Shown here: positions 1 to 64,000 of the stretch, one piece after another
How positions within the stretch are numbered: position 1 is the stretch's first letter
How the letters are laid out: every line of letters begins with the position of its first letter
DNA from: Gemmatimonadota bacterium
GTDB lineage: Bacteria; Gemmatimonadota; Gemmatimonadetes; Gemmatimonadales; Gemmatimonadaceae
NCBI GenBank assembly: GCA_028287235.1
Contig: JAQBQB010000016.1
Location: forward strand, 1-64,000
Direction of reading: 5' to 3'
Length of the DNA: 64,000 nucleotides
Made by a program: the position numbers and the translations under genes
The notes under the pieces: generated by a model
Told to the model about the DNA's origin: nothing
What the model saw: only the letters and a program-made list of their open reading frames with translations
Databases searched by the model: none

Positions 1-951
1 TTCGAGCTGCGGGCCGGCGAGGTCCTGGCACTGGTCGGCGAGTCGGGCTGCGGCAAGACGTCGACCCTGATGGAGATCCTCGGGCTGACCAAGCCGACCG
101 AGGGCACCGTCGAGGTGCTCGGGCAGGACGTGACCCGGCTGGACCGGGCCGGCCGCAAGGCGATCCGGCGCGACCTGCAGGTGGTCTTCCAGGACCCGAT
201 CGCCTCGCTGGATCCCCGGCTGCCGGTCGGCGACGTGATCGCCGAGCCGCTGATGGTGCACGGCATGGCGGTGGCGCGGCGCAACGAGCGGGTGCGGGAG
301 CTGCTGCGGCTGGTCGGGCTGCGCCCGGAGCACGCCGAGCGCTACCCGGCGGAGTTCTCCGGCGGCCAGCGCCAGCGCATCGGCATCGCACGCGCGCTCG
401 CGGTAGAGCCCACGTTCATCGTGTGCGACGAGCCGGTCTCCGCGCTCGACGTGTCGGTGCAGGCACAGGTGATCAACCTCATGCAGGACCTGCAGCGCGA
501 CCGCGGGCTCGCATATCTGTTCATCGCGCACGACCTGTCCGTCGTCGAGCACATCGCCGACCGCGTGGCCGTGATGTACCTCGGCAAGATCGTCGAGCTC
601 GCGACGGCGGAGGATCTGTATCGCGAGCCGCTGATGCCGTACACGCAGGCGCTGCTGTCGGCCGTGCCCGTCGCCGATCCCACCGTGAAGAAGCACCGCG
701 TGATGCTCGAGGGAGACGTCCCGTCTCCAGCGAATCCGCCGTCGGGCTGTGTCTTTCACCCGCGGTGCCAGCATCCCGCCAAAGACGAGGCGTGCGCGCA
801 GATCGTGCCGCCGCTCGAGGAGAAGGCCGCGGCGCACTGGGTGGCGTGCATCAAACAGCCCCCGACAGGTGTAGAGTGGAGCGTGCAGCAGGCGGCCGGC
901 GGCACCAAGCCGCCGAGTCGTTATTTGCCCGTCATCACCGCGACGGCATAG
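1..951 (+). CDS. Opp/Dpp-type peptide ABC transporter ATPase, 5'-truncated
   Basis: The frame is open from base 1, so the true start lies outside the window; 316 residues are visible. It shows Walker A (GESGCGKT, residues 13-20), the ABC signature SGGQRQR from residue 120, Walker B (FIVCDEP, about 139) and the C-terminal oligopeptide-transporter extension with FHPRC and further cysteines. The family powers di/oligopeptide import at the inner membrane with two permeases and a binding protein, here presumably upstream. The next gene is also a peptide transporter. Codon use is odd: up to about position 400 arginine is mostly CGG and leucine almost only CTG, while afterwards CGC and CTC prevail as in the rest of the window. 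The last 20 or so residues look non-conserved. Confidence 0.88.
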
Positions 952-988
952 GCGGCCGCGAGCGCCGCCTCACCCTCAACACATCGAC

Positions 989-2551
989 ATGTCCGTAGAT
1001 CCCGACGTCCTCGCCGTGGCGGCCGACCGCCCGCCCGTATTCGACGACCGCGCGCTGCTGGGCCACCCGCGCGGGTTGGGGCTGCTCTTCATCACCGAGA
1101 TGTGGGAGCGCTTCTCGTACTACGGCATGCGCGCCATCCTGGTGCTGTACTTGGTCAACGCGCTCAAGTGGAGCACGGCGGACGCGGCCAATCTGTACGG
1201 CACGTACACGATGCTCGTGTACCTCACGCCGGTCATCGGCGGGTATCTCGCCGACCGGTTCATCGGCACGCGCCGCTCGCTGGTGATCGGCAGCATCGTG
1301 ATCGCGCTCGGACACTTCGCGCTCGCGTTCCCGGGCATGACGATGTTCTACATCGGACTCGCGCTCATCATCATCGGCACGGGATTCTTCAAGTCGAACG
1401 TCTCGACGATGGTGGGCCAGGTCTATCGCGACGGCGACCCGCGCCGCGATTCGGGATTCACGATCTTCTACATGGGCATCAACCTCGGCGCGTTCCTCGG
1501 CCCGCTCGTGTGCGGCGGGCTCGCGCAGGATCCGCGCTTCGGATGGCACTACGGGTTCGCGGCCGCCGGCGTGGGCATGATCGTCGGCCTGATCATCTAC
1601 CTCTGGGGACGCGACAAGTATCTGCCGGGCATCGGCATGTCGCTCAAGCCGGCGGAATCCGCGGCGAGGGCAGAAGCAGCCGCGGCGGCCGGCCAGGAAG
1701 GCGAGAACGTCCTGCTCAACGGCGGCATCGGCGCGGTGATCGGCGCCGCGGTGGGCTGGTTCCTCGGCAGCGGCAGCTTGCTTGGTCTGATGATGGGCCT
1801 CGTGATCGGTGCCGCGCTCAGCATCACCGTTCTCGGAACACGCGGCGAGGAGCGGAAACGCGTCATCGCGCTCTTCATCGTCGTCTTCTTCGTGATCTTC
1901 TTCTGGGCCGCGTACGAGCAGGCCGGAAGCTCCATGAACCTGTTTGCCGACAAGAACACCGATTTGCATCTGGGATCGTTCATGATCCCGTCGAGCTGGT
2001 TCCAGTCGGTGAACCCGTTCGTCATCCTCGTCTTCGCGCCGGTGTTCGCGGGAATGTGGACGTCGCTGGGCAAGAGTAACAAGGAACCGTCGACGGCGCT
2101 CAAGATGGTGCTCGGCCTGGCGCTGCTCGCCACCGGATTCCTTTTCATGGTGATCGGCGGCTCGCGGGCCGACACGGGCGTGCTGGTCAGCCCCTTTTGG
2201 TTGGTTGCCGCCTACACGTTCCACACGTGGGGCGAGCTCTGTCTCTCACCGGTGGGGTTGTCGTACGTCACGAAAGTGGCGCCGGTGCGCTTTGCGTCGC
2301 TGCTGATGGGTGTGTGGTTCCTCGCCAACGCCGCGGCCAACAAGATCGCCGGCTCACTCGCCGCGTTCACGCCGACGCCGGGCGAAACGCCCAAAGCTCC
2401 CGCGAGCGGACTGGCTGGTTTCATTCAGTCGGTCGCCGCCACGAATCATGGTTTCTACATGATCTTCGTCGTGGCAGGCTTTGGCGCGGCGGCGGTGATG
2501 CTGTTGTTCGTTCCGTTGTTGAAAAAGCTGACGGCGAGTGTGAAGGCTTAA
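989..2551 (+). CDS. POT/PTR2-family proton-dependent peptide transporter
   Basis: A 520-residue polytopic membrane protein of the major facilitator superfamily. The POT hallmark ExxERFxYYG is present (E37, E40, R41), which in characterised members couples proton and peptide movement, and a second conserved patch (GFFKSNVSTMVGQ) follows in the fourth to fifth helices. About fourteen hydrophobic segments can be traced, with a glycine/alanine-rich insert near residues 220-260. Substrate is inferred to be di- or tripeptides. It begins 37 nt after the ABC ATPase gene, so the two may form a peptide-uptake unit. No clear Shine-Dalgarno precedes the ATG. Confidence 0.92.
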   Translation: MSVDPDVLAVAADRPPVFDDRALLGHPRGLGLLFITEMWERFSYYGMRAILVLYLVNALKWSTADAANLYGTYTMLVYLTPVIGGYLADRFIGTRRSLVIGSIVIALGHFALAFPGMTMFYIGLALIIIGTGFFKSNVSTMVGQVYRDGDPRRDSGFTIFYMGINLGAFLGPLVCGGLAQDPRFGWHYGFAAAGVGMIVGLIIYLWGRDKYLPGIGMSLKPAESAARAEAAAAAGQEGENVLLNGGIGAVIGAAVGWFLGSGSLLGLMMGLVIGAALSITVLGTRGEERKRVIALFIVVFFVIFFWAAYEQAGSSMNLFADKNTDLHLGSFMIPSSWFQSVNPFVILVFAPVFAGMWTSLGKSNKEPSTALKMVLGLALLATGFLFMVIGGSRADTGVLVSPFWLVAAYTFHTWGELCLSPVGLSYVTKVAPVRFASLLMGVWFLANAAANKIAGSLAAFTPTPGETPKAPASGLAGFIQSVAATNHGFYMIFVVAGFGAAAVMLLFVPLLKKLTASVKA

Positions 2552-2581
2552 CCGGCTCTCTGCGCTCGCGTCCGAGCGAGC

Positions 2582-4273
2582 CTACCGCGGCCACCGGAAC
2601 ACGCTCGACGGAACCGTCCGCTCGCGAGTCACCTGAATGTCCGCCGGCTCGGGCAGGAAGAACGTCGTCTTGTTCGTGCTGCTCATCCGCAGCTCGATTC
2701 GATGGCCGCCGATCTCGGGATTCGTCGCGACGGCGAGATCGATGCGCCACAGCCGCGCTGACCCGGGCGGAATGGTGCCGAGCAGGCTGATGCCGACCGA
2801 TTTGCGCACGGGCGTCGTGACACCGTATGGAATGTCGCCGGCCCAGAGCCGCCCCGCGTCGGCGAACAAGCCGACGCCCATGTCCAGCAGATTGAACGGA
2901 CGCCCCGTGAATACGCGATTCTCCAACCGGCCCACGAGCCGCTGGCCGCCAGGCGTGTTCGACGACGCATAGCCACGGACGCCGCCGTCCCGGTCGCCGA
3001 GCGTGAGATTGAACGGCAACCGCTGCCGCCAGCCGCCGCTGAACTCGAGCGACGCCGTCGTTGTATTGTTGTTCGTGATCTTGAAATATTCCACGGCGCG
3101 GGCACTCGTCAGCAGACCGTCCCACTGCGCGTCGTCGTTGCTGCGGCGCCCTTCGGCCTCGAGCTGAAAGCGCAGCGCATTGTTGTGGCCCACCGCGCCA
3201 ATGTACATGTCGCCGGCCATGAAGATGTCGTCGTCGCGAGAGCCCAACACCGCGAGGCTTCGGCCGAACATCGTGCCAAGCTGAAACCCCATCGGCATGT
3301 CCTGCGTGGCGGTGAGTGCATCGAAACCGCGGACGCGGACGAAGCCGATGTCGCGCACGCCCCACAGCGCGTTCACGCGCGCGATTCGGTGCGCCTCGTA
3401 CCGATTCAACAACAGCGTGCTGGTATCCGGCGCGAAGCCCTTCGTCGTGACCAGCACCTGCTCCGTGCCGGGGCGCTCGTCGTCGCCCGAGATCGACGCG
3501 CCGAAGAGACTCAGGCGGCCCGGTGGCCCGAGACGCACGATGCCGCCCACGTCGAAGTAGTTGCGTGTGACACGCAGCGCGTGGCTCGAGTTGATGTCGT
3601 TCAGGAACTGGACGTAGTCGTCGCTACCGCCCGAGCGTGCGCGCCAGGCGATGCGCTGAATGTCCGTATAGAACGGATGCGCGGCATCGGTCTGCCAGTC
3701 CGAGCCGAGCGGACTCTGATGCGCTTCAGCCGTCAATGTGTACGGCCGCCCCAACAGCTGGTTGTCGACGAAGCGCCCGCCGAACCCGTCGCGGAATGCG
3801 CCGCCGGCGCGCCAGTCGGCCGCGGCGTAGATGCCTTCACCGGCGACGTTGGAGTTGCCGAGGCGCACGAAGCGGATCGGGGGATACCCCCTGCCCGTCG
3901 CGCCGCCCAGCACCAGTGCGATTTCATCCGTCGTCCGCACGTCGAGCTCCACGCCGCCCTCGGTGTCCGGGACCACGCGCACCGACGCCTCGGCGATGAA
4001 CGGCTGCGCGCGCAGGATGCGCTCCGATTCGGCGCGCCGCAGCTCGTCGCACCGGTCGCCTTCGCGCAGGAGCACGAAGCGGCGAATGACGTCGACGTTC
4101 GTCGTCACGTGAATCGTGCTGACGACGTGAGCGAGCACCGGAACTTTGCGGAACGCCGCCACCGTCGGCGCGGACGAGCGAATGACGATGGCGTCGATCC
4201 GCTGTCCGACGCACGGAACCGACGCCGTGTCCTGGCTGCTCGCGGTACGGCCGGCGGCGAGCAGCAGCGCCAC
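2582..4273 (-). CDS. Outer-membrane POTRA/beta-barrel protein (BamA/TamA/ShlB-like)
   Basis: 563 residues from a GTG start. After a short hydrophobic leader ending near an SSQ, residues about 45-120 resemble a POTRA module (REGDRCDELRRAESERIL, then a strand-rich stretch), followed by about 440 residues of alternating strands typical of a 16-stranded Omp85-type barrel. Such proteins insert or export outer-membrane proteins; with a single POTRA this is a smaller paralogue, not the essential BamA. The start is uncertain: the in-frame codons just upstream would add RTKRLSVG, a better signal-peptide n-region, but no ATG, GTG or TTG is available there. It converges on the POT gene with 30 bp between them. 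Confidence 0.7.
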   Translation of the reverse strand: MALLLAAGRTASSQDTASVPCVGQRIDAIVIRSSAPTVAAFRKVPVLAHVVSTIHVTTNVDVIRRFVLLREGDRCDELRRAESERILRAQPFIAEASVRVVPDTEGGVELDVRTTDEIALVLGGATGRGYPPIRFVRLGNSNVAGEGIYAAADWRAGGAFRDGFGGRFVDNQLLGRPYTLTAEAHQSPLGSDWQTDAAHPFYTDIQRIAWRARSGGSDDYVQFLNDINSSHALRVTRNYFDVGGIVRLGPPGRLSLFGASISGDDERPGTEQVLVTTKGFAPDTSTLLLNRYEAHRIARVNALWGVRDIGFVRVRGFDALTATQDMPMGFQLGTMFGRSLAVLGSRDDDIFMAGDMYIGAVGHNNALRFQLEAEGRRSNDDAQWDGLLTSARAVEYFKITNNNTTTASLEFSGGWRQRLPFNLTLGDRDGGVRGYASSNTPGGQRLVGRLENRVFTGRPFNLLDMGVGLFADAGRLWAGDIPYGVTTPVRKSVGISLLGTIPPGSARLWRIDLAVATNPEIGGHRIELRMSSTNKTTFFLPEPADIQVTRERTVPSSVFRWPR

Positions 4274-4302
4274 GCCGACGGAGAGCCGTTTCGTACGAAT
4301 GA

Positions 4303-4860
4303 CTACTTCCCCATTCGTCGCTTCAGCTCGTCGAGGCGACGCGCCGCGTCGGCTTCGCGGTCGGCGCTCGCTCGCGTTCGCGCCATCGAATCGATCTCGG
4401 CGCGCAGCGCGGCCGGATCGGGCTCCAGTCCGAGCTCGGCGTCGGAGGCCGGCGACACGGGCCGCGTGTCGGTCCCCGCCAGCACCGCCTTAAGCTCGGA
4501 TGACATCAGCTCCACTTCGCGCTCCGCCAGGGCCAGCTCGCCTTCCTGAGCGGTCACCTTCTGCCGCACGACGTCGACCCGCTGGACGTGCATCTCCTCG
4601 TACTTCGTGGCGATGTCCACCGTCTCGCGATCGCCGATGCCTTCGGCGAGCGTCCTGCGGCGGCGCACCGTCTCGAGCTCCTTCTCTTCGACGACCAGTC
4701 GCTGCCGCGTCTTCTCCAGCCCGTCGCGCAGGTCGCTCAACCCCACTTTCGCCTGGACCAACGTGTCGCGCATGCGCGACGCCACCACGCGCCGCTCCTC
4801 GGGGCGGGTGGCGCGGGCGAGCAGCTCATCGAATGATCGGCGGAAGCCGTCGAAGACCAT
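4303..4860 (-). CDS. Hypothetical coiled-coil protein
   Basis: 185 residues, no recognised domain. The sequence is highly charged, with long heptad-like helices from about residue 30 to 130 (runs such as VEEKELETVRRRRTLAE and ALAEREVELMSSELKAVL), suggesting an elongated coiled coil. There is no signal peptide or membrane segment, so it is probably cytoplasmic. It ends 29 bp before the outer-membrane barrel gene on the same strand and may be cotranscribed. The organisation is somewhat PspA/phage-shock-like but too weak to name it. Confidence 0.7.
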   Translation of the reverse strand: MVFDGFRRSFDELLARATRPEERRVVASRMRDTLVQAKVGLSDLRDGLEKTRQRLVVEEKELETVRRRRTLAEGIGDRETVDIATKYEEMHVQRVDVVRQKVTAQEGELALAEREVELMSSELKAVLAGTDTRPVSPASDAELGLEPDPAALRAEIDSMARTRASADREADAARRLDELKRRMGK

Positions 4861-4935
4861 GGGACGTTGGCCGGAGTATGCGGTGGCGTGTACGATATAG
4901 ATTGTGAGCGCAGCCACGCAACCACGCCCCCGCCT

Positions 4936-5667
4936 ATGACGTTCGCTCCCTTTGTTATCGTCACATCGACGACGGAGATCATCCGCGGCGTCTCGCGCGT
5001 GCGCGTGAACGAAGCGTACACGAATGCGCTCGCGGCCGCGGGACTGATACCCGTGATCCTGCCGCCCGTTCACGCGGCGCTGGCCGTGGCGTCGATCGCC
5101 GACATCGCCGGCCTGGTACTCACCGGCGGAGAGGACGTGGATCCGGCGCTCTTCGGGCAGTCGCCGCACCCCACGACCGGCGCACCCCACGCGGCGCGCG
5201 ACGGGTACGAGCTCGCGCTCGCCCGGGCGGCCGCCGAGCAACGCATTCCCACGCTCGCGATCTGCCGCGGCGCGCAGGTGGTGAACGTGGCGCTGGGCGG
5301 AACCTTGTTCCAGGACATCCCCTCGCAGCAGCCCAGCAACATCGACCACGCCCCCGACGACAAGCGCGCCGAGCGCGTGCACGCGATCGCGATCGAGCGC
5401 GACTCGGTGCTCGCCGAGATCGTGGGCGCCACGTCGATCCGAACGAATTCGTCGCACCATCAGTCCGTCGATCGCGTGGGACGCGACCTGCGCGTCACGG
5501 CGCGCAGCGAGGACGGAATCGTCGAGGCGCTCGAATCGACGGATGCCAACTGGTGGATGCTCGCCGTGCAGTGGCATCCCGAAGAGCTCACGGCGACCCC
5601 GGAGAACTGGGACCGCCGCCTCTTCGCCGCCTACGCCGACGCCGTGCGCGCCGCCGGCCGGGACTGA
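4936..5667 (+). CDS. Gamma-glutamyl-gamma-aminobutyrate hydrolase-like (peptidase C26)
   Basis: 243 residues with the class I glutamine-amidotransferase hydrolase fold. The nucleophile elbow is AICRGAQ (Cys110), with the GGEDVDP loop upstream, the SSHHQSVD segment, and the His/Glu of the triad in QWHPE (about 214 and 216). Relatives hydrolyse gamma-glutamyl-GABA or related gamma-glutamyl amides in putrescine breakdown; no other putrescine genes are nearby, so the substrate is open. The ATG at 4936 fits the family N-terminus; an in-frame ATG at 4867 would add 23 unrelated residues. A possible promoter (TTGGCC, 18 nt, TACGAT) lies at 4867-4896, between this and the divergent coiled-coil gene. 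Confidence 0.85.
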   Translation: MTFAPFVIVTSTTEIIRGVSRVRVNEAYTNALAAAGLIPVILPPVHAALAVASIADIAGLVLTGGEDVDPALFGQSPHPTTGAPHAARDGYELALARAAAEQRIPTLAICRGAQVVNVALGGTLFQDIPSQQPSNIDHAPDDKRAERVHAIAIERDSVLAEIVGATSIRTNSSHHQSVDRVGRDLRVTARSEDGIVEALESTDANWWMLAVQWHPEELTATPENWDRRLFAAYADAVRAAGRD

Positions 5668-5680
5668 AGCCGGCGGCGCG

Positions 5681-6412
5681 CTACGTCATCAGCCGCCAGC
5701 GTGCTTCGTCCCGCACCTGCCGCATCAGCCGCTCCGGCGTGTTGAGCGATGGAAAAAAGAGCGCGTCGCTCACGGCGTTCAGCGCGGTCCGCAAGATCCC
5801 GAACCGTTCCGCGGCGGTCGCGTAGAGCGTGGCCAGCCCGTGCTCGTCGGCGAGACGATGGTCGGCGGCAAGCTGAAAGCCTCGGCGGCCCATCTCCTCA
5901 TAGTACTCGAGGTCGGGACCACCGCGGCGCCACCGACGCTGCTCGATGTGGTCCGGGAACAGGCCGCTCAGCCAAAGGGCGTAATTCCCCAGATGCGTGC
6001 GGACGAGAAAGCTCCGTCGAGCATCGGGATCGTCGACGTCGCCGCCGAGCTGCGCCAGCGCGGTGTAGACCTCGTCGTCGGAATCGGCGATACGATGGGA
6101 GCGGTCGCGGAAGCCGAAGTGAATGACGATGGCGCTGACGTAGTCCGCCAGCCCGCGATCCCCTTCGCCGGCCTGCCGAAGGGCGTGGCGGACCATGACA
6201 TAGGCGAACAGTGAAAACGAGGCGTTCGCGCCACGGGGATGTCGAAGCAGGGCGGACGGCAGGCGCGGATCGTCGAGCACCGCGTCGATCCCTTCGTTGG
6301 ACAGCCGCGCCTCCAGCTGCGCGAGCTCCTCTCCGGAGTCCCGGGCCAGAATACGTGCCGCGAGCTGCGCGTCGTCGCGCGTCAATCGATGACGTGTGTC
6401 GGCGAGAATCAT
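5681..6412 (-). CDS. Conserved hypothetical protein
   Basis: 243 residues, mostly helical, cytoplasmic by appearance (no signal peptide or membrane span). Conspicuous segments are RHPRGANASFSLFAYVMVRHAL in the first half (shortened here to its core SFSLFAYVMVRHAL), GNYALWLSGLFPDHIEQR, and a C-terminal block EHGLATLYATAAERFGILR. I do not recognise a family with known function. It converges on the C26 hydrolase gene with 13 bp between them and is divergent from the glycosyltransferase gene. Confidence 0.75.
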   Translation of the reverse strand: MILADTRHRLTRDDAQLAARILARDSGEELAQLEARLSNEGIDAVLDDPRLPSALLRHPRGANASFSLFAYVMVRHALRQAGEGDRGLADYVSAIVIHFGFRDRSHRIADSDDEVYTALAQLGGDVDDPDARRSFLVRTHLGNYALWLSGLFPDHIEQRRWRRGGPDLEYYEEMGRRGFQLAADHRLADEHGLATLYATAAERFGILRTALNAVSDALFFPSLNTPERLMRQVRDEARWRLMT

Positions 6413-6568
6413 CCTCTCCTCCAGTCACGTGCTGATACACCTGATGCGTCCGTCTTGTTCGAGTATCGGCAGGGTGCACGCCAAACGGAAGCAACGGGTG
6501 GCTCGAAGGTGGTATCGTCCCTAGCTTTCAAGCCAGGCGACCCCGGCCGCGGCGACCTCCGAGGATTT

Positions 6569-7312
6569 GTGCTGTACATCTGCATTCCGTCATACAACGA
6601 AGCCGATACCGTCGGCGTTTTGCTCTGGCGCATCCGAAAGGTGTTCCAGGAATACTCGCGCGAATACGAGATTCTCGTCTACAATGACGGGAGCACCGAC
6701 GCCACGGCCGACACGCTGCAGCCGTACGGCGACGTGCTGCCGCTCACGGTGCTCGGCGGCAAGGAACACCTCGGCTACGACCGCGCGCTGGATGCGCTCT
6801 GTCGCGCGGTGTCGGCGCGCACGCGCTATCCGCGTCGCGACGCCATGATCACCCTGCAAGCCGACTTCACCGATCAGCCCGAGCACCTGCCTGAGCTGAT
6901 CAAGCGCTTCGAAGGCGGAGCTGATCTCGTCGTGGCCGAGCGGAGCGTCTCGCCCGCCACGCCGGCACCCGTGCGCCGCCTGCGATGGATCGCGTCGCTC
7001 GCGATGCGCGCGTCGAAATCGATTCCCGGCGTCAGCGATCCGTTCGGGGCCATGCGCCTCTATCGCATCTCGCTCATTCGCGATCTGCTCAAAGAATCGG
7101 GCGACGCACCAATCGTTCATCCCGGTCACGGGTGGGCGGCGAATCTCGAGCTCCTCAGGCGCGCGGCGCCGCTGGCCCGGCGCATCGAGACCGTCGCGGT
7201 CGACCAGCGGTACGACGTGCGGGCGCGCGAAACCAGAATTCGTCCCTGGGCCGACGGCCTCGCGCTCTTCCGCCCCGGGAGGACGCCGCGCACGCCGAGC
7301 CCGACGCAATGA
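6569..7312 (+). CDS. Family 2 glycosyltransferase
   Basis: 247 residues of GT-A fold. The nucleotide-sugar binding N-terminus (CIPSYNEADTVG), the YNDGSTDAT strand and the acidic metal site (LQADFTDQPE) are all present. Dolichol-phosphate-mannose-synthase-like enzymes of this shape transfer sugars to lipid carriers or glycans, but the acceptor cannot be read here. I chose the GTG at 6569 because GAGGA precedes it by a few bases and homology starts at once; the longer frame upstream overlaps the divergent gene. The stop overlaps the next start (ATGA). Confidence 0.82.
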   Translation: MLYICIPSYNEADTVGVLLWRIRKVFQEYSREYEILVYNDGSTDATADTLQPYGDVLPLTVLGGKEHLGYDRALDALCRAVSARTRYPRRDAMITLQADFTDQPEHLPELIKRFEGGADLVVAERSVSPATPAPVRRLRWIASLAMRASKSIPGVSDPFGAMRLYRISLIRDLLKESGDAPIVHPGHGWAANLELLRRAAPLARRIETVAVDQRYDVRARETRIRPWADGLALFRPGRTPRTPSPTQ

Positions 7313-8112
7313 TTAGCGGATTTCGCCGGCTCGTCGCGCTCGCGTTCCTGGCCGCGTTGCCGGCGAGCGCCCAAGAGGCGACCCGGCCACTGCCCGACGC
7401 TGCGGCGTTCGCGAAGGTTCCGTTCGGCGTCGGCGAGCGGATGGAGTATGACGTCCGCTTCGGAAAGCTTCACGTGGGCAACGGCGAATTGGAAGTCATG
7501 CCGATGGACACGGTTCGCGCGCGGGACGCGTGGCACACCGTGTTTCGGGTACACGGCGGCATTCCGTTCTACCACGTCAACGACCGGTATGAGTCGTGGT
7601 TCGACGCTCGCACGCTCGCCTCGCTCCGCTATTGGCAGGACATCGACGAGGGGAATTACGAGCCGAAGCGGCACTACGAGATTTTCCCCGAGCGACGCGA
7701 ATACATCGAGAACGCCAAAGAGCCCAATCAAAGCGTCGAGCATCCCCTCGATGAAGCGTCGCTACTCTACTACCTGCGCACGGTGCCGTTGCGAGTCGGA
7801 TTGGACACGACCTTCAACGATTACTTTCAGGCCGCCAGGAATCCGATTCGCTTCAAGGTTGTCCGCCGCGACACGATCACCGTTCCCGCCGGCAAGTTCG
7901 CCGCGATCGTCGTGCAGCCCATCTTCGAATCGAAGTTGTTCTCCGAGGGCGGACACGCCGAGGTCTGGCTTTCCGACGACGAGAATCGCATCATGCTGCA
8001 GATGAAGTCCAAGGTGAGCTTCGGATCCCTCAACCTGTATCTCCAATCGTACCGCCCCTCTCCGACGACGCACACGCCGCTCAGCCGTCTGAGCCCGCCG
8101 TCGCAGCAGTGA
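7309..8112 (+). CDS. DUF3108 domain secreted protein
   Basis: 267 residues. A signal peptide (LVALAFLAALPASAQ) is followed by the DUF3108 pattern: GVGERMEYDVRFGKLHVG at the start of the mature protein, FYHVNDRYESWFD in the middle, and a C-terminal strand block ending in FGSLNLYLQSY. DUF3108 proteins are periplasmic or outer-membrane-associated and of unknown activity. It overlaps the glycosyltransferase by 4 bp and the next gene by 4 bp, so translation of the three is probably coupled. That context suggests a cell-envelope task, which is inference. Confidence 0.82.
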   Translation: MISGFRRLVALAFLAALPASAQEATRPLPDAAAFAKVPFGVGERMEYDVRFGKLHVGNGELEVMPMDTVRARDAWHTVFRVHGGIPFYHVNDRYESWFDARTLASLRYWQDIDEGNYEPKRHYEIFPERREYIENAKEPNQSVEHPLDEASLLYYLRTVPLRVGLDTTFNDYFQAARNPIRFKVVRRDTITVPAGKFAAIVVQPIFESKLFSEGGHAEVWLSDDENRIMLQMKSKVSFGSLNLYLQSYRPSPTTHTPLSRLSPPSQQ

Positions 8113-9065
8113 AGCCGCGCGAAGCGGATCTCTCGCAGATTCGCACCGTGCCCGTCGGGTTGCGCCCGAACAAGGTGGGCGCCGCGGAGTTCGCGCATCC
8201 GCCCGGCGACAACCGTTCGTTCGCCGCGTTCATCGACGCCCTGCCCGATGTCCTCGTCGCGCGCGACTTCCGTGCGGTCGTCGACGCGGTCGTCAGCGCC
8301 GCGCGCCGCAAGCGCGGCGTGGTCCTGATGCTCGGCGGCCATGTCGTGAAGACCGGCCTCGCTCCGCTCCTCGCGGATCTCATGCGCCGCGGCGTCGTCA
8401 CGCACCTCGCGATGAACGGCTCGGCGGCGATCCACGACTACGAGATCGCGCGCTTCGGCGCGACGTCGGAGGACGTGGCCGCCGGTCTCCGCGACGGCAC
8501 GTTCGGCATGGCCGAGGAGACGGGACGCGAGATGAACACCGCGTTCGTGAACGGGATGCAGGCCGAGCAAGGGATGGGCGAAGCGCTCGGCCGCGCGCTC
8601 GATGCGCGGAACGATCTCGCGAACCCCGAGCTGTCGGTGCTCCTCGCCGCGTTCCGCCTCGGCGTGACGGCGACCGTGCACGCGGCGCTCGGCGCGGAGA
8701 TCATTCACCAGCATCCGGCGGCCAACGGCGCCGCGATCGGCGACACGAGCCATCGCGATTTTCGCCGGCTCGCCGGCGCGCTGCCCGACATCGACGACGG
8801 CGGCGTGGTGCTCAACCTCGGCAGCGCGGTGATCATGCCCGAGGTATTTCTCAAGGCGCTGACCATCGCACGCAATCTGAACGGCGGCCGCCCGCAGAAC
8901 TTCGTGACCGTCGATCTCGACATGCAGCGCCATTACCGGCCGCGCATGAATGTGGTGCAGCGTCCGACGCTGCAGAGCGGCAAGGGCTACGAGATCACGG
9001 GACACCACGAGATCATGGTGCCGCTGCTGGCGTGGGCGGTCGTCGATCGGCTGTCGCGCGATTGA
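8109..9065 (+). CDS. Deoxyhypusine-synthase-like Rossmann protein, function unknown
   Basis: 318 residues from a GTG that overlaps the preceding stop (GTGA). The core has a glycine-rich strand-turn (VVLMLGGHVVKTG), then HLAMNGSAAIHDYEIARFG, a variable helical insert, VHAALGAEIIHQHP and GGVVLNLGSAVIMPE. The order of these blocks recalls deoxyhypusine synthases (NAD-binding, homotetramers), but the catalytic lysine region of true synthases is not obvious and bacteria lack eIF5A. I therefore give it as a family-level resemblance only. The 4-bp overlap with the DUF3108 gene is the only functional hint. Confidence 0.55.
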   Translation: MKPREADLSQIRTVPVGLRPNKVGAAEFAHPPGDNRSFAAFIDALPDVLVARDFRAVVDAVVSAARRKRGVVLMLGGHVVKTGLAPLLADLMRRGVVTHLAMNGSAAIHDYEIARFGATSEDVAAGLRDGTFGMAEETGREMNTAFVNGMQAEQGMGEALGRALDARNDLANPELSVLLAAFRLGVTATVHAALGAEIIHQHPAANGAAIGDTSHRDFRRLAGALPDIDDGGVVLNLGSAVIMPEVFLKALTIARNLNGGRPQNFVTVDLDMQRHYRPRMNVVQRPTLQSGKGYEITGHHEIMVPLLAWAVVDRLSRD

Positions 9066-9071
9066 GCAAAC

Positions 9072-9105
9072 GCAAAACGGCGGACGCACGCGTCCGCCGT
9101 TGCTT
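9072..9105 (-). terminator. Hairpin terminator between convergent genes
   Basis: An 11-bp perfect stem (AACGGCGGACG and its complement, 9076-9086 and 9091-9101) with a 4-nt loop. Read on the minus strand it is followed by TTTTGCGTTTG, so it mainly serves the small membrane gene; on the plus strand the T-run is poor. Confidence 0.65.
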
Positions 9106-9131
9106 GATTCGTTAGCGAGCAGAGACCGCCG

Positions 9132-9356
9132 CTACATCGTGGGCCCAGACCACCGCTCGCGAAGACGCTGCGCCGTGCTCGGACTGACGATACGAATGAT
9201 GAAGTAGATCACGAGGCCTATGAGCGCGACCTTGATGGCGGCGAACAACAGCCACACGAACAGGCCGACCGCAAAGCCGAAGATTCCGAAGATGAACTTG
9301 AGCGCAATGAGACCGAGCACTGCGAACAGCCCGATCGAGAAGATTGTGCGGAGCAT
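9132..9356 (-). CDS. Small membrane protein, two hydrophobic helices
   Basis: 74 residues: MLRTIFSIGLF opens a first hydrophobic segment that continues to about residue 30, and a second one (VALIGLVIYFIIRIV) spans about 42-58, ending in a basic tail with RLRERW. The start at 9356 is supported by GGAGAA about 7 nt upstream; a longer frame from 9419 has no such site. No family is recognisable. It lies between a convergent terminator and the divergent thiO gene. Confidence 0.7.
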   Translation of the reverse strand: MLRTIFSIGLFAVLGLIALKFIFGIFGFAVGLFVWLLFAAIKVALIGLVIYFIIRIVSPSTAQRLRERWSGPTM

Positions 9357-9454
9357 ACGGGTGTTCTCCCGAAAGTCGAAGGTCTTTTCCGTCCATCCGT
9401 ACGGCGAGCCCGAGCCCATGGTTTCAGCGCGGCGTCACCAGGTGCGTCGCTGAC

Positions 9455-10543
9455 ATGTCTGTGAACGCGGCGGCGAGCCGAACCGCTGATTTTGCGACCG
9501 CCGACGTGGTAATAATCGGCGACGGTGTGATCGGCCTGTCAACGGCCATCGAGCTCTGTCGTGCTGGGGCGAGCTGTATCCTGGTCGGTGCCCGGCGCGA
9601 CGGCAGCGCGTCCGAGGCCGCGGCCGGACTGCTCGCCCCGTCGATTGGCACCCTCCCCGAAGCAGTCCAGCCGTTCTTCGCCGACAGCCTCGATCGATAC
9701 CCCGCGTTCGTCGATTCCCTTCGCGGCTTCGAGCCCGCGCTACGCATGGTCGTGGGTCTCATCGACGTCTCGGCTGACGACTCGGGCGCTCCTCGGCATG
9801 CAGGAGCACGATTGACGGCCGCCGACCTCGCGGCACTCGAGCCAGGCCTATCGGCAGCCGGTGGGGGGCGCTTCTACGCCGACGACGGCGCGGTCGACAA
9901 CGTGCTGCTCGTACGGGCGCTTCACCGGGCCGTAGAGGCCGCACCGGAGGCTCATGTGCTTTCCGGCGACCCCGTGACGTCGATCGAGCTTTCCGGGCGC
10001 CCGGGGCGCGTTCTGCTCGCCAGCGGACGCATTCTCTCGAGCGGCGCCATCGTGCTCGCGGCGGGGGCGTGGTCGGCCCAAATTGGCGGGCTGCCCCGCC
10101 CACTTCCGGTTACGCCGCTGAAAGGCCAGATGCTCGCGGTGGCTTCCACCGCGCTCACCTATTCGGTGATGAGCGAGGACGTCTACATCGTCCCCAGAGC
10201 GTCAGAGCTGGCGATCGGCGCCACCGTCGAGCGGGCGGGCTTCGACGTCGGCACGAGCGCCGAGGCGATCGAGCAGTTGCGGCGCGCGGCGATCGATGTC
10301 TGCCCCGCGATCGAGGGCGCGCAGGTGATCCGGACGTGGGCCGGCATTCGTCCGGCCACACCCGACATGCTGCCGATCATCGGCGCCGATCCCAGCGACC
10401 CGCGCTTGATCTACGCCTGCGGGCACTCGAAGAACGGGATCTTGCTCGCGCCGGCCACCGCCGTCGCGGTAGCGGCGCTGGCCACGGGCGCGCGGCCCAG
10501 CGCGGACCTGGCTTCCTTCTCGATTCGCCGGTTCGACAATTAA
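9455..10543 (+). CDS. thiO: Glycine oxidase ThiO (FAD-dependent)
   Basis: 362 residues of the D-amino-acid oxidase/glycine oxidase family. The FAD dinucleotide fold (IIGDGVIGLSTAIEL) is at about residues 17-31, the RTWAGIRPATPDMLPIIG block near 300 and the GHSKNGILLAPATA signature near the C-terminus; the last is characteristic of ThiO. The enzyme oxidises glycine to dehydroglycine (iminoglycine) for the thiazole half of thiamine. Thiamine diphosphate is the cofactor of the E1 enzyme encoded just downstream, although thiO is separated from lipA by 168 bp and no other thi gene is in view. Start ATG 9455 chosen because the fold begins shortly after. Confidence 0.85.
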   Translation: MSVNAAASRTADFATADVVIIGDGVIGLSTAIELCRAGASCILVGARRDGSASEAAAGLLAPSIGTLPEAVQPFFADSLDRYPAFVDSLRGFEPALRMVVGLIDVSADDSGAPRHAGARLTAADLAALEPGLSAAGGGRFYADDGAVDNVLLVRALHRAVEAAPEAHVLSGDPVTSIELSGRPGRVLLASGRILSSGAIVLAAGAWSAQIGGLPRPLPVTPLKGQMLAVASTALTYSVMSEDVYIVPRASELAIGATVERAGFDVGTSAEAIEQLRRAAIDVCPAIEGAQVIRTWAGIRPATPDMLPIIGADPSDPRLIYACGHSKNGILLAPATAVAVAALATGARPSADLASFSIRRFDN

Positions 10544-10605
10544 TAGCCTGTTGCTACTAACCATGTGAAGTTGCTTTGCCGGTTATGGCCGCCTACCCTC
10601 GAGTT

Positions 10606-10634
10606 TTGAGCAGGGGTAGATTACGCCTGCTCAA
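10606..10634. promoter_or_regulatory. Perfect 9-bp inverted repeat upstream of lipA
   Basis: TTGAGCAGG and CCTGCTCAA flank an 11-nt centre that contains TAGATT, a possible -10 box. It lies 77 nt before the lipA ATG in the 168-bp gap after thiO. It could be an operator or a leader hairpin; no T-run follows, so it is not an intrinsic terminator. Confidence 0.4.
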
Positions 10635-10711
10635 CGGCTTCCGTCTCTGTCCGACCGCTCTGCCAGGGTGTTCAGAAGCGCTTCGCCCGTCATCACTTCG
10701 CCTCCAGACAG

Positions 10712-11641
10712 ATGGGCGATACTCTATATCAGATTACCGGGCGCCACCGCGCCGAGCCCCTCCCCGAGCGCAAGCCGAGCTGGCTGAAGGTCCGCGCCCC
10801 CGGCGGGCCAAACTATTTGCGGCTCAAGCAGATGATGCGCGAGCTCGACCTGCACACGGTCTGCGAGGAAGCCCACTGCCCCAACGTGGGTGAGTGCTGG
10901 GAGCACGGAACCGCGACCTTCATGATCCTCGGCGACGTCTGCACGCGAAACTGCGCGTACTGCGCCGTGGCGCACGGGCGGCCGCCCAAGTACGACATCG
11001 AGGAGCCCTCGCGCGTCGCCGAGGCGATCGGCGAGATGAACCTCCGCCACGCGGTCATCACCTCCGTTGACCGCGACGATCTTCCCGACTTCGGCGCGTA
11101 CATATTCGCCGAGACCATTCGGCAGATCAAACAGCGCCTTCCGAACTGCTCGGTCGAAGTGCTCGTCCCCGATTTTCAGGGCAACGAAGACTCGATCCGT
11201 GCCGTGCTCGAGGCGGGGCCGGACATCTACAACCACAACACCGAGACGGTGCCGCGGCTCTACAAGCGCTGCCGCCCCGGCGGGCGTTACGAGCGCGTGA
11301 TGCAGATCTTCCGCACCGCGAAACGCATTGCGCCGCACATCCCGACGAAGACGGGCATCATCCTCGGCATGAGCGAGACGCTCGAGGAAGTCGAGCTCGT
11401 GATGCGCGACCTCCGCGCCGTCGACGTCGACATCCTGACGCTCGGCCAGTATCTCCGCCCGTCCGAGTCCCACATTCCGATCGACCGCTACGTCACGCCC
11501 GACGAGTTCCGTCACTTGCGCGACGTCGGCATGGCGATGGGCTTCAAGCACGTCGAGTCCGGACCGCTCGTCCGCTCCAGCTACCACGCCTGGGAACAAG
11601 TCCAGGCGGCCGAACTTCAGGGTGCAGGGTCTCGGGTTTAG
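10712..11641 (+). CDS. lipA: Lipoyl synthase
   Basis: 309 residues, usual length. Radical-SAM enzyme that inserts two sulfurs into protein-bound octanoyl groups. The auxiliary cluster cysteines are C51, C56 and C62 (CEEAHCPNVGEC), the SAM cluster CxxxCxxC is C77, C81, C84 (CTRNCAYC), and the family-ending RSSYHA is present. The final residues (QGAGSRV) are encoded by the G-rich arm of an intergenic repeat that runs into the gene end. It is followed by the E1 gene of pyruvate dehydrogenase, its indirect client. Confidence 0.97.
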   Translation: MGDTLYQITGRHRAEPLPERKPSWLKVRAPGGPNYLRLKQMMRELDLHTVCEEAHCPNVGECWEHGTATFMILGDVCTRNCAYCAVAHGRPPKYDIEEPSRVAEAIGEMNLRHAVITSVDRDDLPDFGAYIFAETIRQIKQRLPNCSVEVLVPDFQGNEDSIRAVLEAGPDIYNHNTETVPRLYKRCRPGGRYERVMQIFRTAKRIAPHIPTKTGIILGMSETLEEVELVMRDLRAVDVDILTLGQYLRPSESHIPIDRYVTPDEFRHLRDVGMAMGFKHVESGPLVRSSYHAWEQVQAAELQGAGSRV

Positions 11642-11687
11642 GGTTTTCAAAATCCTAAACCCTATCCCCCATACCCTATACCCTGTC
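11620..11687 (+). repeat. Heptamer-armed inverted repeat between lipA and pdhA
   Basis: A G-rich arm (11620-11647, overlapping the lipA stop) and a C-rich arm (11653-11687) pair around a short A/T loop; the inner stem is GGGTTTAGG with CCTAAACCC. The C-rich arm is five units of exactly 7 nt (TCCTAAA, CCCTATC and so on) ending 5 nt before the pdhA ATG. No Shine-Dalgarno is present. The same layout recurs before pdhC and mlaF. Confidence 0.8.
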
Positions 11688-11692
11688 TTCCA

Positions 11693-12733
11693 ATGGCAAA
11701 GAAAAAACCAGAATCGAAAAACTCCGATAACAGCGACGCCGAGCTGAATCGCGAGCTGCTGCACTCGATGCTCCTCCAGCGGCGATTCGAGGAGCGCACC
11801 GCCGAGGCGTATGCGCTCGGTAAGATCGGCGGTTTCTGCCACCTGTACATCGGGCAGGAAGCGGTGAGCACCGGATCGATCTCGCTGCTGCGGCCCGACG
11901 ACTACATCATCACGACCTACCGTGATCACGGTCAGGCGCTGGCCCGCGGCATGACGCCGCGCGCCGTGATGTCCGAGCTGTTCGGCCGCGTGGACGGATG
12001 CGCGCACGGCAAGGGCGGCTCGATGCACATGTTCGACAAGAGCCTCGGCTTCCTCGGCGGACACGGGATCGTGGGCGCGCACGTGCCCCTCGGTACCGGC
12101 GTCGGCTTCGCGATCAAGTATCGCGGCGGCGACCAGGTGTGCGTGTGCTTCATGGGCGAGTCGGTCGTGAACACCGGCGCGTTCCACGAAGCGCTCAACA
12201 TGGCCGGCCTTTGGAAGCTTCCGGTCGTCTACGTCATCGAGAACAACCGCTACGGCATGGGCACGTCGCTCGAGCGGGCCTCGGCAATTCACGACATCTA
12301 CGAGCGCGGCGCCGCGTACAACATGCCGCGCGCCCAGTGCGACGGGCAGGACGTCTTCGCCGTTCGCGCCGCGGTGCAGGAAGCGATCGACCGCGCCCGC
12401 ACCGAGTCCACGCCCACGCTGCTCGAGGTGCGCACCTATCGCTTCATGGGCCACTCCATGTCCGACGCGGTGAGCGGCACCTACCGCAGCAAGGCCGAGC
12501 TGGACGAGTACATGAAGCGCGACCCGATCGCGCTCCTCCGCATGCACATGCACGAGCAGAACCAGCTGACCGACGAAGACCTCCAGAAGATGGACGAAGA
12601 GATCAAGGCCGTCTGCCAGGACGCCTGGGACTTCGCCGACGCGAGCCCCGAGCCTCCGCTCGAGGCGTTGTACGAAGACGTCTACGTCGATACGACGAGC
12701 GACGCGATCACCGAGCCCGTAGCCGCCAACTAA
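11693..12733 (+). CDS. pdhA: Pyruvate dehydrogenase E1 component, alpha subunit
   Basis: 346 residues. Thiamine-diphosphate enzyme that, with the beta subunit, decarboxylates pyruvate and acetylates the E2 lipoyl group. The ThDP/metal motif runs from MGESVVNTGAFHEALN to VIENN; the usual GDG is GES here, keeping an acidic ligand. Upstream are YRDHGQALARG and GKGGSMHMF, and the phosphorylation-loop-like segment YRFMGHSMSD follows. The first 15 residues are lysine-rich and non-conserved. The start abuts the heptamer array instead of a ribosome site. The beta gene follows without any gap. Confidence 0.93.
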   Translation: MAKKKPESKNSDNSDAELNRELLHSMLLQRRFEERTAEAYALGKIGGFCHLYIGQEAVSTGSISLLRPDDYIITTYRDHGQALARGMTPRAVMSELFGRVDGCAHGKGGSMHMFDKSLGFLGGHGIVGAHVPLGTGVGFAIKYRGGDQVCVCFMGESVVNTGAFHEALNMAGLWKLPVVYVIENNRYGMGTSLERASAIHDIYERGAAYNMPRAQCDGQDVFAVRAAVQEAIDRARTESTPTLLEVRTYRFMGHSMSDAVSGTYRSKAELDEYMKRDPIALLRMHMHEQNQLTDEDLQKMDEEIKAVCQDAWDFADASPEPPLEALYEDVYVDTTSDAITEPVAAN

Positions 12734-13711
12734 ATGCCAGTCATTACGTATCGCGACGCCCTGAACCGCGCGCTCCGCGAAGAGATGCAGCGCGACGACC
12801 GCGTCTTCCTCATGGGAGAGGAAGTCGCCGTGTACCAGGGCGCATATAAAGTCTCGAAAGGCCTGTTGCAGGAATTCGGCGAGATGCGCGTCGTCGACAC
12901 GCCGATCACCGAGCTCGGGTTCGCCGGCGTCGGCGTGGGCGCGGCGATGGTGGGCCTGCGTCCGATCATCGAGTTCATGACCTGGAACTTCGGCGTGCTC
13001 GCCCTCGACCAGGTGCTCAACTCCGCCGCCAAGCTTCTCTACATGTCGGGCGGCCAGTTCAACATTCCGATCGTGTTCCGCGGACCGAACGGCGCGGCGC
13101 TGCAGCTCTCGGCGCAGCACTCGCAGGCGTTCGAGTCGTGGCTCGCGCACATCCCGGGCGTCAAGGTCGTGACGCCGGGCACGCCGTACGACGCGCTGGG
13201 TCTGCTCAAGGCGGCCATCCGCGACGACAACCCGGTGTGCTTCCTCGAGGGCGAGATGTTGTACAACACGAAAGGCGAAGTGCCCGACGAGGAGTACGTC
13301 ATTCCGCTCGGCAAAGCCGATCTCAAGCGAGAAGGCAGTGACTGCTCGATCATCACGAGCGGCAAGATGGCGCTCCTCGCGATGACCGTCGCCGATCAGC
13401 TCGCGAAGGAGAACATTCACATCGACGTCGTCGATCTGCGCACCGTGCGGCCGATGGACGTCGAGGCGATCAAGACGTCGGTGGAAAAGACGAATCGCGC
13501 TGTGGTGCTGGAAGAAGGCTGGGAGATCTGCGGCATCGGCACGCAGGTTGTGGACTACATCCAGCGCGAGTGCTTCGACTCGCTCGACGCGCCGGTGGTC
13601 CGCGTGCATCAGGCCGACGTGCCGATGCCCTATGCGAAGAATCTCGAACGTGCAGCGAAGCCCGACGCGGCGAAGACGATCGCGGCGGTCAAGAAAGTCA
13701 TGTATCTGTAA
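12734..13711 (+). CDS. pdhB: Pyruvate dehydrogenase E1 component, beta subunit
   Basis: 325 residues, full length. Transketolase-like pyrimidine-binding domain first (MGEEVAVYQGAYKVSKGL, then DTPITELGFAGVGVGAAM), C-terminal transketolase domain after about residue 195 (DVVDLRTVRPMD, EEGWEICGIG). The ATG follows the alpha stop directly, so the subunits are translationally coupled in a 1:1 heterotetramer as expected. The gene is followed by a long repeat element before E2. Confidence 0.95.
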   Translation: MPVITYRDALNRALREEMQRDDRVFLMGEEVAVYQGAYKVSKGLLQEFGEMRVVDTPITELGFAGVGVGAAMVGLRPIIEFMTWNFGVLALDQVLNSAAKLLYMSGGQFNIPIVFRGPNGAALQLSAQHSQAFESWLAHIPGVKVVTPGTPYDALGLLKAAIRDDNPVCFLEGEMLYNTKGEVPDEEYVIPLGKADLKREGSDCSIITSGKMALLAMTVADQLAKENIHIDVVDLRTVRPMDVEAIKTSVEKTNRAVVLEEGWEICGIGTQVVDYIQRECFDSLDAPVVRVHQADVPMPYAKNLERAAKPDAAKTIAAVKKVMYL

Positions 13712-13874
13712 GACAGGGTCTAGGGTTTGGGGTTTAGGGTATAGGGAAGGTACGTTGCGCCTGCGGCGCGACTTGATGGGAAGGCCCATCAGCATCCCCA
13801 TATCAACGCGGCGCGCCGAAAGCGCGACGCAGACCTTCCCGAAACCCTAAACCCAATACCCTAAAACCCTGGGT
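13712..13874 (+). repeat. Heptamer-armed inverted repeat between pdhB and pdhC
   Basis: A roughly 163-bp imperfect palindrome fills the gap. Left arm G-rich (GGGTCTAGGG, GGTTTAGGGTATAGGGAAGG); right arm its C-rich counterpart ending in ACCCTAA, ACCCAAT, ACCCTAA, AACCCTG, again 7-nt units, only 6 nt before the pdhC ATG. The middle (about 13752-13833) is itself partly self-complementary. No ribosome-binding site is visible. No gene fits in it. Confidence 0.8.
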
Positions 13875-13877
13875 CTA

Positions 13878-15176
13878 ATGGCGACGAAGGTATTCATGGA
13901 GGCGCTCTCTCCGACCATGGAGGAAGGGCGGCTCGTCAAATGGACGAAGAACGAAGGCGACGCCGTGAAGAGCGGCGATCCGATCGCCGAAGTCGAGACG
14001 GACAAGGCGATCATGGAGCTCGTCGCGCGCGGCGACGGTGTGCTGCGCAAGCGGCTGGTCGCCGAGGGTGAGTCGAAGCCGGTGGGCACGCTGATCGGCG
14101 TGATCGCGCCGGCCGACGAGAACATCGACGCGCTCATCGCTGGCGCGGGCGCGCCGGCGGCTGGCGGCGATGCGAAACCGGCGGAGCAATCGCCGGCGAA
14201 GCCGCAGGCCGCCGCCGCGGCACCGGCAGCACCGGCGGCCGCTCAGCCCACGCCTGCGGCGCAGCCCGCGCAGGGCGCACAGCCAGCCCCCGTTGCCGAG
14301 GCAACCGATGGCCAGGTACGCTCGTCGCCGCTCGCGCGGCGGCTGGCCTCCGACCGCGGTCTCGACCTGTCGCAGGTTCGTGGCTCGGGCCCGGGTGGGC
14401 GGATCATCAAGCGCGACGTCGAATCCGCCGTCGCGACACCGAGCGCTGCCGGAGGCGCCGCACGCCCCACGTCCAACGCCCCACGCGCCGGCGACTTCGA
14501 GGACATCTCGCTCACGCAGATCAGGAAGACCATCGCCAAGCGGCTCGCCGAGTCGATCGGTCCGATCCCGACATTCTATCTCACCGCGGAATTCGACCTG
14601 TCGCGCGTCACCGAGATGCGTGCCGCGATGGTCGAGATGGGAGACGAGTTCAAGGTGTCGATCAACGACATCCTGATGAAGGCGGTCGCCACGGCGCTGG
14701 CGCAGCATCCCGAAGTCAACGCGCATTGGCTGGGCGATCGCATCCGACAGCACCATCGCGTGCATCTTGGCATGGCGGTCGCCACGCCGGATGGCTTGAT
14801 CGTGCCGGTGATCTTCGACGCCGATCAGAAGCGGATGAGCGAGATCTCGCGCGAGGCGCGCGAGCTGGCGAAGAAGGCGCGCGAACGGAAGCTCAAGCCG
14901 GACGAGTACACCGGCTCGACGTTCTCGATCTCCAACCTCGGCATGATGGGTATCTCGCAGTTCACCGCGATCATCAATCCGCCCGAGGTCGCGATTCTCG
15001 CGATCGGCGCGTCGGAAGACGTGCTGGTGCCGGACGGCGACGACGGCGTGGAGGTGCGCAAGCGCATTCGCGTCACGATGAGCTGCGATCACCGCGCCGT
15101 GGACGGCGCAGTGGGTGCCGCATTCCTGCAGACGCTGCGGCGGCTGATTGAGAATCCGTTGATGCTGGTATTCTAA
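13878..15176 (+). CDS. pdhC: Dihydrolipoamide acetyltransferase (E2) of pyruvate dehydrogenase
   Basis: 432 residues. One lipoyl domain with the modified lysine K43 (ETDKAIMEL), an Ala/Pro-rich linker (about 92-145), the E1/E3-binding domain (SSPLARRLASDRGLDLS onward, about 150-180), a second short linker, and the catalytic domain ending in the DHRAVDG motif (H405, D409) and LMLVF. It accepts the acetyl group on the lipoyl arm and passes it to CoA, forming the complex core. The second linker (about residues 195-203) is written by a 27-nt repeat found elsewhere in non-coding DNA of this window. Confidence 0.95.
   Translation: MATKVFMEALSPTMEEGRLVKWTKNEGDAVKSGDPIAEVETDKAIMELVARGDGVLRKRLVAEGESKPVGTLIGVIAPADENIDALIAGAGAPAAGGDAKPAEQSPAKPQAAAAAPAAPAAAQPTPAAQPAQGAQPAPVAEATDGQVRSSPLARRLASDRGLDLSQVRGSGPGGRIIKRDVESAVATPSAAGGAARPTSNAPRAGDFEDISLTQIRKTIAKRLAESIGPIPTFYLTAEFDLSRVTEMRAAMVEMGDEFKVSINDILMKAVATALAQHPEVNAHWLGDRIRQHHRVHLGMAVATPDGLIVPVIFDADQKRMSEISREARELAKKARERKLKPDEYTGSTFSISNLGMMGISQFTAIINPPEVAILAIGASEDVLVPDGDDGVEVRKRIRVTMSCDHRAVDGAVGAAFLQTLRRLIENPLMLVF
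14461..14487 (+). repeat. Coding copy of a dispersed C-rich repeat in the E2 linker
   Basis: Twenty-five of these 27 bases match 63084-63110, which lies in the non-coding space between the sigma factor and mlaF. Here the repeat is read in frame as the linker between the E3-binding and catalytic domains of E2. The core word is CGCCCCACG. Confidence 0.75.
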
Positions 15177-15188
15177 AGACCGGCGATT

Positions 15189-15326
15189 GTCATCCTGAGC
15201 GCAGCAGCCTGTCATCCTGAGCGCAGCAGCCCGTCATCCTGAGCGCAGCAGCCTGTCATCCTGAGCGCAGCGAAGGATCGCTTTCCCCGGAAAGCGATCC
15301 TTCGTCGTTTCACTCCTCAGGATGAC
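15189..15326. repeat. Palindromic REP-like element with four 22-bp direct repeats
   Basis: Copies of GTCATCCTGAGCGCAGCAGC begin at 15189, 15211, 15233 and 15255 (22-bp period). The last runs into a 14-bp stem CGAAGGATCGCTTT / AAAGCGATCCTTCG (15271-15304), and an inverted CTCAGGATGAC closes the element. It sits between the convergent pdhC and plug-domain genes and may act as a terminator. The same palindrome occurs at 52720-52793. Confidence 0.85.
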
Positions 15327-15346
15327 AATGGCCGCACAACCACGCA

Positions 15347-16156
15347 CTACGGCGCGCGGCGTGGGTCCCGCGTCCAAACCACGATCGCCCCACAGATCCC
15401 TCTGCCGTTCTTGTCGAGCTCCGCGGGGATCTCGGACACGCCGACGTAGACTTCGATCGCTTCGACGTCGTCGGCGATGAAATCGTCGAGCGTTCCGCTG
15501 TAAGGCGTGTTGTGGTAGAACATCGTCGGCACGCATTGACCCGCCCCGGAGCCGCGGATCATCAACACCTGGTTGCCCCCGCCGCGGCGCGTGGGAACAA
15601 TCCGGATGCCCGGCACCGTACGGACGATGTCGGTGCCCGTCCGCGCCCCCTTGCGAATGATGTCGGCTCGCGTGATGAACGTTCCGCGATTCGACGTGCG
15701 CCGCCGGTCGAACTGATCGAGCCAGTGCGTCTGCACCGCCGTGTCCGACACGGACACGGCCGCCAACGCGTGCGCCGTCGCCGAGAGTGTGAACGTGGCG
15801 CGGTGGGTTTTGCCGGGCTTCAACACGGCCGTGAACGTCGCCGCCTCGTAGCCGATGCGGCGCACGTTGAACACGTTCGTGCCCGGTTGAAGTCCCACGA
15901 TGCGGAACACGCCGCTGTCGGTCGTGATCGCCGATACGCGGTCCGCGTGGCTGAGCATGATCTCCGCGTTGGCGAGTCCGATGCCGGTGCTGTCGATCAC
16001 TCGGCCGGTCAGCACGGCCGGCAACGAGTCGTGACGCGCCGAATCGGCCGCGGGCATCGGTAACGGAACGGGAGGCGGCTGTTGCGCCGCCAGTGCGCTC
16101 GCGGAAAGAAGAGCGGCGATCACGCACCAAGAGGGGGTGGCTCTGTGGTTCGTCAT
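15347..16156 (-). CDS. Secreted carboxypeptidase-regulatory plus TonB-plug domain protein, no barrel
   Basis: 269 residues. A signal peptide ending ALAAQ is followed by a carboxypeptidase-regulatory-like Ig module (about 50-130; LTGRVIDSTGIGLANAEI), then a TonB plug-like domain (DIVRTVPGIRIVPTRRGG ... LMIRGSG ... DVEAIEVYVG ... GAIVVWTRD). The protein stops where a receptor barrel would begin. Two cysteines, in GQCVPTMFYH and GICGAIVVW, match a cysteine pair in the protein at 41752-42549. Function unknown; probably periplasmic. The start at 16156 (MTNHRATPSW) is preferred over an upstream ATG. It interrupts the pdh locus on the opposite strand. Confidence 0.72.
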   Translation of the reverse strand: MTNHRATPSWCVIAALLSASALAAQQPPPVPLPMPAADSARHDSLPAVLTGRVIDSTGIGLANAEIMLSHADRVSAITTDSGVFRIVGLQPGTNVFNVRRIGYEAATFTAVLKPGKTHRATFTLSATAHALAAVSVSDTAVQTHWLDQFDRRRTSNRGTFITRADIIRKGARTGTDIVRTVPGIRIVPTRRGGGNQVLMIRGSGAGQCVPTMFYHNTPYSGTLDDFIADDVEAIEVYVGVSEIPAELDKNGRGICGAIVVWTRDPRRAP

Positions 16157-16318
16157 GCGGTCTACCTTATGGGTCGGTACGAGTTGGGGCAAGAATCATG
16201 GGACGAACCGTGGTAGCGCCCCGGTTCCGATCCCGGATATCTTTCGCCGTTGTACGGCTTCTTCAGGAATCCCGAACGCGCTTTCTTCGCACTCTCGCAC
16301 TCACGCACTCAAGAGTTT

Positions 16319-17722
16319 ATGGCTTCCTTTGACGTGATCTTCATCGGCGGCGGTCCCGCCGGATATGTGGGCGCCATTCGATGCGCTCAGCTCGGCCTGT
16401 CGACCGCGGTCGTCGAGCGCGAGGGGCTCGGTGGCACATGCGTCCTCTGGGGCTGTATTCCGGCCAAGGCGCTGCTCGAGTCCTCGGCGATTGCCAACCG
16501 TCTGCGTCATGCGGCCGACTTCGGCGTCACTGTCGGCGAGGTCAAGACCGACTACGGCGTCGCCGTCAAACGGTCGCGCGGTGTGAGCCAGCAGAACTCG
16601 AAAGGCGTCGAGTTCCTCTTCAAGAAGAACAAGGTGACCTACATCAAGGGCACCGCGAAGCTCGCCGGCAAGAACTCCGTGTCCGTCAAGACGGCCGACG
16701 GAAAGGAGGAGAAGCACGATGCTAAGAAAGCCGTCGTGATCGCCACCGGTTCCCGCGTCCGCGGTCTGCCCCAGGCCGGCCTCGAGCTCAACAAGACCAC
16801 GATCATCTCTTCAGATGAAGCGCTGATCCTCGAGAAGGTCCCGAAGTCCATGGTCATCGTGGGCGCCGGCGCCGTGGGATGCGAGTTCGCGGACGTGTTC
16901 AACGCCTTCGGCTCGCAGGTTACGTTGATCGACGTCATGCCGAACATTCTGCCCCTCGAGGATCTCGACGCGTCGAAGGAAGTCGAGCGCTCGTTCAAGA
17001 AGCGCGGCATCACGATCCTGACCGGCGCCAAATTGTCGAACGTCAAGGCGGCCAAGGACTCCGTGTCGATGACCGTTGAAGCGAGCGGCGAGAAGAAGGA
17101 GCTCACGGCCGACGTGGTGCTCGTTGCGGCGGGGCGTGCGGCGAACGTCGAAGAGGTCGGTCTCAAAGAGGCTGGCGTTGAGCTCACCGATCGCGGTTTC
17201 ATCAAGATCAACGAGCGCATGGAGACGACGGCGAAAGGCATCTACTCCGTGGGCGACGTGGCCGGACCGCCGATGCTCGCCCACAAGGGGGAGCGCGAGG
17301 GCATCGTGCTCGCCGAGCTGATCGCGGGCAAGAGCACGCATGGGATGGATTACAACAACATCCCCAACGCCACGTACTGCCACCCCGAGGTCGCGTCCAT
17401 CGGACTCACGGAGCAGCAGTGCAAGGACAAGAAGCTCGACTACAAGGTCGGCAAGTTCCCCTTCTCGGCCAACGGGCGCGCACGCACATCGGGTGAGACG
17501 GAGGGCTTCGTGAAGATCATCCGCGACACCAAGTACGGGGAGATCCTCGGCGCACACATCGTCGGCGCGCACGCCACGGAGCTGATCCACGAGCTCGTCG
17601 TGGCGCGCACCAACGAGTTCACAGTCGAGGAAGTCGATCTCGCCATCCACGCGCACCCAACGCTGTCAGAGGCGATTGCCGAAGCGTCGCTCGATTCGCT
17701 GGGGAAGATGATTCACGCGTGA
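16319..17722 (+). CDS. lpdA: Dihydrolipoyl dehydrogenase (E3)
   Basis: 467 residues. FAD-disulfide oxidoreductase that reoxidises the lipoyl arm of E2 with NAD. FAD fold IFIGGGPAGYVGAI at the N-terminus, redox-active pair C41 and C46 (GGTCVLWGCIPAK), NAD fold MVIVGAGAVGCEFADVF, FAD-binding YSVGDVAGPPMLAHKG, and the C-terminal HAHPTLSE supplying the catalytic His-Glu. The two residues after the first cysteine differ from the common LNVG form. ATG 16319 chosen since the fold starts five residues on. The stop overlaps the lipB start. Confidence 0.95.
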   Translation: MASFDVIFIGGGPAGYVGAIRCAQLGLSTAVVEREGLGGTCVLWGCIPAKALLESSAIANRLRHAADFGVTVGEVKTDYGVAVKRSRGVSQQNSKGVEFLFKKNKVTYIKGTAKLAGKNSVSVKTADGKEEKHDAKKAVVIATGSRVRGLPQAGLELNKTTIISSDEALILEKVPKSMVIVGAGAVGCEFADVFNAFGSQVTLIDVMPNILPLEDLDASKEVERSFKKRGITILTGAKLSNVKAAKDSVSMTVEASGEKKELTADVVLVAAGRAANVEEVGLKEAGVELTDRGFIKINERMETTAKGIYSVGDVAGPPMLAHKGEREGIVLAELIAGKSTHGMDYNNIPNATYCHPEVASIGLTEQQCKDKKLDYKVGKFPFSANGRARTSGETEGFVKIIRDTKYGEILGAHIVGAHATELIHELVVARTNEFTVEEVDLAIHAHPTLSEAIAEASLDSLGKMIHA

Positions 17723-18441
17723 GGACGCTGGAGACAAAGCGGGAATTGTGGGTCGAGCGCCTGGGCGTCGTTCCATACGCCCAGGCGCTCGATTTTCAGC
17801 GCCAGGTGGCGCGCGCGCGGATCAGCGGTGCGATCGCCGAAGACGTGTTGTTGCTGGTCGAGCATCCGCCGGTGGTGACGCTGGGTCGCTCGTCGAAGGA
17901 GCGGAATCTGCTCGCCTCGCCCGAGCTGCTGGCGGCGCGCGGGGTCGAGCTGTTCGAGGTCGAGCGTGGCGGCGACGTGACCTTCCATGGTCCGGGACAG
18001 CTGGTCGGCTATCCGATCGTCGACCTCAAGCAGCACAAGCAGGACCTCCACTGGTACCTCCGGCAGGTCGAGGAAGCGCTGATCGTCGCCTTGGGCGGGT
18101 TCGGTATCGAGGCGGGGCGCCAAGCCGGGCTGACGGGCGTCTGGACGAGCGGTAGGAAGATCGCGTCGATTGGCGTGCACGCGCGCGATTGGGTGACCTG
18201 GCACGGGTTCGCGCTGAACGTGACGACCGACCTGAGCTACTTCGGCTTGATGGTCCCCTGCGGGATCGAGGCGGTGACGATGACATCCGTGAGCGCCGAG
18301 CTGGGCACCGGAGGCCCATCGTTCGCGGAGGTCTCAACGGCGGTGGCTGGCGCATTCGGCCGCGTCTTCAACCTTTCTATTTCCGACGCGGGCGGCGCAG
18401 TGGCCCGGGTTGTGGCGAACTCGAGCGTGGCTGGCGGGTAG
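17719..18441 (+). CDS. lipB: Octanoyl-[ACP]:protein octanoyltransferase
   Basis: 240 residues. Moves octanoyl from acyl carrier protein to the lipoyl-domain lysine, the step before LipA. Family landmarks are EHPPVVTLGRS, RGGDVTFHGPGQLVGYPI, the lysine in GRKIASIGVHARDW and the catalytic cysteine in LMVPCGI. The GTG start overlaps the lpdA stop by 4 bp (GTGA), linking cofactor attachment to E3 expression. With lipA upstream the locus holds the complete endogenous lipoylation route. Confidence 0.94.
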   Translation: MRTLETKRELWVERLGVVPYAQALDFQRQVARARISGAIAEDVLLLVEHPPVVTLGRSSKERNLLASPELLAARGVELFEVERGGDVTFHGPGQLVGYPIVDLKQHKQDLHWYLRQVEEALIVALGGFGIEAGRQAGLTGVWTSGRKIASIGVHARDWVTWHGFALNVTTDLSYFGLMVPCGIEAVTMTSVSAELGTGGPSFAEVSTAVAGAFGRVFNLSISDAGGAVARVVANSSVAGG

Positions 18442-18530
18442 ATCGAATCTCCACGACAGCCGGATTCGGCTATTTTTCATGCTTCGCCCGCGCCACTGCG
18501 GCGCCGGCTAAACCATTCAGGAGATACGAG

Positions 18531-18917
18531 ATGACCGTCTCTTTTGTCAGACGCAGGGCGCTCGCGATCGGGGCATGTAGTGCTGTGGCATTGTTGTCGG
18601 CGTGCCAGGACAAGCGCGTGAAGGAGCTGAACACCGGGATCACGCGGGATTCCGCCATGTCGGTGATTGCGCACGACATCAAGGGTGGCGGGCGCGATTC
18701 GTTTCCGAATGTCTACAAGCGCGATCGCTACCTGATCAACGGCAAGAACTACGAGGTACTGTACTTCACGGCGAACAACGAGAAGGCTGGGAAGGATTCG
18801 GTGCCGTTGAAGAAGCTGGTGCCGCTCGTGTTCGTGGACAATCAGTTGATTGGCAAGGGCTGGGTGGTGTGGGATAGCGTGTCGACGGCCAACAAGATCG
18901 CGATTCAGCCGCGATAG
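18531..18917 (+). CDS. Small lipoprotein, unknown function
   Basis: 128 residues with a signal peptide and lipobox ALLSAC (lipid Cys about 24). The mature part has a Y-L-I-N-G-K-N-Y-E-V strand pair and KLVPLVFVDNQLIGKGW, a compact beta-rich shape reminiscent of DUF3192/SmpA-like small lipoproteins, which is only a resemblance. CAGGAGA lies 6 nt before the ATG. A strong terminator follows. Confidence 0.72.
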   Translation: MTVSFVRRRALAIGACSAVALLSACQDKRVKELNTGITRDSAMSVIAHDIKGGGRDSFPNVYKRDRYLINGKNYEVLYFTANNEKAGKDSVPLKKLVPLVFVDNQLIGKGWVVWDSVSTANKIAIQPR

Positions 18918-18938
18918 TCGTTGCAAGGCACACAACGA

Positions 18939-18976
18939 AGCGGGGCCGAGTCTCGAGACTCGGCCCCGCTTTTTTC
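18939..18976 (+). terminator. Intrinsic terminator after the small lipoprotein gene
   Basis: A perfect 32-nt palindrome (AGCGGGGCCGAGTCTC and its complement) followed by TTTTT on the plus strand. Confidence 0.92.
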
Positions 18977-18988
18977 GCTTGACTGGCT

Positions 18989-19026
18989 GGAAAAAACAAC
19001 GGGCTCCGTCTTTCGACGGAGCCCGT
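18989..19026 (-). terminator. Intrinsic terminator for the Ig-like lipoprotein gene
   Basis: 12-bp stem ACGGGCTCCGTC / GACGGAGCCCGT (18999-19010, 19015-19026). On the minus strand it is followed by TGTTTTTTCC. It sits back to back with the plus-strand terminator. Confidence 0.9.
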
Positions 19027-19055
19027 GTTCGTAGCTACTGCCCTTCAGCTTCAGA

Positions 19056-22040
19056 TCAGGTGTTGTTGATCGTGAGCGTGAAGGTCGCCGTGGAGACGGC
19101 ATCACCACTGCTGTTCACGCCAATCGCGCGAACCGGCAGGTTGATCGTGCCGCCAGCAGCGGGCGTCAGGTTCGTGCCATCAGCGCCGGTGGCCGGCGGA
19201 TCCCACGTGAAGGTGTAAGCCCACGTGCGGTTCGTGCCGTTATCCGACACGACGCCAGTGCTCGACGAGCCGATCTGCACCCAGTCGCCGGAGGCGTTCT
19301 GGTACCAGAAGGTCACGATCGAGAACGGATTGTTGAAGACCGCCGTGTTGCCCGACGCAGTCGCCGTAAGCGTGGTCGAGGTAGCACCCGGGGTCGACGT
19401 TCCCAGCGCACCGCAACCCGTGGTCTGACCGGTCGTGGCAGCCGGGCAGTTCCAGATCGGGTTGTTGTTCGCCGTGAGCGTGTAACCAGCGTTGAAGTTC
19501 GCGCTGAAGGTCGTCGCGGTCTCGGTGCCGACTGAAACCGGGGCAAGGCTCGCCGCGCCGCCGGTCAGCGAACCGACACGATTGACTTCATCGATCGCGC
19601 TGATGTTCAGGTTCTTGGCGTCGTTCGCCGTCGTCGTGGAGCTCGTCGGCGTCGTGCCAGTGGCCTGCGACAGGTTACGGATGAAGTTCGTGATGACCGG
19701 CGAAACGGTCGCCGTACGGGTCAGCACGTTGTCAAAGGCAACGCCCGGGCCCGCAGTCGTGGGATAGCGGAGGTTCATGCCGACGCCGGTATAACCAACC
19801 GTCGCCCACGAACCGACCACATCGACGTTCTCGGTCACAGACGCCGGCACCGACACCGTGGTATTGCCGGAGATGCTACCCGGCAGATCGGCGCCCGACA
19901 CCACAGGGTTCGTGGCATCTTCGACGATCGTGTTGACGAACGGCGTTGACGTGTTGCCAGCCTGATCGACCGTGATGATCTCGGTCTTGTAGTAGCCACC
20001 AGTCGTGCTGGCGCTTCCGGCGGAGATGTCAGCGGCCGGAGGAATGCTCCCGGCAGCGCCCGCACCGACGTCGAAGAACACCGGCGTACAGAAGCCCATC
20101 TGCGTACCGGCGCGGTCGAATGCGGCCAGCGCGTTGGCACCAGCCTTTGCAGCGGTCGCGTTGAAGCGACCGATCATGCAGGGGCTGAGGTCGGTGGTCG
20201 CGACAGACGGTGCGTTCGAGCCTGTCGTGTTCGAGTAGACCTTGCCCTCGTACGTTGTTACGTCGTACGCAGCCGGGTTCAAGCCGCTCCAGTTACGGGT
20301 CTGCGCGACGAGCACGCGAACCTGGCCGTTGGCCGGATCGATCGACGGGCCCGACAGGTTGTCGGTCACCGGCGAGGTCGTGTACGCCTGACCGCCAGCG
20401 TTCGAAGCGCCGATGGTCGTGTAAGCGGCGTTGGTCGTCGGACCAGCCGTCTCCGTCGAAGCAAACGTGCTCGGCGCGGTCTTGTCGACGCCGAAGGTCT
20501 GCGTCGCCGACGTGTCAGCATTGCCCAGCGCGTCCGTCGTGATCATGCGCAGGGTGTAGCTGTTGGTGTTGCCCGTCGTCGAAGTGGTTTCGTTGAGGTT
20601 GGCGGCCGTCGTCGTGTTCGCGAAGGTCACCGTGCTCGCGGTCACGCCGGTCTGGAAGACCACCGTAACCTTGTCTACGCCACCGTTGTCGAGGTTCGCC
20701 GTGTTCTTGCCCGTGCAAACCGGGGCGGCGGTGCCAGCGTTCGCCGGGGTGTAGCCCGTCGAGTTCGGACCGCAATAGCCAGCGGCCGAGTCAGCGACGA
20801 AGCGGAAGCTGCCGTTGAGGTAGCCGTTGGCGCTCGTGTTCTGTGCCGCGTTGTTACGAACCGCGAACGTGCCGGCCGTCGGCTTCTGGGTATCCAGTCG
20901 GAACGACGGGACGACCACCGGAGCCAGCGGATTGGCGACGGACGAGAAGATCACGCCACCAGCGTTCGTGAACGTCTGACCGTTCGAATCGATCGACGTC
21001 ACCGTCACCGTCGCGGCGGCATCCGTGACACCGTCGATGTTCGTCGAGGACGAACCACCGTCGTTGCCGTCGACAAACGTGACCGTCTGCGTGCCGGCGC
21101 CCGTAACCGTCTGGGTGTGCGGAACGCCGCCAGCGGTGAGCGTGACGCTCGTCGAAGCGACCGTGCGACCCGTCGTGTAGGCAACCGGAGTCACCGTCAC
21201 GGTGACCGTGCCGCCGTTCCACGCGAGGCCGGCTGCATCCGTCGCGGTGAGCGAGGACTTGATCGAGCCGACGAGAACGTCAGCGTTGTTGAGCGTCAGC
21301 GTGGTGCTGCTGGTCGCGCTCTGCGTGCCCGAGGCCGTGACGGCCTGCGCGCTGATCGTGCAAGTGCCGTTGTGCAAAGCGGCAACGCCCGCGGAGCTGA
21401 ACTGCGCGGTGTTGAAGCTCAGCGTCACCGGGGCCGAAGCAGCTTCGGCGATCGGCGAAACCGGCGAGACGACGTTCGAGACCGTCTGCGTGTTGATGAT
21501 CGAGTCATTGCCGCACTTGAGCGTGGCAGTGACCGTCTTGAGGATGCCACCGTTCGTGTCGACGTTCAGGACGACGTCGAGCTGACCGGCGACGTTGCCG
21601 AGATTGGCCGGAACCGACTGGCCAGCGGCGTTCGTCTGGTTGATCGACGAGATCGTGACGGTCGGAATGGCGCCGTTTCCGTTACCCGCGACCGTAACGA
21701 CCGCCGCACCAGCGACGCTCGTGTTGGCCTTCGAGGTCGCCGTGATGGTGACCGTTCCGGCCTTGACGCCGGTGACCTTGCCGGTCGTGGCATCGACCGA
21801 CGCGACCGTCGCATCGCTCGAGGTCCACGTGACCGTACGGTCAGTGATCGAGGCATCGGCATCAACCGACGCGGCCAGCGTCGCAGTTCCACCGATCAGC
21901 AGATTCACGCTGCTCGGCGAAACCGTCACGCTGTGTACAACACCAACGACGACCGGAGTTGGGCTAGTGCTGTCGCCGCAGGCCGCGAGGCCGGCGAGCG
22001 TGAGCAGGCCAACTAAAGTAGAACGAACTACGCGTTGCAT
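19056..22040 (-). CDS. Large Ig-like (Big_2) repeat lipoprotein
   Basis: 994 residues. Signal peptide with lipobox LAGLAAC (lipid Cys about 21). A clear bacterial Ig-like domain follows (about 35-115; SVTVSPSSVNLLIGGTATL then VKAGTVTITATSKAN). The remaining 870 residues are Thr/Ser/Asn/Gly-rich strands with repeated patterns such as TVTVTS and NTTTAANLN, some with D-x-N loops suited to calcium. Likely a surface-exposed adhesin or scaffold. GGAGGT lies 3 nt before the ATG, the best ribosome site in the window, and a consensus-like promoter lies 170 nt upstream, pointing to high expression. Confidence 0.85.
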   Translation of the reverse strand: MQRVVRSTLVGLLTLAGLAACGDSTSPTPVVVGVVHSVTVSPSSVNLLIGGTATLAASVDADASITDRTVTWTSSDATVASVDATTGKVTGVKAGTVTITATSKANTSVAGAAVVTVAGNGNGAIPTVTISSINQTNAAGQSVPANLGNVAGQLDVVLNVDTNGGILKTVTATLKCGNDSIINTQTVSNVVSPVSPIAEAASAPVTLSFNTAQFSSAGVAALHNGTCTISAQAVTASGTQSATSSTTLTLNNADVLVGSIKSSLTATDAAGLAWNGGTVTVTVTPVAYTTGRTVASTSVTLTAGGVPHTQTVTGAGTQTVTFVDGNDGGSSSTNIDGVTDAAATVTVTSIDSNGQTFTNAGGVIFSSVANPLAPVVVPSFRLDTQKPTAGTFAVRNNAAQNTSANGYLNGSFRFVADSAAGYCGPNSTGYTPANAGTAAPVCTGKNTANLDNGGVDKVTVVFQTGVTASTVTFANTTTAANLNETTSTTGNTNSYTLRMITTDALGNADTSATQTFGVDKTAPSTFASTETAGPTTNAAYTTIGASNAGGQAYTTSPVTDNLSGPSIDPANGQVRVLVAQTRNWSGLNPAAYDVTTYEGKVYSNTTGSNAPSVATTDLSPCMIGRFNATAAKAGANALAAFDRAGTQMGFCTPVFFDVGAGAAGSIPPAADISAGSASTTGGYYKTEIITVDQAGNTSTPFVNTIVEDATNPVVSGADLPGSISGNTTVSVPASVTENVDVVGSWATVGYTGVGMNLRYPTTAGPGVAFDNVLTRTATVSPVITNFIRNLSQATGTTPTSSTTTANDAKNLNISAIDEVNRVGSLTGGAASLAPVSVGTETATTFSANFNAGYTLTANNNPIWNCPAATTGQTTGCGALGTSTPGATSTTLTATASGNTAVFNNPFSIVTFWYQNASGDWVQIGSSSTGVVSDNGTNRTWAYTFTWDPPATGADGTNLTPAAGGTINLPVRAIGVNSSGDAVSTATFTLTINNT

Positions 22041-22215
22041 CTTACCTCCATGGTAAGGAATGCGAGGAATGGAACAGGAACCACGACAACCCTACAAACA
22101 TTCATCAAACGCCACGCCATCCATACCGACGACTGCTCTAGAACCGCAGAACGCTCGAAGAGTCGTGACCACTCTCCGCAATTCGACACCGCACAGCACA
22201 ATACCGCAACGACCC

Positions 22216-22244
22216 AAGATAGACCTTGGGCGCAATAGGGTCAA
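22216..22244 (-). promoter_or_regulatory. Sigma-70-type promoter of the Ig-like lipoprotein gene
   Basis: On the minus strand TTGACC (22239-22244), a 17-nt spacer, then TATCTT (22216-22221). The start point would be near 22209, giving a leader of about 170 nt with a strong Shine-Dalgarno at its end. Confidence 0.55.
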
Positions 22245-22677
22245 GGATAGCTCCCCATCACCGTCACGAGTGAAATGGCTGCGTTCTCAGTAGCGTTATC
22301 TAACGGGTCGTCGACCATCTCCGGCCGATCGGTCACCCTGACTGCTTCATGCTCGACATGGACGCTACCGTCGGCGTACCAACCTAGCTGTCCACGTCCC
22401 GCCCTGCCAGTGAGGCGAATCACATGAACCTCCTGTGAATTCACCCCGCCCACACGCGCCCAGTATCGGTCGATTCACCAAGAACTGAACGCATAACGGA
22501 GTGAAGACGCAACACTCCGAAACAGGTAACAGCCTGGTTGAGGGATCTGGCGTAAGTACCTGTAAATACGGGTGTTTGCGAGATGTACCGTGGCGTACAC
22601 AACGCCGATGGCCGAATTCGTCTCCGAGAAGAGACACGCCGCGAACAGTTTCCCCTCCCCCGAACGCGCCCCGAACC

Positions 22678-22683
22678 TATATT
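22678..22683 (+). promoter_or_regulatory. -10 box placed for a leaderless helicase mRNA
   Basis: TATATT ends 7 nt before the ATG at 22691, so transcription would start at or next to the start codon. No Shine-Dalgarno precedes that ATG and no good -35 is visible. Confidence 0.4.
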
Positions 22684-22690
22684 CAGCGCC

Positions 22691-24781
22691 ATGCCGGACA
22701 TGCCGTCCCCCCGCCTCTACCCCGCGCGCGAACGCACCGTCGCGAGTCCGGCGCGCGACCTCGCCGCAGAGCTCAACGCCGAGCAGGGCGCGGCGGCCAC
22801 GCACGGCGAGGGGCCGCTCCTCATCATCGCCGGGGCCGGCACGGGCAAGACGCGCACGCTGGTCTACCGCGTGGCGCACCTCATCGAGCGCGGTGTGTCA
22901 CCCGAGCGCATCCTGCTCCTCACCTTCACGCGCCGCGCCGCACACGAGATGCTGAGCCGCGCGGAAAAGCTCGTCGGATCGGCGTCGAAGCGCGTGCAGG
23001 GCGGAACGTTCCACGCCACGGGACACCGGCTGCTCCGCCAGTTCGGCCCAGACGCCGGCCTGCCGAAGGACTTTTCCATCATGGACCAAGGCGACGCCGA
23101 GGACTTGATGCAGCTCGCCCGCGCCAGCCTCGGCTACGGCAAGCAGGAGAAGCGGTTCCCGAAGAAAGAGTCATTACACTACATATATTCAAGACATCTA
23201 AACACCGAGAAGCCGGTCGAGCAGATCCTGCAGCAGGAGTACGCGCAGTTCGTCGAGTTCTCGCGCGACATCGTGCGGATCTTCGCCGAATACACGAGCC
23301 GCAAGAGCGAGCGGAATCTCGTCGACTACGACGACCTCCTGCTCTTCTGGGCCATGATGCTCGAGCAATCGCCGTCGCTGGCCGACCGGATCTGCGGGCT
23401 CTACGACCACGTACTCGTCGACGAGTACCAGGACACCAACCTGCTCCAGGCCCGCATCCTTCGCGGACTGTGCCGGCACCACGCGAACATCACCGTCGTC
23501 GGCGACGACGCGCAGAGCATCTATTCGTTCCGCGGCGCTCACTTCAGAAACATTCTCGACTTCCCCAAACACTTCCCCAACGCGCAGATCGTCGCGCTCG
23601 AGCAGAACTACCGCTCCACGCAGCCGATCCTCGACGTGACGAACACGATCATCTCGCGCGCGCTGGAGCGGTTCACCAAGACGCTCTGGACGCAGCGCGG
23701 CGGCACCGACGCGCCGTGGCTCGTCACGGCGCGCGACGAGCAGCAGCAGACGCGCTTCGTCGTCGACCGCATTCTCGAGCTGCACGAAGAGGGCACGCCG
23801 CTTAAGGAGATCGCCGTGCTCGTCCGCGCCGGCTACATGTCGGCCGACCTCGAGATCGAGCTCACCAATCGCAACATCCCATTCGAGAAGTGGGGCGGGC
23901 TCAAGTTCCTCGAGGCCGCGCACGTCAAGGACGTCCTCGCCTTTCTCCGGGTATTAGAGAATCCTCGCGACGAGGTGAGCTGGTACCGTATCCTCATGCT
24001 CATGCCCGGCATCGGCGACGTCACCGCGCGGGCGATGATGGAGTCGATGGCCGACCGCTCGTGGGATCCGGATGCGTTCTCCCATTTCGTGCCGCCGGCG
24101 CGCGCACGCGACGCGCATCGGGGCCTCGCCGATCTGATCCGGCGCCTGCGCGGCGCGCGGCGCGAAGACGGCGGCGTGGGCGAAGACATCGATGAGATTC
24201 GGGCGCTTTACGATTCGATCCTGTCCGAGCGGTACGATCGCTCGGAGCCGCGGCTCGCCGATCTCGATCAGCTGCGCGTCATCGCCGCCGGCTATCCCAG
24301 CCGGTCGGTGTTCCTCGCCGCGCTCGCCCTCGAGCCGCCGTCGAGCACCCAGGATCTCGCGGGCGGCTCGGAGTCGGACAACGACGCGCTGGTGATCAGC
24401 ACCGTACACAGCGCGAAAGGCAAAGAGTGGGATGCGGTCTTCGTCATCTGGGCCGTGGACGGCTGGTTCCCCTCGTCGCGCTCCATGGACGACGAGGACC
24501 AGCTCGAGGAGGAGCGGCGTCTCATGTACGTCGCCACTACGCGCGCGCGGAACCATCTCGCCGTGACATACCCGCTGAACGTCTACGCCACGCGGCGCGG
24601 ACAGGACTACTCCATCGACCAGCTGTCGCGCTTTCTCGATCGCGGCGTGCGCGACAAGATGCAGCGTGTCGTGCCGCAGGAGCCGGCAGCGCCGCCGCCG
24701 GCCGGCGGAGCACCGTTGCCCGCAAGCACGGAACCGGCGATCGATTTGAGAGCATTGTTGCGCGGCCGCTTCGGCGGGTGA
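22691..24781 (+). CDS. UvrD/PcrA-family ATP-dependent 3'-5' DNA helicase
   Basis: 696 residues, superfamily 1A. Walker A AGAGTGKT (47-54), motif Ia LTFTRRAAHEM, Walker B VDEYQDTN, motif III GDDAQSIYSFRG, motif IV NYRSTQPILD, motif V STVHSAKGKEW and motif VI RLMYVATTRARNHL are all present. Relatives unwind DNA in repair and at stalled replication. It is shorter than classic UvrD and lacks its C-terminal Tudor-like tail. ATG 22691 is the start nearest the fold; the frame is open further upstream into the intergenic region. Codons 161-171 form an AT-rich rare-codon island. Confidence 0.92.
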   Translation: MPDMPSPRLYPARERTVASPARDLAAELNAEQGAAATHGEGPLLIIAGAGTGKTRTLVYRVAHLIERGVSPERILLLTFTRRAAHEMLSRAEKLVGSASKRVQGGTFHATGHRLLRQFGPDAGLPKDFSIMDQGDAEDLMQLARASLGYGKQEKRFPKKESLHYIYSRHLNTEKPVEQILQQEYAQFVEFSRDIVRIFAEYTSRKSERNLVDYDDLLLFWAMMLEQSPSLADRICGLYDHVLVDEYQDTNLLQARILRGLCRHHANITVVGDDAQSIYSFRGAHFRNILDFPKHFPNAQIVALEQNYRSTQPILDVTNTIISRALERFTKTLWTQRGGTDAPWLVTARDEQQQTRFVVDRILELHEEGTPLKEIAVLVRAGYMSADLEIELTNRNIPFEKWGGLKFLEAAHVKDVLAFLRVLENPRDEVSWYRILMLMPGIGDVTARAMMESMADRSWDPDAFSHFVPPARARDAHRGLADLIRRLRGARREDGGVGEDIDEIRALYDSILSERYDRSEPRLADLDQLRVIAAGYPSRSVFLAALALEPPSSTQDLAGGSESDNDALVISTVHSAKGKEWDAVFVIWAVDGWFPSSRSMDDEDQLEEERRLMYVATTRARNHLAVTYPLNVYATRRGQDYSIDQLSRFLDRGVRDKMQRVVPQEPAAPPPAGGAPLPASTEPAIDLRALLRGRFGG

Positions 24782-25147
24782 CTCGACAAAACGAACCTGC
24801 GCGCGAGGCGACGGGGAAAGTGCGCCCCACTTCCATTCTGCGACGCGGCTCGAACAGATCGTGAGCGCTAGTGTCTCGAGGGCAGTCCGACTGAACGCGC
24901 GCAGATCGGCATGGGACCGATCGAAGGCGTGGTCAACCTCCGTGATCGGCGATCGGACGTCGGGCGCCTGACGGAAAAGCGATCGGACGTGGCTCGAACG
25001 GACCGCGGGTAGCCTTGCTGGTCGCGGAACGGCAACTGAACGCGCGGATGTGTTCTCTGACCATCCGGGCATTCAGGCGACACGAGTGCGTCGTGGTGAG
25101 CTCGACTCGGCAGCCCGCTCGGACGAGCGAACATGAACGTCGGACCA
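24782..25147. other. 366-bp gap without a recognisable gene
   Basis: Between the convergent helicase and aminopeptidase-like genes. The decamer GATCGGACGT occurs at 24951 and 24981, and CTGAACGCGCG occurs near 24892 and 25037, so it may contain a decayed duplication. No terminator hairpin with a T-run is evident. Confidence 0.5.
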
Positions 25148-26242
25148 TCAGGTACGAGGCGCCGCGACCCACTCGCGTAACGCCCCAAAGGGATCCTTCG
25201 GCCGGCTCTTCGCGAGCGCGATGATCCGCAACACCGAGCGCCGAAGATCGCCGTGCTCGCGCACCCACACGCGATCGAACAGATCGAGGTCCGTGGCATA
25301 GAGCCGGTGCGCGAGCAGCGCTGCGTTGTCGAGACGCACGCGCTCGAGCGCCCGCGGGCCGATCGTTCGAAGCTGCGGCCCCAGCACATCCACGAGCTCG
25401 CGGCGTGCGCGCACATACAGCGTGTCGCGCGCCGCCAGACGCTCCAATGAGTCGACCGGATGGGCGCGAAACGCCGAGTCGACCTCCTGATACAGTCGCG
25501 CCCAGAACTGCGCCAGCAGCTTCTCGTCCGACCACCGGGCGTCCGCCTCGTCGGCCGCGGCCGGCGCGCCCCGGCTCCGAAAGAACCACGCCGACCCGCG
25601 CGCGCCGACGAAGTTTGCGAAAGACTCATTGAAGACTGCTTGGCCCGGCGCGTAGAACGTGTTGTGCGTGAGCTCGTGGATCACCGTGTTCGCCAAGTCC
25701 AGCGTATCGGCGCGCAGCGACGTCGACAGGAGCGGATCGTTGAACCACCCCAGGGTGCTGAACGCCGGCGACGGCCGGAGATAGACGTCGAAGCCGGACG
25801 CGTCGAGCGAGCGCGCCGCCGCCGTCGCGGCCGGAAAGTCGAAGTACCCCTTGTAGGGAACGCGCCCGACGACCGGAAACCACCAGGTGTACGAGGCGAG
25901 CTTGTCGCGGTACGCGCCCGAGAGAACGAGCACCAGCGTGTCGCGATCCAGCGCGCTATACGTGGTGAAGCTCTTCCCGGTCTCGAGTCCGACCGAATCG
26001 GCGGCAAAGGCCCGCGCGGCCAGGACGAGCCGCAGCCGCGCGGCGACACCGGGCTTGGTCGCCGAATCGGCGATGATCGCGGTAATCTGGCGGCGGCGGG
26101 CCAGGATGCCCCCCTCGGCCCACGCGGCGCGCAGCAGATAGCGCCCGGTAGGGGAGATGATCAGATAGCCGACGGCGACGAGAGCGAACGCGGCCAGTCC
26201 GCCGCGAACCCAGCCCCACTTAATGCGTTGATATGAAAACAC
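25148..26242 (-). CDS. Membrane-anchored putative aminopeptidase (PF10023-like)
   Basis: 364 residues. An N-terminal membrane helix (GGLAAFALVAVGYLIIS, about 14-30) is followed by a predicted periplasmic domain. The zinc motif is HELTHNTFY with the third ligand probably the glutamate of FNESFANFVG, and an upstream GWFNDPLLST is also typical. Family members are annotated aminopeptidases, but activity is little tested. The start is a GTG with no clear ribosome site; the helix begins soon after, so little protein is in doubt. Divergent from dnaE, 67 bp apart. Confidence 0.8.
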   Translation of the reverse strand: MFSYQRIKWGWVRGGLAAFALVAVGYLIISPTGRYLLRAAWAEGGILARRRQITAIIADSATKPGVAARLRLVLAARAFAADSVGLETGKSFTTYSALDRDTLVLVLSGAYRDKLASYTWWFPVVGRVPYKGYFDFPAATAAARSLDASGFDVYLRPSPAFSTLGWFNDPLLSTSLRADTLDLANTVIHELTHNTFYAPGQAVFNESFANFVGARGSAWFFRSRGAPAAADEADARWSDEKLLAQFWARLYQEVDSAFRAHPVDSLERLAARDTLYVRARRELVDVLGPQLRTIGPRALERVRLDNAALLAHRLYATDLDLFDRVWVREHGDLRRSVLRIIALAKSRPKDPFGALREWVAAPRT

Positions 26243-26272
26243 TTACAGTGGCTGGCGGGATGCTGGATTGTT

Positions 26273-26302
26273 TTGACACGACCGTGGAGAGGCCGCTATC
26301 TT
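26273..26302 (+). promoter_or_regulatory. dnaE promoter, likely giving a leaderless mRNA
   Basis: TTGACA (26273-26278), 18 nt, TATCTT (26297-26302). The expected start point coincides with the ATG at 26310, 7 nt after the -10 box. Confidence 0.5.
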
Positions 26303-26309
26303 GATCAAG

Positions 26310-29300
26310 ATGTCCTTCGTTCATCTCCATTGCCACTCGGAATACTCGCTTCTCGACGGCGCGAACCGGATCGACGACCTGATCCGCCGCGCCCAGGAGC
26401 TCGAGCAGCCGGCCCTGGCAATCACCGATCACGGTAACCTGCACGCCGCCTGGGAGTTCCAGGAAAAGGCGAAAAAAGCCAAGGTCAAACCGATCATCGG
26501 CATGGAGGCGTACGTCGCGCCGGGCGATCGGCGCCAGCGCGGGCGGCCGGCGCCCGGCACCAAGCCGTACTACCATCTCGTGCTGCTCGCGCGCGACATG
26601 ACCGGCTACAAGAACCTGGTCAAGCTGTCGTCGCTCTCCTATACGGAAGGCTTTTACTCGAAGCCGCGCGTCGACCGCGAGCTGCTCGCCCAATACAGTG
26701 AGGGGCTGATCGTGTCGTCGGCGTGCTTGGCCGGCGAGGTCGCGCAACATCTCATGAACGACCGGGCCGACGCGGCGCGGGAGGCCGCGTCCTGGTACGC
26801 CGAGCTGTTCAAGGACCGCTATTACCTCGAGGTGCAGGCGCACGACTCCGAGGGCCAGTCGACGCTCAACACGCGCATCTTCGCCCTGGGCGAAGAGCTC
26901 GGCCTCCCGGTCATCGCGACGAACGACGCGCACTTCCTGCGCGGGACCGACCACGACGCGCACGACATCCTGCTCTGCATCGGGCTCGGCAAGGACCGGA
27001 GCGACGCCGACCGCATGCACTACGATCGCGGTCTGTACTTCAAGAGCGCGCCGGAGATGGCGAGCCGCTTCACCGAGCGGCCCGACGTCCTCACCAACAC
27101 GCTCAAGATCGCCGACGAGGTGAACGTCGAGTTCGGGAAGAAGTACAACGTTCCGGCCTTTCCGCTTCCCACCGGCGTCGCCACCGAGAACGATCTGCTC
27201 ACGACGCTGGCGATCGCCGGCGCGAAGGAGCGGTACGGCGACGTACTCAACGACGAAGTGCAGCAGCGCCTCGACTACGAGCTCGGCGTCATTACGAAGA
27301 CGGGCTACGCGGGCTACTTCCTCATCGTCGCCGACTTCATCAAGGCGGCGCGCGATCGCGGTATTCCAGTAGGTCCAGGCCGCGGGTCGGCGGCGGGCTC
27401 GCTCGTCGCGTACTCGCTGCGCATCACCGACGTCTGCCCGCTCAAGTACGATCTGCTCTTCGAGCGTTTCCTCAACCCCGAGCGCGTGTCGATGCCCGAC
27501 GTCGACGTCGACTTCTGCTTCGAGCGCCGGGGGGAAGTGATCGAGTACGTTCGGCAAAAGTACGGCAAGGAATCCGTCTGCCAGATCGTGACGTTCGGTA
27601 CGATGAAGTCGCGCGCCGCCGTCAAGGACGTGGGCCGCACATTGGGCTTCACACCGGCCGAGACGGACGCGCTGGCGAAGCTCATTCCCAACGCGCCGAA
27701 CTTCTCGCTCACGGTGAAGGAGGCCGTCGAGCAGATCGGCGACGTCGGCAAGCTGTATCGTACCGACGAGCGCTACAAACAGCTGCTCGACTACGCGATG
27801 GCGCTCGAAGGGCTGTCGCGACACACGGGCGTACACGCGGCCGGTGTCGTCATCGCGCCGGGGCCGGTGGACGAATACGTGCCGGTGTGCACGCAGTCGT
27901 CGAAGGGCGCGGGCTCGAACGGCGACGAGCAGGTCATCGTCAGCCAGTACGACATGAACTGCCTCGAGCATGCAGGCATGCTCAAGATGGACTTCCTCGG
28001 CCTGACGACGCTCACCGTGATCCACGATGCGCTCGTCTCGATCAAGGAGCGCACGGGCGAAGTCGTCGACCTCGACACGATGGTGGACTTCGAGGACGAG
28101 AAAGTCTATCAGATGCTGCGCGCCGGACGCACCACCGGCGTATTCCAGTTCGAGTCGCCGCTGGCGACGGACCTGCTGCGCGGCATGCGCTGCGATCGCT
28201 TCGACGATCTCGTGGCGTCCAACGCGCTCATGCGCCCGGGTCCGCTCGACGCGGGGATGCACAAGGTGTACATGCGTCGCAAGCGCGGCGAGGAGCCGAC
28301 GACGTACGCGCTCCCGGAGCTCGAGCCGATTCTCTCGACGACCTACGGCGTCATCACCTATCAAGAGCAGGTGATGCGTATCGCGCAGGTGCTCGCCGGC
28401 ATCTCGCTCGCCGAAGCCGACGTATTGCGAAAGGCGGTCGGCAAGAAGGATGCAGAGCTCATCAAGAAGGAGCTCGGCAAGTTCACGGAGAAGGCCGTCG
28501 AGCGCGGGCATCCGCGAAAGATCATCGAGGAATTGTCGGGTCAGATCGAGACGTTCGGGCGCTACGGCTTCAACAAGTCGCACGCGGTCGCGTACTCGGT
28601 CATCTCCTACCAGACGGCGTGGCTCAAGGCGCATCATCCGGCCGAGTTCATGGCGGCGCTGCTGTCGTCGTCGATCGGCGATACGGACAGCGTCGTGAAG
28701 TTCATCAATGAAGCGCGCGAGATCGGCATCGAGGTGCTGGCGCCCGACGTGAACGAGTCGGGCTACAAGTTCACGGTGATCGGCGAAAAGAAGATTCGCT
28801 TCGGCTTGGGCGCCATTCGCAACGTCGGCCGGTCGGCGATCGATTCGATCCTGGCTGCCCGCCGCGAGCGGCCCTTCGCCATGTTCTATGATCTCTGCGA
28901 TCGCGTCGATCTGCGGCTGTGCAACAAGCGCGTGTTCGAGGCGCTCATCGCGTCGGGCGCGCTCGACAACCTCGGCGGGCACCGGGCGCAGTACTGGGCC
29001 GTGCTCGACAGTGCGCTGCAGGAAGCGTCGCTCAAGCAGCAGGAAGAGGCAGTCGGCCAGTTTTCGCTACTCGGAGACTCGGGCAGTTCGACGGGCGTTC
29101 AGGCGCCGCGTGTGCTGCCGAACATGGGGCAGATGCCGGAGTCGGAGCGTCTGACGAAGGAAAAAGAGATTCTCGGCTTCTATATCTCCGGCCACCCGTT
29201 GGAGCCCTTCCGCCTCGAGTGCGAGCTGTTCGCCAACGGCACGGTGTCTCAGCTCGGACGGTGGACGGATCAGCCGATTTCGCTCGGCGTGGTCGTGACC

Positions 29301-29801
29301 GCGGTGAAAAAGCAGATCAGCAAGCGCTCGGGCGCCGAATTCGCGCGGTTGACAGTGGAGGATTTTTCGGGATCTTCCGAGGTCCTGGTCTTTCCGGAGG
29401 CGTGGACCATGTTGGCCGACCGGGTAAAGACGGACATTCCTGTCTTGTTGAAGGGCAGCTATTCGAAGCGCGACCAGGAAGTGGACAACCCGACGTTCAT
29501 CGTCGAATCGCTGACGCCGTTCGTCGAGATGCGGTTGACCGGCCAGGTGGCGGTATCGATCGACTTGTCGGCCGCGGCTACGTTGACGCCTGAAGTGATG
29601 AACGACGTTCGCGCGGTCGTGGAAACGCATGCGACGGCACACGAGTCGTCGCCGCCGCTCGAAGTATTATGGAATGATGGAAATGGATCGCGCGCCCGGT
29701 TACGGTCGCGCTCGTTGAAGATCGCGGCCTCACAGGCCGCGCTGACGGATCTGCGCGCCCTGCTGGGCGCGGATCGCGTTCGTCTCGTTCGCGGGAGCTG
29801 A
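26310..29801 (+). CDS. dnaE: DNA polymerase III subunit alpha
   Basis: 1163 residues. Replicative polymerase catalytic subunit. The PHP domain is at the N-terminus ([33 protein letters not shown]) with its metal-binding histidines kept; the polymerase domain has [12 protein letters not shown] and the catalytic aspartates in PDVDVDF; then HhH and an OB fold ([18 protein letters not shown]) towards the end. I chose ATG 26310 because the promoter geometry points to it; an in-frame TTG at 26301, with GGAGAGG 8 nt upstream, would add three residues. accA follows after 1 bp. Confidence 0.96.
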
Positions 29802-29802
29802 T

Positions 29803-30771
29803 GTGGGAACTTCCGTAACGCTGGAATTCGAGAAGCCGATTGCCGAGCTGGAAAAGCAGATCGACGAGCTGAAGCGCCTTGCCGGCGACCAGCAGCTCGA
29901 CGTCAACGACGAGATCGCGCCGCTCCAGAAGAAGCTCGCCGACTTGCGTGAGGAGATCTACAAGAATCTCTCGCCCTGGCAGCGCGTGCAGGTGGCGCGC
30001 AACTCCAAGCGGCCGTTCACGCTCGACTATATCCAGCTGGTGTTCACGGACTTCATTGAGTTGCACGGCGACCGGGCCTTCCGTGAGGATGCCGCGATCG
30101 TGGGCGGCTGGGCGCGACTCGACGGCGAGACCGTCATGGTCATGGGCCAGCAGCGCGGCCGCGACACGAAGGAAATTCTCAAGCGCAACTTCGGCATGCC
30201 GCATCCAGAGGGCTACCGGAAAGCGCTGCGTCTCATGAAGCTCGCTGAGAAATTCCATGTACCGGTGATCACGTTCATCGATACGATGGGGGCGTGGGCC
30301 GGGCTTGGCGCGGAAGAGCGCGGGCAGTCCGAGGCCATCGCGCGCAACCTGTTCGAGATGAGCCGGCTCGAAGTGCCGATCATCGCGACGGTCATCGGTG
30401 AAGGCGGCTCGGGGGGCGCGCTGGCGCTCGCCGTCGCCGACCGCACGAACATGCTCGAGAATGCCGTCTACTCGGTGATCACCGTCGAAGGCTGCGCCGC
30501 GATTCTCTGGAAGGACGGCAAAAGCCAGGAGATGCGCGAGAAGGCGGCGTCGGCGCTTCGCATCACGGCGGCCGACCTGCTCGAGCTGCGCGTCATCGAC
30601 GAGATCATTCCCGAGCCGCCGGGCGGTGCGCACGCCAACCATGAAGCGACCGCGCTGGCCGTGCACGACACGCTCGTGAGCCAGCTCGAGGATCTGCGCC
30701 GCTACAAGCCGGACAAGCTCGTGCGCCGTCGGCGCGAGAAGTTCCTCCGGATGGGGCAGTTCGTGGAATAG
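29803..30771 (+). CDS. accA: Acetyl-CoA carboxylase carboxyltransferase subunit alpha
   Basis: 322 residues, usual length. Transfers CO2 from carboxybiotin to acetyl-CoA, the first step in fatty acid synthesis, in complex with AccD. N-terminal helical region [18 protein letters not shown], crotonase core with [18 protein letters not shown] and the oxyanion-hole segment [18 protein letters not shown] start 1 nt after the dnaE stop; the dnaE-accA pairing is common in bacteria. Confidence 0.96.
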
Positions 30772-30772
30772 T

Positions 30773-31939
30773 ATGGCCCATCTGATTGAAGTCGCGTTCA
30801 AGGGCAACCGAAAGGATTTCTTTCTCTGGGATCAGGACGAGCCGCCGGCCCTCAACGCCGGCGTGATCGTCGACGCCGATCGCGGAGAGGATCTCGGGTT
30901 CGTTCACGCCCTCGGCGAGCTCGCTGAAAAGCGCAACGCCGGCACCCCGCACGGCTACGGCGCCGTGGGCACGACGAAGAAGATGCGTCGTCTCGCGACC
31001 GACGACGAAGTCGACCGCGCCGGCGGACTGCGCGCCGACGACGAGGATGCCCGCCGCCGCGCGATGGAGCGCGTGAAGGCGAACGATCTCGTGATGAAGC
31101 TGTCCGACGCCGAGTGGCAGTGGGACCGCAAGAAGCTCACGCTCTACTTCACGGCGGAGCGTCGCGTCGATTTCCGCACGCTCGTGCGCGAGCTCGCGTC
31201 GATGTTCCGCACGCGCATCGAGTTGAAACAGATCGGCGTGCGCGATGAAGCCAAGCGGCTCGACGGCATTGGCCGCTGCGGCCGCCAGTATTGCTCCGCC
31301 TCGTGGCTCCCCGAGCTGCGGCCGGTGAACCTCGGCGTGGCGAAGGACCAGCGGCTGTCGCTGAACCCGTCGCAGATCTCCGGCGCGTGCGGACGCCTCA
31401 TGTGCTGTCTGCGCTACGAGCACGAGTTCTACGTGCAAAGCCGCAAGCGCTTTCCCAAGGAAGGGAAAGTCGTTCGCACCAGGAAAGGAGAGGAGAAGAT
31501 CATCTCGAACGACATCTTCCGCGAGCGTGTGACGCTGCGCGGCGAAGACGGCGAGTTTCGCACGATTCTCCTGACGGAGTTCCGCGAGGAGATGTCGGGC
31601 GGCAGCGCCGCGGTGCAAACGATGGTCGCCGACGAGGAGGACGACCGTGACTTGGTCGCCGCTAGCGACGATACGTTCGAGATCGAGATCGAGGTGGAAG
31701 CGCCCGTTCGCGTGACCGAGATGAGCGTCACGGCGGAGATGCCGATCCACGTTGTCGAAACCGCCGAGCCGGAGTCCGACGCGGACGCGGGCGCTGCGAC
31801 GGACACGCCGGCAGGCGATAACCGCGAACGCCGGCCGCACCGGCGGCGTGGACGGCGCGGCGGCCGGCGCAACCGTCCAGGCGGCCGCGCACCCGGCGAT
31901 GAATCGCCGGACGCGTCACCCGACGGCGGAGAAGCCTAG
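30773..31939 (+). CDS. PSP1/RicT-like protein with basic C-terminal tail
   Basis: 388 residues. The PSP1 core spans about 1-270, with the cysteine-rich signature GIGRCGRQYCSASWLPEL and GACGRLMCCLRYEHEFY. In Bacillus the homologue RicT (YaaT) joins RicA and RicF in an Fe-S complex that promotes RNA processing by RNase Y; such a role here is inference. The last 70 residues are low complexity, acidic and then Arg/Gly/Pro-rich (RRPHRRRGRRGGRRNRPGG), suited to RNA binding. It begins 1 nt after accA and is followed directly by metG; ricT-metG neighbourhood is common. Confidence 0.85.
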   Translation: MAHLIEVAFKGNRKDFFLWDQDEPPALNAGVIVDADRGEDLGFVHALGELAEKRNAGTPHGYGAVGTTKKMRRLATDDEVDRAGGLRADDEDARRRAMERVKANDLVMKLSDAEWQWDRKKLTLYFTAERRVDFRTLVRELASMFRTRIELKQIGVRDEAKRLDGIGRCGRQYCSASWLPELRPVNLGVAKDQRLSLNPSQISGACGRLMCCLRYEHEFYVQSRKRFPKEGKVVRTRKGEEKIISNDIFRERVTLRGEDGEFRTILLTEFREEMSGGSAAVQTMVADEEDDRDLVAASDDTFEIEIEVEAPVRVTEMSVTAEMPIHVVETAEPESDADAGAATDTPAGDNRERRPHRRRGRRGGRRNRPGGRAPGDESPDASPDGGEA

Positions 31940-33481
31940 GTGGGCAAGTTCTACCTGACTACGGCAATCGACTACGCGAACGGCGAACCGCACATCGGAC
32001 ATGCGTACGAGAAGATCGGCGCGGACGTGATCGCGCGGTATCGGCGCATGCGCGGTGACGACGTCTGGTTCTTGACCGGCGTCGACGAGCACGGGCAGAA
32101 AGTCGCCCAGGCGGCCGCGGAGCGCGGCGTATCGCCGCAGGCATTCGTCGACGAGATCGCCGCTCGCTTCACGCGCATGTGGGAACGGCTGTCCATCTCG
32201 TACGATCGCTTCATTCGCACGACGGAGCCCGGACACAAGCTCGGCGTGCGCGCGCTCATCGAGCGCATCCACTCGCTCAACCCCGACGACTTCTACGAGA
32301 AGAGCTACGAGGGTTGGTACTGCGTGGGTTGCGAGCTGTTCAAGCGCGACGACGAGATCGTGGACGGCAAGTGCGTGTTGCATCCGACGCGCACGCTCGA
32401 GTGGACGACGGAGCGAAACTGGTTCTTCCGGTTGACGAAGTACCAGGATTTCCTGCGCGCACATTTCGCCGCGCAGCCGGAGTTTCTCTCGCCGACCACC
32501 CGGCGCAATGAAATCCTCGCCCTGCTCGAGCAGGGGCTCGAGGACATCTCGATCACGCGCTCGCGGCTCTCGTGGGCGATTCCGTTTCCACTCCCGCTGT
32601 CGACGGGCGAAATCCAGGGCACGTGGGTCTGGTTCGACGCGCTGCCGAACTATCTCACCGCGACCGGCTTTCCCGAGCCGGGCTACGAGCAGCGCTGGCC
32701 GGCGCAGCTGCACGTCGTCGGCAAGGACATCACGCGGTTGCACGCCGTGATCTGGCCGGCGATGCTCGAGGCGGCGCAGCTCCCGTTGCCCGGACGCGTG
32801 TGGGCCCACGGCTTCGTCCTGCTCTCGGGCGAGCGCTTCAGCAAATCCGCCGGCGTACGGCTCGACATGGACGAAGCGATCGATCGCTTCGGCACCGACG
32901 CGCTGCGCTATTTCCTGTTGCGTGAAGTGCCCTTCGACGCGGATGGCGGCTTTTCCTACGAGCGGTTCGACGAGCGGTACAATTCCGATCTCGCGAACTC
33001 GCTGGGCAATCTGGCGAGCCGCGCGATCGCGATGGTCGAGAAGTATTTCGACAGCATCGTTCCCGCGGGGCCGCGCGTGGATCTCGATCGCGCCGACAGT
33101 GGCGACGCGGCGGAGTATCACGCCGCGATGGACGGCAGCCAGGGTTTTCTGCTGCACGACGGGTTGAAGCGGGTCATGGCGTCGGTCGCGCGCGGCAACG
33201 AGTTCGTGCAGGCGAGTCAGCCGTGGGCGCTCGCCAAGAATCCGGAGAAGCGCGCGGAGCTCGAGTCCGTGCTCGCGGCCATCGTGCGCCAGCTCGCGCG
33301 GCACGCGATCCATCTCGCGCCGTTCATGCCCGCGAAGGCGCAAGAGCTCTGGGTGCAGATCGGCGGGACCGGTCGCGTGGAGACGCAGCGCTTCGCCGAC
33401 GTGGATTCGCTCGACGTCGCCGGTTGGCGGGTAGCAAAAGGGGCTTCGTTGTTTCCGAAGCCCCAGTCGCCTACTCCGTAG
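31940..33481 (+). CDS. metG: Methionyl-tRNA synthetase
   Basis: 513 residues. Class I synthetase with HIGH at 18-21 and the second signature in SGERFSKSAG (FSKS in place of KMSKS, which is tolerated in the family). The connective peptide has a CVGC pair and a later CVLH, so one zinc knuckle may be present. Anticodon helices occupy the last third (GNLASRAIAM). There is no C-terminal tRNA-binding EMAP domain. GTG start directly after the preceding stop. The last 12 codons contain a hairpin that acts as terminator for the opposite strand. Confidence 0.95.
   Translation: MGKFYLTTAIDYANGEPHIGHAYEKIGADVIARYRRMRGDDVWFLTGVDEHGQKVAQAAAERGVSPQAFVDEIAARFTRMWERLSISYDRFIRTTEPGHKLGVRALIERIHSLNPDDFYEKSYEGWYCVGCELFKRDDEIVDGKCVLHPTRTLEWTTERNWFFRLTKYQDFLRAHFAAQPEFLSPTTRRNEILALLEQGLEDISITRSRLSWAIPFPLPLSTGEIQGTWVWFDALPNYLTATGFPEPGYEQRWPAQLHVVGKDITRLHAVIWPAMLEAAQLPLPGRVWAHGFVLLSGERFSKSAGVRLDMDEAIDRFGTDALRYFLLREVPFDADGGFSYERFDERYNSDLANSLGNLASRAIAMVEKYFDSIVPAGPRVDLDRADSGDAAEYHAAMDGSQGFLLHDGLKRVMASVARGNEFVQASQPWALAKNPEKRAELESVLAAIVRQLARHAIHLAPFMPAKAQELWVQIGGTGRVETQRFADVDSLDVAGWRVAKGASLFPKPQSPTP
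33436..33464 (-). terminator. Minus-strand terminator embedded in the metG 3' end
   Basis: Stem GGGGCTTCG / CGAAGCCCC (33440-33448, 33456-33464), followed on the minus strand by TTTTGC. It lies inside the metG coding sequence and would end lemA transcription. Confidence 0.65.
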
Positions 33482-33494
33482 TTGTCGCGACGCG

Positions 33495-34103
33495 CTACGG
33501 TTTCGGCGGCGCGGGTGTTGCCGGCGTAGATGGTGTGGTCGCGGGCGGCTTCGAGAAGTCCACGGTCGGCGGGCCCGCATCCGCAGCGCCCGTCGCGGTG
33601 AAGTACTTACGCGCCTTTGCGCCTGTGGCCTTCGCGGTGAGCACAGTCGGGAACTGGCGGATGTACGCGTTGTACGCGTTCACCGCCTGGTTGTAGTCGC
33701 CGCGCGATACCGCGACGCGGTTCTCCGTGCCCGTCAGCTCGTCCTGCAGGCGGATGAAGCCCTGATCGGCCTTCAGCTGCGGATACGCCTCGACCGACAC
33801 CATCAGGCGGCCGAGCGACGACGAGAGCTGCGCGTTGGCGTTGGCCATTTGTTCGGCGTCGTGCGACTGAATCGCGCCCAGAAGACCGGAGCGCGCCTGT
33901 GCCACCTGCGTGAAGACGGCTTCCTCGTGCTGTGCGTAGCCCTTGACGGTGGTCACGAGATTCGGAATCAGATCAGCGCGGCGCTGGAGCTGAACTTCGA
34001 TCTGACTCTGCGCTGCCCCAGCCTGCTCGTCGAGGGATTGGATGCGGTTGTAACCGCACGCGCCCAGTGGGAGCAGAAGCAGTAGTGCGAGCCAGCGTTT
34101 CAT
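33495..34103 (-). CDS. LemA family protein
   Basis: 202 residues. The N-terminus is a lipoprotein-type signal (LLLLPLGAC, Cys 16) followed by the LemA four-helix core: GYNRIQSLDEQ, RRADLIPNLVTTVKGYAQHE and SRGDYNQAVNAYNAYIRQFP. The tail is Pro/Thr/Ala-rich. LemA proteins are membrane-attached and of unclear biochemical role; they often sit next to TPM-domain genes, as here. The three reverse-strand genes 35723-33495 look like one transcript. Confidence 0.92.
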   Translation of the reverse strand: MKRWLALLLLLPLGACGYNRIQSLDEQAGAAQSQIEVQLQRRADLIPNLVTTVKGYAQHEEAVFTQVAQARSGLLGAIQSHDAEQMANANAQLSSSLGRLMVSVEAYPQLKADQGFIRLQDELTGTENRVAVSRGDYNQAVNAYNAYIRQFPTVLTAKATGAKARKYFTATGAADAGPPTVDFSKPPATTPSTPATPAPPKP

Positions 34104-34174
34104 GGTGGAGCTCCGGAAAATGGGTGGGTTACCAGACGATCACACTACGCTACTCATACCCCAGAAGTGACAAC

Positions 34175-34894
34175 TCAGCCCGGCGCTTGGTAGCGGTCGA
34201 GATACCCAACGAGCTGCTCCATCCCGCGCAAATAGCCGCTCAGCACCGCGGGTACGTCGGCGGGCTTCAATGGCGTCTCGTTTCGCACGTGAGCGACGAC
34301 GCGCTGGAAGGGCGCGGCGTCGAATCCAGCCTGTTGCGCCGCCGCGGCCGACACGCCCGCGTTGTCGGCCGGCGGCGTCACGCCGTGTAGACGAAGCAGC
34401 GCTCGGAAGATGATCATGATCGCGCTGGCGCTGGCGGCGAGCAGCTCGAGCTGCCGTTGGACGTCGTTGCCTGACGCGAGCACACCCTGGCGCAGCTTGA
34501 TCAGCTTCCCCATCGCCTCCTGCTCGAGCTGCAGCCGAAGGTCCTTGAGGTCCACGCGAATTCCATCCACAGGGAGCTCGCCGTACAAGACCTTGTGCCG
34601 CTCGAGAATGTCGGCGTACTCCATCGGAAAGATGTCCGCCGAGCCGCGCCACTCCGCCGTGGTGAGCGTGAGCGGGGCCGGGTTTCCCGACTCGCTCCAG
34701 GCGCGCGACGCCGCCGACGCGGCCGTCAATTGGGCCGCGTCGAGCGCGTCGACGATGACGAGGACGTTGTAGTCCGAGCGCTTCGCGATTTGCTGGCCCG
34801 AGGCAGCCGAGCCGTAGAGCACCATCGTGCGAAGCGCCTGGCCGTAGGCCGCGCGCAGTTGAGAGACCAGCTCATCGAGTGTCATTGCCGCCAT
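34175..34894 (-). CDS. Nucleotidyltransferase-fold protein with altered metal site
   Basis: 239 residues. The N-terminal half shows the pol-beta-like pattern YGSAASGQQIAKRSDYNVLV: the GS motif is present, but the canonical SDxD reads SDYN, so the second carboxylate is missing. The C-terminal half is helical (SASAIMIIFRALLRLHG) and resembles HEPN-type helical partners. It may be a non-catalytic or altered member. It sits 4 nt after the TPM gene and upstream of lemA, within what is usually a two-gene pair. Confidence 0.65.
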   Translation of the reverse strand: MAAMTLDELVSQLRAAYGQALRTMVLYGSAASGQQIAKRSDYNVLVIVDALDAAQLTAASAASRAWSESGNPAPLTLTTAEWRGSADIFPMEYADILERHKVLYGELPVDGIRVDLKDLRLQLEQEAMGKLIKLRQGVLASGNDVQRQLELLAASASAIMIIFRALLRLHGVTPPADNAGVSAAAAQQAGFDAAPFQRVVAHVRNETPLKPADVPAVLSGYLRGMEQLVGYLDRYQAPG

Positions 34895-34898
34895 TGCG

Positions 34899-35723
34899 TC
34901 ACCAAGATCCGCTGGAGCCACCACCGCCGAAACCGCCGCCACCCCCGAACCCACCGAACCCGCCGCCCCCACCACCGAAACCTCCACCGCCGCCGAATCC
35001 GCCACCACCCCAACCGCCGCCGCGTCCACCGCCCAGCGGAATGATGAACGGGATACACCCGCCGCGCCGGCGCCTGCCGCCCACCGCCGACAATATGAAG
35101 AAGAGCAACACGAGCCAAACGAACGGCGGAATTCCTCCGCTCCGCCTATTACCGCGCGGGCTCGTTCGCACGGGCGCCGCGGGCGCCTGCACACTGCTGT
35201 CGACCTGAAAATGAAATTCGTTCGCGAATCGTTCCGCGACGCGCTGCGTCATCAGCTGGATGCCGCTGCCGTAGTCCTTCGCTTGAAAGTATGGAATGGC
35301 CTCGTCGCGAAACTGTCCGGTCATTGCGTCGGTGATGAAACCTTCCGACCCGAGACCGACCTCGGTGCGCACGTAACCGCGTCCGTCCTTGCTCGTTTCC
35401 TTGGGGACGAGGAGGATGACGACCCCGCGATTTCGCGCCGGATCGCCCGGCTTTCCGTTCTGGCCAATCTTCCATTGGCGGCCGATGTCGAGGCCCACTT
35501 CTTCGATGGGCCGGCCGCCGAGATCGGGCAGCGTCACCACGACGATCTCACCGCCCGACTTGGCGCGAACGTCGTCGATGATGTGCTGGATGGCGCTCGC
35601 GTTCGACGCGGGAATCACGTGCGCGAAGTCGTTGACGTACCCGACGGGCTGCGGGAGCTGCAGCCCTTGGGCGCCGACGGTGCACCAGGCGAAGGTTAGG
35701 AGCGCGAGCGCGCGGAGCGGCAC
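34899..35723 (-). CDS. TPM-domain membrane protein with glycine-rich tail
   Basis: 274 residues. Signal peptide (LALLTFAWCTVGAQG), then a TPM (DUF477/YgcG) domain at about 25-170: PVGYVNDFAHVIP, GGEIVVVTLPDLGG, NRGVVILLVPKE, VGLGSEGFITDAM. A membrane helix (PPFVWLVLLFFILSAVGG, about 200-217) follows, and the last 45 residues are a Gly/Trp/Phe-rich repeat ending SSGSW. TPM proteins with LemA are widespread and associated with envelope or photosystem maintenance; the exact role is unknown. Confidence 0.88.
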   Translation of the reverse strand: MPLRALALLTFAWCTVGAQGLQLPQPVGYVNDFAHVIPASNASAIQHIIDDVRAKSGGEIVVVTLPDLGGRPIEEVGLDIGRQWKIGQNGKPGDPARNRGVVILLVPKETSKDGRGYVRTEVGLGSEGFITDAMTGQFRDEAIPYFQAKDYGSGIQLMTQRVAERFANEFHFQVDSSVQAPAAPVRTSPRGNRRSGGIPPFVWLVLLFFILSAVGGRRRRGGCIPFIIPLGGGRGGGWGGGGFGGGGGFGGGGGGFGGFGGGGGFGGGGSSGSW

Positions 35724-35829
35724 GAGCGTTCTGGATGAAGATGCTCAGCCACACGGCTGGACGACGGGGGCGACGTCTCAACGCTACCAAACATGCCATC
35801 GCAATGGAAGCGATGGCGCGGCGACTCGC

Positions 35830-36465
35830 TCAGCGGTGGCCGAGCCGCACGTCGGGGCGATCGATGAGCGCGTTGATCAGACGCGCGGAGAACTCGTGAA
35901 TCTCTTCCGTGATCGATTCGGCTTGACTCACGAGGTACGTCCGCCCCAGCACGAGCACGATTGCGACGGCCAATCCAAACGCGGGTGCGGAGAGCGCCTG
36001 CGCGAACCCAGCCGACAGCCGCGCCGCGCGTTCAGGGCCGAAGCCGGCGGACATCAGCGTGTCCTGTACGCCGCGCAGCGCGCCGAGGAGCCCGAGGAGT
36101 CCAGCGACGAGAGCGAGCGTGGGAAGATATTGGAGGCGCCGGGTGAGCTTCGGCACGACGGCGAGCGCCGCGGCCTGCGCCACGTTTTCGAGATCGCTTT
36201 CGTCGCGGCTACGGCTGCGAAGGATGAGCAGGCCCATGTCGGGCAGCGCGGCCGTGGACGCGGCGCACTGCTTGATGGCCTCGTCGATCTTGCCGCCGCG
36301 AACGAGCTGAATGATCCGCTCGATGAACGGCCGGCCATTGTTCTTCGACCGAAGGACGATCACGTAACCTCGCTCGACCAGGATCGCGAGCCCAATGACG
36401 CCAACCAGCAGCATGAGCAGCATGATTGGCCCTCCGTCGTTGTACCAGCCCAGCGTCGTGCTCAT
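35830..36465 (-). CDS. MotA/TolQ/ExbB-family proton channel protein
   Basis: 211 residues with three membrane segments: GGPIMLLMLLVGVIGLAILV near the N-terminus, then YLPTLALVAGLLGLLGALRG and SAPAFGLAVAIVLVLGRTYLV in the C-terminal half, the arrangement of TolQ/ExbB. These energise TonB or Tol systems; the SusC receptor and plug proteins nearby would be possible clients, which is inference. No ExbD/TolR partner is adjacent. Start at 36465 chosen since the longer frame adds 45 non-membrane residues without homology; GGAG lies 11 nt upstream. Confidence 0.82.
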   Translation of the reverse strand: MSTTLGWYNDGGPIMLLMLLVGVIGLAILVERGYVIVLRSKNNGRPFIERIIQLVRGGKIDEAIKQCAASTAALPDMGLLILRSRSRDESDLENVAQAAALAVVPKLTRRLQYLPTLALVAGLLGLLGALRGVQDTLMSAGFGPERAARLSAGFAQALSAPAFGLAVAIVLVLGRTYLVSQAESITEEIHEFSARLINALIDRPDVRLGHR

Positions 36466-36683
36466 GTCGTCGAAGTCTCCGAACGTGATCGACCACCTCT
36501 CGTGACCGAGAGTCCGGCGCGCCCATGGGGGTGCAAGAGATATGCCTCCTACCGACGCAGCGGTCCGGCGTGCAGCCGCGTGCAGGGCGTTGTCGTGCAA
36601 GAGTTTGTGAGCCGCGCGCCCCTCGCGTAGCTTTCACCCCACGGCCCTTCACGCCGCGCCGCCGACCGACTCCCTCCCGTCAC

Positions 36684-37421
36684 ATGCCACAGACTCTCCT
36701 TCGCACCCTGCGCATCCTGCTCGCCGCGTCGCTCGCGAGCGCGTGTTCGCGCTCCGGCGGCACACCGTCGTCGAATGCCGCGCAGAAGCCGGCCGCCACC
36801 GCGGTTCCCACCGCGGCTGCCAACGCCAGCGCCGACGGCATCCTCGCCACCGCGGTTCCACAGGGCGGGCTCAATGAGCAGGCGGATCACGGGCGAATCC
36901 TCGGTGATTCGACGGCGAAGGTCTGGGTCGTGATGGCGAGCGATTTCCAGTGTCCGTACTGCAAGACCTGGCACGACGCCGCCTTTCAGCAGCTCATGAA
37001 GACTTACGTCAACACCGGGCGCGTTCGGCTCGCGTTCCTGAACATGCCGTTGAGCATGCACCAGAACGCCGTACCGGCGTCGGAGGCGGCGATGTGCGCA
37101 TCGGTGCAGAACAAGTTCTGGCCGATGCACGAGGCGCTGTTCGCGACGCAGGCCAAATGGGAAGTGCTGCCGGATCCCGTGCCGCTGTTCGATTCGCTCG
37201 CGACCACGTACAAGGTCGACATGGGACCGTGGCGCCAGTGTATGAGCCAACACGCGATTCGTCCGCTCATCCAGGCGGACCACGATCGCGCTTCGTCGAG
37301 CGGCGTGAACTCGACGCCGACCTTCTTCGTCGACGGACAGCGGTTCAGCGGCGCCGATGCGAACCTCGCGCCGGCGATCGAAGCCGCGCTCGCGAAGAAC
37401 GCCAAGAAGCCGACCTCCTGA
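36684..37421 (+). CDS. DsbA/Disulfide-interchange thioredoxin-fold lipoprotein
   Basis: 245 residues. Lipobox SLASAC (lipid Cys 21), an Ala-rich linker to about residue 55, then a thioredoxin fold with the active site CPYC (90-93; SDFQCPYCKTWHD) and the cis-proline region STPTFFVDGQRFSG. This pattern is of the DSBA-like/DUF thioredoxin_4 group and suggests an envelope thiol oxidase. Its possible substrates include the cysteine-pair plug proteins of this window. The Kdo transferase gene starts 6 nt after its stop. Confidence 0.87.
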   Translation: MPQTLLRTLRILLAASLASACSRSGGTPSSNAAQKPAATAVPTAAANASADGILATAVPQGGLNEQADHGRILGDSTAKVWVVMASDFQCPYCKTWHDAAFQQLMKTYVNTGRVRLAFLNMPLSMHQNAVPASEAAMCASVQNKFWPMHEALFATQAKWEVLPDPVPLFDSLATTYKVDMGPWRQCMSQHAIRPLIQADHDRASSSGVNSTPTFFVDGQRFSGADANLAPAIEAALAKNAKKPTS

Positions 37422-37427
37422 TCGCAC

Positions 37428-38711
37428 GTGCGCTTCCCCGTTCGACTCGGCTACGGCGCTCTGGCGCAGCTCGCCCGTGGCGCGGCCGTCGTCGCACCAG
37501 ACAGCGAGTCCAAGTTTCTGCAGACGCTTCGCGCGCGCCGCGGCATCCGCGCGCGCTATCAGGAATGGGGCGCGGAGACGCGCGACCGTGCGCGCCCGCT
37601 ACTCTGGATGCATGCGCCTTCCGTAGGCGAAGGGCTCCAGGCGCGCCCCGTCCTCGAGCTGGCGCGACAGCGCCGGCCTGACGCGCAGCTCGCGTACACA
37701 CACTTCTCTCCGAGCGCCGCCGGTCTCGCCCGCAGTCTCGACGTCGACTTCCACGACTACCTTCCCTTCGACACGCCGGGCGACGCGCGCATCGTGCTCG
37801 ACTCGCTCCGGCCCACGGCGCTGGTCTTCGCGAAGCTCGACGTCTGGCCGGTGATCACGCGCGAGGCGCACGCGCGCGGCGTGCGCGTGGGAATGATCAG
37901 CGCGACGATGGCACGCGGATCGTCGCGCGGCTCTCGTACCGCGTCGGCGTTGCTGCGCGACGCTTACGCGGCGCTCGAAGTCGTGGGTGCTGTCGACGAC
38001 GCCGACGCCGACCGGCTCGTGCAGCTCGGCGTGCGCTCGAACGTCATCGTCATCACCGGTGACACGCGCTACGACCAGGTGTGGCTGCGCGCGCAGCGCG
38101 TCGATCGCGCGAGCCCAATGCTCGAGCGCCTGCGCGACGCGCGCCCGACGATCGTCGCCGGATCCACGTGGCCCGCCGACGAAGCCGTGCTGCTGCCGGC
38201 CTTCGACGCGCTCCGCCGCGGCGGCGTGAGCGCGCGGTTAATCATCGCGCCCCACGAGCCCACGCTCGACCACGTGTCGCGCATTACCGACTGGGCGAAG
38301 CAGATGCAGTGGACCACCGCGCGACTCGACGAGCCCACCGCATCGGATGCCGATGTCGTCGTCATCGATCGCATGGGCGTGCTGGGCGACCTGTACGCGT
38401 TGGCCGACGTCGCGTTCGTGGGCGGCGGATTTCACGCCGCCGGACTCCACTCGGTGCTCGAGCCCGCGGCGTTCGGCACGCCCGTGATTTTTGGCCCACA
38501 GCACGAGAACAGCCGCGACGCGACGCTTCTGGAGCAGCGCGGCGGCGGCGTGTCCGTGTCGTCGGAGGGAGACCTCGCGCGGCGGCTTCGCCTGTGGACC
38601 ACCGAGCCCGCGGCCCGGCGCGAGGCCGGCGACTATGCGCGTGCGCTCGTGCGAAGCGGTATCGGTGCCGCCGAGCGCTCGTTCGAGCTCGTGGATCGGC
38701 TGCTGCGCTGA
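37428..38711 (+). CDS. waaA: 3-deoxy-D-manno-octulosonic acid (Kdo) transferase
   Basis: 427 residues, GT30 family. Adds Kdo to lipid A precursor at the inner membrane, so the organism makes LPS. N-terminal domain HAPSVGEGLQARPVLE holds the catalytic glutamate; YTHFSPSAAG and the C-terminal HSVLEPAAFGTPVIFGPQHE with DLYALADVAFVGGGF are diagnostic. The usual strongly hydrophobic N-terminal anchor is weak here. GTG start. No other LPS genes are adjacent; the gene before it is the DsbA-like lipoprotein. Confidence 0.92.
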   Translation: MRFPVRLGYGALAQLARGAAVVAPDSESKFLQTLRARRGIRARYQEWGAETRDRARPLLWMHAPSVGEGLQARPVLELARQRRPDAQLAYTHFSPSAAGLARSLDVDFHDYLPFDTPGDARIVLDSLRPTALVFAKLDVWPVITREAHARGVRVGMISATMARGSSRGSRTASALLRDAYAALEVVGAVDDADADRLVQLGVRSNVIVITGDTRYDQVWLRAQRVDRASPMLERLRDARPTIVAGSTWPADEAVLLPAFDALRRGGVSARLIIAPHEPTLDHVSRITDWAKQMQWTTARLDEPTASDADVVVIDRMGVLGDLYALADVAFVGGGFHAAGLHSVLEPAAFGTPVIFGPQHENSRDATLLEQRGGGVSVSSEGDLARRLRLWTTEPAARREAGDYARALVRSGIGAAERSFELVDRLLR

Positions 38712-38739
38712 GCCGCTAGACGGTCACGCGGCCAAGCGG

Positions 38740-40386
38740 TCACGCAGTCGGGCTCTTGATCACGTCGCGATTCGGCGTCAGCGTCATCTGCGACGGCCGG
38801 TGCAGGAAGAAGCCCTGCACGAGATGCACGCCGAGCGCCTTCACCGTCTCGAACTCCTCGGAGCGCTCCACGCCCTCGGCGATGACTTTCGCGCCGTGGT
38901 CGTTCGCGAACTTCACCATGGTCTCGACGAGATTCTGCTTGATGAAATTCGTATCGATCCCGTTGATCAGCGAGATGTCGAGCTTGATGAAGTCCGGCTC
39001 GAGGTTGGCGATGGAGCCCAGGCCCGCGTAGCCGCTGCCCGCGTCGTCCACCGCGAAGCGAAAGCCGCGCTCGCGGAAGATGCGGAGCCGCTCGCGAAAC
39101 TTCGGGTAGTCCTTGATCGCCGTCCGCTCGGTGATCTCGATGACGACGCGCTCGGGGTATTTGACTTCATTCTCGTTGAACGCCGGATCGCTGAAATCGT
39201 GCGGGTCGACGTTGAGGAAGAGCAGCTCGTTCGGGCGCAGCCGCGTCTCGATGCCCTCGATGGCGCGGCTGCGACAGAGGCGGCTCAGCTCCCAGATGAG
39301 GTCCGCTTCGGCCGCGACGTCGAACATCACTTCGGGGCTGCGGAGACTGCGCATCACGCCGCGCGCCAGCGCTTCGTAGCCGAAGATCTCGCGCGTGTCG
39401 GTGACAACGATGGGGTGGTAATCCACATAGACGCCGCGGTCGCGCAGGCTCGAGCGCAGATCGGCGACGCGGCGCCCGCGCTCCCGCTCTTCGATCGACC
39501 GCGACGCGTTCGCCGCTTCGCGGATCCCGCGATAGATGAGCCGCTCGAGCCTTATCTTGGGGTTGTAGTAGACGTGCGCGCGGCCCACGTAGATGTCGAA
39601 CAGCGCGGCGATGTCTTCGCCGTGCTGCGCTTCGATCCGGCCGCCGACGTGCCGCTGCAGCCGGGCCACCATGTCGGTGATCTCGTTCTCCGACGCCGCG
39701 GCAACACCCGCCGCAGGCACCTGAAAGAAGATGAAATCGTCGTCGTTGGTAAAGCTCACCATGAGACGCGACGTGCTCAGCGCGGTGTCGTCGAGAAACT
39801 CGCGCACCGCGGCGGCCGTCGTCTCGAGCACCGCGTCGAGAATCTCCCACCCGTAGATCTCCTCGATCTTCGAGTAGCGCACGAAGTTCAAGTAGAGCAC
39901 GACGAGCTCGCCGCGCTCCTTGAACAGCGAGCGTGAGCGCTCGATCATCACGGGCAGCGTCGGCAATCCGGTGAGCGAGTCGTGGAGCATCTGCTCGTAC
40001 TCCACGCGCTCGATGCGGTCGGCGGCCGACGGCGTCGCCGGCTGGCTGCGGGCGACCGCGGAGCGAATGCGCTGCGCGATCTCGTCCACCTCGGCCGGAG
40101 AGCGATACCATTCCTCCGCTTTCAGCTCGACCGCGCGACGACGCGCCGTGTCGTCGACGCAGGCCACGACGACGGGAATGCCGCAGCCGTGCGCGCGTTC
40201 GACGACGGCGCGCAGGATCGTTGGATCGCTGGACACGACGACGACCGCGCGAACGCCCGTGCGCGACGCCACCGCGTTCGACAACTCGGCCGACGTGACG
40301 CGCTCGAGCCGCCACCCCTCCAGCTGGGCGACCGCTTCCACGATCGAGGGTTGATCTGAATCAGTGAGCAGAACGGACTCGCTCAC
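38740..40386 (-). CDS. Degenerate GGDEF plus intact EAL domain protein
   Basis: 548 residues. An N-terminal receiver-like region (about 1-110, lacking a clear phosphoacceptor), a GGDEF-like domain (about 140-280) whose signature reads TNDDDF in place of GGDEF, and an EAL domain (about 300-545). EAL residues look complete: FGYEALAR, LNVDP, VIEITERT, FAVDDAGSGYAG, FIKLDI, VIAEGVER. It is therefore a probable cyclic-di-GMP phosphodiesterase with a non-cyclising, possibly GTP-sensing, GGDEF. GTG start with GAGGA close upstream. It follows a response regulator by 19 nt, so the two likely form one signalling unit. Confidence 0.88.
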   Translation of the reverse strand: MSESVLLTDSDQPSIVEAVAQLEGWRLERVTSAELSNAVASRTGVRAVVVVSSDPTILRAVVERAHGCGIPVVVACVDDTARRRAVELKAEEWYRSPAEVDEIAQRIRSAVARSQPATPSAADRIERVEYEQMLHDSLTGLPTLPVMIERSRSLFKERGELVVLYLNFVRYSKIEEIYGWEILDAVLETTAAAVREFLDDTALSTSRLMVSFTNDDDFIFFQVPAAGVAAASENEITDMVARLQRHVGGRIEAQHGEDIAALFDIYVGRAHVYYNPKIRLERLIYRGIREAANASRSIEERERGRRVADLRSSLRDRGVYVDYHPIVVTDTREIFGYEALARGVMRSLRSPEVMFDVAAEADLIWELSRLCRSRAIEGIETRLRPNELLFLNVDPHDFSDPAFNENEVKYPERVVIEITERTAIKDYPKFRERLRIFRERGFRFAVDDAGSGYAGLGSIANLEPDFIKLDISLINGIDTNFIKQNLVETMVKFANDHGAKVIAEGVERSEEFETVKALGVHLVQGFFLHRPSQMTLTPNRDVIKSPTA

Positions 40387-40405
40387 GCGGTCCTCACAGG
40401 TGGGA

Positions 40406-40810
40406 TCACGACGCCATGGCGCGCTGCATGGCAAGATTCCGTTGCACAGTGGTCGCCAGCGTCGGAAGATCGAAGGGTTTTTCGACGTAGTCGTCGGCTC
40501 CAATCTGCAACGCTTCCCGCTTGTCCTGCCACTCGTCGAGGGCCGTCACCATGATGACGCGGACGGTTCGGCCGAGGGTGGGATGTTGCTTCATGACGCG
40601 GCAGACTTCCCACCCGTCACGCCCCGGCATCATCACGTCCAGCAGGACGAGCGCTGGGCGGACGGTCTCGAAGAGCGCGAGCGCTTCGTCGCCGTCATGC
40701 GCGACGGTGATCGGATAGCCTCGAATCTCGAGGTATTGCCGAATGATCTCTGCGTTGTCGTGATTGTCGTCGACCACCAGAATCGGTGGCAATGCGGCAT
40801 CTTCCATCAC
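40406..40810 (-). CDS. Single-domain response regulator (CheY-like)
   Basis: 134 residues, receiver only. Acidic pocket VVDDN (14-15), phosphoacceptor D58 (LVLLDVMMPG), switch threonine in MVTALDE (T89) and K111 in VEKPF. There is no output domain, so it must act by protein contact, most simply on the EAL protein encoded next. No histidine kinase gene is nearby. Confidence 0.93.
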   Translation of the reverse strand: MMEDAALPPILVVDDNHDNAEIIRQYLEIRGYPITVAHDGDEALALFETVRPALVLLDVMMPGRDGWEVCRVMKQHPTLGRTVRVIMVTALDEWQDKREALQIGADDYVEKPFDLPTLATTVQRNLAMQRAMAS

Positions 40811-40890
40811 ACTGCCCGGTGAGGTCCGTAAAGCGAGGCGGGCGCCATCCGGCGCGCCATCTCCCCATACGTGGGCAATTCACAAGCCAC

Positions 40891-41613
40891 CTAGCGGTGT
40901 CCGAGGGCGTACGAGAGCCCCAGCCCATACAGCGCGCCGCTCGGCCCGCCGAGTTGGCGAGACCGGGTTCCGCCGAACTCTATCCCAAGAGTCGCTCCGA
41001 TCGCCCTGGTGATGCCGAGGTCTGCGCCAATGGCGGCCCGAACGAGCCCGCCGCTCTTGCTCCCCCCAGAGAAAAACACATACGATGGAGTGGCATAGAG
41101 CGACAGCCCGCGAGTTGCACCGATCGCGTGACGCCATCCCACGGCCGCCCCCAGCGGCACTTCGGTCGTGCTTGCCGTCGTGTCTGAAACGGATGTTTTT
41201 GTCCCGGCTGGCCCCCCACCGACGCCGATGAAAGCGCCGAAGCCGAAGTTGCTCGATGCGCCGCCGAGCGGAATTGCGGCCCGAATGCCGTACACGCCGC
41301 GGGAGCTCGCGCCGGTTCGTCTCTGGAAGCCGCCGCCGCCGCTGAGTTGGAACTTGCCGGACCCCGGTGTCCACGAAGCGGCAGCGGCGTACACTGAGCC
41401 ATCGGAGCCGCCGGCAAGATCGATCGCCGCAACGATGCCGGGCGTGGCCCAGGCGTTCTGCAGCACCGGCGCGCCGGGAAGCTGCGCTCGAGCCGTCGTG
41501 GCCAGACAGAGCATCCCCGTGAGTGCCATGGAGAGACTCCGCAGAGTCCGCCGCGCCGGCGACAGAGAAGTGCGGAGATCGTGGTTGCCGTGTGCGTCGT
41601 TTGTGTCGTGCAT
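40891..41613 (-). CDS. Putative outer-membrane beta-barrel protein
   Basis: 240 residues. A signal peptide lies within the first 45 residues (MALTGMLCLATTARA); the rest is glycine-rich alternating strands (GGGGFQRRTGAS, FGFGAFIGVGGG, GIEFGGTRSRQ) ending in an aromatic-containing strand LYGLGLSYALGHR, the shape of a small barrel. No family recognised. ATG 41613 is used; 41529 is an alternative that keeps the signal peptide. Divergent from the plug-domain gene at 41752. Confidence 0.62.
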   Translation of the reverse strand: MHDTNDAHGNHDLRTSLSPARRTLRSLSMALTGMLCLATTARAQLPGAPVLQNAWATPGIVAAIDLAGGSDGSVYAAAASWTPGSGKFQLSGGGGFQRRTGASSRGVYGIRAAIPLGGASSNFGFGAFIGVGGGPAGTKTSVSDTTASTTEVPLGAAVGWRHAIGATRGLSLYATPSYVFFSGGSKSGGLVRAAIGADLGITRAIGATLGIEFGGTRSRQLGGPSGALYGLGLSYALGHR

Positions 41614-41751
41614 GAACCTGGTTCCTCGGAATGATGCTCGTCGTCGTCCCGAGCAAGCATCGTGCACGGCGCGGTGCACTCCGCTATTGACCTCGTTTTC
41701 CGTTGGCACGAATGTGGTGGTACCCCACCCCCCATCACTCGCGCGGTATCG

Positions 41752-42549
41752 ATGATTTCCACTCGCCCACGCACTCTGGCGACCGCCGCCATCTGGCTGT
41801 TCGCGCTCGCGACTGCCCCGCAGGCGCGCGCGCAACCGGCGCCGCTTGCACAACCGGCGCAAGCTGGCAGTGCGGCGCTGGTCGGATGGATCCGCGACTC
41901 CGCGGGCGTCCCCGTAGCACAGGCCGACATTCGCGTCGAAGGGAGCAGCGCCGCGGCGCGTGCCGACTCCACCGGCCGCTTTGCGTTCCGCGGACTGAGC
42001 GCCGGCAAGACGACGTTCAGCGTGAGGCGGCTTGGATTCGAGCCGCAGTCGTTCGAGCTCGTGCTGCACGCGTCGGCCGTGGACAGCATCTCCGTCACGA
42101 TGGATGAAAACGCCCGGGTGCTTGCGGCGGTGCGTACCGATGCCGCGTCCGATCGTCGTTCCATCATGCTCGACGGATTCTATCGGCGCAAAGCGAAAGG
42201 CTTCGGGGTGTTTCTCACACGCGAAGACATTGAGCGGCATCACACGAACGTGTTGAGCGAAACGCTGCGCGAAGTCCCGGGCATTCGCGTCGTCCACGCG
42301 GGCGGGCGTTCCGGCCTTCGCTTCGACTCGGCGAATTCCAAGCGGTACGACTGCCCGCCGCAGTACTGGATCGACGGCCGCCGCGTCGTGAGCACGGAGA
42401 TCGACGACTATCCGGCGAGCGACGTCGAAGGCATCGAGCTCTATCGTGGTCCGTCGACGACGCCGATGCAGTTCTCGCCGGGGAACGTGGTGGTTTGCGG
42501 AACCGTGGTGATCTGGACGCGGGTGCCGGGCGTGGGCTCACGCCCCTAG
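41752..42549 (+). CDS. Secreted carboxypeptidase-regulatory plus TonB-plug domain protein, no barrel
   Basis: 265 residues. Signal peptide ending ARAQP, an Ig-like carboxypeptidase-regulatory module (about 42-120; LVGWIRDSAGVPVAQADI, FRGLSAGKTTFSVRRLGFE), then a plug-like domain (SETLREVPGIRVVHAGG, PPQYWIDGRRV, DVEGIELYRGPS, CGTVVIWTR). It ends where a barrel would start. The cysteines in YDCPPQYW and VVCGTVVIW align with those of the protein at 15347-16156, and both end in CG-x-V-V-x-WTR. Function unknown; a hairpin follows. Confidence 0.72.
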   Translation: MISTRPRTLATAAIWLFALATAPQARAQPAPLAQPAQAGSAALVGWIRDSAGVPVAQADIRVEGSSAAARADSTGRFAFRGLSAGKTTFSVRRLGFEPQSFELVLHASAVDSISVTMDENARVLAAVRTDAASDRRSIMLDGFYRRKAKGFGVFLTREDIERHHTNVLSETLREVPGIRVVHAGGRSGLRFDSANSKRYDCPPQYWIDGRRVVSTEIDDYPASDVEGIELYRGPSTTPMQFSPGNVVVCGTVVIWTRVPGVGSRP

Positions 42550-42571
42550 CGACGGATCGACACACGACAAC

Positions 42572-42608
42572 ACAAGAGCGGCGCGACCGAAGGTCGCGCC
42601 GCTCTTGT
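42572..42608. terminator. Hairpin between convergent genes
   Basis: 17-bp perfect stem ACAAGAGCGGCGCGACC with its complement around GAA. There is no clear T-run on either side, but it lies exactly between two converging genes. Confidence 0.7.
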
Positions 42609-42630
42609 CGTACATCGGTGTCTCCGCGCG

Positions 42631-43449
42631 TCAGGACGTCGGACGCGGCGGACGACGATCGATACCATACGCGATGCCCGGCGTCGTGAAGTTCGCGGCG
42701 CCGCTGCCCGCCACGGAGCGCGGGAACAGGAACGCCGTGAGCACGCTGCCGCCCTGCGTCGAACCGGCGATCGGATCCTGCACCGACGTGCCGGCGGCGC
42801 CCGCCAGCACCGTCGATTCGACCATCACGGGCGTGGTCGATCCGGCGGCCGTTGCGCGGAGTACGAGCGACGCGGCGGTGGGGAAGGTGACGTAGGCCGA
42901 CGTCGCGGAGACGTTGCCCATCGACGCCGTTGCCGGCAGCGGCGCGGTGCCGCCAGTTGCCGACGCAAACACGTCCACCGGACCGACGCCCGGCGCGGCG
43001 ACGACCGTGCGAAGCGCGAACTGCGACGACGACGGCGTGGGCGGAGTGTCGTTCAACACGATGAACTTCGCCTTGGCGCCGCCCTGCGTATTGCCCGTCG
43101 CGAGGAGCGTGTAGTAGCTGCCCGCCGTGAAGGTGATCGTGGAGTCGATGAGAATCGTCGACGCGATCGTGATGTTTTCACTCGACGGGAAAATGCGCAG
43201 GTGGCGGTTCCCGGCGCCCACGCCTTGATACGGACCGACGTACCGATAATCGACGTCGACAACGTTCAGGTTCTCGACGGAATCGACGAGGCGGCCGGTC
43301 ATCTTGCCGAGATCGGGCATGGCATGCACCACACGCACGTACGCGAGCGGAGCAAGCGTGTTGGTGATGCCACCCGTGTCGCGCTGACATGCCGTCGATC
43401 CGGCGAGTGACGCGAGTGCGATGAGCAGCCCAAAGCGCTGCACGTTCAT
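42631..43449 (-). CDS. DUF4397 domain lipoprotein
   Basis: 272 residues. Signal peptide with lipobox-like LAGSTAC. DUF4397 pattern: LAYVRVVHAMPDLG at the mature N-terminus, NRHLRIFP, FTAGSYYTLLATGN and a second strand set TVVAAPGVGPVDVFAS. DUF4397 proteins are extracytoplasmic beta-sandwich proteins of unknown role, often encoded with outer-membrane uptake genes. It is the last gene of the apparent SusC-SusD run, 38 bp after the previous one. Confidence 0.82.
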   Translation of the reverse strand: MNVQRFGLLIALASLAGSTACQRDTGGITNTLAPLAYVRVVHAMPDLGKMTGRLVDSVENLNVVDVDYRYVGPYQGVGAGNRHLRIFPSSENITIASTILIDSTITFTAGSYYTLLATGNTQGGAKAKFIVLNDTPPTPSSSQFALRTVVAAPGVGPVDVFASATGGTAPLPATASMGNVSATSAYVTFPTAASLVLRATAAGSTTPVMVESTVLAGAAGTSVQDPIAGSTQGGSVLTAFLFPRSVAGSGAANFTTPGIAYGIDRRPPRPTS

Positions 43450-43487
43450 TGATTCAACCCCGGATATCTGGTTTATGAGGATTCAAA

Positions 43488-43991
43488 TTACGGAATACGT
43501 GTCGAACTGGCGCCGCCCGTCGGCGTCGAGGAATCGGGATCCGGCGTTCCGGTCCCGAGCAAATTCCGCGATACGATGAAGACCGCGATGGCCGCCGCCG
43601 CGCCCACCGCCACCAGCGCGGTCCTACCTCGCGACAGCGTCCGCTCCGAGATACCCGTCACGTACTGGCGCGGAATCCGAACGCGTTCGCCGCTCCAATG
43701 CGCGCGGCCGGAGCCGAGCGTCTCGATGTCGGAGACGTCCACCGCATACTCGTCGCCGACGAGGCCCACGAAGCGGCCGTCCACCCGCGCCACCGACGGC
43801 CCGAGCCGGTCCGCAAGCGCGGCCCGGCCCTGATCGTTGAGCGTAAATCCAAAGCTGGCGCCCGGCTCGGGCTGCAACGTGGCAGAAGGAACCTGCGCGT
43901 ACACGTAGCAGCCCGACTCGACCACCGTCAGAGCGAGCATCGTCGCGAGCACTGCTCCTCGCATCCGACGCGACCGCGGCGACAACGCCAT
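43488..43991 (-). CDS. Hypothetical envelope protein of the SusCD operon
   Basis: 167 residues. N-terminal signal with a lipobox-like VVESGC, a short beta-rich middle (RFVGLVGDEYAVDVSDIETLG), and one C-terminal membrane helix (ALVAVGAAAAIAVFIVSRNLLG). No family recognised. The ATG at 43991 is 7 nt after the SusD stop; longer in-frame starts overlap susD and add only arginine-rich sequence. Confidence 0.65.
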   Translation of the reverse strand: MALSPRSRRMRGAVLATMLALTVVESGCYVYAQVPSATLQPEPGASFGFTLNDQGRAALADRLGPSVARVDGRFVGLVGDEYAVDVSDIETLGSGRAHWSGERVRIPRQYVTGISERTLSRGRTALVAVGAAAAIAVFIVSRNLLGTGTPDPDSSTPTGGASSTRIP

Positions 43992-43998
43992 CACGATC

Positions 43999-45651
43999 TC
44001 AGTACCCGTACGTGCCCTTCGCCGCCGACGCAGGCGCGCCCAAGCCGCCGAGCGTGTACGCCGGCGTCTGGCGCGCATCCGCCTCGGAGTACGGCAGCGG
44101 GAACATCAGCGGCGTTCCCTCGACCAGGTCGCCCCAGCCGCGCGAATCGATCCACCACTGGTTGTAGCCCGTCTGCGACGATTCCAGGCGTTTCTCGTAC
44201 TTCAACGCTTCCATGATCGTACCGCACGCCGTCTTGGTGAACGGTGCCACCGGCACGCGCGGCACGCAGGCGGTTCCGCCCGGCACCACGTCGGTCACGG
44301 TCGCAACCTTGCCGCTCAGCGCCGGCAGACCGGCCTTCACGCGAGTCTTGTCGATGAGCGTCGCGGCCTGCGCGATCTGGCCTTTGCGGATGTAGCCCTC
44401 CGCGGCAAGCATGTCGTTTTCCGCCACGGTGAACGTGGGCCACGTTCCGGCACGGTCGGCGTTGTTCAGCACGAGCGAGCGGAAACGATAGTGATCGTAG
44501 AACGAATTCTGATACGGAGCGCCGTCGGTGTCCTCACCCGTCGGCCGGTTCCGAAAGTACGGCACGCCGGCGGTCGGCAGCGTGCCCGACGCGGTCTGCT
44601 GCGCCGCGCGCGTCTCGCCCGCGGGCCAACGCTTGTCGGGCGTCTTGATGAGGAACGGCTTGCGGTCGTTCAGCCCCGTGGCGAGCCAGGCATCGAAGCT
44701 ACCCGACGTATCCGCCATGCCCGTGTACATCGGCGGCGTCGCGCCCCACCCCTGATAGCGGTACGCCGACGCGAGCCAGCCTTCCGTCCAGCCCGCCCCG
44801 TTCGACGTGGTCACGAGAAGATCACTGGTGATGCCGGCAGTCGCGTCGGCGATCACGAGATCCCAGTTCACAGCCGCGCGGTCGGCCGGCGTTCTGGCCA
44901 CACCCGCGCGGAAGCGCGCCTTGTACGAACGCACGACCTTGATGAAATCATCGCTCGTCAGCGTGTTGCCGCGAATCCAATCGACGATGCGGAATCCCGC
45001 CGCGTCGCCGCGCGCGGCAGCGGAGTTTGCGATGGCGATCGCAGAATCCAGATCGCCCAAGGCCGCCGTCATCACATCTTGATAGCCGACGAGCTTCGGC
45101 ACCTGGTCCGACGGTGTCGCGGGATACACGACGCCGGCCGAATCATACGTCAGCGCGGTGCTGCCCAACGCCAACCCGAGCGTGAAGAAGCCGAAGGCGC
45201 GCGACTTGGCGTCGCGGCCGGCCGAGCCGAGCGTGCCGGCGGCGGCCGTCAGCCGATCGAGCGCCGCGATGCCGTTCGCCGAGCTGCGCGCGAACTTCTG
45301 GAAGTCGCGGAAGTCGCGGTACAGATCGACGTTGCCGTTGCCGCGGTCGTTCGGCGCCGACGGGCGCGGAATGCTCGCCACGCCGTTCATGCCGTAGTTG
45401 GCCACGGTGCCGTACGTCTCGCCCGACCAGGACATCGTGATCGGCACGAGCGCGCCGGAGCCGCTCAATCCCGTCCATTCATTGTTCTCCTGCTGGAACG
45501 ACGTCGAGATCAGCTGCTCGATGCCGGCAGGGGTCGCAAAGGCCCGCGTGACGTCCGGGCTGTTCTGATTGCTCACATTCAGCGGATCGCTGCAGGCTCC
45601 CAGCGCGATCGCTGCACCGACACCAACGAGTGCGGTCGCGAACTTTCTCAT
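43999..45651 (-). CDS. SusD/RagB-family outer-membrane lipoprotein
   Basis: 550 residues. Lipobox IALGAC (lipid Cys 20) followed by DPLNVSNQNSPDVTRAF, which is typical of SusD N-termini, and the TPR-like helical body; a late segment ENDMLAAEGYIRKGQIAQAA and LESSQTGYNQWWIDSRGWGD also fit. SusD acts as the hinged lid over its SusC channel, capturing glycans or peptides at the surface. Start at 45651 is backed by GAGGT 6 nt upstream. It follows susC by 69 bp; substrate is unknown since no glycoside hydrolase is adjacent. Confidence 0.9.
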   Translation of the reverse strand: MRKFATALVGVGAAIALGACSDPLNVSNQNSPDVTRAFATPAGIEQLISTSFQQENNEWTGLSGSGALVPITMSWSGETYGTVANYGMNGVASIPRPSAPNDRGNGNVDLYRDFRDFQKFARSSANGIAALDRLTAAAGTLGSAGRDAKSRAFGFFTLGLALGSTALTYDSAGVVYPATPSDQVPKLVGYQDVMTAALGDLDSAIAIANSAAARGDAAGFRIVDWIRGNTLTSDDFIKVVRSYKARFRAGVARTPADRAAVNWDLVIADATAGITSDLLVTTSNGAGWTEGWLASAYRYQGWGATPPMYTGMADTSGSFDAWLATGLNDRKPFLIKTPDKRWPAGETRAAQQTASGTLPTAGVPYFRNRPTGEDTDGAPYQNSFYDHYRFRSLVLNNADRAGTWPTFTVAENDMLAAEGYIRKGQIAQAATLIDKTRVKAGLPALSGKVATVTDVVPGGTACVPRVPVAPFTKTACGTIMEALKYEKRLESSQTGYNQWWIDSRGWGDLVEGTPLMFPLPYSEADARQTPAYTLGGLGAPASAAKGTYGY

Positions 45652-45720
45652 CGAATTACCTCGAATATTGGAAGACACCCTCCGCCGGCGACCGTCGCCG
45701 GCGGAAGGTGCTCTGCCGAG

Positions 45721-48700
45721 TTAGAAGCGAGTGCCGAGGGACAGCGTGAACGTGCGGATGTTCGGGAAGTTGAAGGCGTCGACGGCGGCGAGGGCGGACG
45801 AGCCGGCCACGTTACCGGTGACGCTGCTCAGACCAACTTCGGGATCGAAGCCGGTGTAGCTCGTGAACGTGTGCAGGTTGCGGCCGATCAGGCTCACCGT
45901 CCAATCACCCACACCGCGCACCGAGCCCACGTTGTACGAGGCGTTCACTTCGCGAATCTTCGCATAGCTCGCCTTCTCCACCGTGCGGCTGTTCGGACCG
46001 AGCGCGTCATAGAAGCCGCCGATGCCGACGCCGGCGTCCTGCGTGCGCCAGTAGTAGCCGAGCGGCTTCGCCGTACCGAGGTTCTTGCCGGTCTGGTCCT
46101 CTTCGGCCGTCATGAAATCGCCGAGCGCCCAGTGACGGCCTTCGTTCCACACCGACTGACCGACCGACGCATCGACCAACCCGTACAGCGAGAACTTCTT
46201 GTAATTGAAGTTCTGTGACACACCGAGGCGGAAATCGGGGAGTGCATGTCCGAGCGCGATCTTCGCCGGCGAGCCGGTCGAATCGCGAACGACCAACGGC
46301 ATGCCCCAGTACGTCTGCGTGCCCCACGGGCTGTTGACCGTGCCCTTGTTCGTCTTGCAGCCGACTTCGCCGCCCGACACCGGCAGGGGGTTTCCGGCCG
46401 CGTCGAGGCAACCCGCGTTCGAGGCCTGCCACAGGTTCTTCGTGATGCCGTCGGCGGTCGAGTTGCCGCTGCCGACCCACACGATCAAGCCCTCGTCGTT
46501 CTTCTGGTACGCGCTGCCGGCCGCGCCGCACTGCGACTGGAACGCCGCCGGAAGCTCCGAGCAGCTCGTGATGAACTTGCGTCCGTAAAAGGTGCCGAGG
46601 TGTTCGCCGGTCGACTGGCGGAACATCGTCTCGGTGCCCTGCTGGCCGGTGCCGTAGAAGTTGTCCGGCACGTTGAGCTGCGTGATCACGGAGGTCGTGT
46701 GATCGAGATTCACCCGGCCCGACCAGCTCATGTTGCGCTGGCGGAAGATCGGGATGTTCAACGAACCTTCCCACGTCTTGTTCTGCAGCGTACCGGCGTT
46801 TCTCCACTGGTTGTTGAACCCGGAAATCGCGGCCGGCGGAACGAGCAGGATCTGGTCCTTCGTGTCCGACTTCGCGTACGTCACCGTGAGGCCGTAGCGC
46901 GAGAACGCCTCCGCATCGAATCCGACCTCGAGCTCCGTCGTCGTCTCGGGGCGAAGGTCCTTGTTGCCGAGCGTGTTCGCGGAGAGCGCGCCGCCCGTGC
47001 CGATCGTGAACGTTTCGTACTGGCCCGAGAAGCGCGGCCGGCCACCGGCCGTTCCGAGCGCGGCACGGAGCTTCAGGTCGTTGAGCTGTGGGAGGAACCA
47101 CCAGGGCTCATCCGACGCGCGCCACGCGAGGCCGACACGTCCGTAATCCGCCCAGCGATTGTTCGCGCCGAACAGCGAGCTGCCGTCGCGACGCGCGACG
47201 AGGCTCGCGATGTAGCGGCCCTTGTAGTCGACGTCGAGTCCAGTGCGCATGCCGATCGAGCGAATGCCCTGGATCGTCGATCCGATCGAATAGCCGGTCG
47301 TCGCGCTTCCGGTCGTCAACAGCCCCGGCACGGCGAGGGTGTTACCCGACTGGGTCGTCGAGAAGAAGTCCTGCTGCTCGTACAGGTAGCCCGCCGTGAG
47401 CTTCGTGGTCAGGTCGCCCCACGATTTGTTGGCGGCGCCGTCGAGGCTCGTGTTGACCGACTGGTCGTTGTTCGTACCGAGGCTGACGAAGCCGAGCGGC
47501 TGCGCCGGCGCGTTGCCCGTCGTGCGGTATCCCTTGTCGCGCTGGAAGAAGCTCGTGCCGTTGTTCCGGTCGTAGCTCACGTTGCCGCTGAAATCGAGCC
47601 AGCTGAACGGCTTGAACGTCGACGTCACGTTGCCGAGGAACCGATCGTTCTGATCGACCTGGCGTTGATTCTGGAATCCATATGCCGGATTCTCATTCTG
47701 AAATCCCTGATTGAGCGGATTCGAGCGAATGTAGAGCCGGTCGTGCGAGTCGAGCGCGAGCAGGTTCACGCCGGCGGGCGTCCGCGTCAGGCGGAAGAAA
47801 CCGTTGCCGTTCTCTTGGTCGCCGCCGTCCAACGAGCTGCGCGCGTAGAAGGTCCGCACGCCGAACGTCCACGCGTCGCCCACTTCCTGATCGACGTTCA
47901 GGCGCAGCGAGTTGCGCTTCAAGCCTGTCAGATAGCGAACCGCGCCCTGGTTATACAGGTTGTTGACGCTGCCGAAGAAGCTGGTCTTGCCGACGCGACC
48001 GCTCGCGTCGAAGGTGTTGTTCGTCGTGTTGCCCGGCGTCACCAGCTGGTTCACCGGGTTGTACTGCGTCGGGAACTGCTCGATCTGGAACAGCACGCGC
48101 TGCTGCTGCTTCGACGGTGCGGCGGCAATTCCAAAGTCGTTCTGGAAGGTCACCGGCGTGCCGGCGACGTCCCCGAACCCGTCGTTGATGCGGAAGGCTT
48201 CGGCGGCGAGATCGACCGTCGTGGCGCAGATGGGCTGGCCCGCGGCCGGCTTGGCGCAGAAACGCGTCTTGGTCTCGTCCATCATCATCGCCGAGCGCGT
48301 GCCGAACGCGAACTGATGTTCGATGTCGCCTCGGCCGTATTCGCTGCGGGCGTTGAAGCGGATACCGTCGCCGCCGCGGCTGCCCGACTTCGTGGTGATC
48401 TGAATGACGCCGTTGCCGGCGCGCGAGCCGTAGAGCGAGGACGCCGCGGCGCCCTTCACCACTTCCACGCTCTCGATGTCCTGCGGATTGATGTCGGCGA
48501 TGGGGCTGCGGCCGTTGTCCGCGCCGCCCTCGAGCACTACGCCGTCCACGATGTAGAGCGGCTCCTGGCCGCGTCCCTGGCCGTTGATCGACTTCGGTCC
48601 GCGAAGCATCACGTTCGGGGCGCTGCCCGGCCGGCCGGAGGTCGACACGATCTGCGCGCCCGGCACCTTGCCCTGGAGCTGCGACAGCGGATTCGATGCC

Positions 48701-49146
48701 GGAACCGTCATCTCGCTTTCGTCGATGTGGGCAACCGTGAACGGAAGCTTCTTCTGCTCCGTTGCGCCGGTCACGCCCGTGACCACGACTTCCTGCAGGC
48801 GGTTGACGTCCTGCTTCAGGACGAAATCGGCCGACTGCGCGCCAGCGCGAATCGTCATCGGCTTGGTCTGCGGCACGAAGCCGAGCGAGCGAGCGCGCAG
48901 CACCACCTGTTGGCCGCTCACGCGCGCGGCTGGAATGGTGATGGTGTACAAACCCTGGGCGTTCGACCCCACCGAGATGTTCAACTCGGTGATGAAGACG
49001 TTCGCGCCTTCGAGGGGCTGGCCAAAATCGGACGTCACCTTACCGGTGATCACCGCGTTCTGCGCCTGAGCTCGTGCCGTGGGCACGGAAAGCAATACGC
49101 CAAGCAATGCGCCGGCTATCGCTCGAGCACGGGTCATAATGGTCAT
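45721..49146 (-). CDS. SusC/RagA-family TonB-linked outer-membrane receptor
   Basis: 1141 residues. Signal peptide ending ARAQAQ, carboxypeptidase-regulatory N-terminal extension (about 30-115; ITGKVTSDFGQPLEGANVFI), TonB plug (about 120-235; QEPLYIVDGVVLEGG, QDIESVEVVKGAAASSLYG, GNGVIQITTKSG), then a 22-strand barrel ending in a C-terminal aromatic residue (TLSLGTRF). It imports large nutrients with SusD, driven by TonB-ExbBD. The leader contains a hairpin and a T-run that may attenuate expression. An alternative start three codons on (MTRARA) is possible. Confidence 0.94.
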   Translation of the reverse strand: MTIMTRARAIAGALLGVLLSVPTARAQAQNAVITGKVTSDFGQPLEGANVFITELNISVGSNAQGLYTITIPAARVSGQQVVLRARSLGFVPQTKPMTIRAGAQSADFVLKQDVNRLQEVVVTGVTGATEQKKLPFTVAHIDESEMTVPASNPLSQLQGKVPGAQIVSTSGRPGSAPNVMLRGPKSINGQGRGQEPLYIVDGVVLEGGADNGRSPIADINPQDIESVEVVKGAAASSLYGSRAGNGVIQITTKSGSRGGDGIRFNARSEYGRGDIEHQFAFGTRSAMMMDETKTRFCAKPAAGQPICATTVDLAAEAFRINDGFGDVAGTPVTFQNDFGIAAAPSKQQQRVLFQIEQFPTQYNPVNQLVTPGNTTNNTFDASGRVGKTSFFGSVNNLYNQGAVRYLTGLKRNSLRLNVDQEVGDAWTFGVRTFYARSSLDGGDQENGNGFFRLTRTPAGVNLLALDSHDRLYIRSNPLNQGFQNENPAYGFQNQRQVDQNDRFLGNVTSTFKPFSWLDFSGNVSYDRNNGTSFFQRDKGYRTTGNAPAQPLGFVSLGTNNDQSVNTSLDGAANKSWGDLTTKLTAGYLYEQQDFFSTTQSGNTLAVPGLLTTGSATTGYSIGSTIQGIRSIGMRTGLDVDYKGRYIASLVARRDGSSLFGANNRWADYGRVGLAWRASDEPWWFLPQLNDLKLRAALGTAGGRPRFSGQYETFTIGTGGALSANTLGNKDLRPETTTELEVGFDAEAFSRYGLTVTYAKSDTKDQILLVPPAAISGFNNQWRNAGTLQNKTWEGSLNIPIFRQRNMSWSGRVNLDHTTSVITQLNVPDNFYGTGQQGTETMFRQSTGEHLGTFYGRKFITSCSELPAAFQSQCGAAGSAYQKNDEGLIVWVGSGNSTADGITKNLWQASNAGCLDAAGNPLPVSGGEVGCKTNKGTVNSPWGTQTYWGMPLVVRDSTGSPAKIALGHALPDFRLGVSQNFNYKKFSLYGLVDASVGQSVWNEGRHWALGDFMTAEEDQTGKNLGTAKPLGYYWRTQDAGVGIGGFYDALGPNSRTVEKASYAKIREVNASYNVGSVRGVGDWTVSLIGRNLHTFTSYTGFDPEVGLSSVTGNVAGSSALAAVDAFNFPNIRTFTLSLGTRF

Positions 49147-49224
49147 CTCACTCTTTTGAAGATGATGAAGATGGGTGCCACTTACCTATCGACGTTCCCA
49201 CACGGACGTGCGACCTACACCAAC

Positions 49225-49279
49225 AAAAAAAGACAACGTAAAACCAAGCGCGAACACACTTTACGGTGTGTCTGCGCTT
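49225..49279 (-). promoter_or_regulatory. Hairpin and T-run in the susC leader
   Basis: Arms AAGCGCGAACACAC and GTGTGTCTGCGCTT (12 of 14 paired, 49246-49279), with a T7 run 15 nt further along the minus strand. An attenuator is possible. An AT-rich TATATA near 49346 may be part of the promoter. Confidence 0.4.
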
Positions 49280-49475
49280 GGGCAGAACTCGAATTCGATT
49301 GCGCGCGAGCCGTCAAACGCAGCCTCCGCGCGGTAACTCTGGACCGATATATAAGCCGGCCCATCTAAAAGTTCGTGGTTTCAACTCTCCAAGTGGGACG
49401 AATGGTCACATGCTGTTTGGCGGGCGGTATCCTGGAGGTGCAGAGCGTCCCGGAACGACAACGAAGACTCATCGA

Positions 49476-49504
49476 TTGTATAAAGTATTTTCGTTCAATA
49501 CAGT
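49476..49504 (+). promoter_or_regulatory. Weak promoter candidate for the 49628 lipoprotein
   Basis: TTGTAT, 17-nt spacer, TACAGT, in an AT-rich patch. It would give a leader of about 115 nt. The remainder of 49147-49627 holds no gene. Confidence 0.3.
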
Positions 49505-49627
49505 TTGTGCATGGACTCATGCGGCAGCACGAGAGCTTGCGCCGTGTTGGCCGCGCCAGCACGTTTGCCCCATCCACCCCTGTGTGGCTTCACACCGCGG
49601 GTCCCGCCCGCTCGCTCCGGAGGCCAA

Positions 49628-50080
49628 ATGTTTCGTCTCGTGCTTCGGCATTGCGCAGTGATCGCCACGGCCGGCGTCGCGCTCGCATGCGCCAGCTCAG
49701 GAGCGTCCGGCGCGGGAGGGGCCGGCTCAGGTGCGGCCAGCGCTTCGGTTTCTCAGGTCCGGCGAGACCGAGCCACGATCTCCGGACCGGAGCTCAGAGA
49801 CCTTCAGGCCTCCAACCTGTTCGAGGTCGTGCAGCGGCTGCACCCCGAGTGGCTGAGCGGACACAATGCGGCGGCCATCGGCGGCAAGACCACCAACCTG
49901 GCGAACGAAGTCCAGGTCTACATCGATACCCAGCGCACCGGCACGACCGACATACTGAAGCAACTCGCTCCCAACGTTGCCGGCTCCCTCCGGTACTACT
50001 CGGCGTCGGAGGCGCAGGCCCGGTTCGGCAACGGCAACCTCAACGGCGTGATCCAGATCGTCACGGCGACCAAACCCTGA
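49628..50080 (+). CDS. Small lipoprotein with plug-like C-terminus
   Basis: 150 residues. Signal peptide with lipobox VALAC (lipid Cys 21), Gly/Ser/Ala linker, then SGPELRDLQASNLFEVVQRL and a C-terminal strand set ending in RFGNGNLNGVIQIVTATKP. That ending matches the last strands of TonB plugs (GxxxxNGVIQITT in the SusC gene next door), so it may be a minimal barrel-less plug. It lacks the cysteines of its two longer relatives. GGAGG lies 5 nt before the ATG. Divergent from susC. Confidence 0.7.
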   Translation: MFRLVLRHCAVIATAGVALACASSGASGAGGAGSGAASASVSQVRRDRATISGPELRDLQASNLFEVVQRLHPEWLSGHNAAAIGGKTTNLANEVQVYIDTQRTGTTDILKQLAPNVAGSLRYYSASEAQARFGNGNLNGVIQIVTATKP

Positions 50081-50090
50081 CTCCCCGATA

Positions 50091-50125
50091 CGACAAAGGG
50101 CCGGCGATTCGCCGGCCCTTTGTCG
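50091..50125. terminator. Hairpin between convergent lipoprotein and atp genes
   Basis: 16-bp perfect stem CGACAAAGGGCCGGCG with a 3-nt loop. It probably works in both directions; T-runs are modest. Confidence 0.75.
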
Positions 50126-50157
50126 TATTCTAATGAGCGTTCTGCACTGCCAGCCCG

Positions 50158-50403
50158 CTACGCCGCCGACGCCTTCTCGGTCACGACACGCACCGTGTTG
50201 TCGACCACTTGCAGAAAGCCGCCCTCGACGCTGAACCGCTGACTACCGCCGCCCAACCGCAGCACGCCCTTGCCGAGCAGCGTCATCATCGGCGCGTGGC
50301 CGGTGAGAATGCCGACTTCGCCGTCGAACGCCGGCGCGACCACGGAGTCCGTGTCGCCCTCGTAGAGGACCGCTTCCGGCGAGATGACCGAGACCTTGAG
50401 CAT
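50158..50403 (-). CDS. atpC: ATP synthase F1 epsilon subunit, short form
   Basis: 81 residues against about 130-140 in most bacteria. Only the N-terminal beta-sandwich is present (VISPEAVLYEGDTDSVVAP, GEVGILTGHAPMMTLLGKG, FSVEGGFLQVVDNTVRVV); the C-terminal helical hairpin that inhibits ATP hydrolysis in E. coli is absent. Such short forms are known in some other phyla. It is the last gene of atpAGDC, 14 nt after atpD. Confidence 0.93.
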   Translation of the reverse strand: MLKVSVISPEAVLYEGDTDSVVAPAFDGEVGILTGHAPMMTLLGKGVLRLGGGSQRFSVEGGFLQVVDNTVRVVTEKASAA

Positions 50404-50417
50404 GTTCTGAATTCCGC

Positions 50418-52714
<2,297 letters not shown>

Positions 52715-52719
52715 AGTCG

Positions 52720-52793
52720 GTCATCCTGAGGGAGCAACGCGACCGAAGGATCGCTGAACGCGCGAAGCGATCCTTCGCTGCGCTCAGGATGAC
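52720..52793. repeat. REP-like palindrome inside the atp operon
   Basis: Outer arms GTCATCCTGAG / CTCAGGATGAC and an inner 12-bp stem CGAAGGATCGCT / AGCGATCCTTCG. It occupies nearly all of the space between atpA and atpG and shares both arm and stem sequences with 15189-15326. Confidence 0.85.
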
Positions 52794-52809
52794 AACGGTT
52801 GTCGTCATC

Positions 52810-54414
<1,605 letters not shown>

Positions 54415-54456
54415 GCGTGTGGTCGGAGCGGGACAGCGTGAAGGATCTTAATGGGG

Positions 54457-54476
54457 CTTGTGAAAAATATCACAAG
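54457..54476. promoter_or_regulatory. CRP/FNR-family-like palindrome upstream of atpA
   Basis: CTTGTGA and TCACAAG around a 6-nt AT spacer; this contains TGTGA-N6-TCACA, the consensus shape for CRP-type regulators. A TAAGAT -10-like box lies at 54445-54450 on the minus strand, so the site would overlap the -35 region of an atpA promoter. It also lies upstream of the four-helix-bundle gene. Confidence 0.5.
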
Positions 54477-54579
54477 GAGGGTGCCCCCTGCAAGGAGGAC
54501 CCGTCCTCGTATGTCACTATGCCTATGCGTGCAACCGATCGGTGCTGCCCCGCCCCGGCGTCACGTCCATCTTCGGCCC

Positions 54580-54981
54580 ATGGCAGCCAGCATCCGGGAC
54601 CTCAAAGTATGGCAGGAAGCCGTCGCCCTCGCTTCAGACGTCGTCCGTGCTGCCCGGCAAGGTGCACGCCGGGAAACAAAGGTCGTCACCGACCAGCTCA
54701 TGGTGACCGCCCTGTCGGCCGCCTGCACCATCGCCGACGGCTATGGACGATACACTGCTCCGGAGCAGCGGCAACTGTACCGGGCGGCGAAGCGCGAGTT
54801 GCTGCGGCTGGAGACCCAGATCGCCATCGCCCGCGGGGCCGACCTCATCTCCGCGCAGGCCTACACCGAGCTCTCCGCGCGCATCCAAAGCGTCATGCGC
54901 CTGCTCGGCGGATTCCTCGTGTACCTCGAGCGCCAGCTGGCGCCCGAGGCTAACGGCGAGCGGGCGACGGTGGCGCGGTAG
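54580..54981 (+). CDS. Four-helix-bundle protein (23S rRNA intervening-sequence type)
   Basis: 133 residues. Begins IRDLKVWQEAVALASDVV, the standard N-terminus of the S23/IVP four-helix-bundle family, and continues with IADGYGRYTAPEQRQLYRAAKREL and a last helix VMRLLGGFLVYLERQL. Members occur inside 23S rRNA intervening sequences or as free genes; no rRNA is here and the role is unknown. ATG 54580 fits the family; longer starts are unsupported. Its last 32 bp overlap the converging adaptor gene. Confidence 0.85.
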   Translation: MAASIRDLKVWQEAVALASDVVRAARQGARRETKVVTDQLMVTALSAACTIADGYGRYTAPEQRQLYRAAKRELLRLETQIAIARGADLISAQAYTELSARIQSVMRLLGGFLVYLERQLAPEANGERATVAR

Positions 54982-56263
54982 GGGGCGCCGCCGGCGTCGG
55001 GACCGTCTTGGGCTGGACGACGTTCACGCGCATGCCGTCCATGAGATCGGCGTTCGGGTTCGCGACCACCGCCTCTCCGTCGGTCAGCCCCGACTGAACT
55101 TCCACAGTTCCGCCAAAGTCGCGGCCGATCACGACAGGCCGGAAATGGATCGTGGCCGGCTGCGCCGGCGAGCTCTGGTCCACCACCAGCACCTGCGTGC
55201 CGCTCGACCGCACGACCAACGCGCTGGCCGGCACGATCAGCGCCGGAGCGTGCCGCGTGAGATGCAGATGCACTTCCGCATACATTCCGGGCACGAGCGC
55301 GAATCCGGGATTGGCGATGTCGACCTCGGTCAGCATGGTGCGCGACGACGCGTCCAGCGCGCCCGCACTGCGCGCGACGTGCCCGATGAAGCGGCGATTC
55401 GGAATCTCCTGCACCGTCACCTCGGCGATCAACCCCGGTGCGATCGACGGCGCATCCGCTTCGGAGACCGACACGTAGGTGCGGACGGTGTCGGTTTCGG
55501 CGAGACGGAACAGACTCCCCATCGACTGCGCGGCCGTGCCGCCGGCGGTGATCGGTGCACCGGTGCTCCCGTTCGCGCTGATCAGCGAGCCGAGGTCGAT
55601 GTTGCGCGCCGTGACGACACCGGCGAACGGGGCCGTGACCTTCGTGAAGCGCTGCAGCTCGGTCAAACGGCGCAGATTGGCTTCCGACGCGCCGCTGTTC
55701 GCTTCCGCCGCGTCGAACGCCGCGGTCTTCTGATCGAGCTCTTCGCGGCTCACGGCGCTGTCGGCCGCGAGCACGCGCCAGCGCGCCAGATCCGCCTTCG
55801 CTAAGCCGAGCGTAGCATGCGTCTGCGCGACTTGATGCTGCGCCTGTTGCACTTCCTGCTCGAGCTCCGGCGCATCGATCTCGGCCAGCAGTTGGCCGGC
55901 GCGAACGATCGATCCGATGTCGGCGTGCCACTGCTTTACGTAGCCGCCAACGCGCGCGTAGATGGCGCCTTCATGCAACGCCTGAATCGTACCCGGCAAC
56001 ATGAGATCGCCTCCGGCGGATGCGCGAATCGCCGGCGCGGTCTGCACCGACGGCGGCCCGTCCTGCGTCGCCACGTCGGTCACGAGCTCGCGCGACACCG
56101 CGCGACGCGGCAGGAAGGCGCTGACGAGCAGCGCCGCGAGCACCACTGCCACGCCCACGCCGATCGCGAGCATGCGCCTGGTGGACGCCGGCTTCACCGG
56201 CGGCGCGGCGCCGACGTCGACATGATGTTCGTGAGGAGGCTCGAAGCCCGCGGAAGTACTCAT
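54950..56263 (-). CDS. RND efflux periplasmic adaptor subunit
   Basis: 437 residues. Membrane anchor IGVGVAVVLAALLVSAFL (about 33-50), then the membrane-fusion-protein layout: lipoyl half (PGTIQALHEGAIYARVGGYV), helical hairpin (LEQEVQQAQHQVAQTHATLG to about 210), second lipoyl half (VTAPFAGVVTARNIDLGSLI), beta-barrel and membrane-proximal domain. Pro-rich C-terminus. It bridges the pump and the TolC channel. Its ATG overlaps the pump stop (ATGA), so it is the third gene of the operon. Confidence 0.92.
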   Translation of the reverse strand: MSTSAGFEPPHEHHVDVGAAPPVKPASTRRMLAIGVGVAVVLAALLVSAFLPRRAVSRELVTDVATQDGPPSVQTAPAIRASAGGDLMLPGTIQALHEGAIYARVGGYVKQWHADIGSIVRAGQLLAEIDAPELEQEVQQAQHQVAQTHATLGLAKADLARWRVLAADSAVSREELDQKTAAFDAAEANSGASEANLRRLTELQRFTKVTAPFAGVVTARNIDLGSLISANGSTGAPITAGGTAAQSMGSLFRLAETDTVRTYVSVSEADAPSIAPGLIAEVTVQEIPNRRFIGHVARSAGALDASSRTMLTEVDIANPGFALVPGMYAEVHLHLTRHAPALIVPASALVVRSSGTQVLVVDQSSPAQPATIHFRPVVIGRDFGGTVEVQSGLTDGEAVVANPNADLMDGMRVNVVQPKTVPTPAAPPTAPPSPARR

Positions 56264-59200
56264 GATTCAGTCACCAAAAGGCGAGAAGCGTCGGCCGGCA
56301 CGCGCACTTCGGCACGTTCGCGGCGCAGCACACTATAGATGAGGGGAACCACGACGAGCGTGAAGAACGTCGCGACGAGCAGGCCGCCGATCACGGCGCG
56401 GCCGAGCGGCGCGTTCTGCTCGCCGCCTTCGCCGAGTCCGAGGGCCATGGGCAGCATGCCGATGACCATGGCCAGCGCCGTCATGCACACCGGCCGCAGG
56501 CGCGCGAAGCCGGCGTCGACCGCCGCGTCGGCGGCGGAACGCCCAGCCTGGCGTTGATCGTCGGCGAAGGTGATGAGCAACACGCTGTTCGCCGTCGCCA
56601 CACCCATCGCCATGATCGCGCCCATCAGCGACGGCACCGTGAAGGTGGTGTGCGTGACGTACAGCATCCAGACGATGCCGGCGAGCGCGCCCGGCAGGGC
56701 CATGATGATGATCAGCGGATCGAGCCAGCTCTGGAAGTTCACCACGAGAATGATGTAGACGAGCATGATGGCGAACAGAATCCCCAGCCCAAGCCCGGTG
56801 AAGGAGTCGCGCATGCTCTGCACTTGCCCGCGCACCACGATCTGTGAGCCGCGCGGCAGCGAGCCCTTCGCCTTCTCGACGATGGCGTCCACTTCGCTCG
56901 CCACGCCGCCCAAGTCACGCCGGTCCGCGCTGGCGTACACGTCGAAGATCGGCTGCACGTTGTAGTGATTCACCACCGCCGCCGACGTGCCGCGGCTCGA
57001 CGTGGTGAGATTGCCGAACAATTGCGGCTGCGCCTGGCCCGGCGTGGTGATCGGCGTGTTCTCCAATGCGTCGATCGTTCCCATCTTGTACTGCGGCGTC
57101 ATGACGTTCACGGTGTACTGCACACCGTTGCGCGGGTCGACCCAGAAATTCGGCGCCGTTTGTCCACTCGAGCTGAGCGAGATGAGCAGGTCGCTGGCGA
57201 TGTCGCGCTGCGTCAATCCCATCTGCTGCGCTTTGATGCGGTCCACGTCGAAGCGCAGCTCGGGCGCGTCCATCACTTGCTGCACGCGAACGTCGACGGC
57301 GCCCGGAATGCGCGCCATGTCGTGGGCGAGCTTCTTCGCCGCCGCGAAATTGCCGTCGCGGTCGTGTCCGACGACCTGCACGTCGATGGGCGCGGGCAAT
57401 CCCTGGTTGAGCACCTGGTTGACCATGTCCGCCGGCTGAAAGAAGAAGGTGACGCCGGGGAATTGTTTCGGGAGGTCGCGCCGAAGTTGCCGGACGTAGT
57501 CCGCCGTCGAGCCCTTGTGATCCGCCGTGAGCTGCACGAGCATGTCGCCATCCGACGGACCGACAGTGGCGTTCGACCCGATCGCCAGCGCCACGCCATA
57601 GGTCGACAATCCGATGTTGTCGAGCACGAGCTGCAGATCGTTCGGCGGGATCACCTTGCGCACCGCCTGCTCCACCTGCGCGAACACCATCTCCGTTTCC
57701 TCGAGCCGCGTGCCCGAGGGCGCGCGCACGTGCAGCTGGAACTGTCCGCCGTCCACCGTCGGGAAGAAATCTTCGCCGATCGCCGGCACGAGCAGGAGCG
57801 AGCCGGCCACGAACAGGCCAGCCGCGCCGAGCACGGCCCCGCGGTGCAGCATCGCCCACGCGAGCATGGCGTGGTAGCCGGTGCGGAACGTCTCGAACGC
57901 ACGGTCGAAGCGCGCGACGATACGCCGGAACACACCCGGCCGCGCGACTAGCTCGCCGCGCGCGGCGGCATGGTGCGCGTTTGCTTCCTTGGGCAGCATG
58001 TACGCCGCCATCGTCGGCACCAGCGTCCGCGACAGGAAGTACGATGCCGCCATCGCGAAGATCACGGAGAGCGCGAGGGGGCGGAAGAGCGCCGCCGCCG
58101 GTCCCGACAGCGCGAAGATCGGGAGGAACACGATGCAGATCGACAGGGTCGACACGAACGCGGGAATCGCGATCTGCTCGGCGCCCTCGATGATCGCGTC
58201 GCGGAGCTGTTTGCCGTGCTCGATGTTGCGATGGATGTTCTCGATCGCCACCGTCGCGTCATCCACGAGAATGCCGACGGCGAGCGCCAGTCCGCCGAGC
58301 GTCATGACGTTGAGCGTCTCGCCCATGCCCCACAGGCAGATGATGGAGACGAACACGCTGAGTGGAATCGACACGGCTACGATGATCGTCGAGCGCCAGC
58401 TGCCAAGGAAGACGAGAATCATCAGCGCCGTGAGCACCGCGGCGATCACGCCCTCGCGCAGCACGCCGGCGATCGTCGCGCGCACGTACACCGACTGGTC
58501 GCCGAGGACCTGCACGGTGACGTCGGGCGGCAGGCCGGATCGGATCTTGGGCAGCATGGCCTTGACCTGGTCCACGATGCTCAACGTGGAGACCTTGCCG
58601 TTCTTGAGCATTGTCAGATAGGTGCCGCGATGTCCGTTCTCGCGCACGATGTTCGTCTGCACGCCGGCGCCGTCGCGGACCTGCGCGATGTCGCGCAGAT
58701 ACACCGTCGACCCGTTCACCTGCTTGATCGGAATATTCGCGAGATCCTTCGACGAATCAGGGCTCGAGTTGAGCCGCACGTAATACTCGCGCGATCCCAT
58801 GCGCGCCGTGCCCGCCGGGAGAATCACGTTTTGCTGATTGATCGCTCCGCTCACGTCGGCGGGGGACAATCCTTTGGCGAACAGCGCCGCCGGGTCGATG
58901 TCGATGTTGACGTTGCGCGGTACACCGCCGTACGCGGGCGGCACCGTCACGCCGTGCACCGTGGCCAGCGGCACGCGGATGAAGTTCGTCGCCAGATCGT
59001 TGAGCTCCGACTCCGTACGCTTCGGGCTGCCGAGTCCGAGCTGGAGGATCGGCACGTCGGTCGCGTTGAACCGGATCATGAACGGCGGAGACGTGCCCGG
59101 CGGCATGTTGTGCGTCACGCCCTGCGACGACGCCGTGAGCTGCGCCATGCCTGCCTGCACGTCGGCGTCGGGCTGGAAGTACACCTTGATGATGCTCAAT

Positions 59201-59463
59201 CCATTGAGCGACTGCGACTCGATGTGCTCGATGTCGTTGACGTAGCTCGAGTACACGCGCTCGGCGAGCGTGACGACGCGCTGCTCCATCTCCGTCGGCG
59301 ACAGGCCGCCATAGCTCCAGAGCACGGAGACGACAGGCACGTTGATCGCCGGGAAGATGTCGATCGGCATACGCAAGATCGCCACGATGCCGAAGATGAG
59401 CACGAGGATCGACGTGCAGACGAACGTGTACGGGCGACGAAGCGCGAGATGAACCAACCACAT
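56260..59463 (-). CDS. RND-family efflux pump, inner-membrane permease
   Basis: 1067 residues, 12 membrane helices. N-terminus FGIVAILRMPIDIFPAINVP is typical of HAE-1/CusA-like pumps; the proton-relay aspartates are in LAVGILVDDATVAIENI of helix 4. Two large periplasmic loops follow helices 1 and 7. The acidic heavy-metal triad is not apparent, so hydrophobic drugs or lipids are the more likely substrates. It starts 13 nt after the TolC-type gene. Confidence 0.94.
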   Translation of the reverse strand: MWLVHLALRRPYTFVCTSILVLIFGIVAILRMPIDIFPAINVPVVSVLWSYGGLSPTEMEQRVVTLAERVYSSYVNDIEHIESQSLNGLSIIKVYFQPDADVQAGMAQLTASSQGVTHNMPPGTSPPFMIRFNATDVPILQLGLGSPKRTESELNDLATNFIRVPLATVHGVTVPPAYGGVPRNVNIDIDPAALFAKGLSPADVSGAINQQNVILPAGTARMGSREYYVRLNSSPDSSKDLANIPIKQVNGSTVYLRDIAQVRDGAGVQTNIVRENGHRGTYLTMLKNGKVSTLSIVDQVKAMLPKIRSGLPPDVTVQVLGDQSVYVRATIAGVLREGVIAAVLTALMILVFLGSWRSTIIVAVSIPLSVFVSIICLWGMGETLNVMTLGGLALAVGILVDDATVAIENIHRNIEHGKQLRDAIIEGAEQIAIPAFVSTLSICIVFLPIFALSGPAAALFRPLALSVIFAMAASYFLSRTLVPTMAAYMLPKEANAHHAAARGELVARPGVFRRIVARFDRAFETFRTGYHAMLAWAMLHRGAVLGAAGLFVAGSLLLVPAIGEDFFPTVDGGQFQLHVRAPSGTRLEETEMVFAQVEQAVRKVIPPNDLQLVLDNIGLSTYGVALAIGSNATVGPSDGDMLVQLTADHKGSTADYVRQLRRDLPKQFPGVTFFFQPADMVNQVLNQGLPAPIDVQVVGHDRDGNFAAAKKLAHDMARIPGAVDVRVQQVMDAPELRFDVDRIKAQQMGLTQRDIASDLLISLSSSGQTAPNFWVDPRNGVQYTVNVMTPQYKMGTIDALENTPITTPGQAQPQLFGNLTTSSRGTSAAVVNHYNVQPIFDVYASADRRDLGGVASEVDAIVEKAKGSLPRGSQIVVRGQVQSMRDSFTGLGLGILFAIMLVYIILVVNFQSWLDPLIIIMALPGALAGIVWMLYVTHTTFTVPSLMGAIMAMGVATANSVLLITFADDQRQAGRSAADAAVDAGFARLRPVCMTALAMVIGMLPMALGLGEGGEQNAPLGRAVIGGLLVATFFTLVVVPLIYSVLRRERAEVRVPADASRLLVTES

Positions 59464-59476
59464 ACCGCTATTCCTC

Positions 59477-60844
59477 CTACAGCTCGCGGCCGATGAGCGC
59501 TTCCAGCTGCGCGCGAGTGACTTGATAGTTGAAGCGTGCGGCGACGAGCGCGAGTTGCGTCTGCGTCACCGCCAGCTGCGACGTGAGCTGGTCGAGCTCC
59601 GTGGAGATGCCCGCCCGGTAGCGCTCCGTTTGCACGCGAAGGTCTTCCTGCGCCGATTGCTCGGCTTCGATGGCCAATGCGATGTTGCGCTCCGCGAAGC
59701 GCAGCCCGCTGAGCAGCCGCGCCGATTCGGCGCGCGCGTCGCGCGTCACGTCCAACGCGGTGACTCGCGCCACTTCCGTCGCGGCCTGCGCGCGCGTCAC
59801 GGCGTCCTCGCGCTGCCAGCCATTGAACAAGGGAAAGCTCGTTCCCAGTGCAAGCGCCCACCCCGGCCGAATGGCACCCACGATCGGCGTCTGGTTCGCC
59901 CAGTTGTAGCCACCCGTGACACGGATGTCGGGCACATACAGCGTTCGCGCCGACTTGGTCGCCGCGATGTCCGCTTGTTCGGCGGCGCGCGCCGTGCGCA
60001 CCGACGGCGACGCATCCACGGCGAGGCGAACGACTTCGCTGTCGGTGAGTGCAAGTGAACGCGGCTCGAGCGTCGCGAGCGGCTTCGCGCCAACGGGGCC
60101 GTTCGCGCCGACCAACCGGCCCAACACGTACGCCGCCGTCTGCAGCGTGTCGAGCGCCGCCACGAGCTGCTGTCGACCGGTCGTGAGCTCGAGCCGCGCT
60201 CTAAGCTCATCGGACCTGGTCGTCGTTCCGGCGCGCACGCGATCCTGGGCGAACCGATATCCGCGCTCGCCCTGTGTGATGCGGGCGCGCGCCACGTCCA
60301 CGAGCTGCGCGGCGCGCAGCGTCTCGTAGAACGCGCGCTGCGCCACGAGTGTGGCGGAGAACCGTTGCGACACATTCGTCGCCTCGGCAGCGCCGAGCTC
60401 GGCGTGTGTGCGTGAGCGCTCGGCGCCGCGCCGGCCGCCGGTGAACAGATCGACCGAAGCCGCGAGCCCCGCCGACCGGCTGTCCGGCGCTTGGATTCCG
60501 CCCACGGGCGTCGTGACGTTGGAGCGCATAACGGACGAGTTCGCCGACACGCTGGGCACGTACGCGCCCACCGACACTCGCTCGGCGGAGCGTGCGGTTC
60601 GAATCGCTTCTTCGCCCTGGACCACCGCCGGGCTGACGTTCAGCGCGCGCTGAACGACCGTTTGGAGGTCGAGCAGCGAATCGATGTGAACGGACAGTGT
60701 CGTATCCGACGCGGGGGACCGCGCGGATGCGGCCTGCGCGGCTGAGCGATTGGCGGGAACGACGACGGAGACAATACCGGCGGCCGCCAGCACGCCTAAG
60801 CGGTGGCAGGCCCGGTAGACGGGCGAGTGATGATGCAATGACAT
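59477..60844 (-). CDS. TolC-family outer-membrane efflux protein
   Basis: 455 residues. Signal peptide region around LGVLAAAGIVSVVVPANRSAAQA, then two tandem outer-membrane-efflux repeats with long coiled-coil helices (LDLQTVVQRALNVSPAV opens the first; FAERNIALAIEAEQSAQEDL and ELDQLTSQLAVTQTQLAL close the second). It provides the trimeric exit duct. First gene of the tolC - pump - adaptor operon. Confidence 0.93.
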   Translation of the reverse strand: MSLHHHSPVYRACHRLGVLAAAGIVSVVVPANRSAAQAASARSPASDTTLSVHIDSLLDLQTVVQRALNVSPAVVQGEEAIRTARSAERVSVGAYVPSVSANSSVMRSNVTTPVGGIQAPDSRSAGLAASVDLFTGGRRGAERSRTHAELGAAEATNVSQRFSATLVAQRAFYETLRAAQLVDVARARITQGERGYRFAQDRVRAGTTTRSDELRARLELTTGRQQLVAALDTLQTAAYVLGRLVGANGPVGAKPLATLEPRSLALTDSEVVRLAVDASPSVRTARAAEQADIAATKSARTLYVPDIRVTGGYNWANQTPIVGAIRPGWALALGTSFPLFNGWQREDAVTRAQAATEVARVTALDVTRDARAESARLLSGLRFAERNIALAIEAEQSAQEDLRVQTERYRAGISTELDQLTSQLAVTQTQLALVAARFNYQVTRAQLEALIGREL

Positions 60845-60921
60845 GTTGGTATGCTGTTGTACGCCGACCCCCCACGGAGCGTTTGTCGTCCGCGACGAGT
60901 GGAGCGAGCACTAAGGAAAAC

Positions 60922-61743
60922 TTATCCCCGGCTCCGACCGTGTCCTTTCGCGAATCGCTCGATGAGGTCCACGGTCCGAAGGCGGGCGAGCGACGTCGGC
61001 TTGGTGCCCACCACGCGCATCGCCGTGCTCGACAGGTGCGAGGATGACGCGAAGCCGAGAATGTTGGCGACGTCGCGCAGGTCGTATCCCGGATTTTTCG
61101 CCAGCTCGGCAGCCGCAACGATCCGAACGAGATCGATGATCCGCTTGAGATTCGGCGCGCCGCCGGCTGAGAAGGAGCGGCTCAAATGCTCGCGCGTGAC
61201 GCGGAGGAACTGCGCGAGCGTCGAGGTCCGCACCGGCCGGCCGGCGTGCGAGACGATGAACCGCCAGGCGGCTTGCTGGAGCGGCGCGTCGAGACCGAGT
61301 GTGCGCGGCGGGTCGTCGAGCGCGCGGGCGAAGCGCGTCGAGAAGCTCAGGTGCGCCACGATGTCGCGCGCGGCGCCGTCGTCCACGCCGTCGATCAGCA
61401 CGTCGGCGAACTCGTAGGTCGCGCACTGCGCGAGCGCGGGTCCTTCAGCCGCACGCAGCGCCGCGAACCCGAAGAATGGAACGCTCGGATACTCGCGTGC
61501 CCGCGACGCGACGCGCCAGGTGTCTTCCTGCGCGCCGCCGACGTCCACCACGGCCGCATCGACGAGGTTGTCCTTGAATGCCGCCTCGAAATCCTCGAGG
61601 GTGCGCGTCATCACGACGCGCGCGCGCCGGCGCGGGAAGGCGGACTTCATGAGGGTTCTCGTCCGCTCGCGCTGCGCGTAGACGACGATCGCCGGTGTCC
61701 CGCCCGCGGAGGCGGCGGGAGCGGTCGCGCTCGTGCCGGTCAC
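60922..61743 (-). CDS. AraC-family HTH regulator with receiver-like N-terminus
   Basis: 273 residues. The N-terminal part is a strand-helix receiver-like domain (TPAIVVYAQRERTRTLM, DAAVVDVGG) without a certain phosphoacceptor. The C-terminal 100 residues form the AraC double HTH: RTSTLAQFLRVTREHLSRSF and DLRDVANILGFASSSHLSS. The GTG at 61743 overlaps the Nudix stop (GTGA). It ends 78 bp before the TolC gene start and could control that efflux operon, which is inference from position. Confidence 0.78.
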   Translation of the reverse strand: MTGTSATAPAASAGGTPAIVVYAQRERTRTLMKSAFPRRRARVVMTRTLEDFEAAFKDNLVDAAVVDVGGAQEDTWRVASRAREYPSVPFFGFAALRAAEGPALAQCATYEFADVLIDGVDDGAARDIVAHLSFSTRFARALDDPPRTLGLDAPLQQAAWRFIVSHAGRPVRTSTLAQFLRVTREHLSRSFSAGGAPNLKRIIDLVRIVAAAELAKNPGYDLRDVANILGFASSSHLSSTAMRVVGTKPTSLARLRTVDLIERFAKGHGRSRG

Positions 61744-62192
61744 GCGGAGGCCGACAATTCGGCGACCATCTCGCGCGCACGCCGCAGCACTTCGCGAGCG
61801 TTCGCGTACGAGATCAACGTTTCCGCTTCGTCGAATTGCGTCCACCGGCAGGCGGTGATGCCTTCGGCGCGCTGGGGTCGGGTGTCCGACGCGGCCGTCT
61901 CCATTAGATAGAAATGACAGACCTTGTGAATGAGCTGGCCGCGGAACTTGAAGAACCAATCGATCGTGTCGATCTCGCCGCGGATCGACAGCCCGACCAC
62001 GCCGGTCTCTTCGGTCACTTCGCGCGCGGCGGCGACGTCGGGCGCCTCGCCGTCCTCGAGGTGCCCTTTGGGAAAACCCCAGTTTTGATAGCTGTCACGG
62101 ATCAGCAGATACAATGGCTGACCGCCTTCGACACGGAACACGACACCGCCCGCCGACCGTTCGTCGCGCGCCGTGCCGCGGTTCCGCGTCAT
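61740..62192 (-). CDS. Nudix hydrolase
   Basis: 150 residues. The Nudix box is GHLEDGEAPDVAAAREVTEE plus TG, with all metal-binding glutamates kept. The opening SAGGVVFRVEGGQPLYLLIRDSYQNWGFPKG matches diadenosine-polyphosphate-type or MutT-like members (core WGFPKG). Substrate unknown. The ATG overlaps the mlaF stop by 4 bp and its stop overlaps the AraC-like start. Confidence 0.92.
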   Translation of the reverse strand: MTRNRGTARDERSAGGVVFRVEGGQPLYLLIRDSYQNWGFPKGHLEDGEAPDVAAAREVTEETGVVGLSIRGEIDTIDWFFKFRGQLIHKVCHFYLMETAASDTRPQRAEGITACRWTQFDEAETLISYANAREVLRRAREMVAELSASA

Positions 62193-62950
62193 GCGGCCTC
62201 GTGCCCCGCGGCTTCCGGCTCGAGCGAAGGACGCCCCTCCACGAACTGCCGCACGATTGGATCGGGGGAATTCCTGATCTCGTCGACCGTTCCCACCTGC
62301 CGCACGCGGCCCTGGTACAGCATCGCGATGCGTGTTCCCACCGTGTAGGCGCTGCGCATGTCGTGGGTGATGACGATGCTCGTCACCCCGAGGCGGTCGC
62401 GCATGCGGACCATGAGCTGGTCGATCACCGCGCTCGTCACCGGGTCGAGACCGGTCGTCGGCTCGTCGTACAGGATGTACTTGGGGCGAAGCGCGATCGC
62501 GCGCGCGATGCCAACGCGCTTGCGCATCCCGCCCGAGAGCTCGGCGGGAAAGCGATTTTCGACGTTCGGCAGGTCGACCAGTTCGAGCGCTTCCCGAACC
62601 CGAGCCTGGATCTCGCTCTCGGTGAGCTCCTGTTGCTTGCGCAGGCCCATCGCCACGTTCTCGCCGATCGTGAACGAGTCGAAGAGCGCGGCGAACTGGA
62701 AGACGTACCCGATGCGCGCGCGGAGCTGATAGAGCTCTCGCCGCGAGAGCTTCGGGACCTCGAAGTCGTCGACGATCACCTGGCCCGAGTCGGGCTCGAG
62801 GAGGCCGACGATGTGCTTGATCGCCACCGATTTCCCTGTTCCCGAATAGCCGATGATGACCATCGTTTCCCCCTCGACCACGTCGAGGGTGAACCCTTCG
62901 AGCACACGTTTGGGGCCGAAAGACTTGTAGACGTCGATGAGGCGAATCAC
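62189..62950 (-). CDS. mlaF: MlaF-type ABC transporter ATPase
   Basis: 253 residues. Walker A GYSGTGKS, signature LSGGMRKRVGIARAIA (the M-R-K-R form is characteristic of MlaF/Ttg2A), Walker B YILYDEPTTGLDP and switch HDMRSAYT. In Mla systems it powers phospholipid traffic between inner and outer membranes with MlaE, MlaD and MlaB; none of these is in the window. Start at GTG 62950 (VIRLIDVYKSFG): the frame upstream is open only because it reads the heptamer array and carries no homology. No ribosome site precedes it. Confidence 0.88.
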   Translation of the reverse strand: MIRLIDVYKSFGPKRVLEGFTLDVVEGETMVIIGYSGTGKSVAIKHIVGLLEPDSGQVIVDDFEVPKLSRRELYQLRARIGYVFQFAALFDSFTIGENVAMGLRKQQELTESEIQARVREALELVDLPNVENRFPAELSGGMRKRVGIARAIALRPKYILYDEPTTGLDPVTSAVIDQLMVRMRDRLGVTSIVITHDMRSAYTVGTRIAMLYQGRVRQVGTVDEIRNSPDPIVRQFVEGRPSLEPEAAGHEAA

Positions 62951-62953
62951 ATG

Positions 62954-62991
62954 CGTGGGGCGTGGGGCGTGGGGCGTGGGGCGTGGGGCGC
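62954..62991 (-). repeat. C-rich heptamer array abutting the mlaF start
   Basis: Five tandem 7-nt units (CGTGGGG on the plus strand; CCCCACG in mlaF sense) ending 4 nt before the mlaF GTG. The plus strand has five G4 runs spaced by 3 nt, so quadruplex formation is possible. Confidence 0.88.
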
Positions 62992-63043
62992 GACAACAGA
63001 AATGTGATCCGCCGGCTGCTGCTAAGCTAGGGCGATCTCGCGA

Positions 63044-63080
63044 CGCAAAAAGGGCCAGCAACTTTGCTGGCCCTTTTGCG
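63044..63080 (-). terminator. Intrinsic terminator of the sigma factor gene
   Basis: Minus strand stem AAAAGGGCCAGCA / TGCTGGCCCTTTTT with an A/G/T loop and T-run. It lies between the two heptamer arms. Confidence 0.88.
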
Positions 63081-63110
63081 CCCCACGCCCCACGCTCAAC
63101 GCCCCACGCG
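63079..63110 (-). repeat. G-rich heptamer arm downstream of the sigma factor
   Basis: On the minus strand it is G-rich (GCGTGGGGCG units) and begins directly after the TAA. It is the inverted partner of 62954-62991, and bases 63084-63110 match 14461-14487 at 25 of 27 positions. Confidence 0.82.
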
Positions 63111-63998
63111 TTAGGCTGCGAAACTACCCAGCGCGCGGCCGACGTCTCCCTCACGGAGGCGCTTGAGCGCCCGATCGCGAAGCTGGCGAACCCGTTCGCG
63201 CGTGACGCCGAGCATGGAGCCGATCTCTTCGAGCGTATGCTCGCGTCCGCCTTCGAGGCCGAAGTAGAGACGCAGCACTTTTGCGTCGCGCGGCGGAAGC
63301 GTGCTCAGCGCTTGCTCGATCTCGTCGGTGAGGAACCGGTTCATGGCTTCCTCTTCCGTGTCGGGCATCTCGTCGGCAACGAAGCGCTCGATGAGCGACC
63401 GGTCGCCTTCGGGATCCATGGGCGCGTCGAGACGAACGTCGCTGGTATTGAGCGCGGCGAGCGACTGGACGACGTCCACCGAGAGACCGGTGAGCTGGGA
63501 CAGCTCTTCGGGGCTCGGCTCACGGTTGAGCTTCTGACGCAGAATTTCGGACGCCTTGATGATTCTCGAGAGGTCGGCCGTACGGTTGAGCGGCACACGA
63601 ACGGTGCGGCCCTGACGGGCGAGCGCGGAGAGAATCGCCTGGCGGATCCACCACACGGCGTAGGAGATGAACTTGACGCCCTGGTCCGGATCGAACTTCC
63701 GGGCGGCAGTGAGCAGACCGACGTTGCCTTCACCGATGAGGTCGATGAGGGGCAGGCCGCGGTTCTGGTACTTTTTCGCGACGGAGATGACGAAGCGGAG
63801 GTTCCGCTTCACCAACTCCTGGAGGGCGTCCTGATCGCCGGCGCGAATTTTCTTCGCGAGGTCGATCTCCTCCGTTCCCTTGAGGAGCGGATAGGTGCTG
63901 ACCTCGTAGAGGTACTGGTCGAGAATATCGCGCTCCGGTTCGTTCGGAGCGATCCCAGCGGGGGCCGCACGACGGCGACGACGCTTGAGTTCAGTCAT
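63111..63998 (-). CDS. Sigma-70 family RNA polymerase sigma factor, primary-like
   Basis: 295 residues. Region 1.2 (ERDILDQYLYEVSTYPLL), region 2 (LRFVISVAKKYQNRG, LIGEGNVGLLTAARKFDP, ISYAVWWIRQAIL), region 3 (REPSPEELSQLTGL) and region 4.2 (HTLEEIGSMLGVTRERVRQL) are complete, the close RpoD pattern. Region 1.1 is missing, and the basic tail before region 1.2 is short (LKRRRRRAA), so it is either a compact housekeeping factor or a group 2 factor. Its -10 preference may be the TATCTT/TATATT boxes seen here. Upstream sequence is cut by the window. Confidence 0.93.
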   Translation of the reverse strand: MTELKRRRRRAAPAGIAPNEPERDILDQYLYEVSTYPLLKGTEEIDLAKKIRAGDQDALQELVKRNLRFVISVAKKYQNRGLPLIDLIGEGNVGLLTAARKFDPDQGVKFISYAVWWIRQAILSALARQGRTVRVPLNRTADLSRIIKASEILRQKLNREPSPEELSQLTGLSVDVVQSLAALNTSDVRLDAPMDPEGDRSLIERFVADEMPDTEEEAMNRFLTDEIEQALSTLPPRDAKVLRLYFGLEGGREHTLEEIGSMLGVTRERVRQLRDRALKRLREGDVGRALGSFAA

Positions 63999-64000
63999 TT

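Follow-up and report, generated by a model that had tools for sequence, protein, structure and literature searches.

Heptameric G-rich repeats have been described in Xanthomonas (GGGAATC) and Nostoc (GGGGA(C/T)T), where they are located no more than 50 bp from stop codons (in the sense orientation) or start codons (antisense), are rare between divergent genes, vary in copy number and frequently form inverted pairs, 70-75 of them in Xanthomonas; a G-quadruplex (G4) role was raised as a possibility, and three Calothrix heptanucleotides were mentioned (Rehm et al. 2015, PMC4692102). Direct repeats of another heptamer, TAACTGA, are known from the Beggiatoaceae, cyanobacteria and Bacteroidetes (MacGregor 2015, PMC4679880). 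Both papers cite a published suggestion that slippage favors units of 7 nt (PMC4692102, PMC4679880). Rehm et al. make no mention of Gemmatimonadota (PMC4692102), and our literature search on Gemmatimonadota repeats found nothing relevant. Here we analyzed heptamer arrays at the gene edges of such a bacterium, for which the repeats of Xanthomonas and Nostoc are the closest known kind (PMC4692102).

The window, that is, the whole stretch of DNA analyzed, comprises 64,000 nt (positions 1-64,000 of contig JAQBQB010000016.1, assembly GCA_028287235.1) from a Gemmatimonadota bacterium of the Gemmatimonadaceae. Its 5.73-Mb genome (G000, or G0) was compared with the congeners G003, G004 and G005 (G3, G4 and G5). 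On the minus strand of the window, a gene for a sigma-70 family RNA polymerase sigma factor (63111..63998; up to 98% identical in the named loci by which the window was assigned to the Gemmatimonadaceae) precedes a gene for an MlaF-like ABC-transporter ATPase (62189..62950; 176 bits with the NCBIfam MlaF model, below its cut-off). Read on that strand, the gap consists of the sigma stop codon, a G-rich arm, an A-tract/T-tract hairpin, a conserved block and five CCCCACG units up to the GTG of the mlaF-like gene, with the terminator-like hairpin and the conserved block both enclosed between the two heptamer arms. The G-rich arm (63079..63109, minus strand; GCGTGGGGCGTTGAGCGTGGGGCGTGGGGCG in sigma sense) lies directly 3' of the stop codon and was detected by TRF as CGCCCCA x4.4 with 83% matches, one unit having decayed to CGTTGAG. 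The C-rich arm directly before mlaF (62953..62990, minus strand) makes up the leader's final ~35 nt and is perfect, being (CCCCACG)5 in mlaF sense and (GCGTGGG)5.4 on the plus strand, where TRF gave 100% matches. The plus strand, opposite mlaF, carries five runs of GGGG at intervals of 3 nt. Both the arms and these runs had been pointed out in an earlier sequence-only reading of the gap, and both are real.

The mlaF-like ORF starts with the GTG at 62950-62948, in agreement with ATGAT(C/T)CG of the relatives, and the ATG at 62952-62950 that adjoins the array is in another frame, reading ATG TGA. The earlier description of the mlaF side is right about the arms and about the ribosome site, no AGGAG-like sequence being visible before the GTG, and needs correction at the start codon, which is not the adjoining ATG. 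Heptamers just 5' of start codons, a scarcity of canonical ribosome sites and no gene-function pattern are also features of the TAACTGA repeats, which, unlike the arrays here, are not G/C-rich, are common to distant phyla, are almost never inverted and have no G-rich arm after stop codons (PMC4679880). The hairpin after sigma (63047..63077, minus strand; AAAAGGGCCAGCAAAGTTGCTGGCCCTTTTT) has an equivalent in the G003, G004 and G005 gaps and is probably the intrinsic terminator of sigma; it is absent from the output of the automatic scan, probably due to pairing of its T run with its A run. The conserved block upstream of mlaF, CTAGC-N17-ATCACATTTCT (62998..63030, minus strand), has identical spacing in four species. 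It is a probable promoter or operator of mlaF, and the sigma-70 consensus scan called no promoter there. At the mlaF upstream block of G005, an inverted pair, TCACATT...AATGTGA, is a possible operator. A known structured RNA family was rejected since Rfam gave no matches above the gathering score in the window.

The sigma-mlaF gap had been counted as a third element of its type, which is an underestimate, as CCCCACG represents a genome-wide class. The two-unit 14-mer has 97 matches in the 5.73-Mb genome and its reversed control has none; there are 0 matches in five congeners and 0-4 in 142 other Gemmatimonadaceae genomes. Within the window, CGTGGGGCGTGGGG with at most 2 mismatches occurs 11 times against 1.5 expected, a number reached in 0 of 100 shuffles. 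The array census covered 1.63 of the 5.73 Mb of this genome and 0.15-0.3 Mb per congener. Period-7 arrays (score at least 12) numbered 26 in 650 gaps of this genome against 0.1 in Markov-1 random gaps, and the intergenic arrays in 1.23 Mb included 29 of period 7 and 0 to 1 each of periods 5, 6 and 8. Copy number in the CCCCACG arms ranges from about 3 to 14, and unpaired arms are common. Where two arms lie near each other, the G-rich arm comes before the C-rich arm in 16 of 16 pairs (C-G, 0), and the words are never mixed (8 AA, 8 BB, 0 AB); the spacers of eight CCCCACG pairs have no mutual similarity. Period 7, genome-wide dispersal in non-coding DNA and frequent inverted pairs are all shared with the repeats of Xanthomonas and Nostoc, unlike the word itself, which is CGTGGGG here and others in the congeners and does not follow their consensus GGGNATC/GGGGAYT (PMC4692102).

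The CGCCCCA unit also occurs in the coding linker of pdhC/E2 (14456..14489, plus strand), where G004 has its own unit CGCCCAT and G003 has none, the linker length being similar. A C-rich octamer, CGCACTCA x3, occupies a divergent gap (window 16288-16311) just 5' of a start codon, an unusual position for the class. Several heptanucleotide words per genome in short tandem arrays likewise characterize the cyanobacterial STRR, which we take the Calothrix heptanucleotides to be. Long CCCCACG arrays of 14 copies open two contigs of the genome (C1:6-105 and C16:48-144), so that true array lengths may be underestimated. Telomere-like chromosome ends were rejected, as contig ends within arrays seem to fit assembly breaks better.

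The pdh gaps, which the sequence-only reading took to hold the same kind of element, differ from the sigma-mlaF gap in this respect. One contains a compact AGGGTNT inverted element (11619..11684, plus strand), a shortened copy in which the upstream stop codon is supplied in TTTAGGG, and the next contains the full dispersed element (13715..13869, plus strand), which has a nearly fixed length of ~155 bp, with ~32-bp arms on a conserved double-hairpin core. CCCTANA pairs number 53 and are found in this genome only. The arms (e.g. window 13715-13746) have five GGG at a fixed spacing of 7 nt and hypervariable loop positions 5, 12, 14, 19 and 26. At these positions identity within pairs is 0.617 versus 0.651 in shuffled pairs; they are no more alike within than between pairs. 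On these grounds, a recent origin of one arm as a copy of its partner was rejected for this family. One genome contains two kinds of element, the AGGGTNT elements with a shared core and the CCCCACG arms around unrelated, partly native sequence. A further dispersed inverted repeat is present at window 15188-15271 and 52715-52809, with TGTCATCCTGAGCGCAGCAGCC in tandem (x3.8) and an inverted GATCCTTCG...AGGATGACA partner; in the relatives, the gaps of this repeat have heptamer arms in G004 and are nearly empty in G003.

Three of the five congeners share the layout and have words of their own, each nearly private to its species. GGAGAGT of G003 has 66 matches and 1 elsewhere (G001), GCGATGG/GCGTTGG of G004 have 148 with 13 in the genome studied here and 1 in G003, and GGTGGACG of G005, which has period 8, has 104 with 1 in the genome studied here. 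Other Gemmatimonadaceae genera and other Gemmatimonadota have further words (such as AGTTGGA, GTGAGTT, GGGGAGT and GCGGAAT) in an equal layout; the 100 kb sampled of G026, also of the Gemmatimonadaceae, contained no such arrays, and the array density in loci of other phyla is about one fifth (8 versus 38 per Mb). Whereas Xanthomonas and Nostoc have one G4-capable word type per genus, the words here differ between species within one genus, many lack G4 capacity (the mlaF array is capable by sequence, congener units often are not), period 8 occurs too, and orthologous sites are reused (PMC4692102). Both pdh gaps have inverted arms in this genome and in G003, with differing units, and in G004 one has inverted arms and the other a single 8-mer arm. 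With divergent gaps excluded, array-bearing gaps are shared more often than by chance between G0 and G3 (odds ratio 19.5, p=0.009) and between G0 and G4 (odds ratio 23.9, p=0.0006), in small tests with 3 and 5 shared gaps, respectively, and between G4 and G5 (p=0.02); G3-G4, G3-G5 and G0-G5 were not significant. Elements of 48-435 bp lie opposite empty junctions of 0-12 bp in relatives. Period, orientation and position are thus kept with the exact sequence free, as the sequence-only reading had suspected, both in orthologous gaps across species and among units within one genome.

At sigma-mlaF, the leader word is CCCCACG in this genome and CGCCCAA in G004, and in G003 the arrays are absent and the hairpin is kept. 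In G005 (L010, G005:C87) the gap has no heptamers; a 17-bp tandem array, TACGGCGCTGACGTCCT, of about 10 copies lies further upstream, 3' of the terminator and 5' of the conserved block. The leader after the conserved block measures 47 nt here, 45 nt in G004, 50 nt in G003 and 31 nt in G005, with predicted unpaired fractions of 0.64, 0.60, 0.36 and 0.57, respectively. The array on the mlaF side is most likely filler that is tolerated and has little effect, if any; it would only occupy the leader from the conserved block to the start codon with C-rich, weakly structured sequence of normal length.

The strand polarity of the arrays is pronounced. We pooled the arrays at most 12 nt from a gene boundary in this genome, the three congeners and four Gemmatimonadaceae genomes from other genera. 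Of these 69 arrays, 62 follow one rule (p=4e-12), the sense strand being G-rich where a stop codon precedes and C-rich where a start codon follows. The counts are not fully independent, several genomes being pooled and some arrays paired, and the distances carry the errors of a simple gene caller. The same polarity, together with avoidance of divergent gaps, is found in Xanthomonas and Nostoc (PMC4692102). In G0, G3 and G4, inverted ends mark 33-48% of the gaps between convergent genes, 7-9% between co-directional genes and 0-3% between divergent genes (G5 had too few gaps); the expected false rate is 1%, and the usual terminator hairpins of short gaps are among those counted. The polarity rule is kept by 42 of 47 arrays without G3 tracts and by 18 of 22 without even the capacity for a two-tetrad quadruplex, and median array length is 32 nt with and 30 nt without G3 tracts. 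Composition as the sole cause was rejected, since the inward GC skew of gaps free of arrays is only weak (0.02-0.15). The polarity would fit selection that disfavors G-rich sequence in leaders and in coding RNA, as well as C-rich sequence resembling Rho sites downstream of stop codons.

We lean slightly towards the explanation that the arrays at sigma-mlaF are members of a family of short-repeat arms specific to the lineage, the word of which was spread by copying and slippage and is tolerated at gene edges. One word, CCCCACG, would have spread to several dozen gene edges, with relatives owning other words. Replication slippage with period 7 would lengthen and shorten individual arms, which would survive where they are least disturbing, G-rich after stops and C-rich before starts or in coding linkers, so that every gap would read G-arm, spacer, C-arm. 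Where the arms of a gap match, one of them would probably have been copied across to the opposite edge, or the same word captured more than once. It counts against this explanation that slippage by itself accounts neither for a word at dozens of sites nor for matching inverted arms on either side of native sequence, and that the spread has no known enzyme or intermediate, the REP-associated Y1 transposase being absent from this genome. An undescribed copying process may write the genome's own 7- or 8-letter word at gene edges with fixed polarity, with the entire word exchanged between sister species and the sites and architecture retained, similar to the drift of telomere words; we consider this unlikely.

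The reuse of sites between species could equally reflect function. Were structure selected, relatives would be expected to reuse the sites with other words, as they do, and the paired arms would be functional RNA or DNA hairpins that insulate neighboring genes by stopping readthrough, protecting 3' ends or occluding the next start on readthrough RNA. The readthrough RNA of the sigma-mlaF gap is predicted to pair arm to arm (-110.1 kcal/mol, z=-10.6), and the inverted-end gaps are commonest between convergent genes and near background between divergent ones. We nevertheless regard this as rather improbable: many arms have no partner, a transcript starting at the conserved block between the arms would carry one arm only, without the G-rich one, the variable positions of AGGGTNT pairs are unmatched, and G003 lacks the arrays at this gap while retaining the hairpin. 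The arm-arm hairpin is also predicted to beat a quadruplex in the readthrough RNA even with quadruplexes allowed, which weighs against a G4 on the G-rich strand that would tune mlaF transcription or translation. For such a G4 speak the five GGGG runs opposite mlaF, the predicted energy of the G-rich strand alone as RNA (-38.2 kcal/mol with G4 allowed versus -17.5 without) and G4 formation in vitro by oligonucleotides of similar repeats (PMC4692102); with no array in the orthologous G003 gap, we find this quite doubtful. As a general cause, suggested by the sequence-only reading, the quadruplex was rejected, because G4-incapable species and units keep the position, the polarity and a similar length.

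A mobile palindrome of the MITE or REPIN kind with heptamer termini, inserted in one piece, appears equally doubtful. The resemblance to such elements lies in the inverted arms found in gaps, in sites that are clearly empty in relatives and in the AGGGTNT family, with its nearly fixed length and shared internal core, but the CCCCACG arms have no shared core and surround native sequence, conserved at sigma-mlaF, and one-piece insertion was rejected for them on these grounds. Mobilization by a RAYT was likewise rejected, since the Y1 (TnpA-REP) transposase PF01797 has 0 matches in this genome while five control genomes were positive. An assembly artefact or a collapsed or expanded repeat is hardly credible: the assembly stops inside CCCCACG arrays at the beginnings of contigs C1 and C16 and exact copy numbers may be wrong, yet the arrays bridge unique conserved genes at many places, and far from being unique to this assembly, the layout is shared by independent assemblies with different words.

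Intergenic heptameric G-rich repeats of bacteria have hitherto been studied mainly for quadruplex formation. One genus here provides a natural experiment in which the word changes, often to one incapable of G4, and position, polarity, length and inverted pairing stay. The architecture is separable from the sequence, which makes the spread of the words and the polarity of G-rich arms after stops and C-rich arms before starts directly testable.
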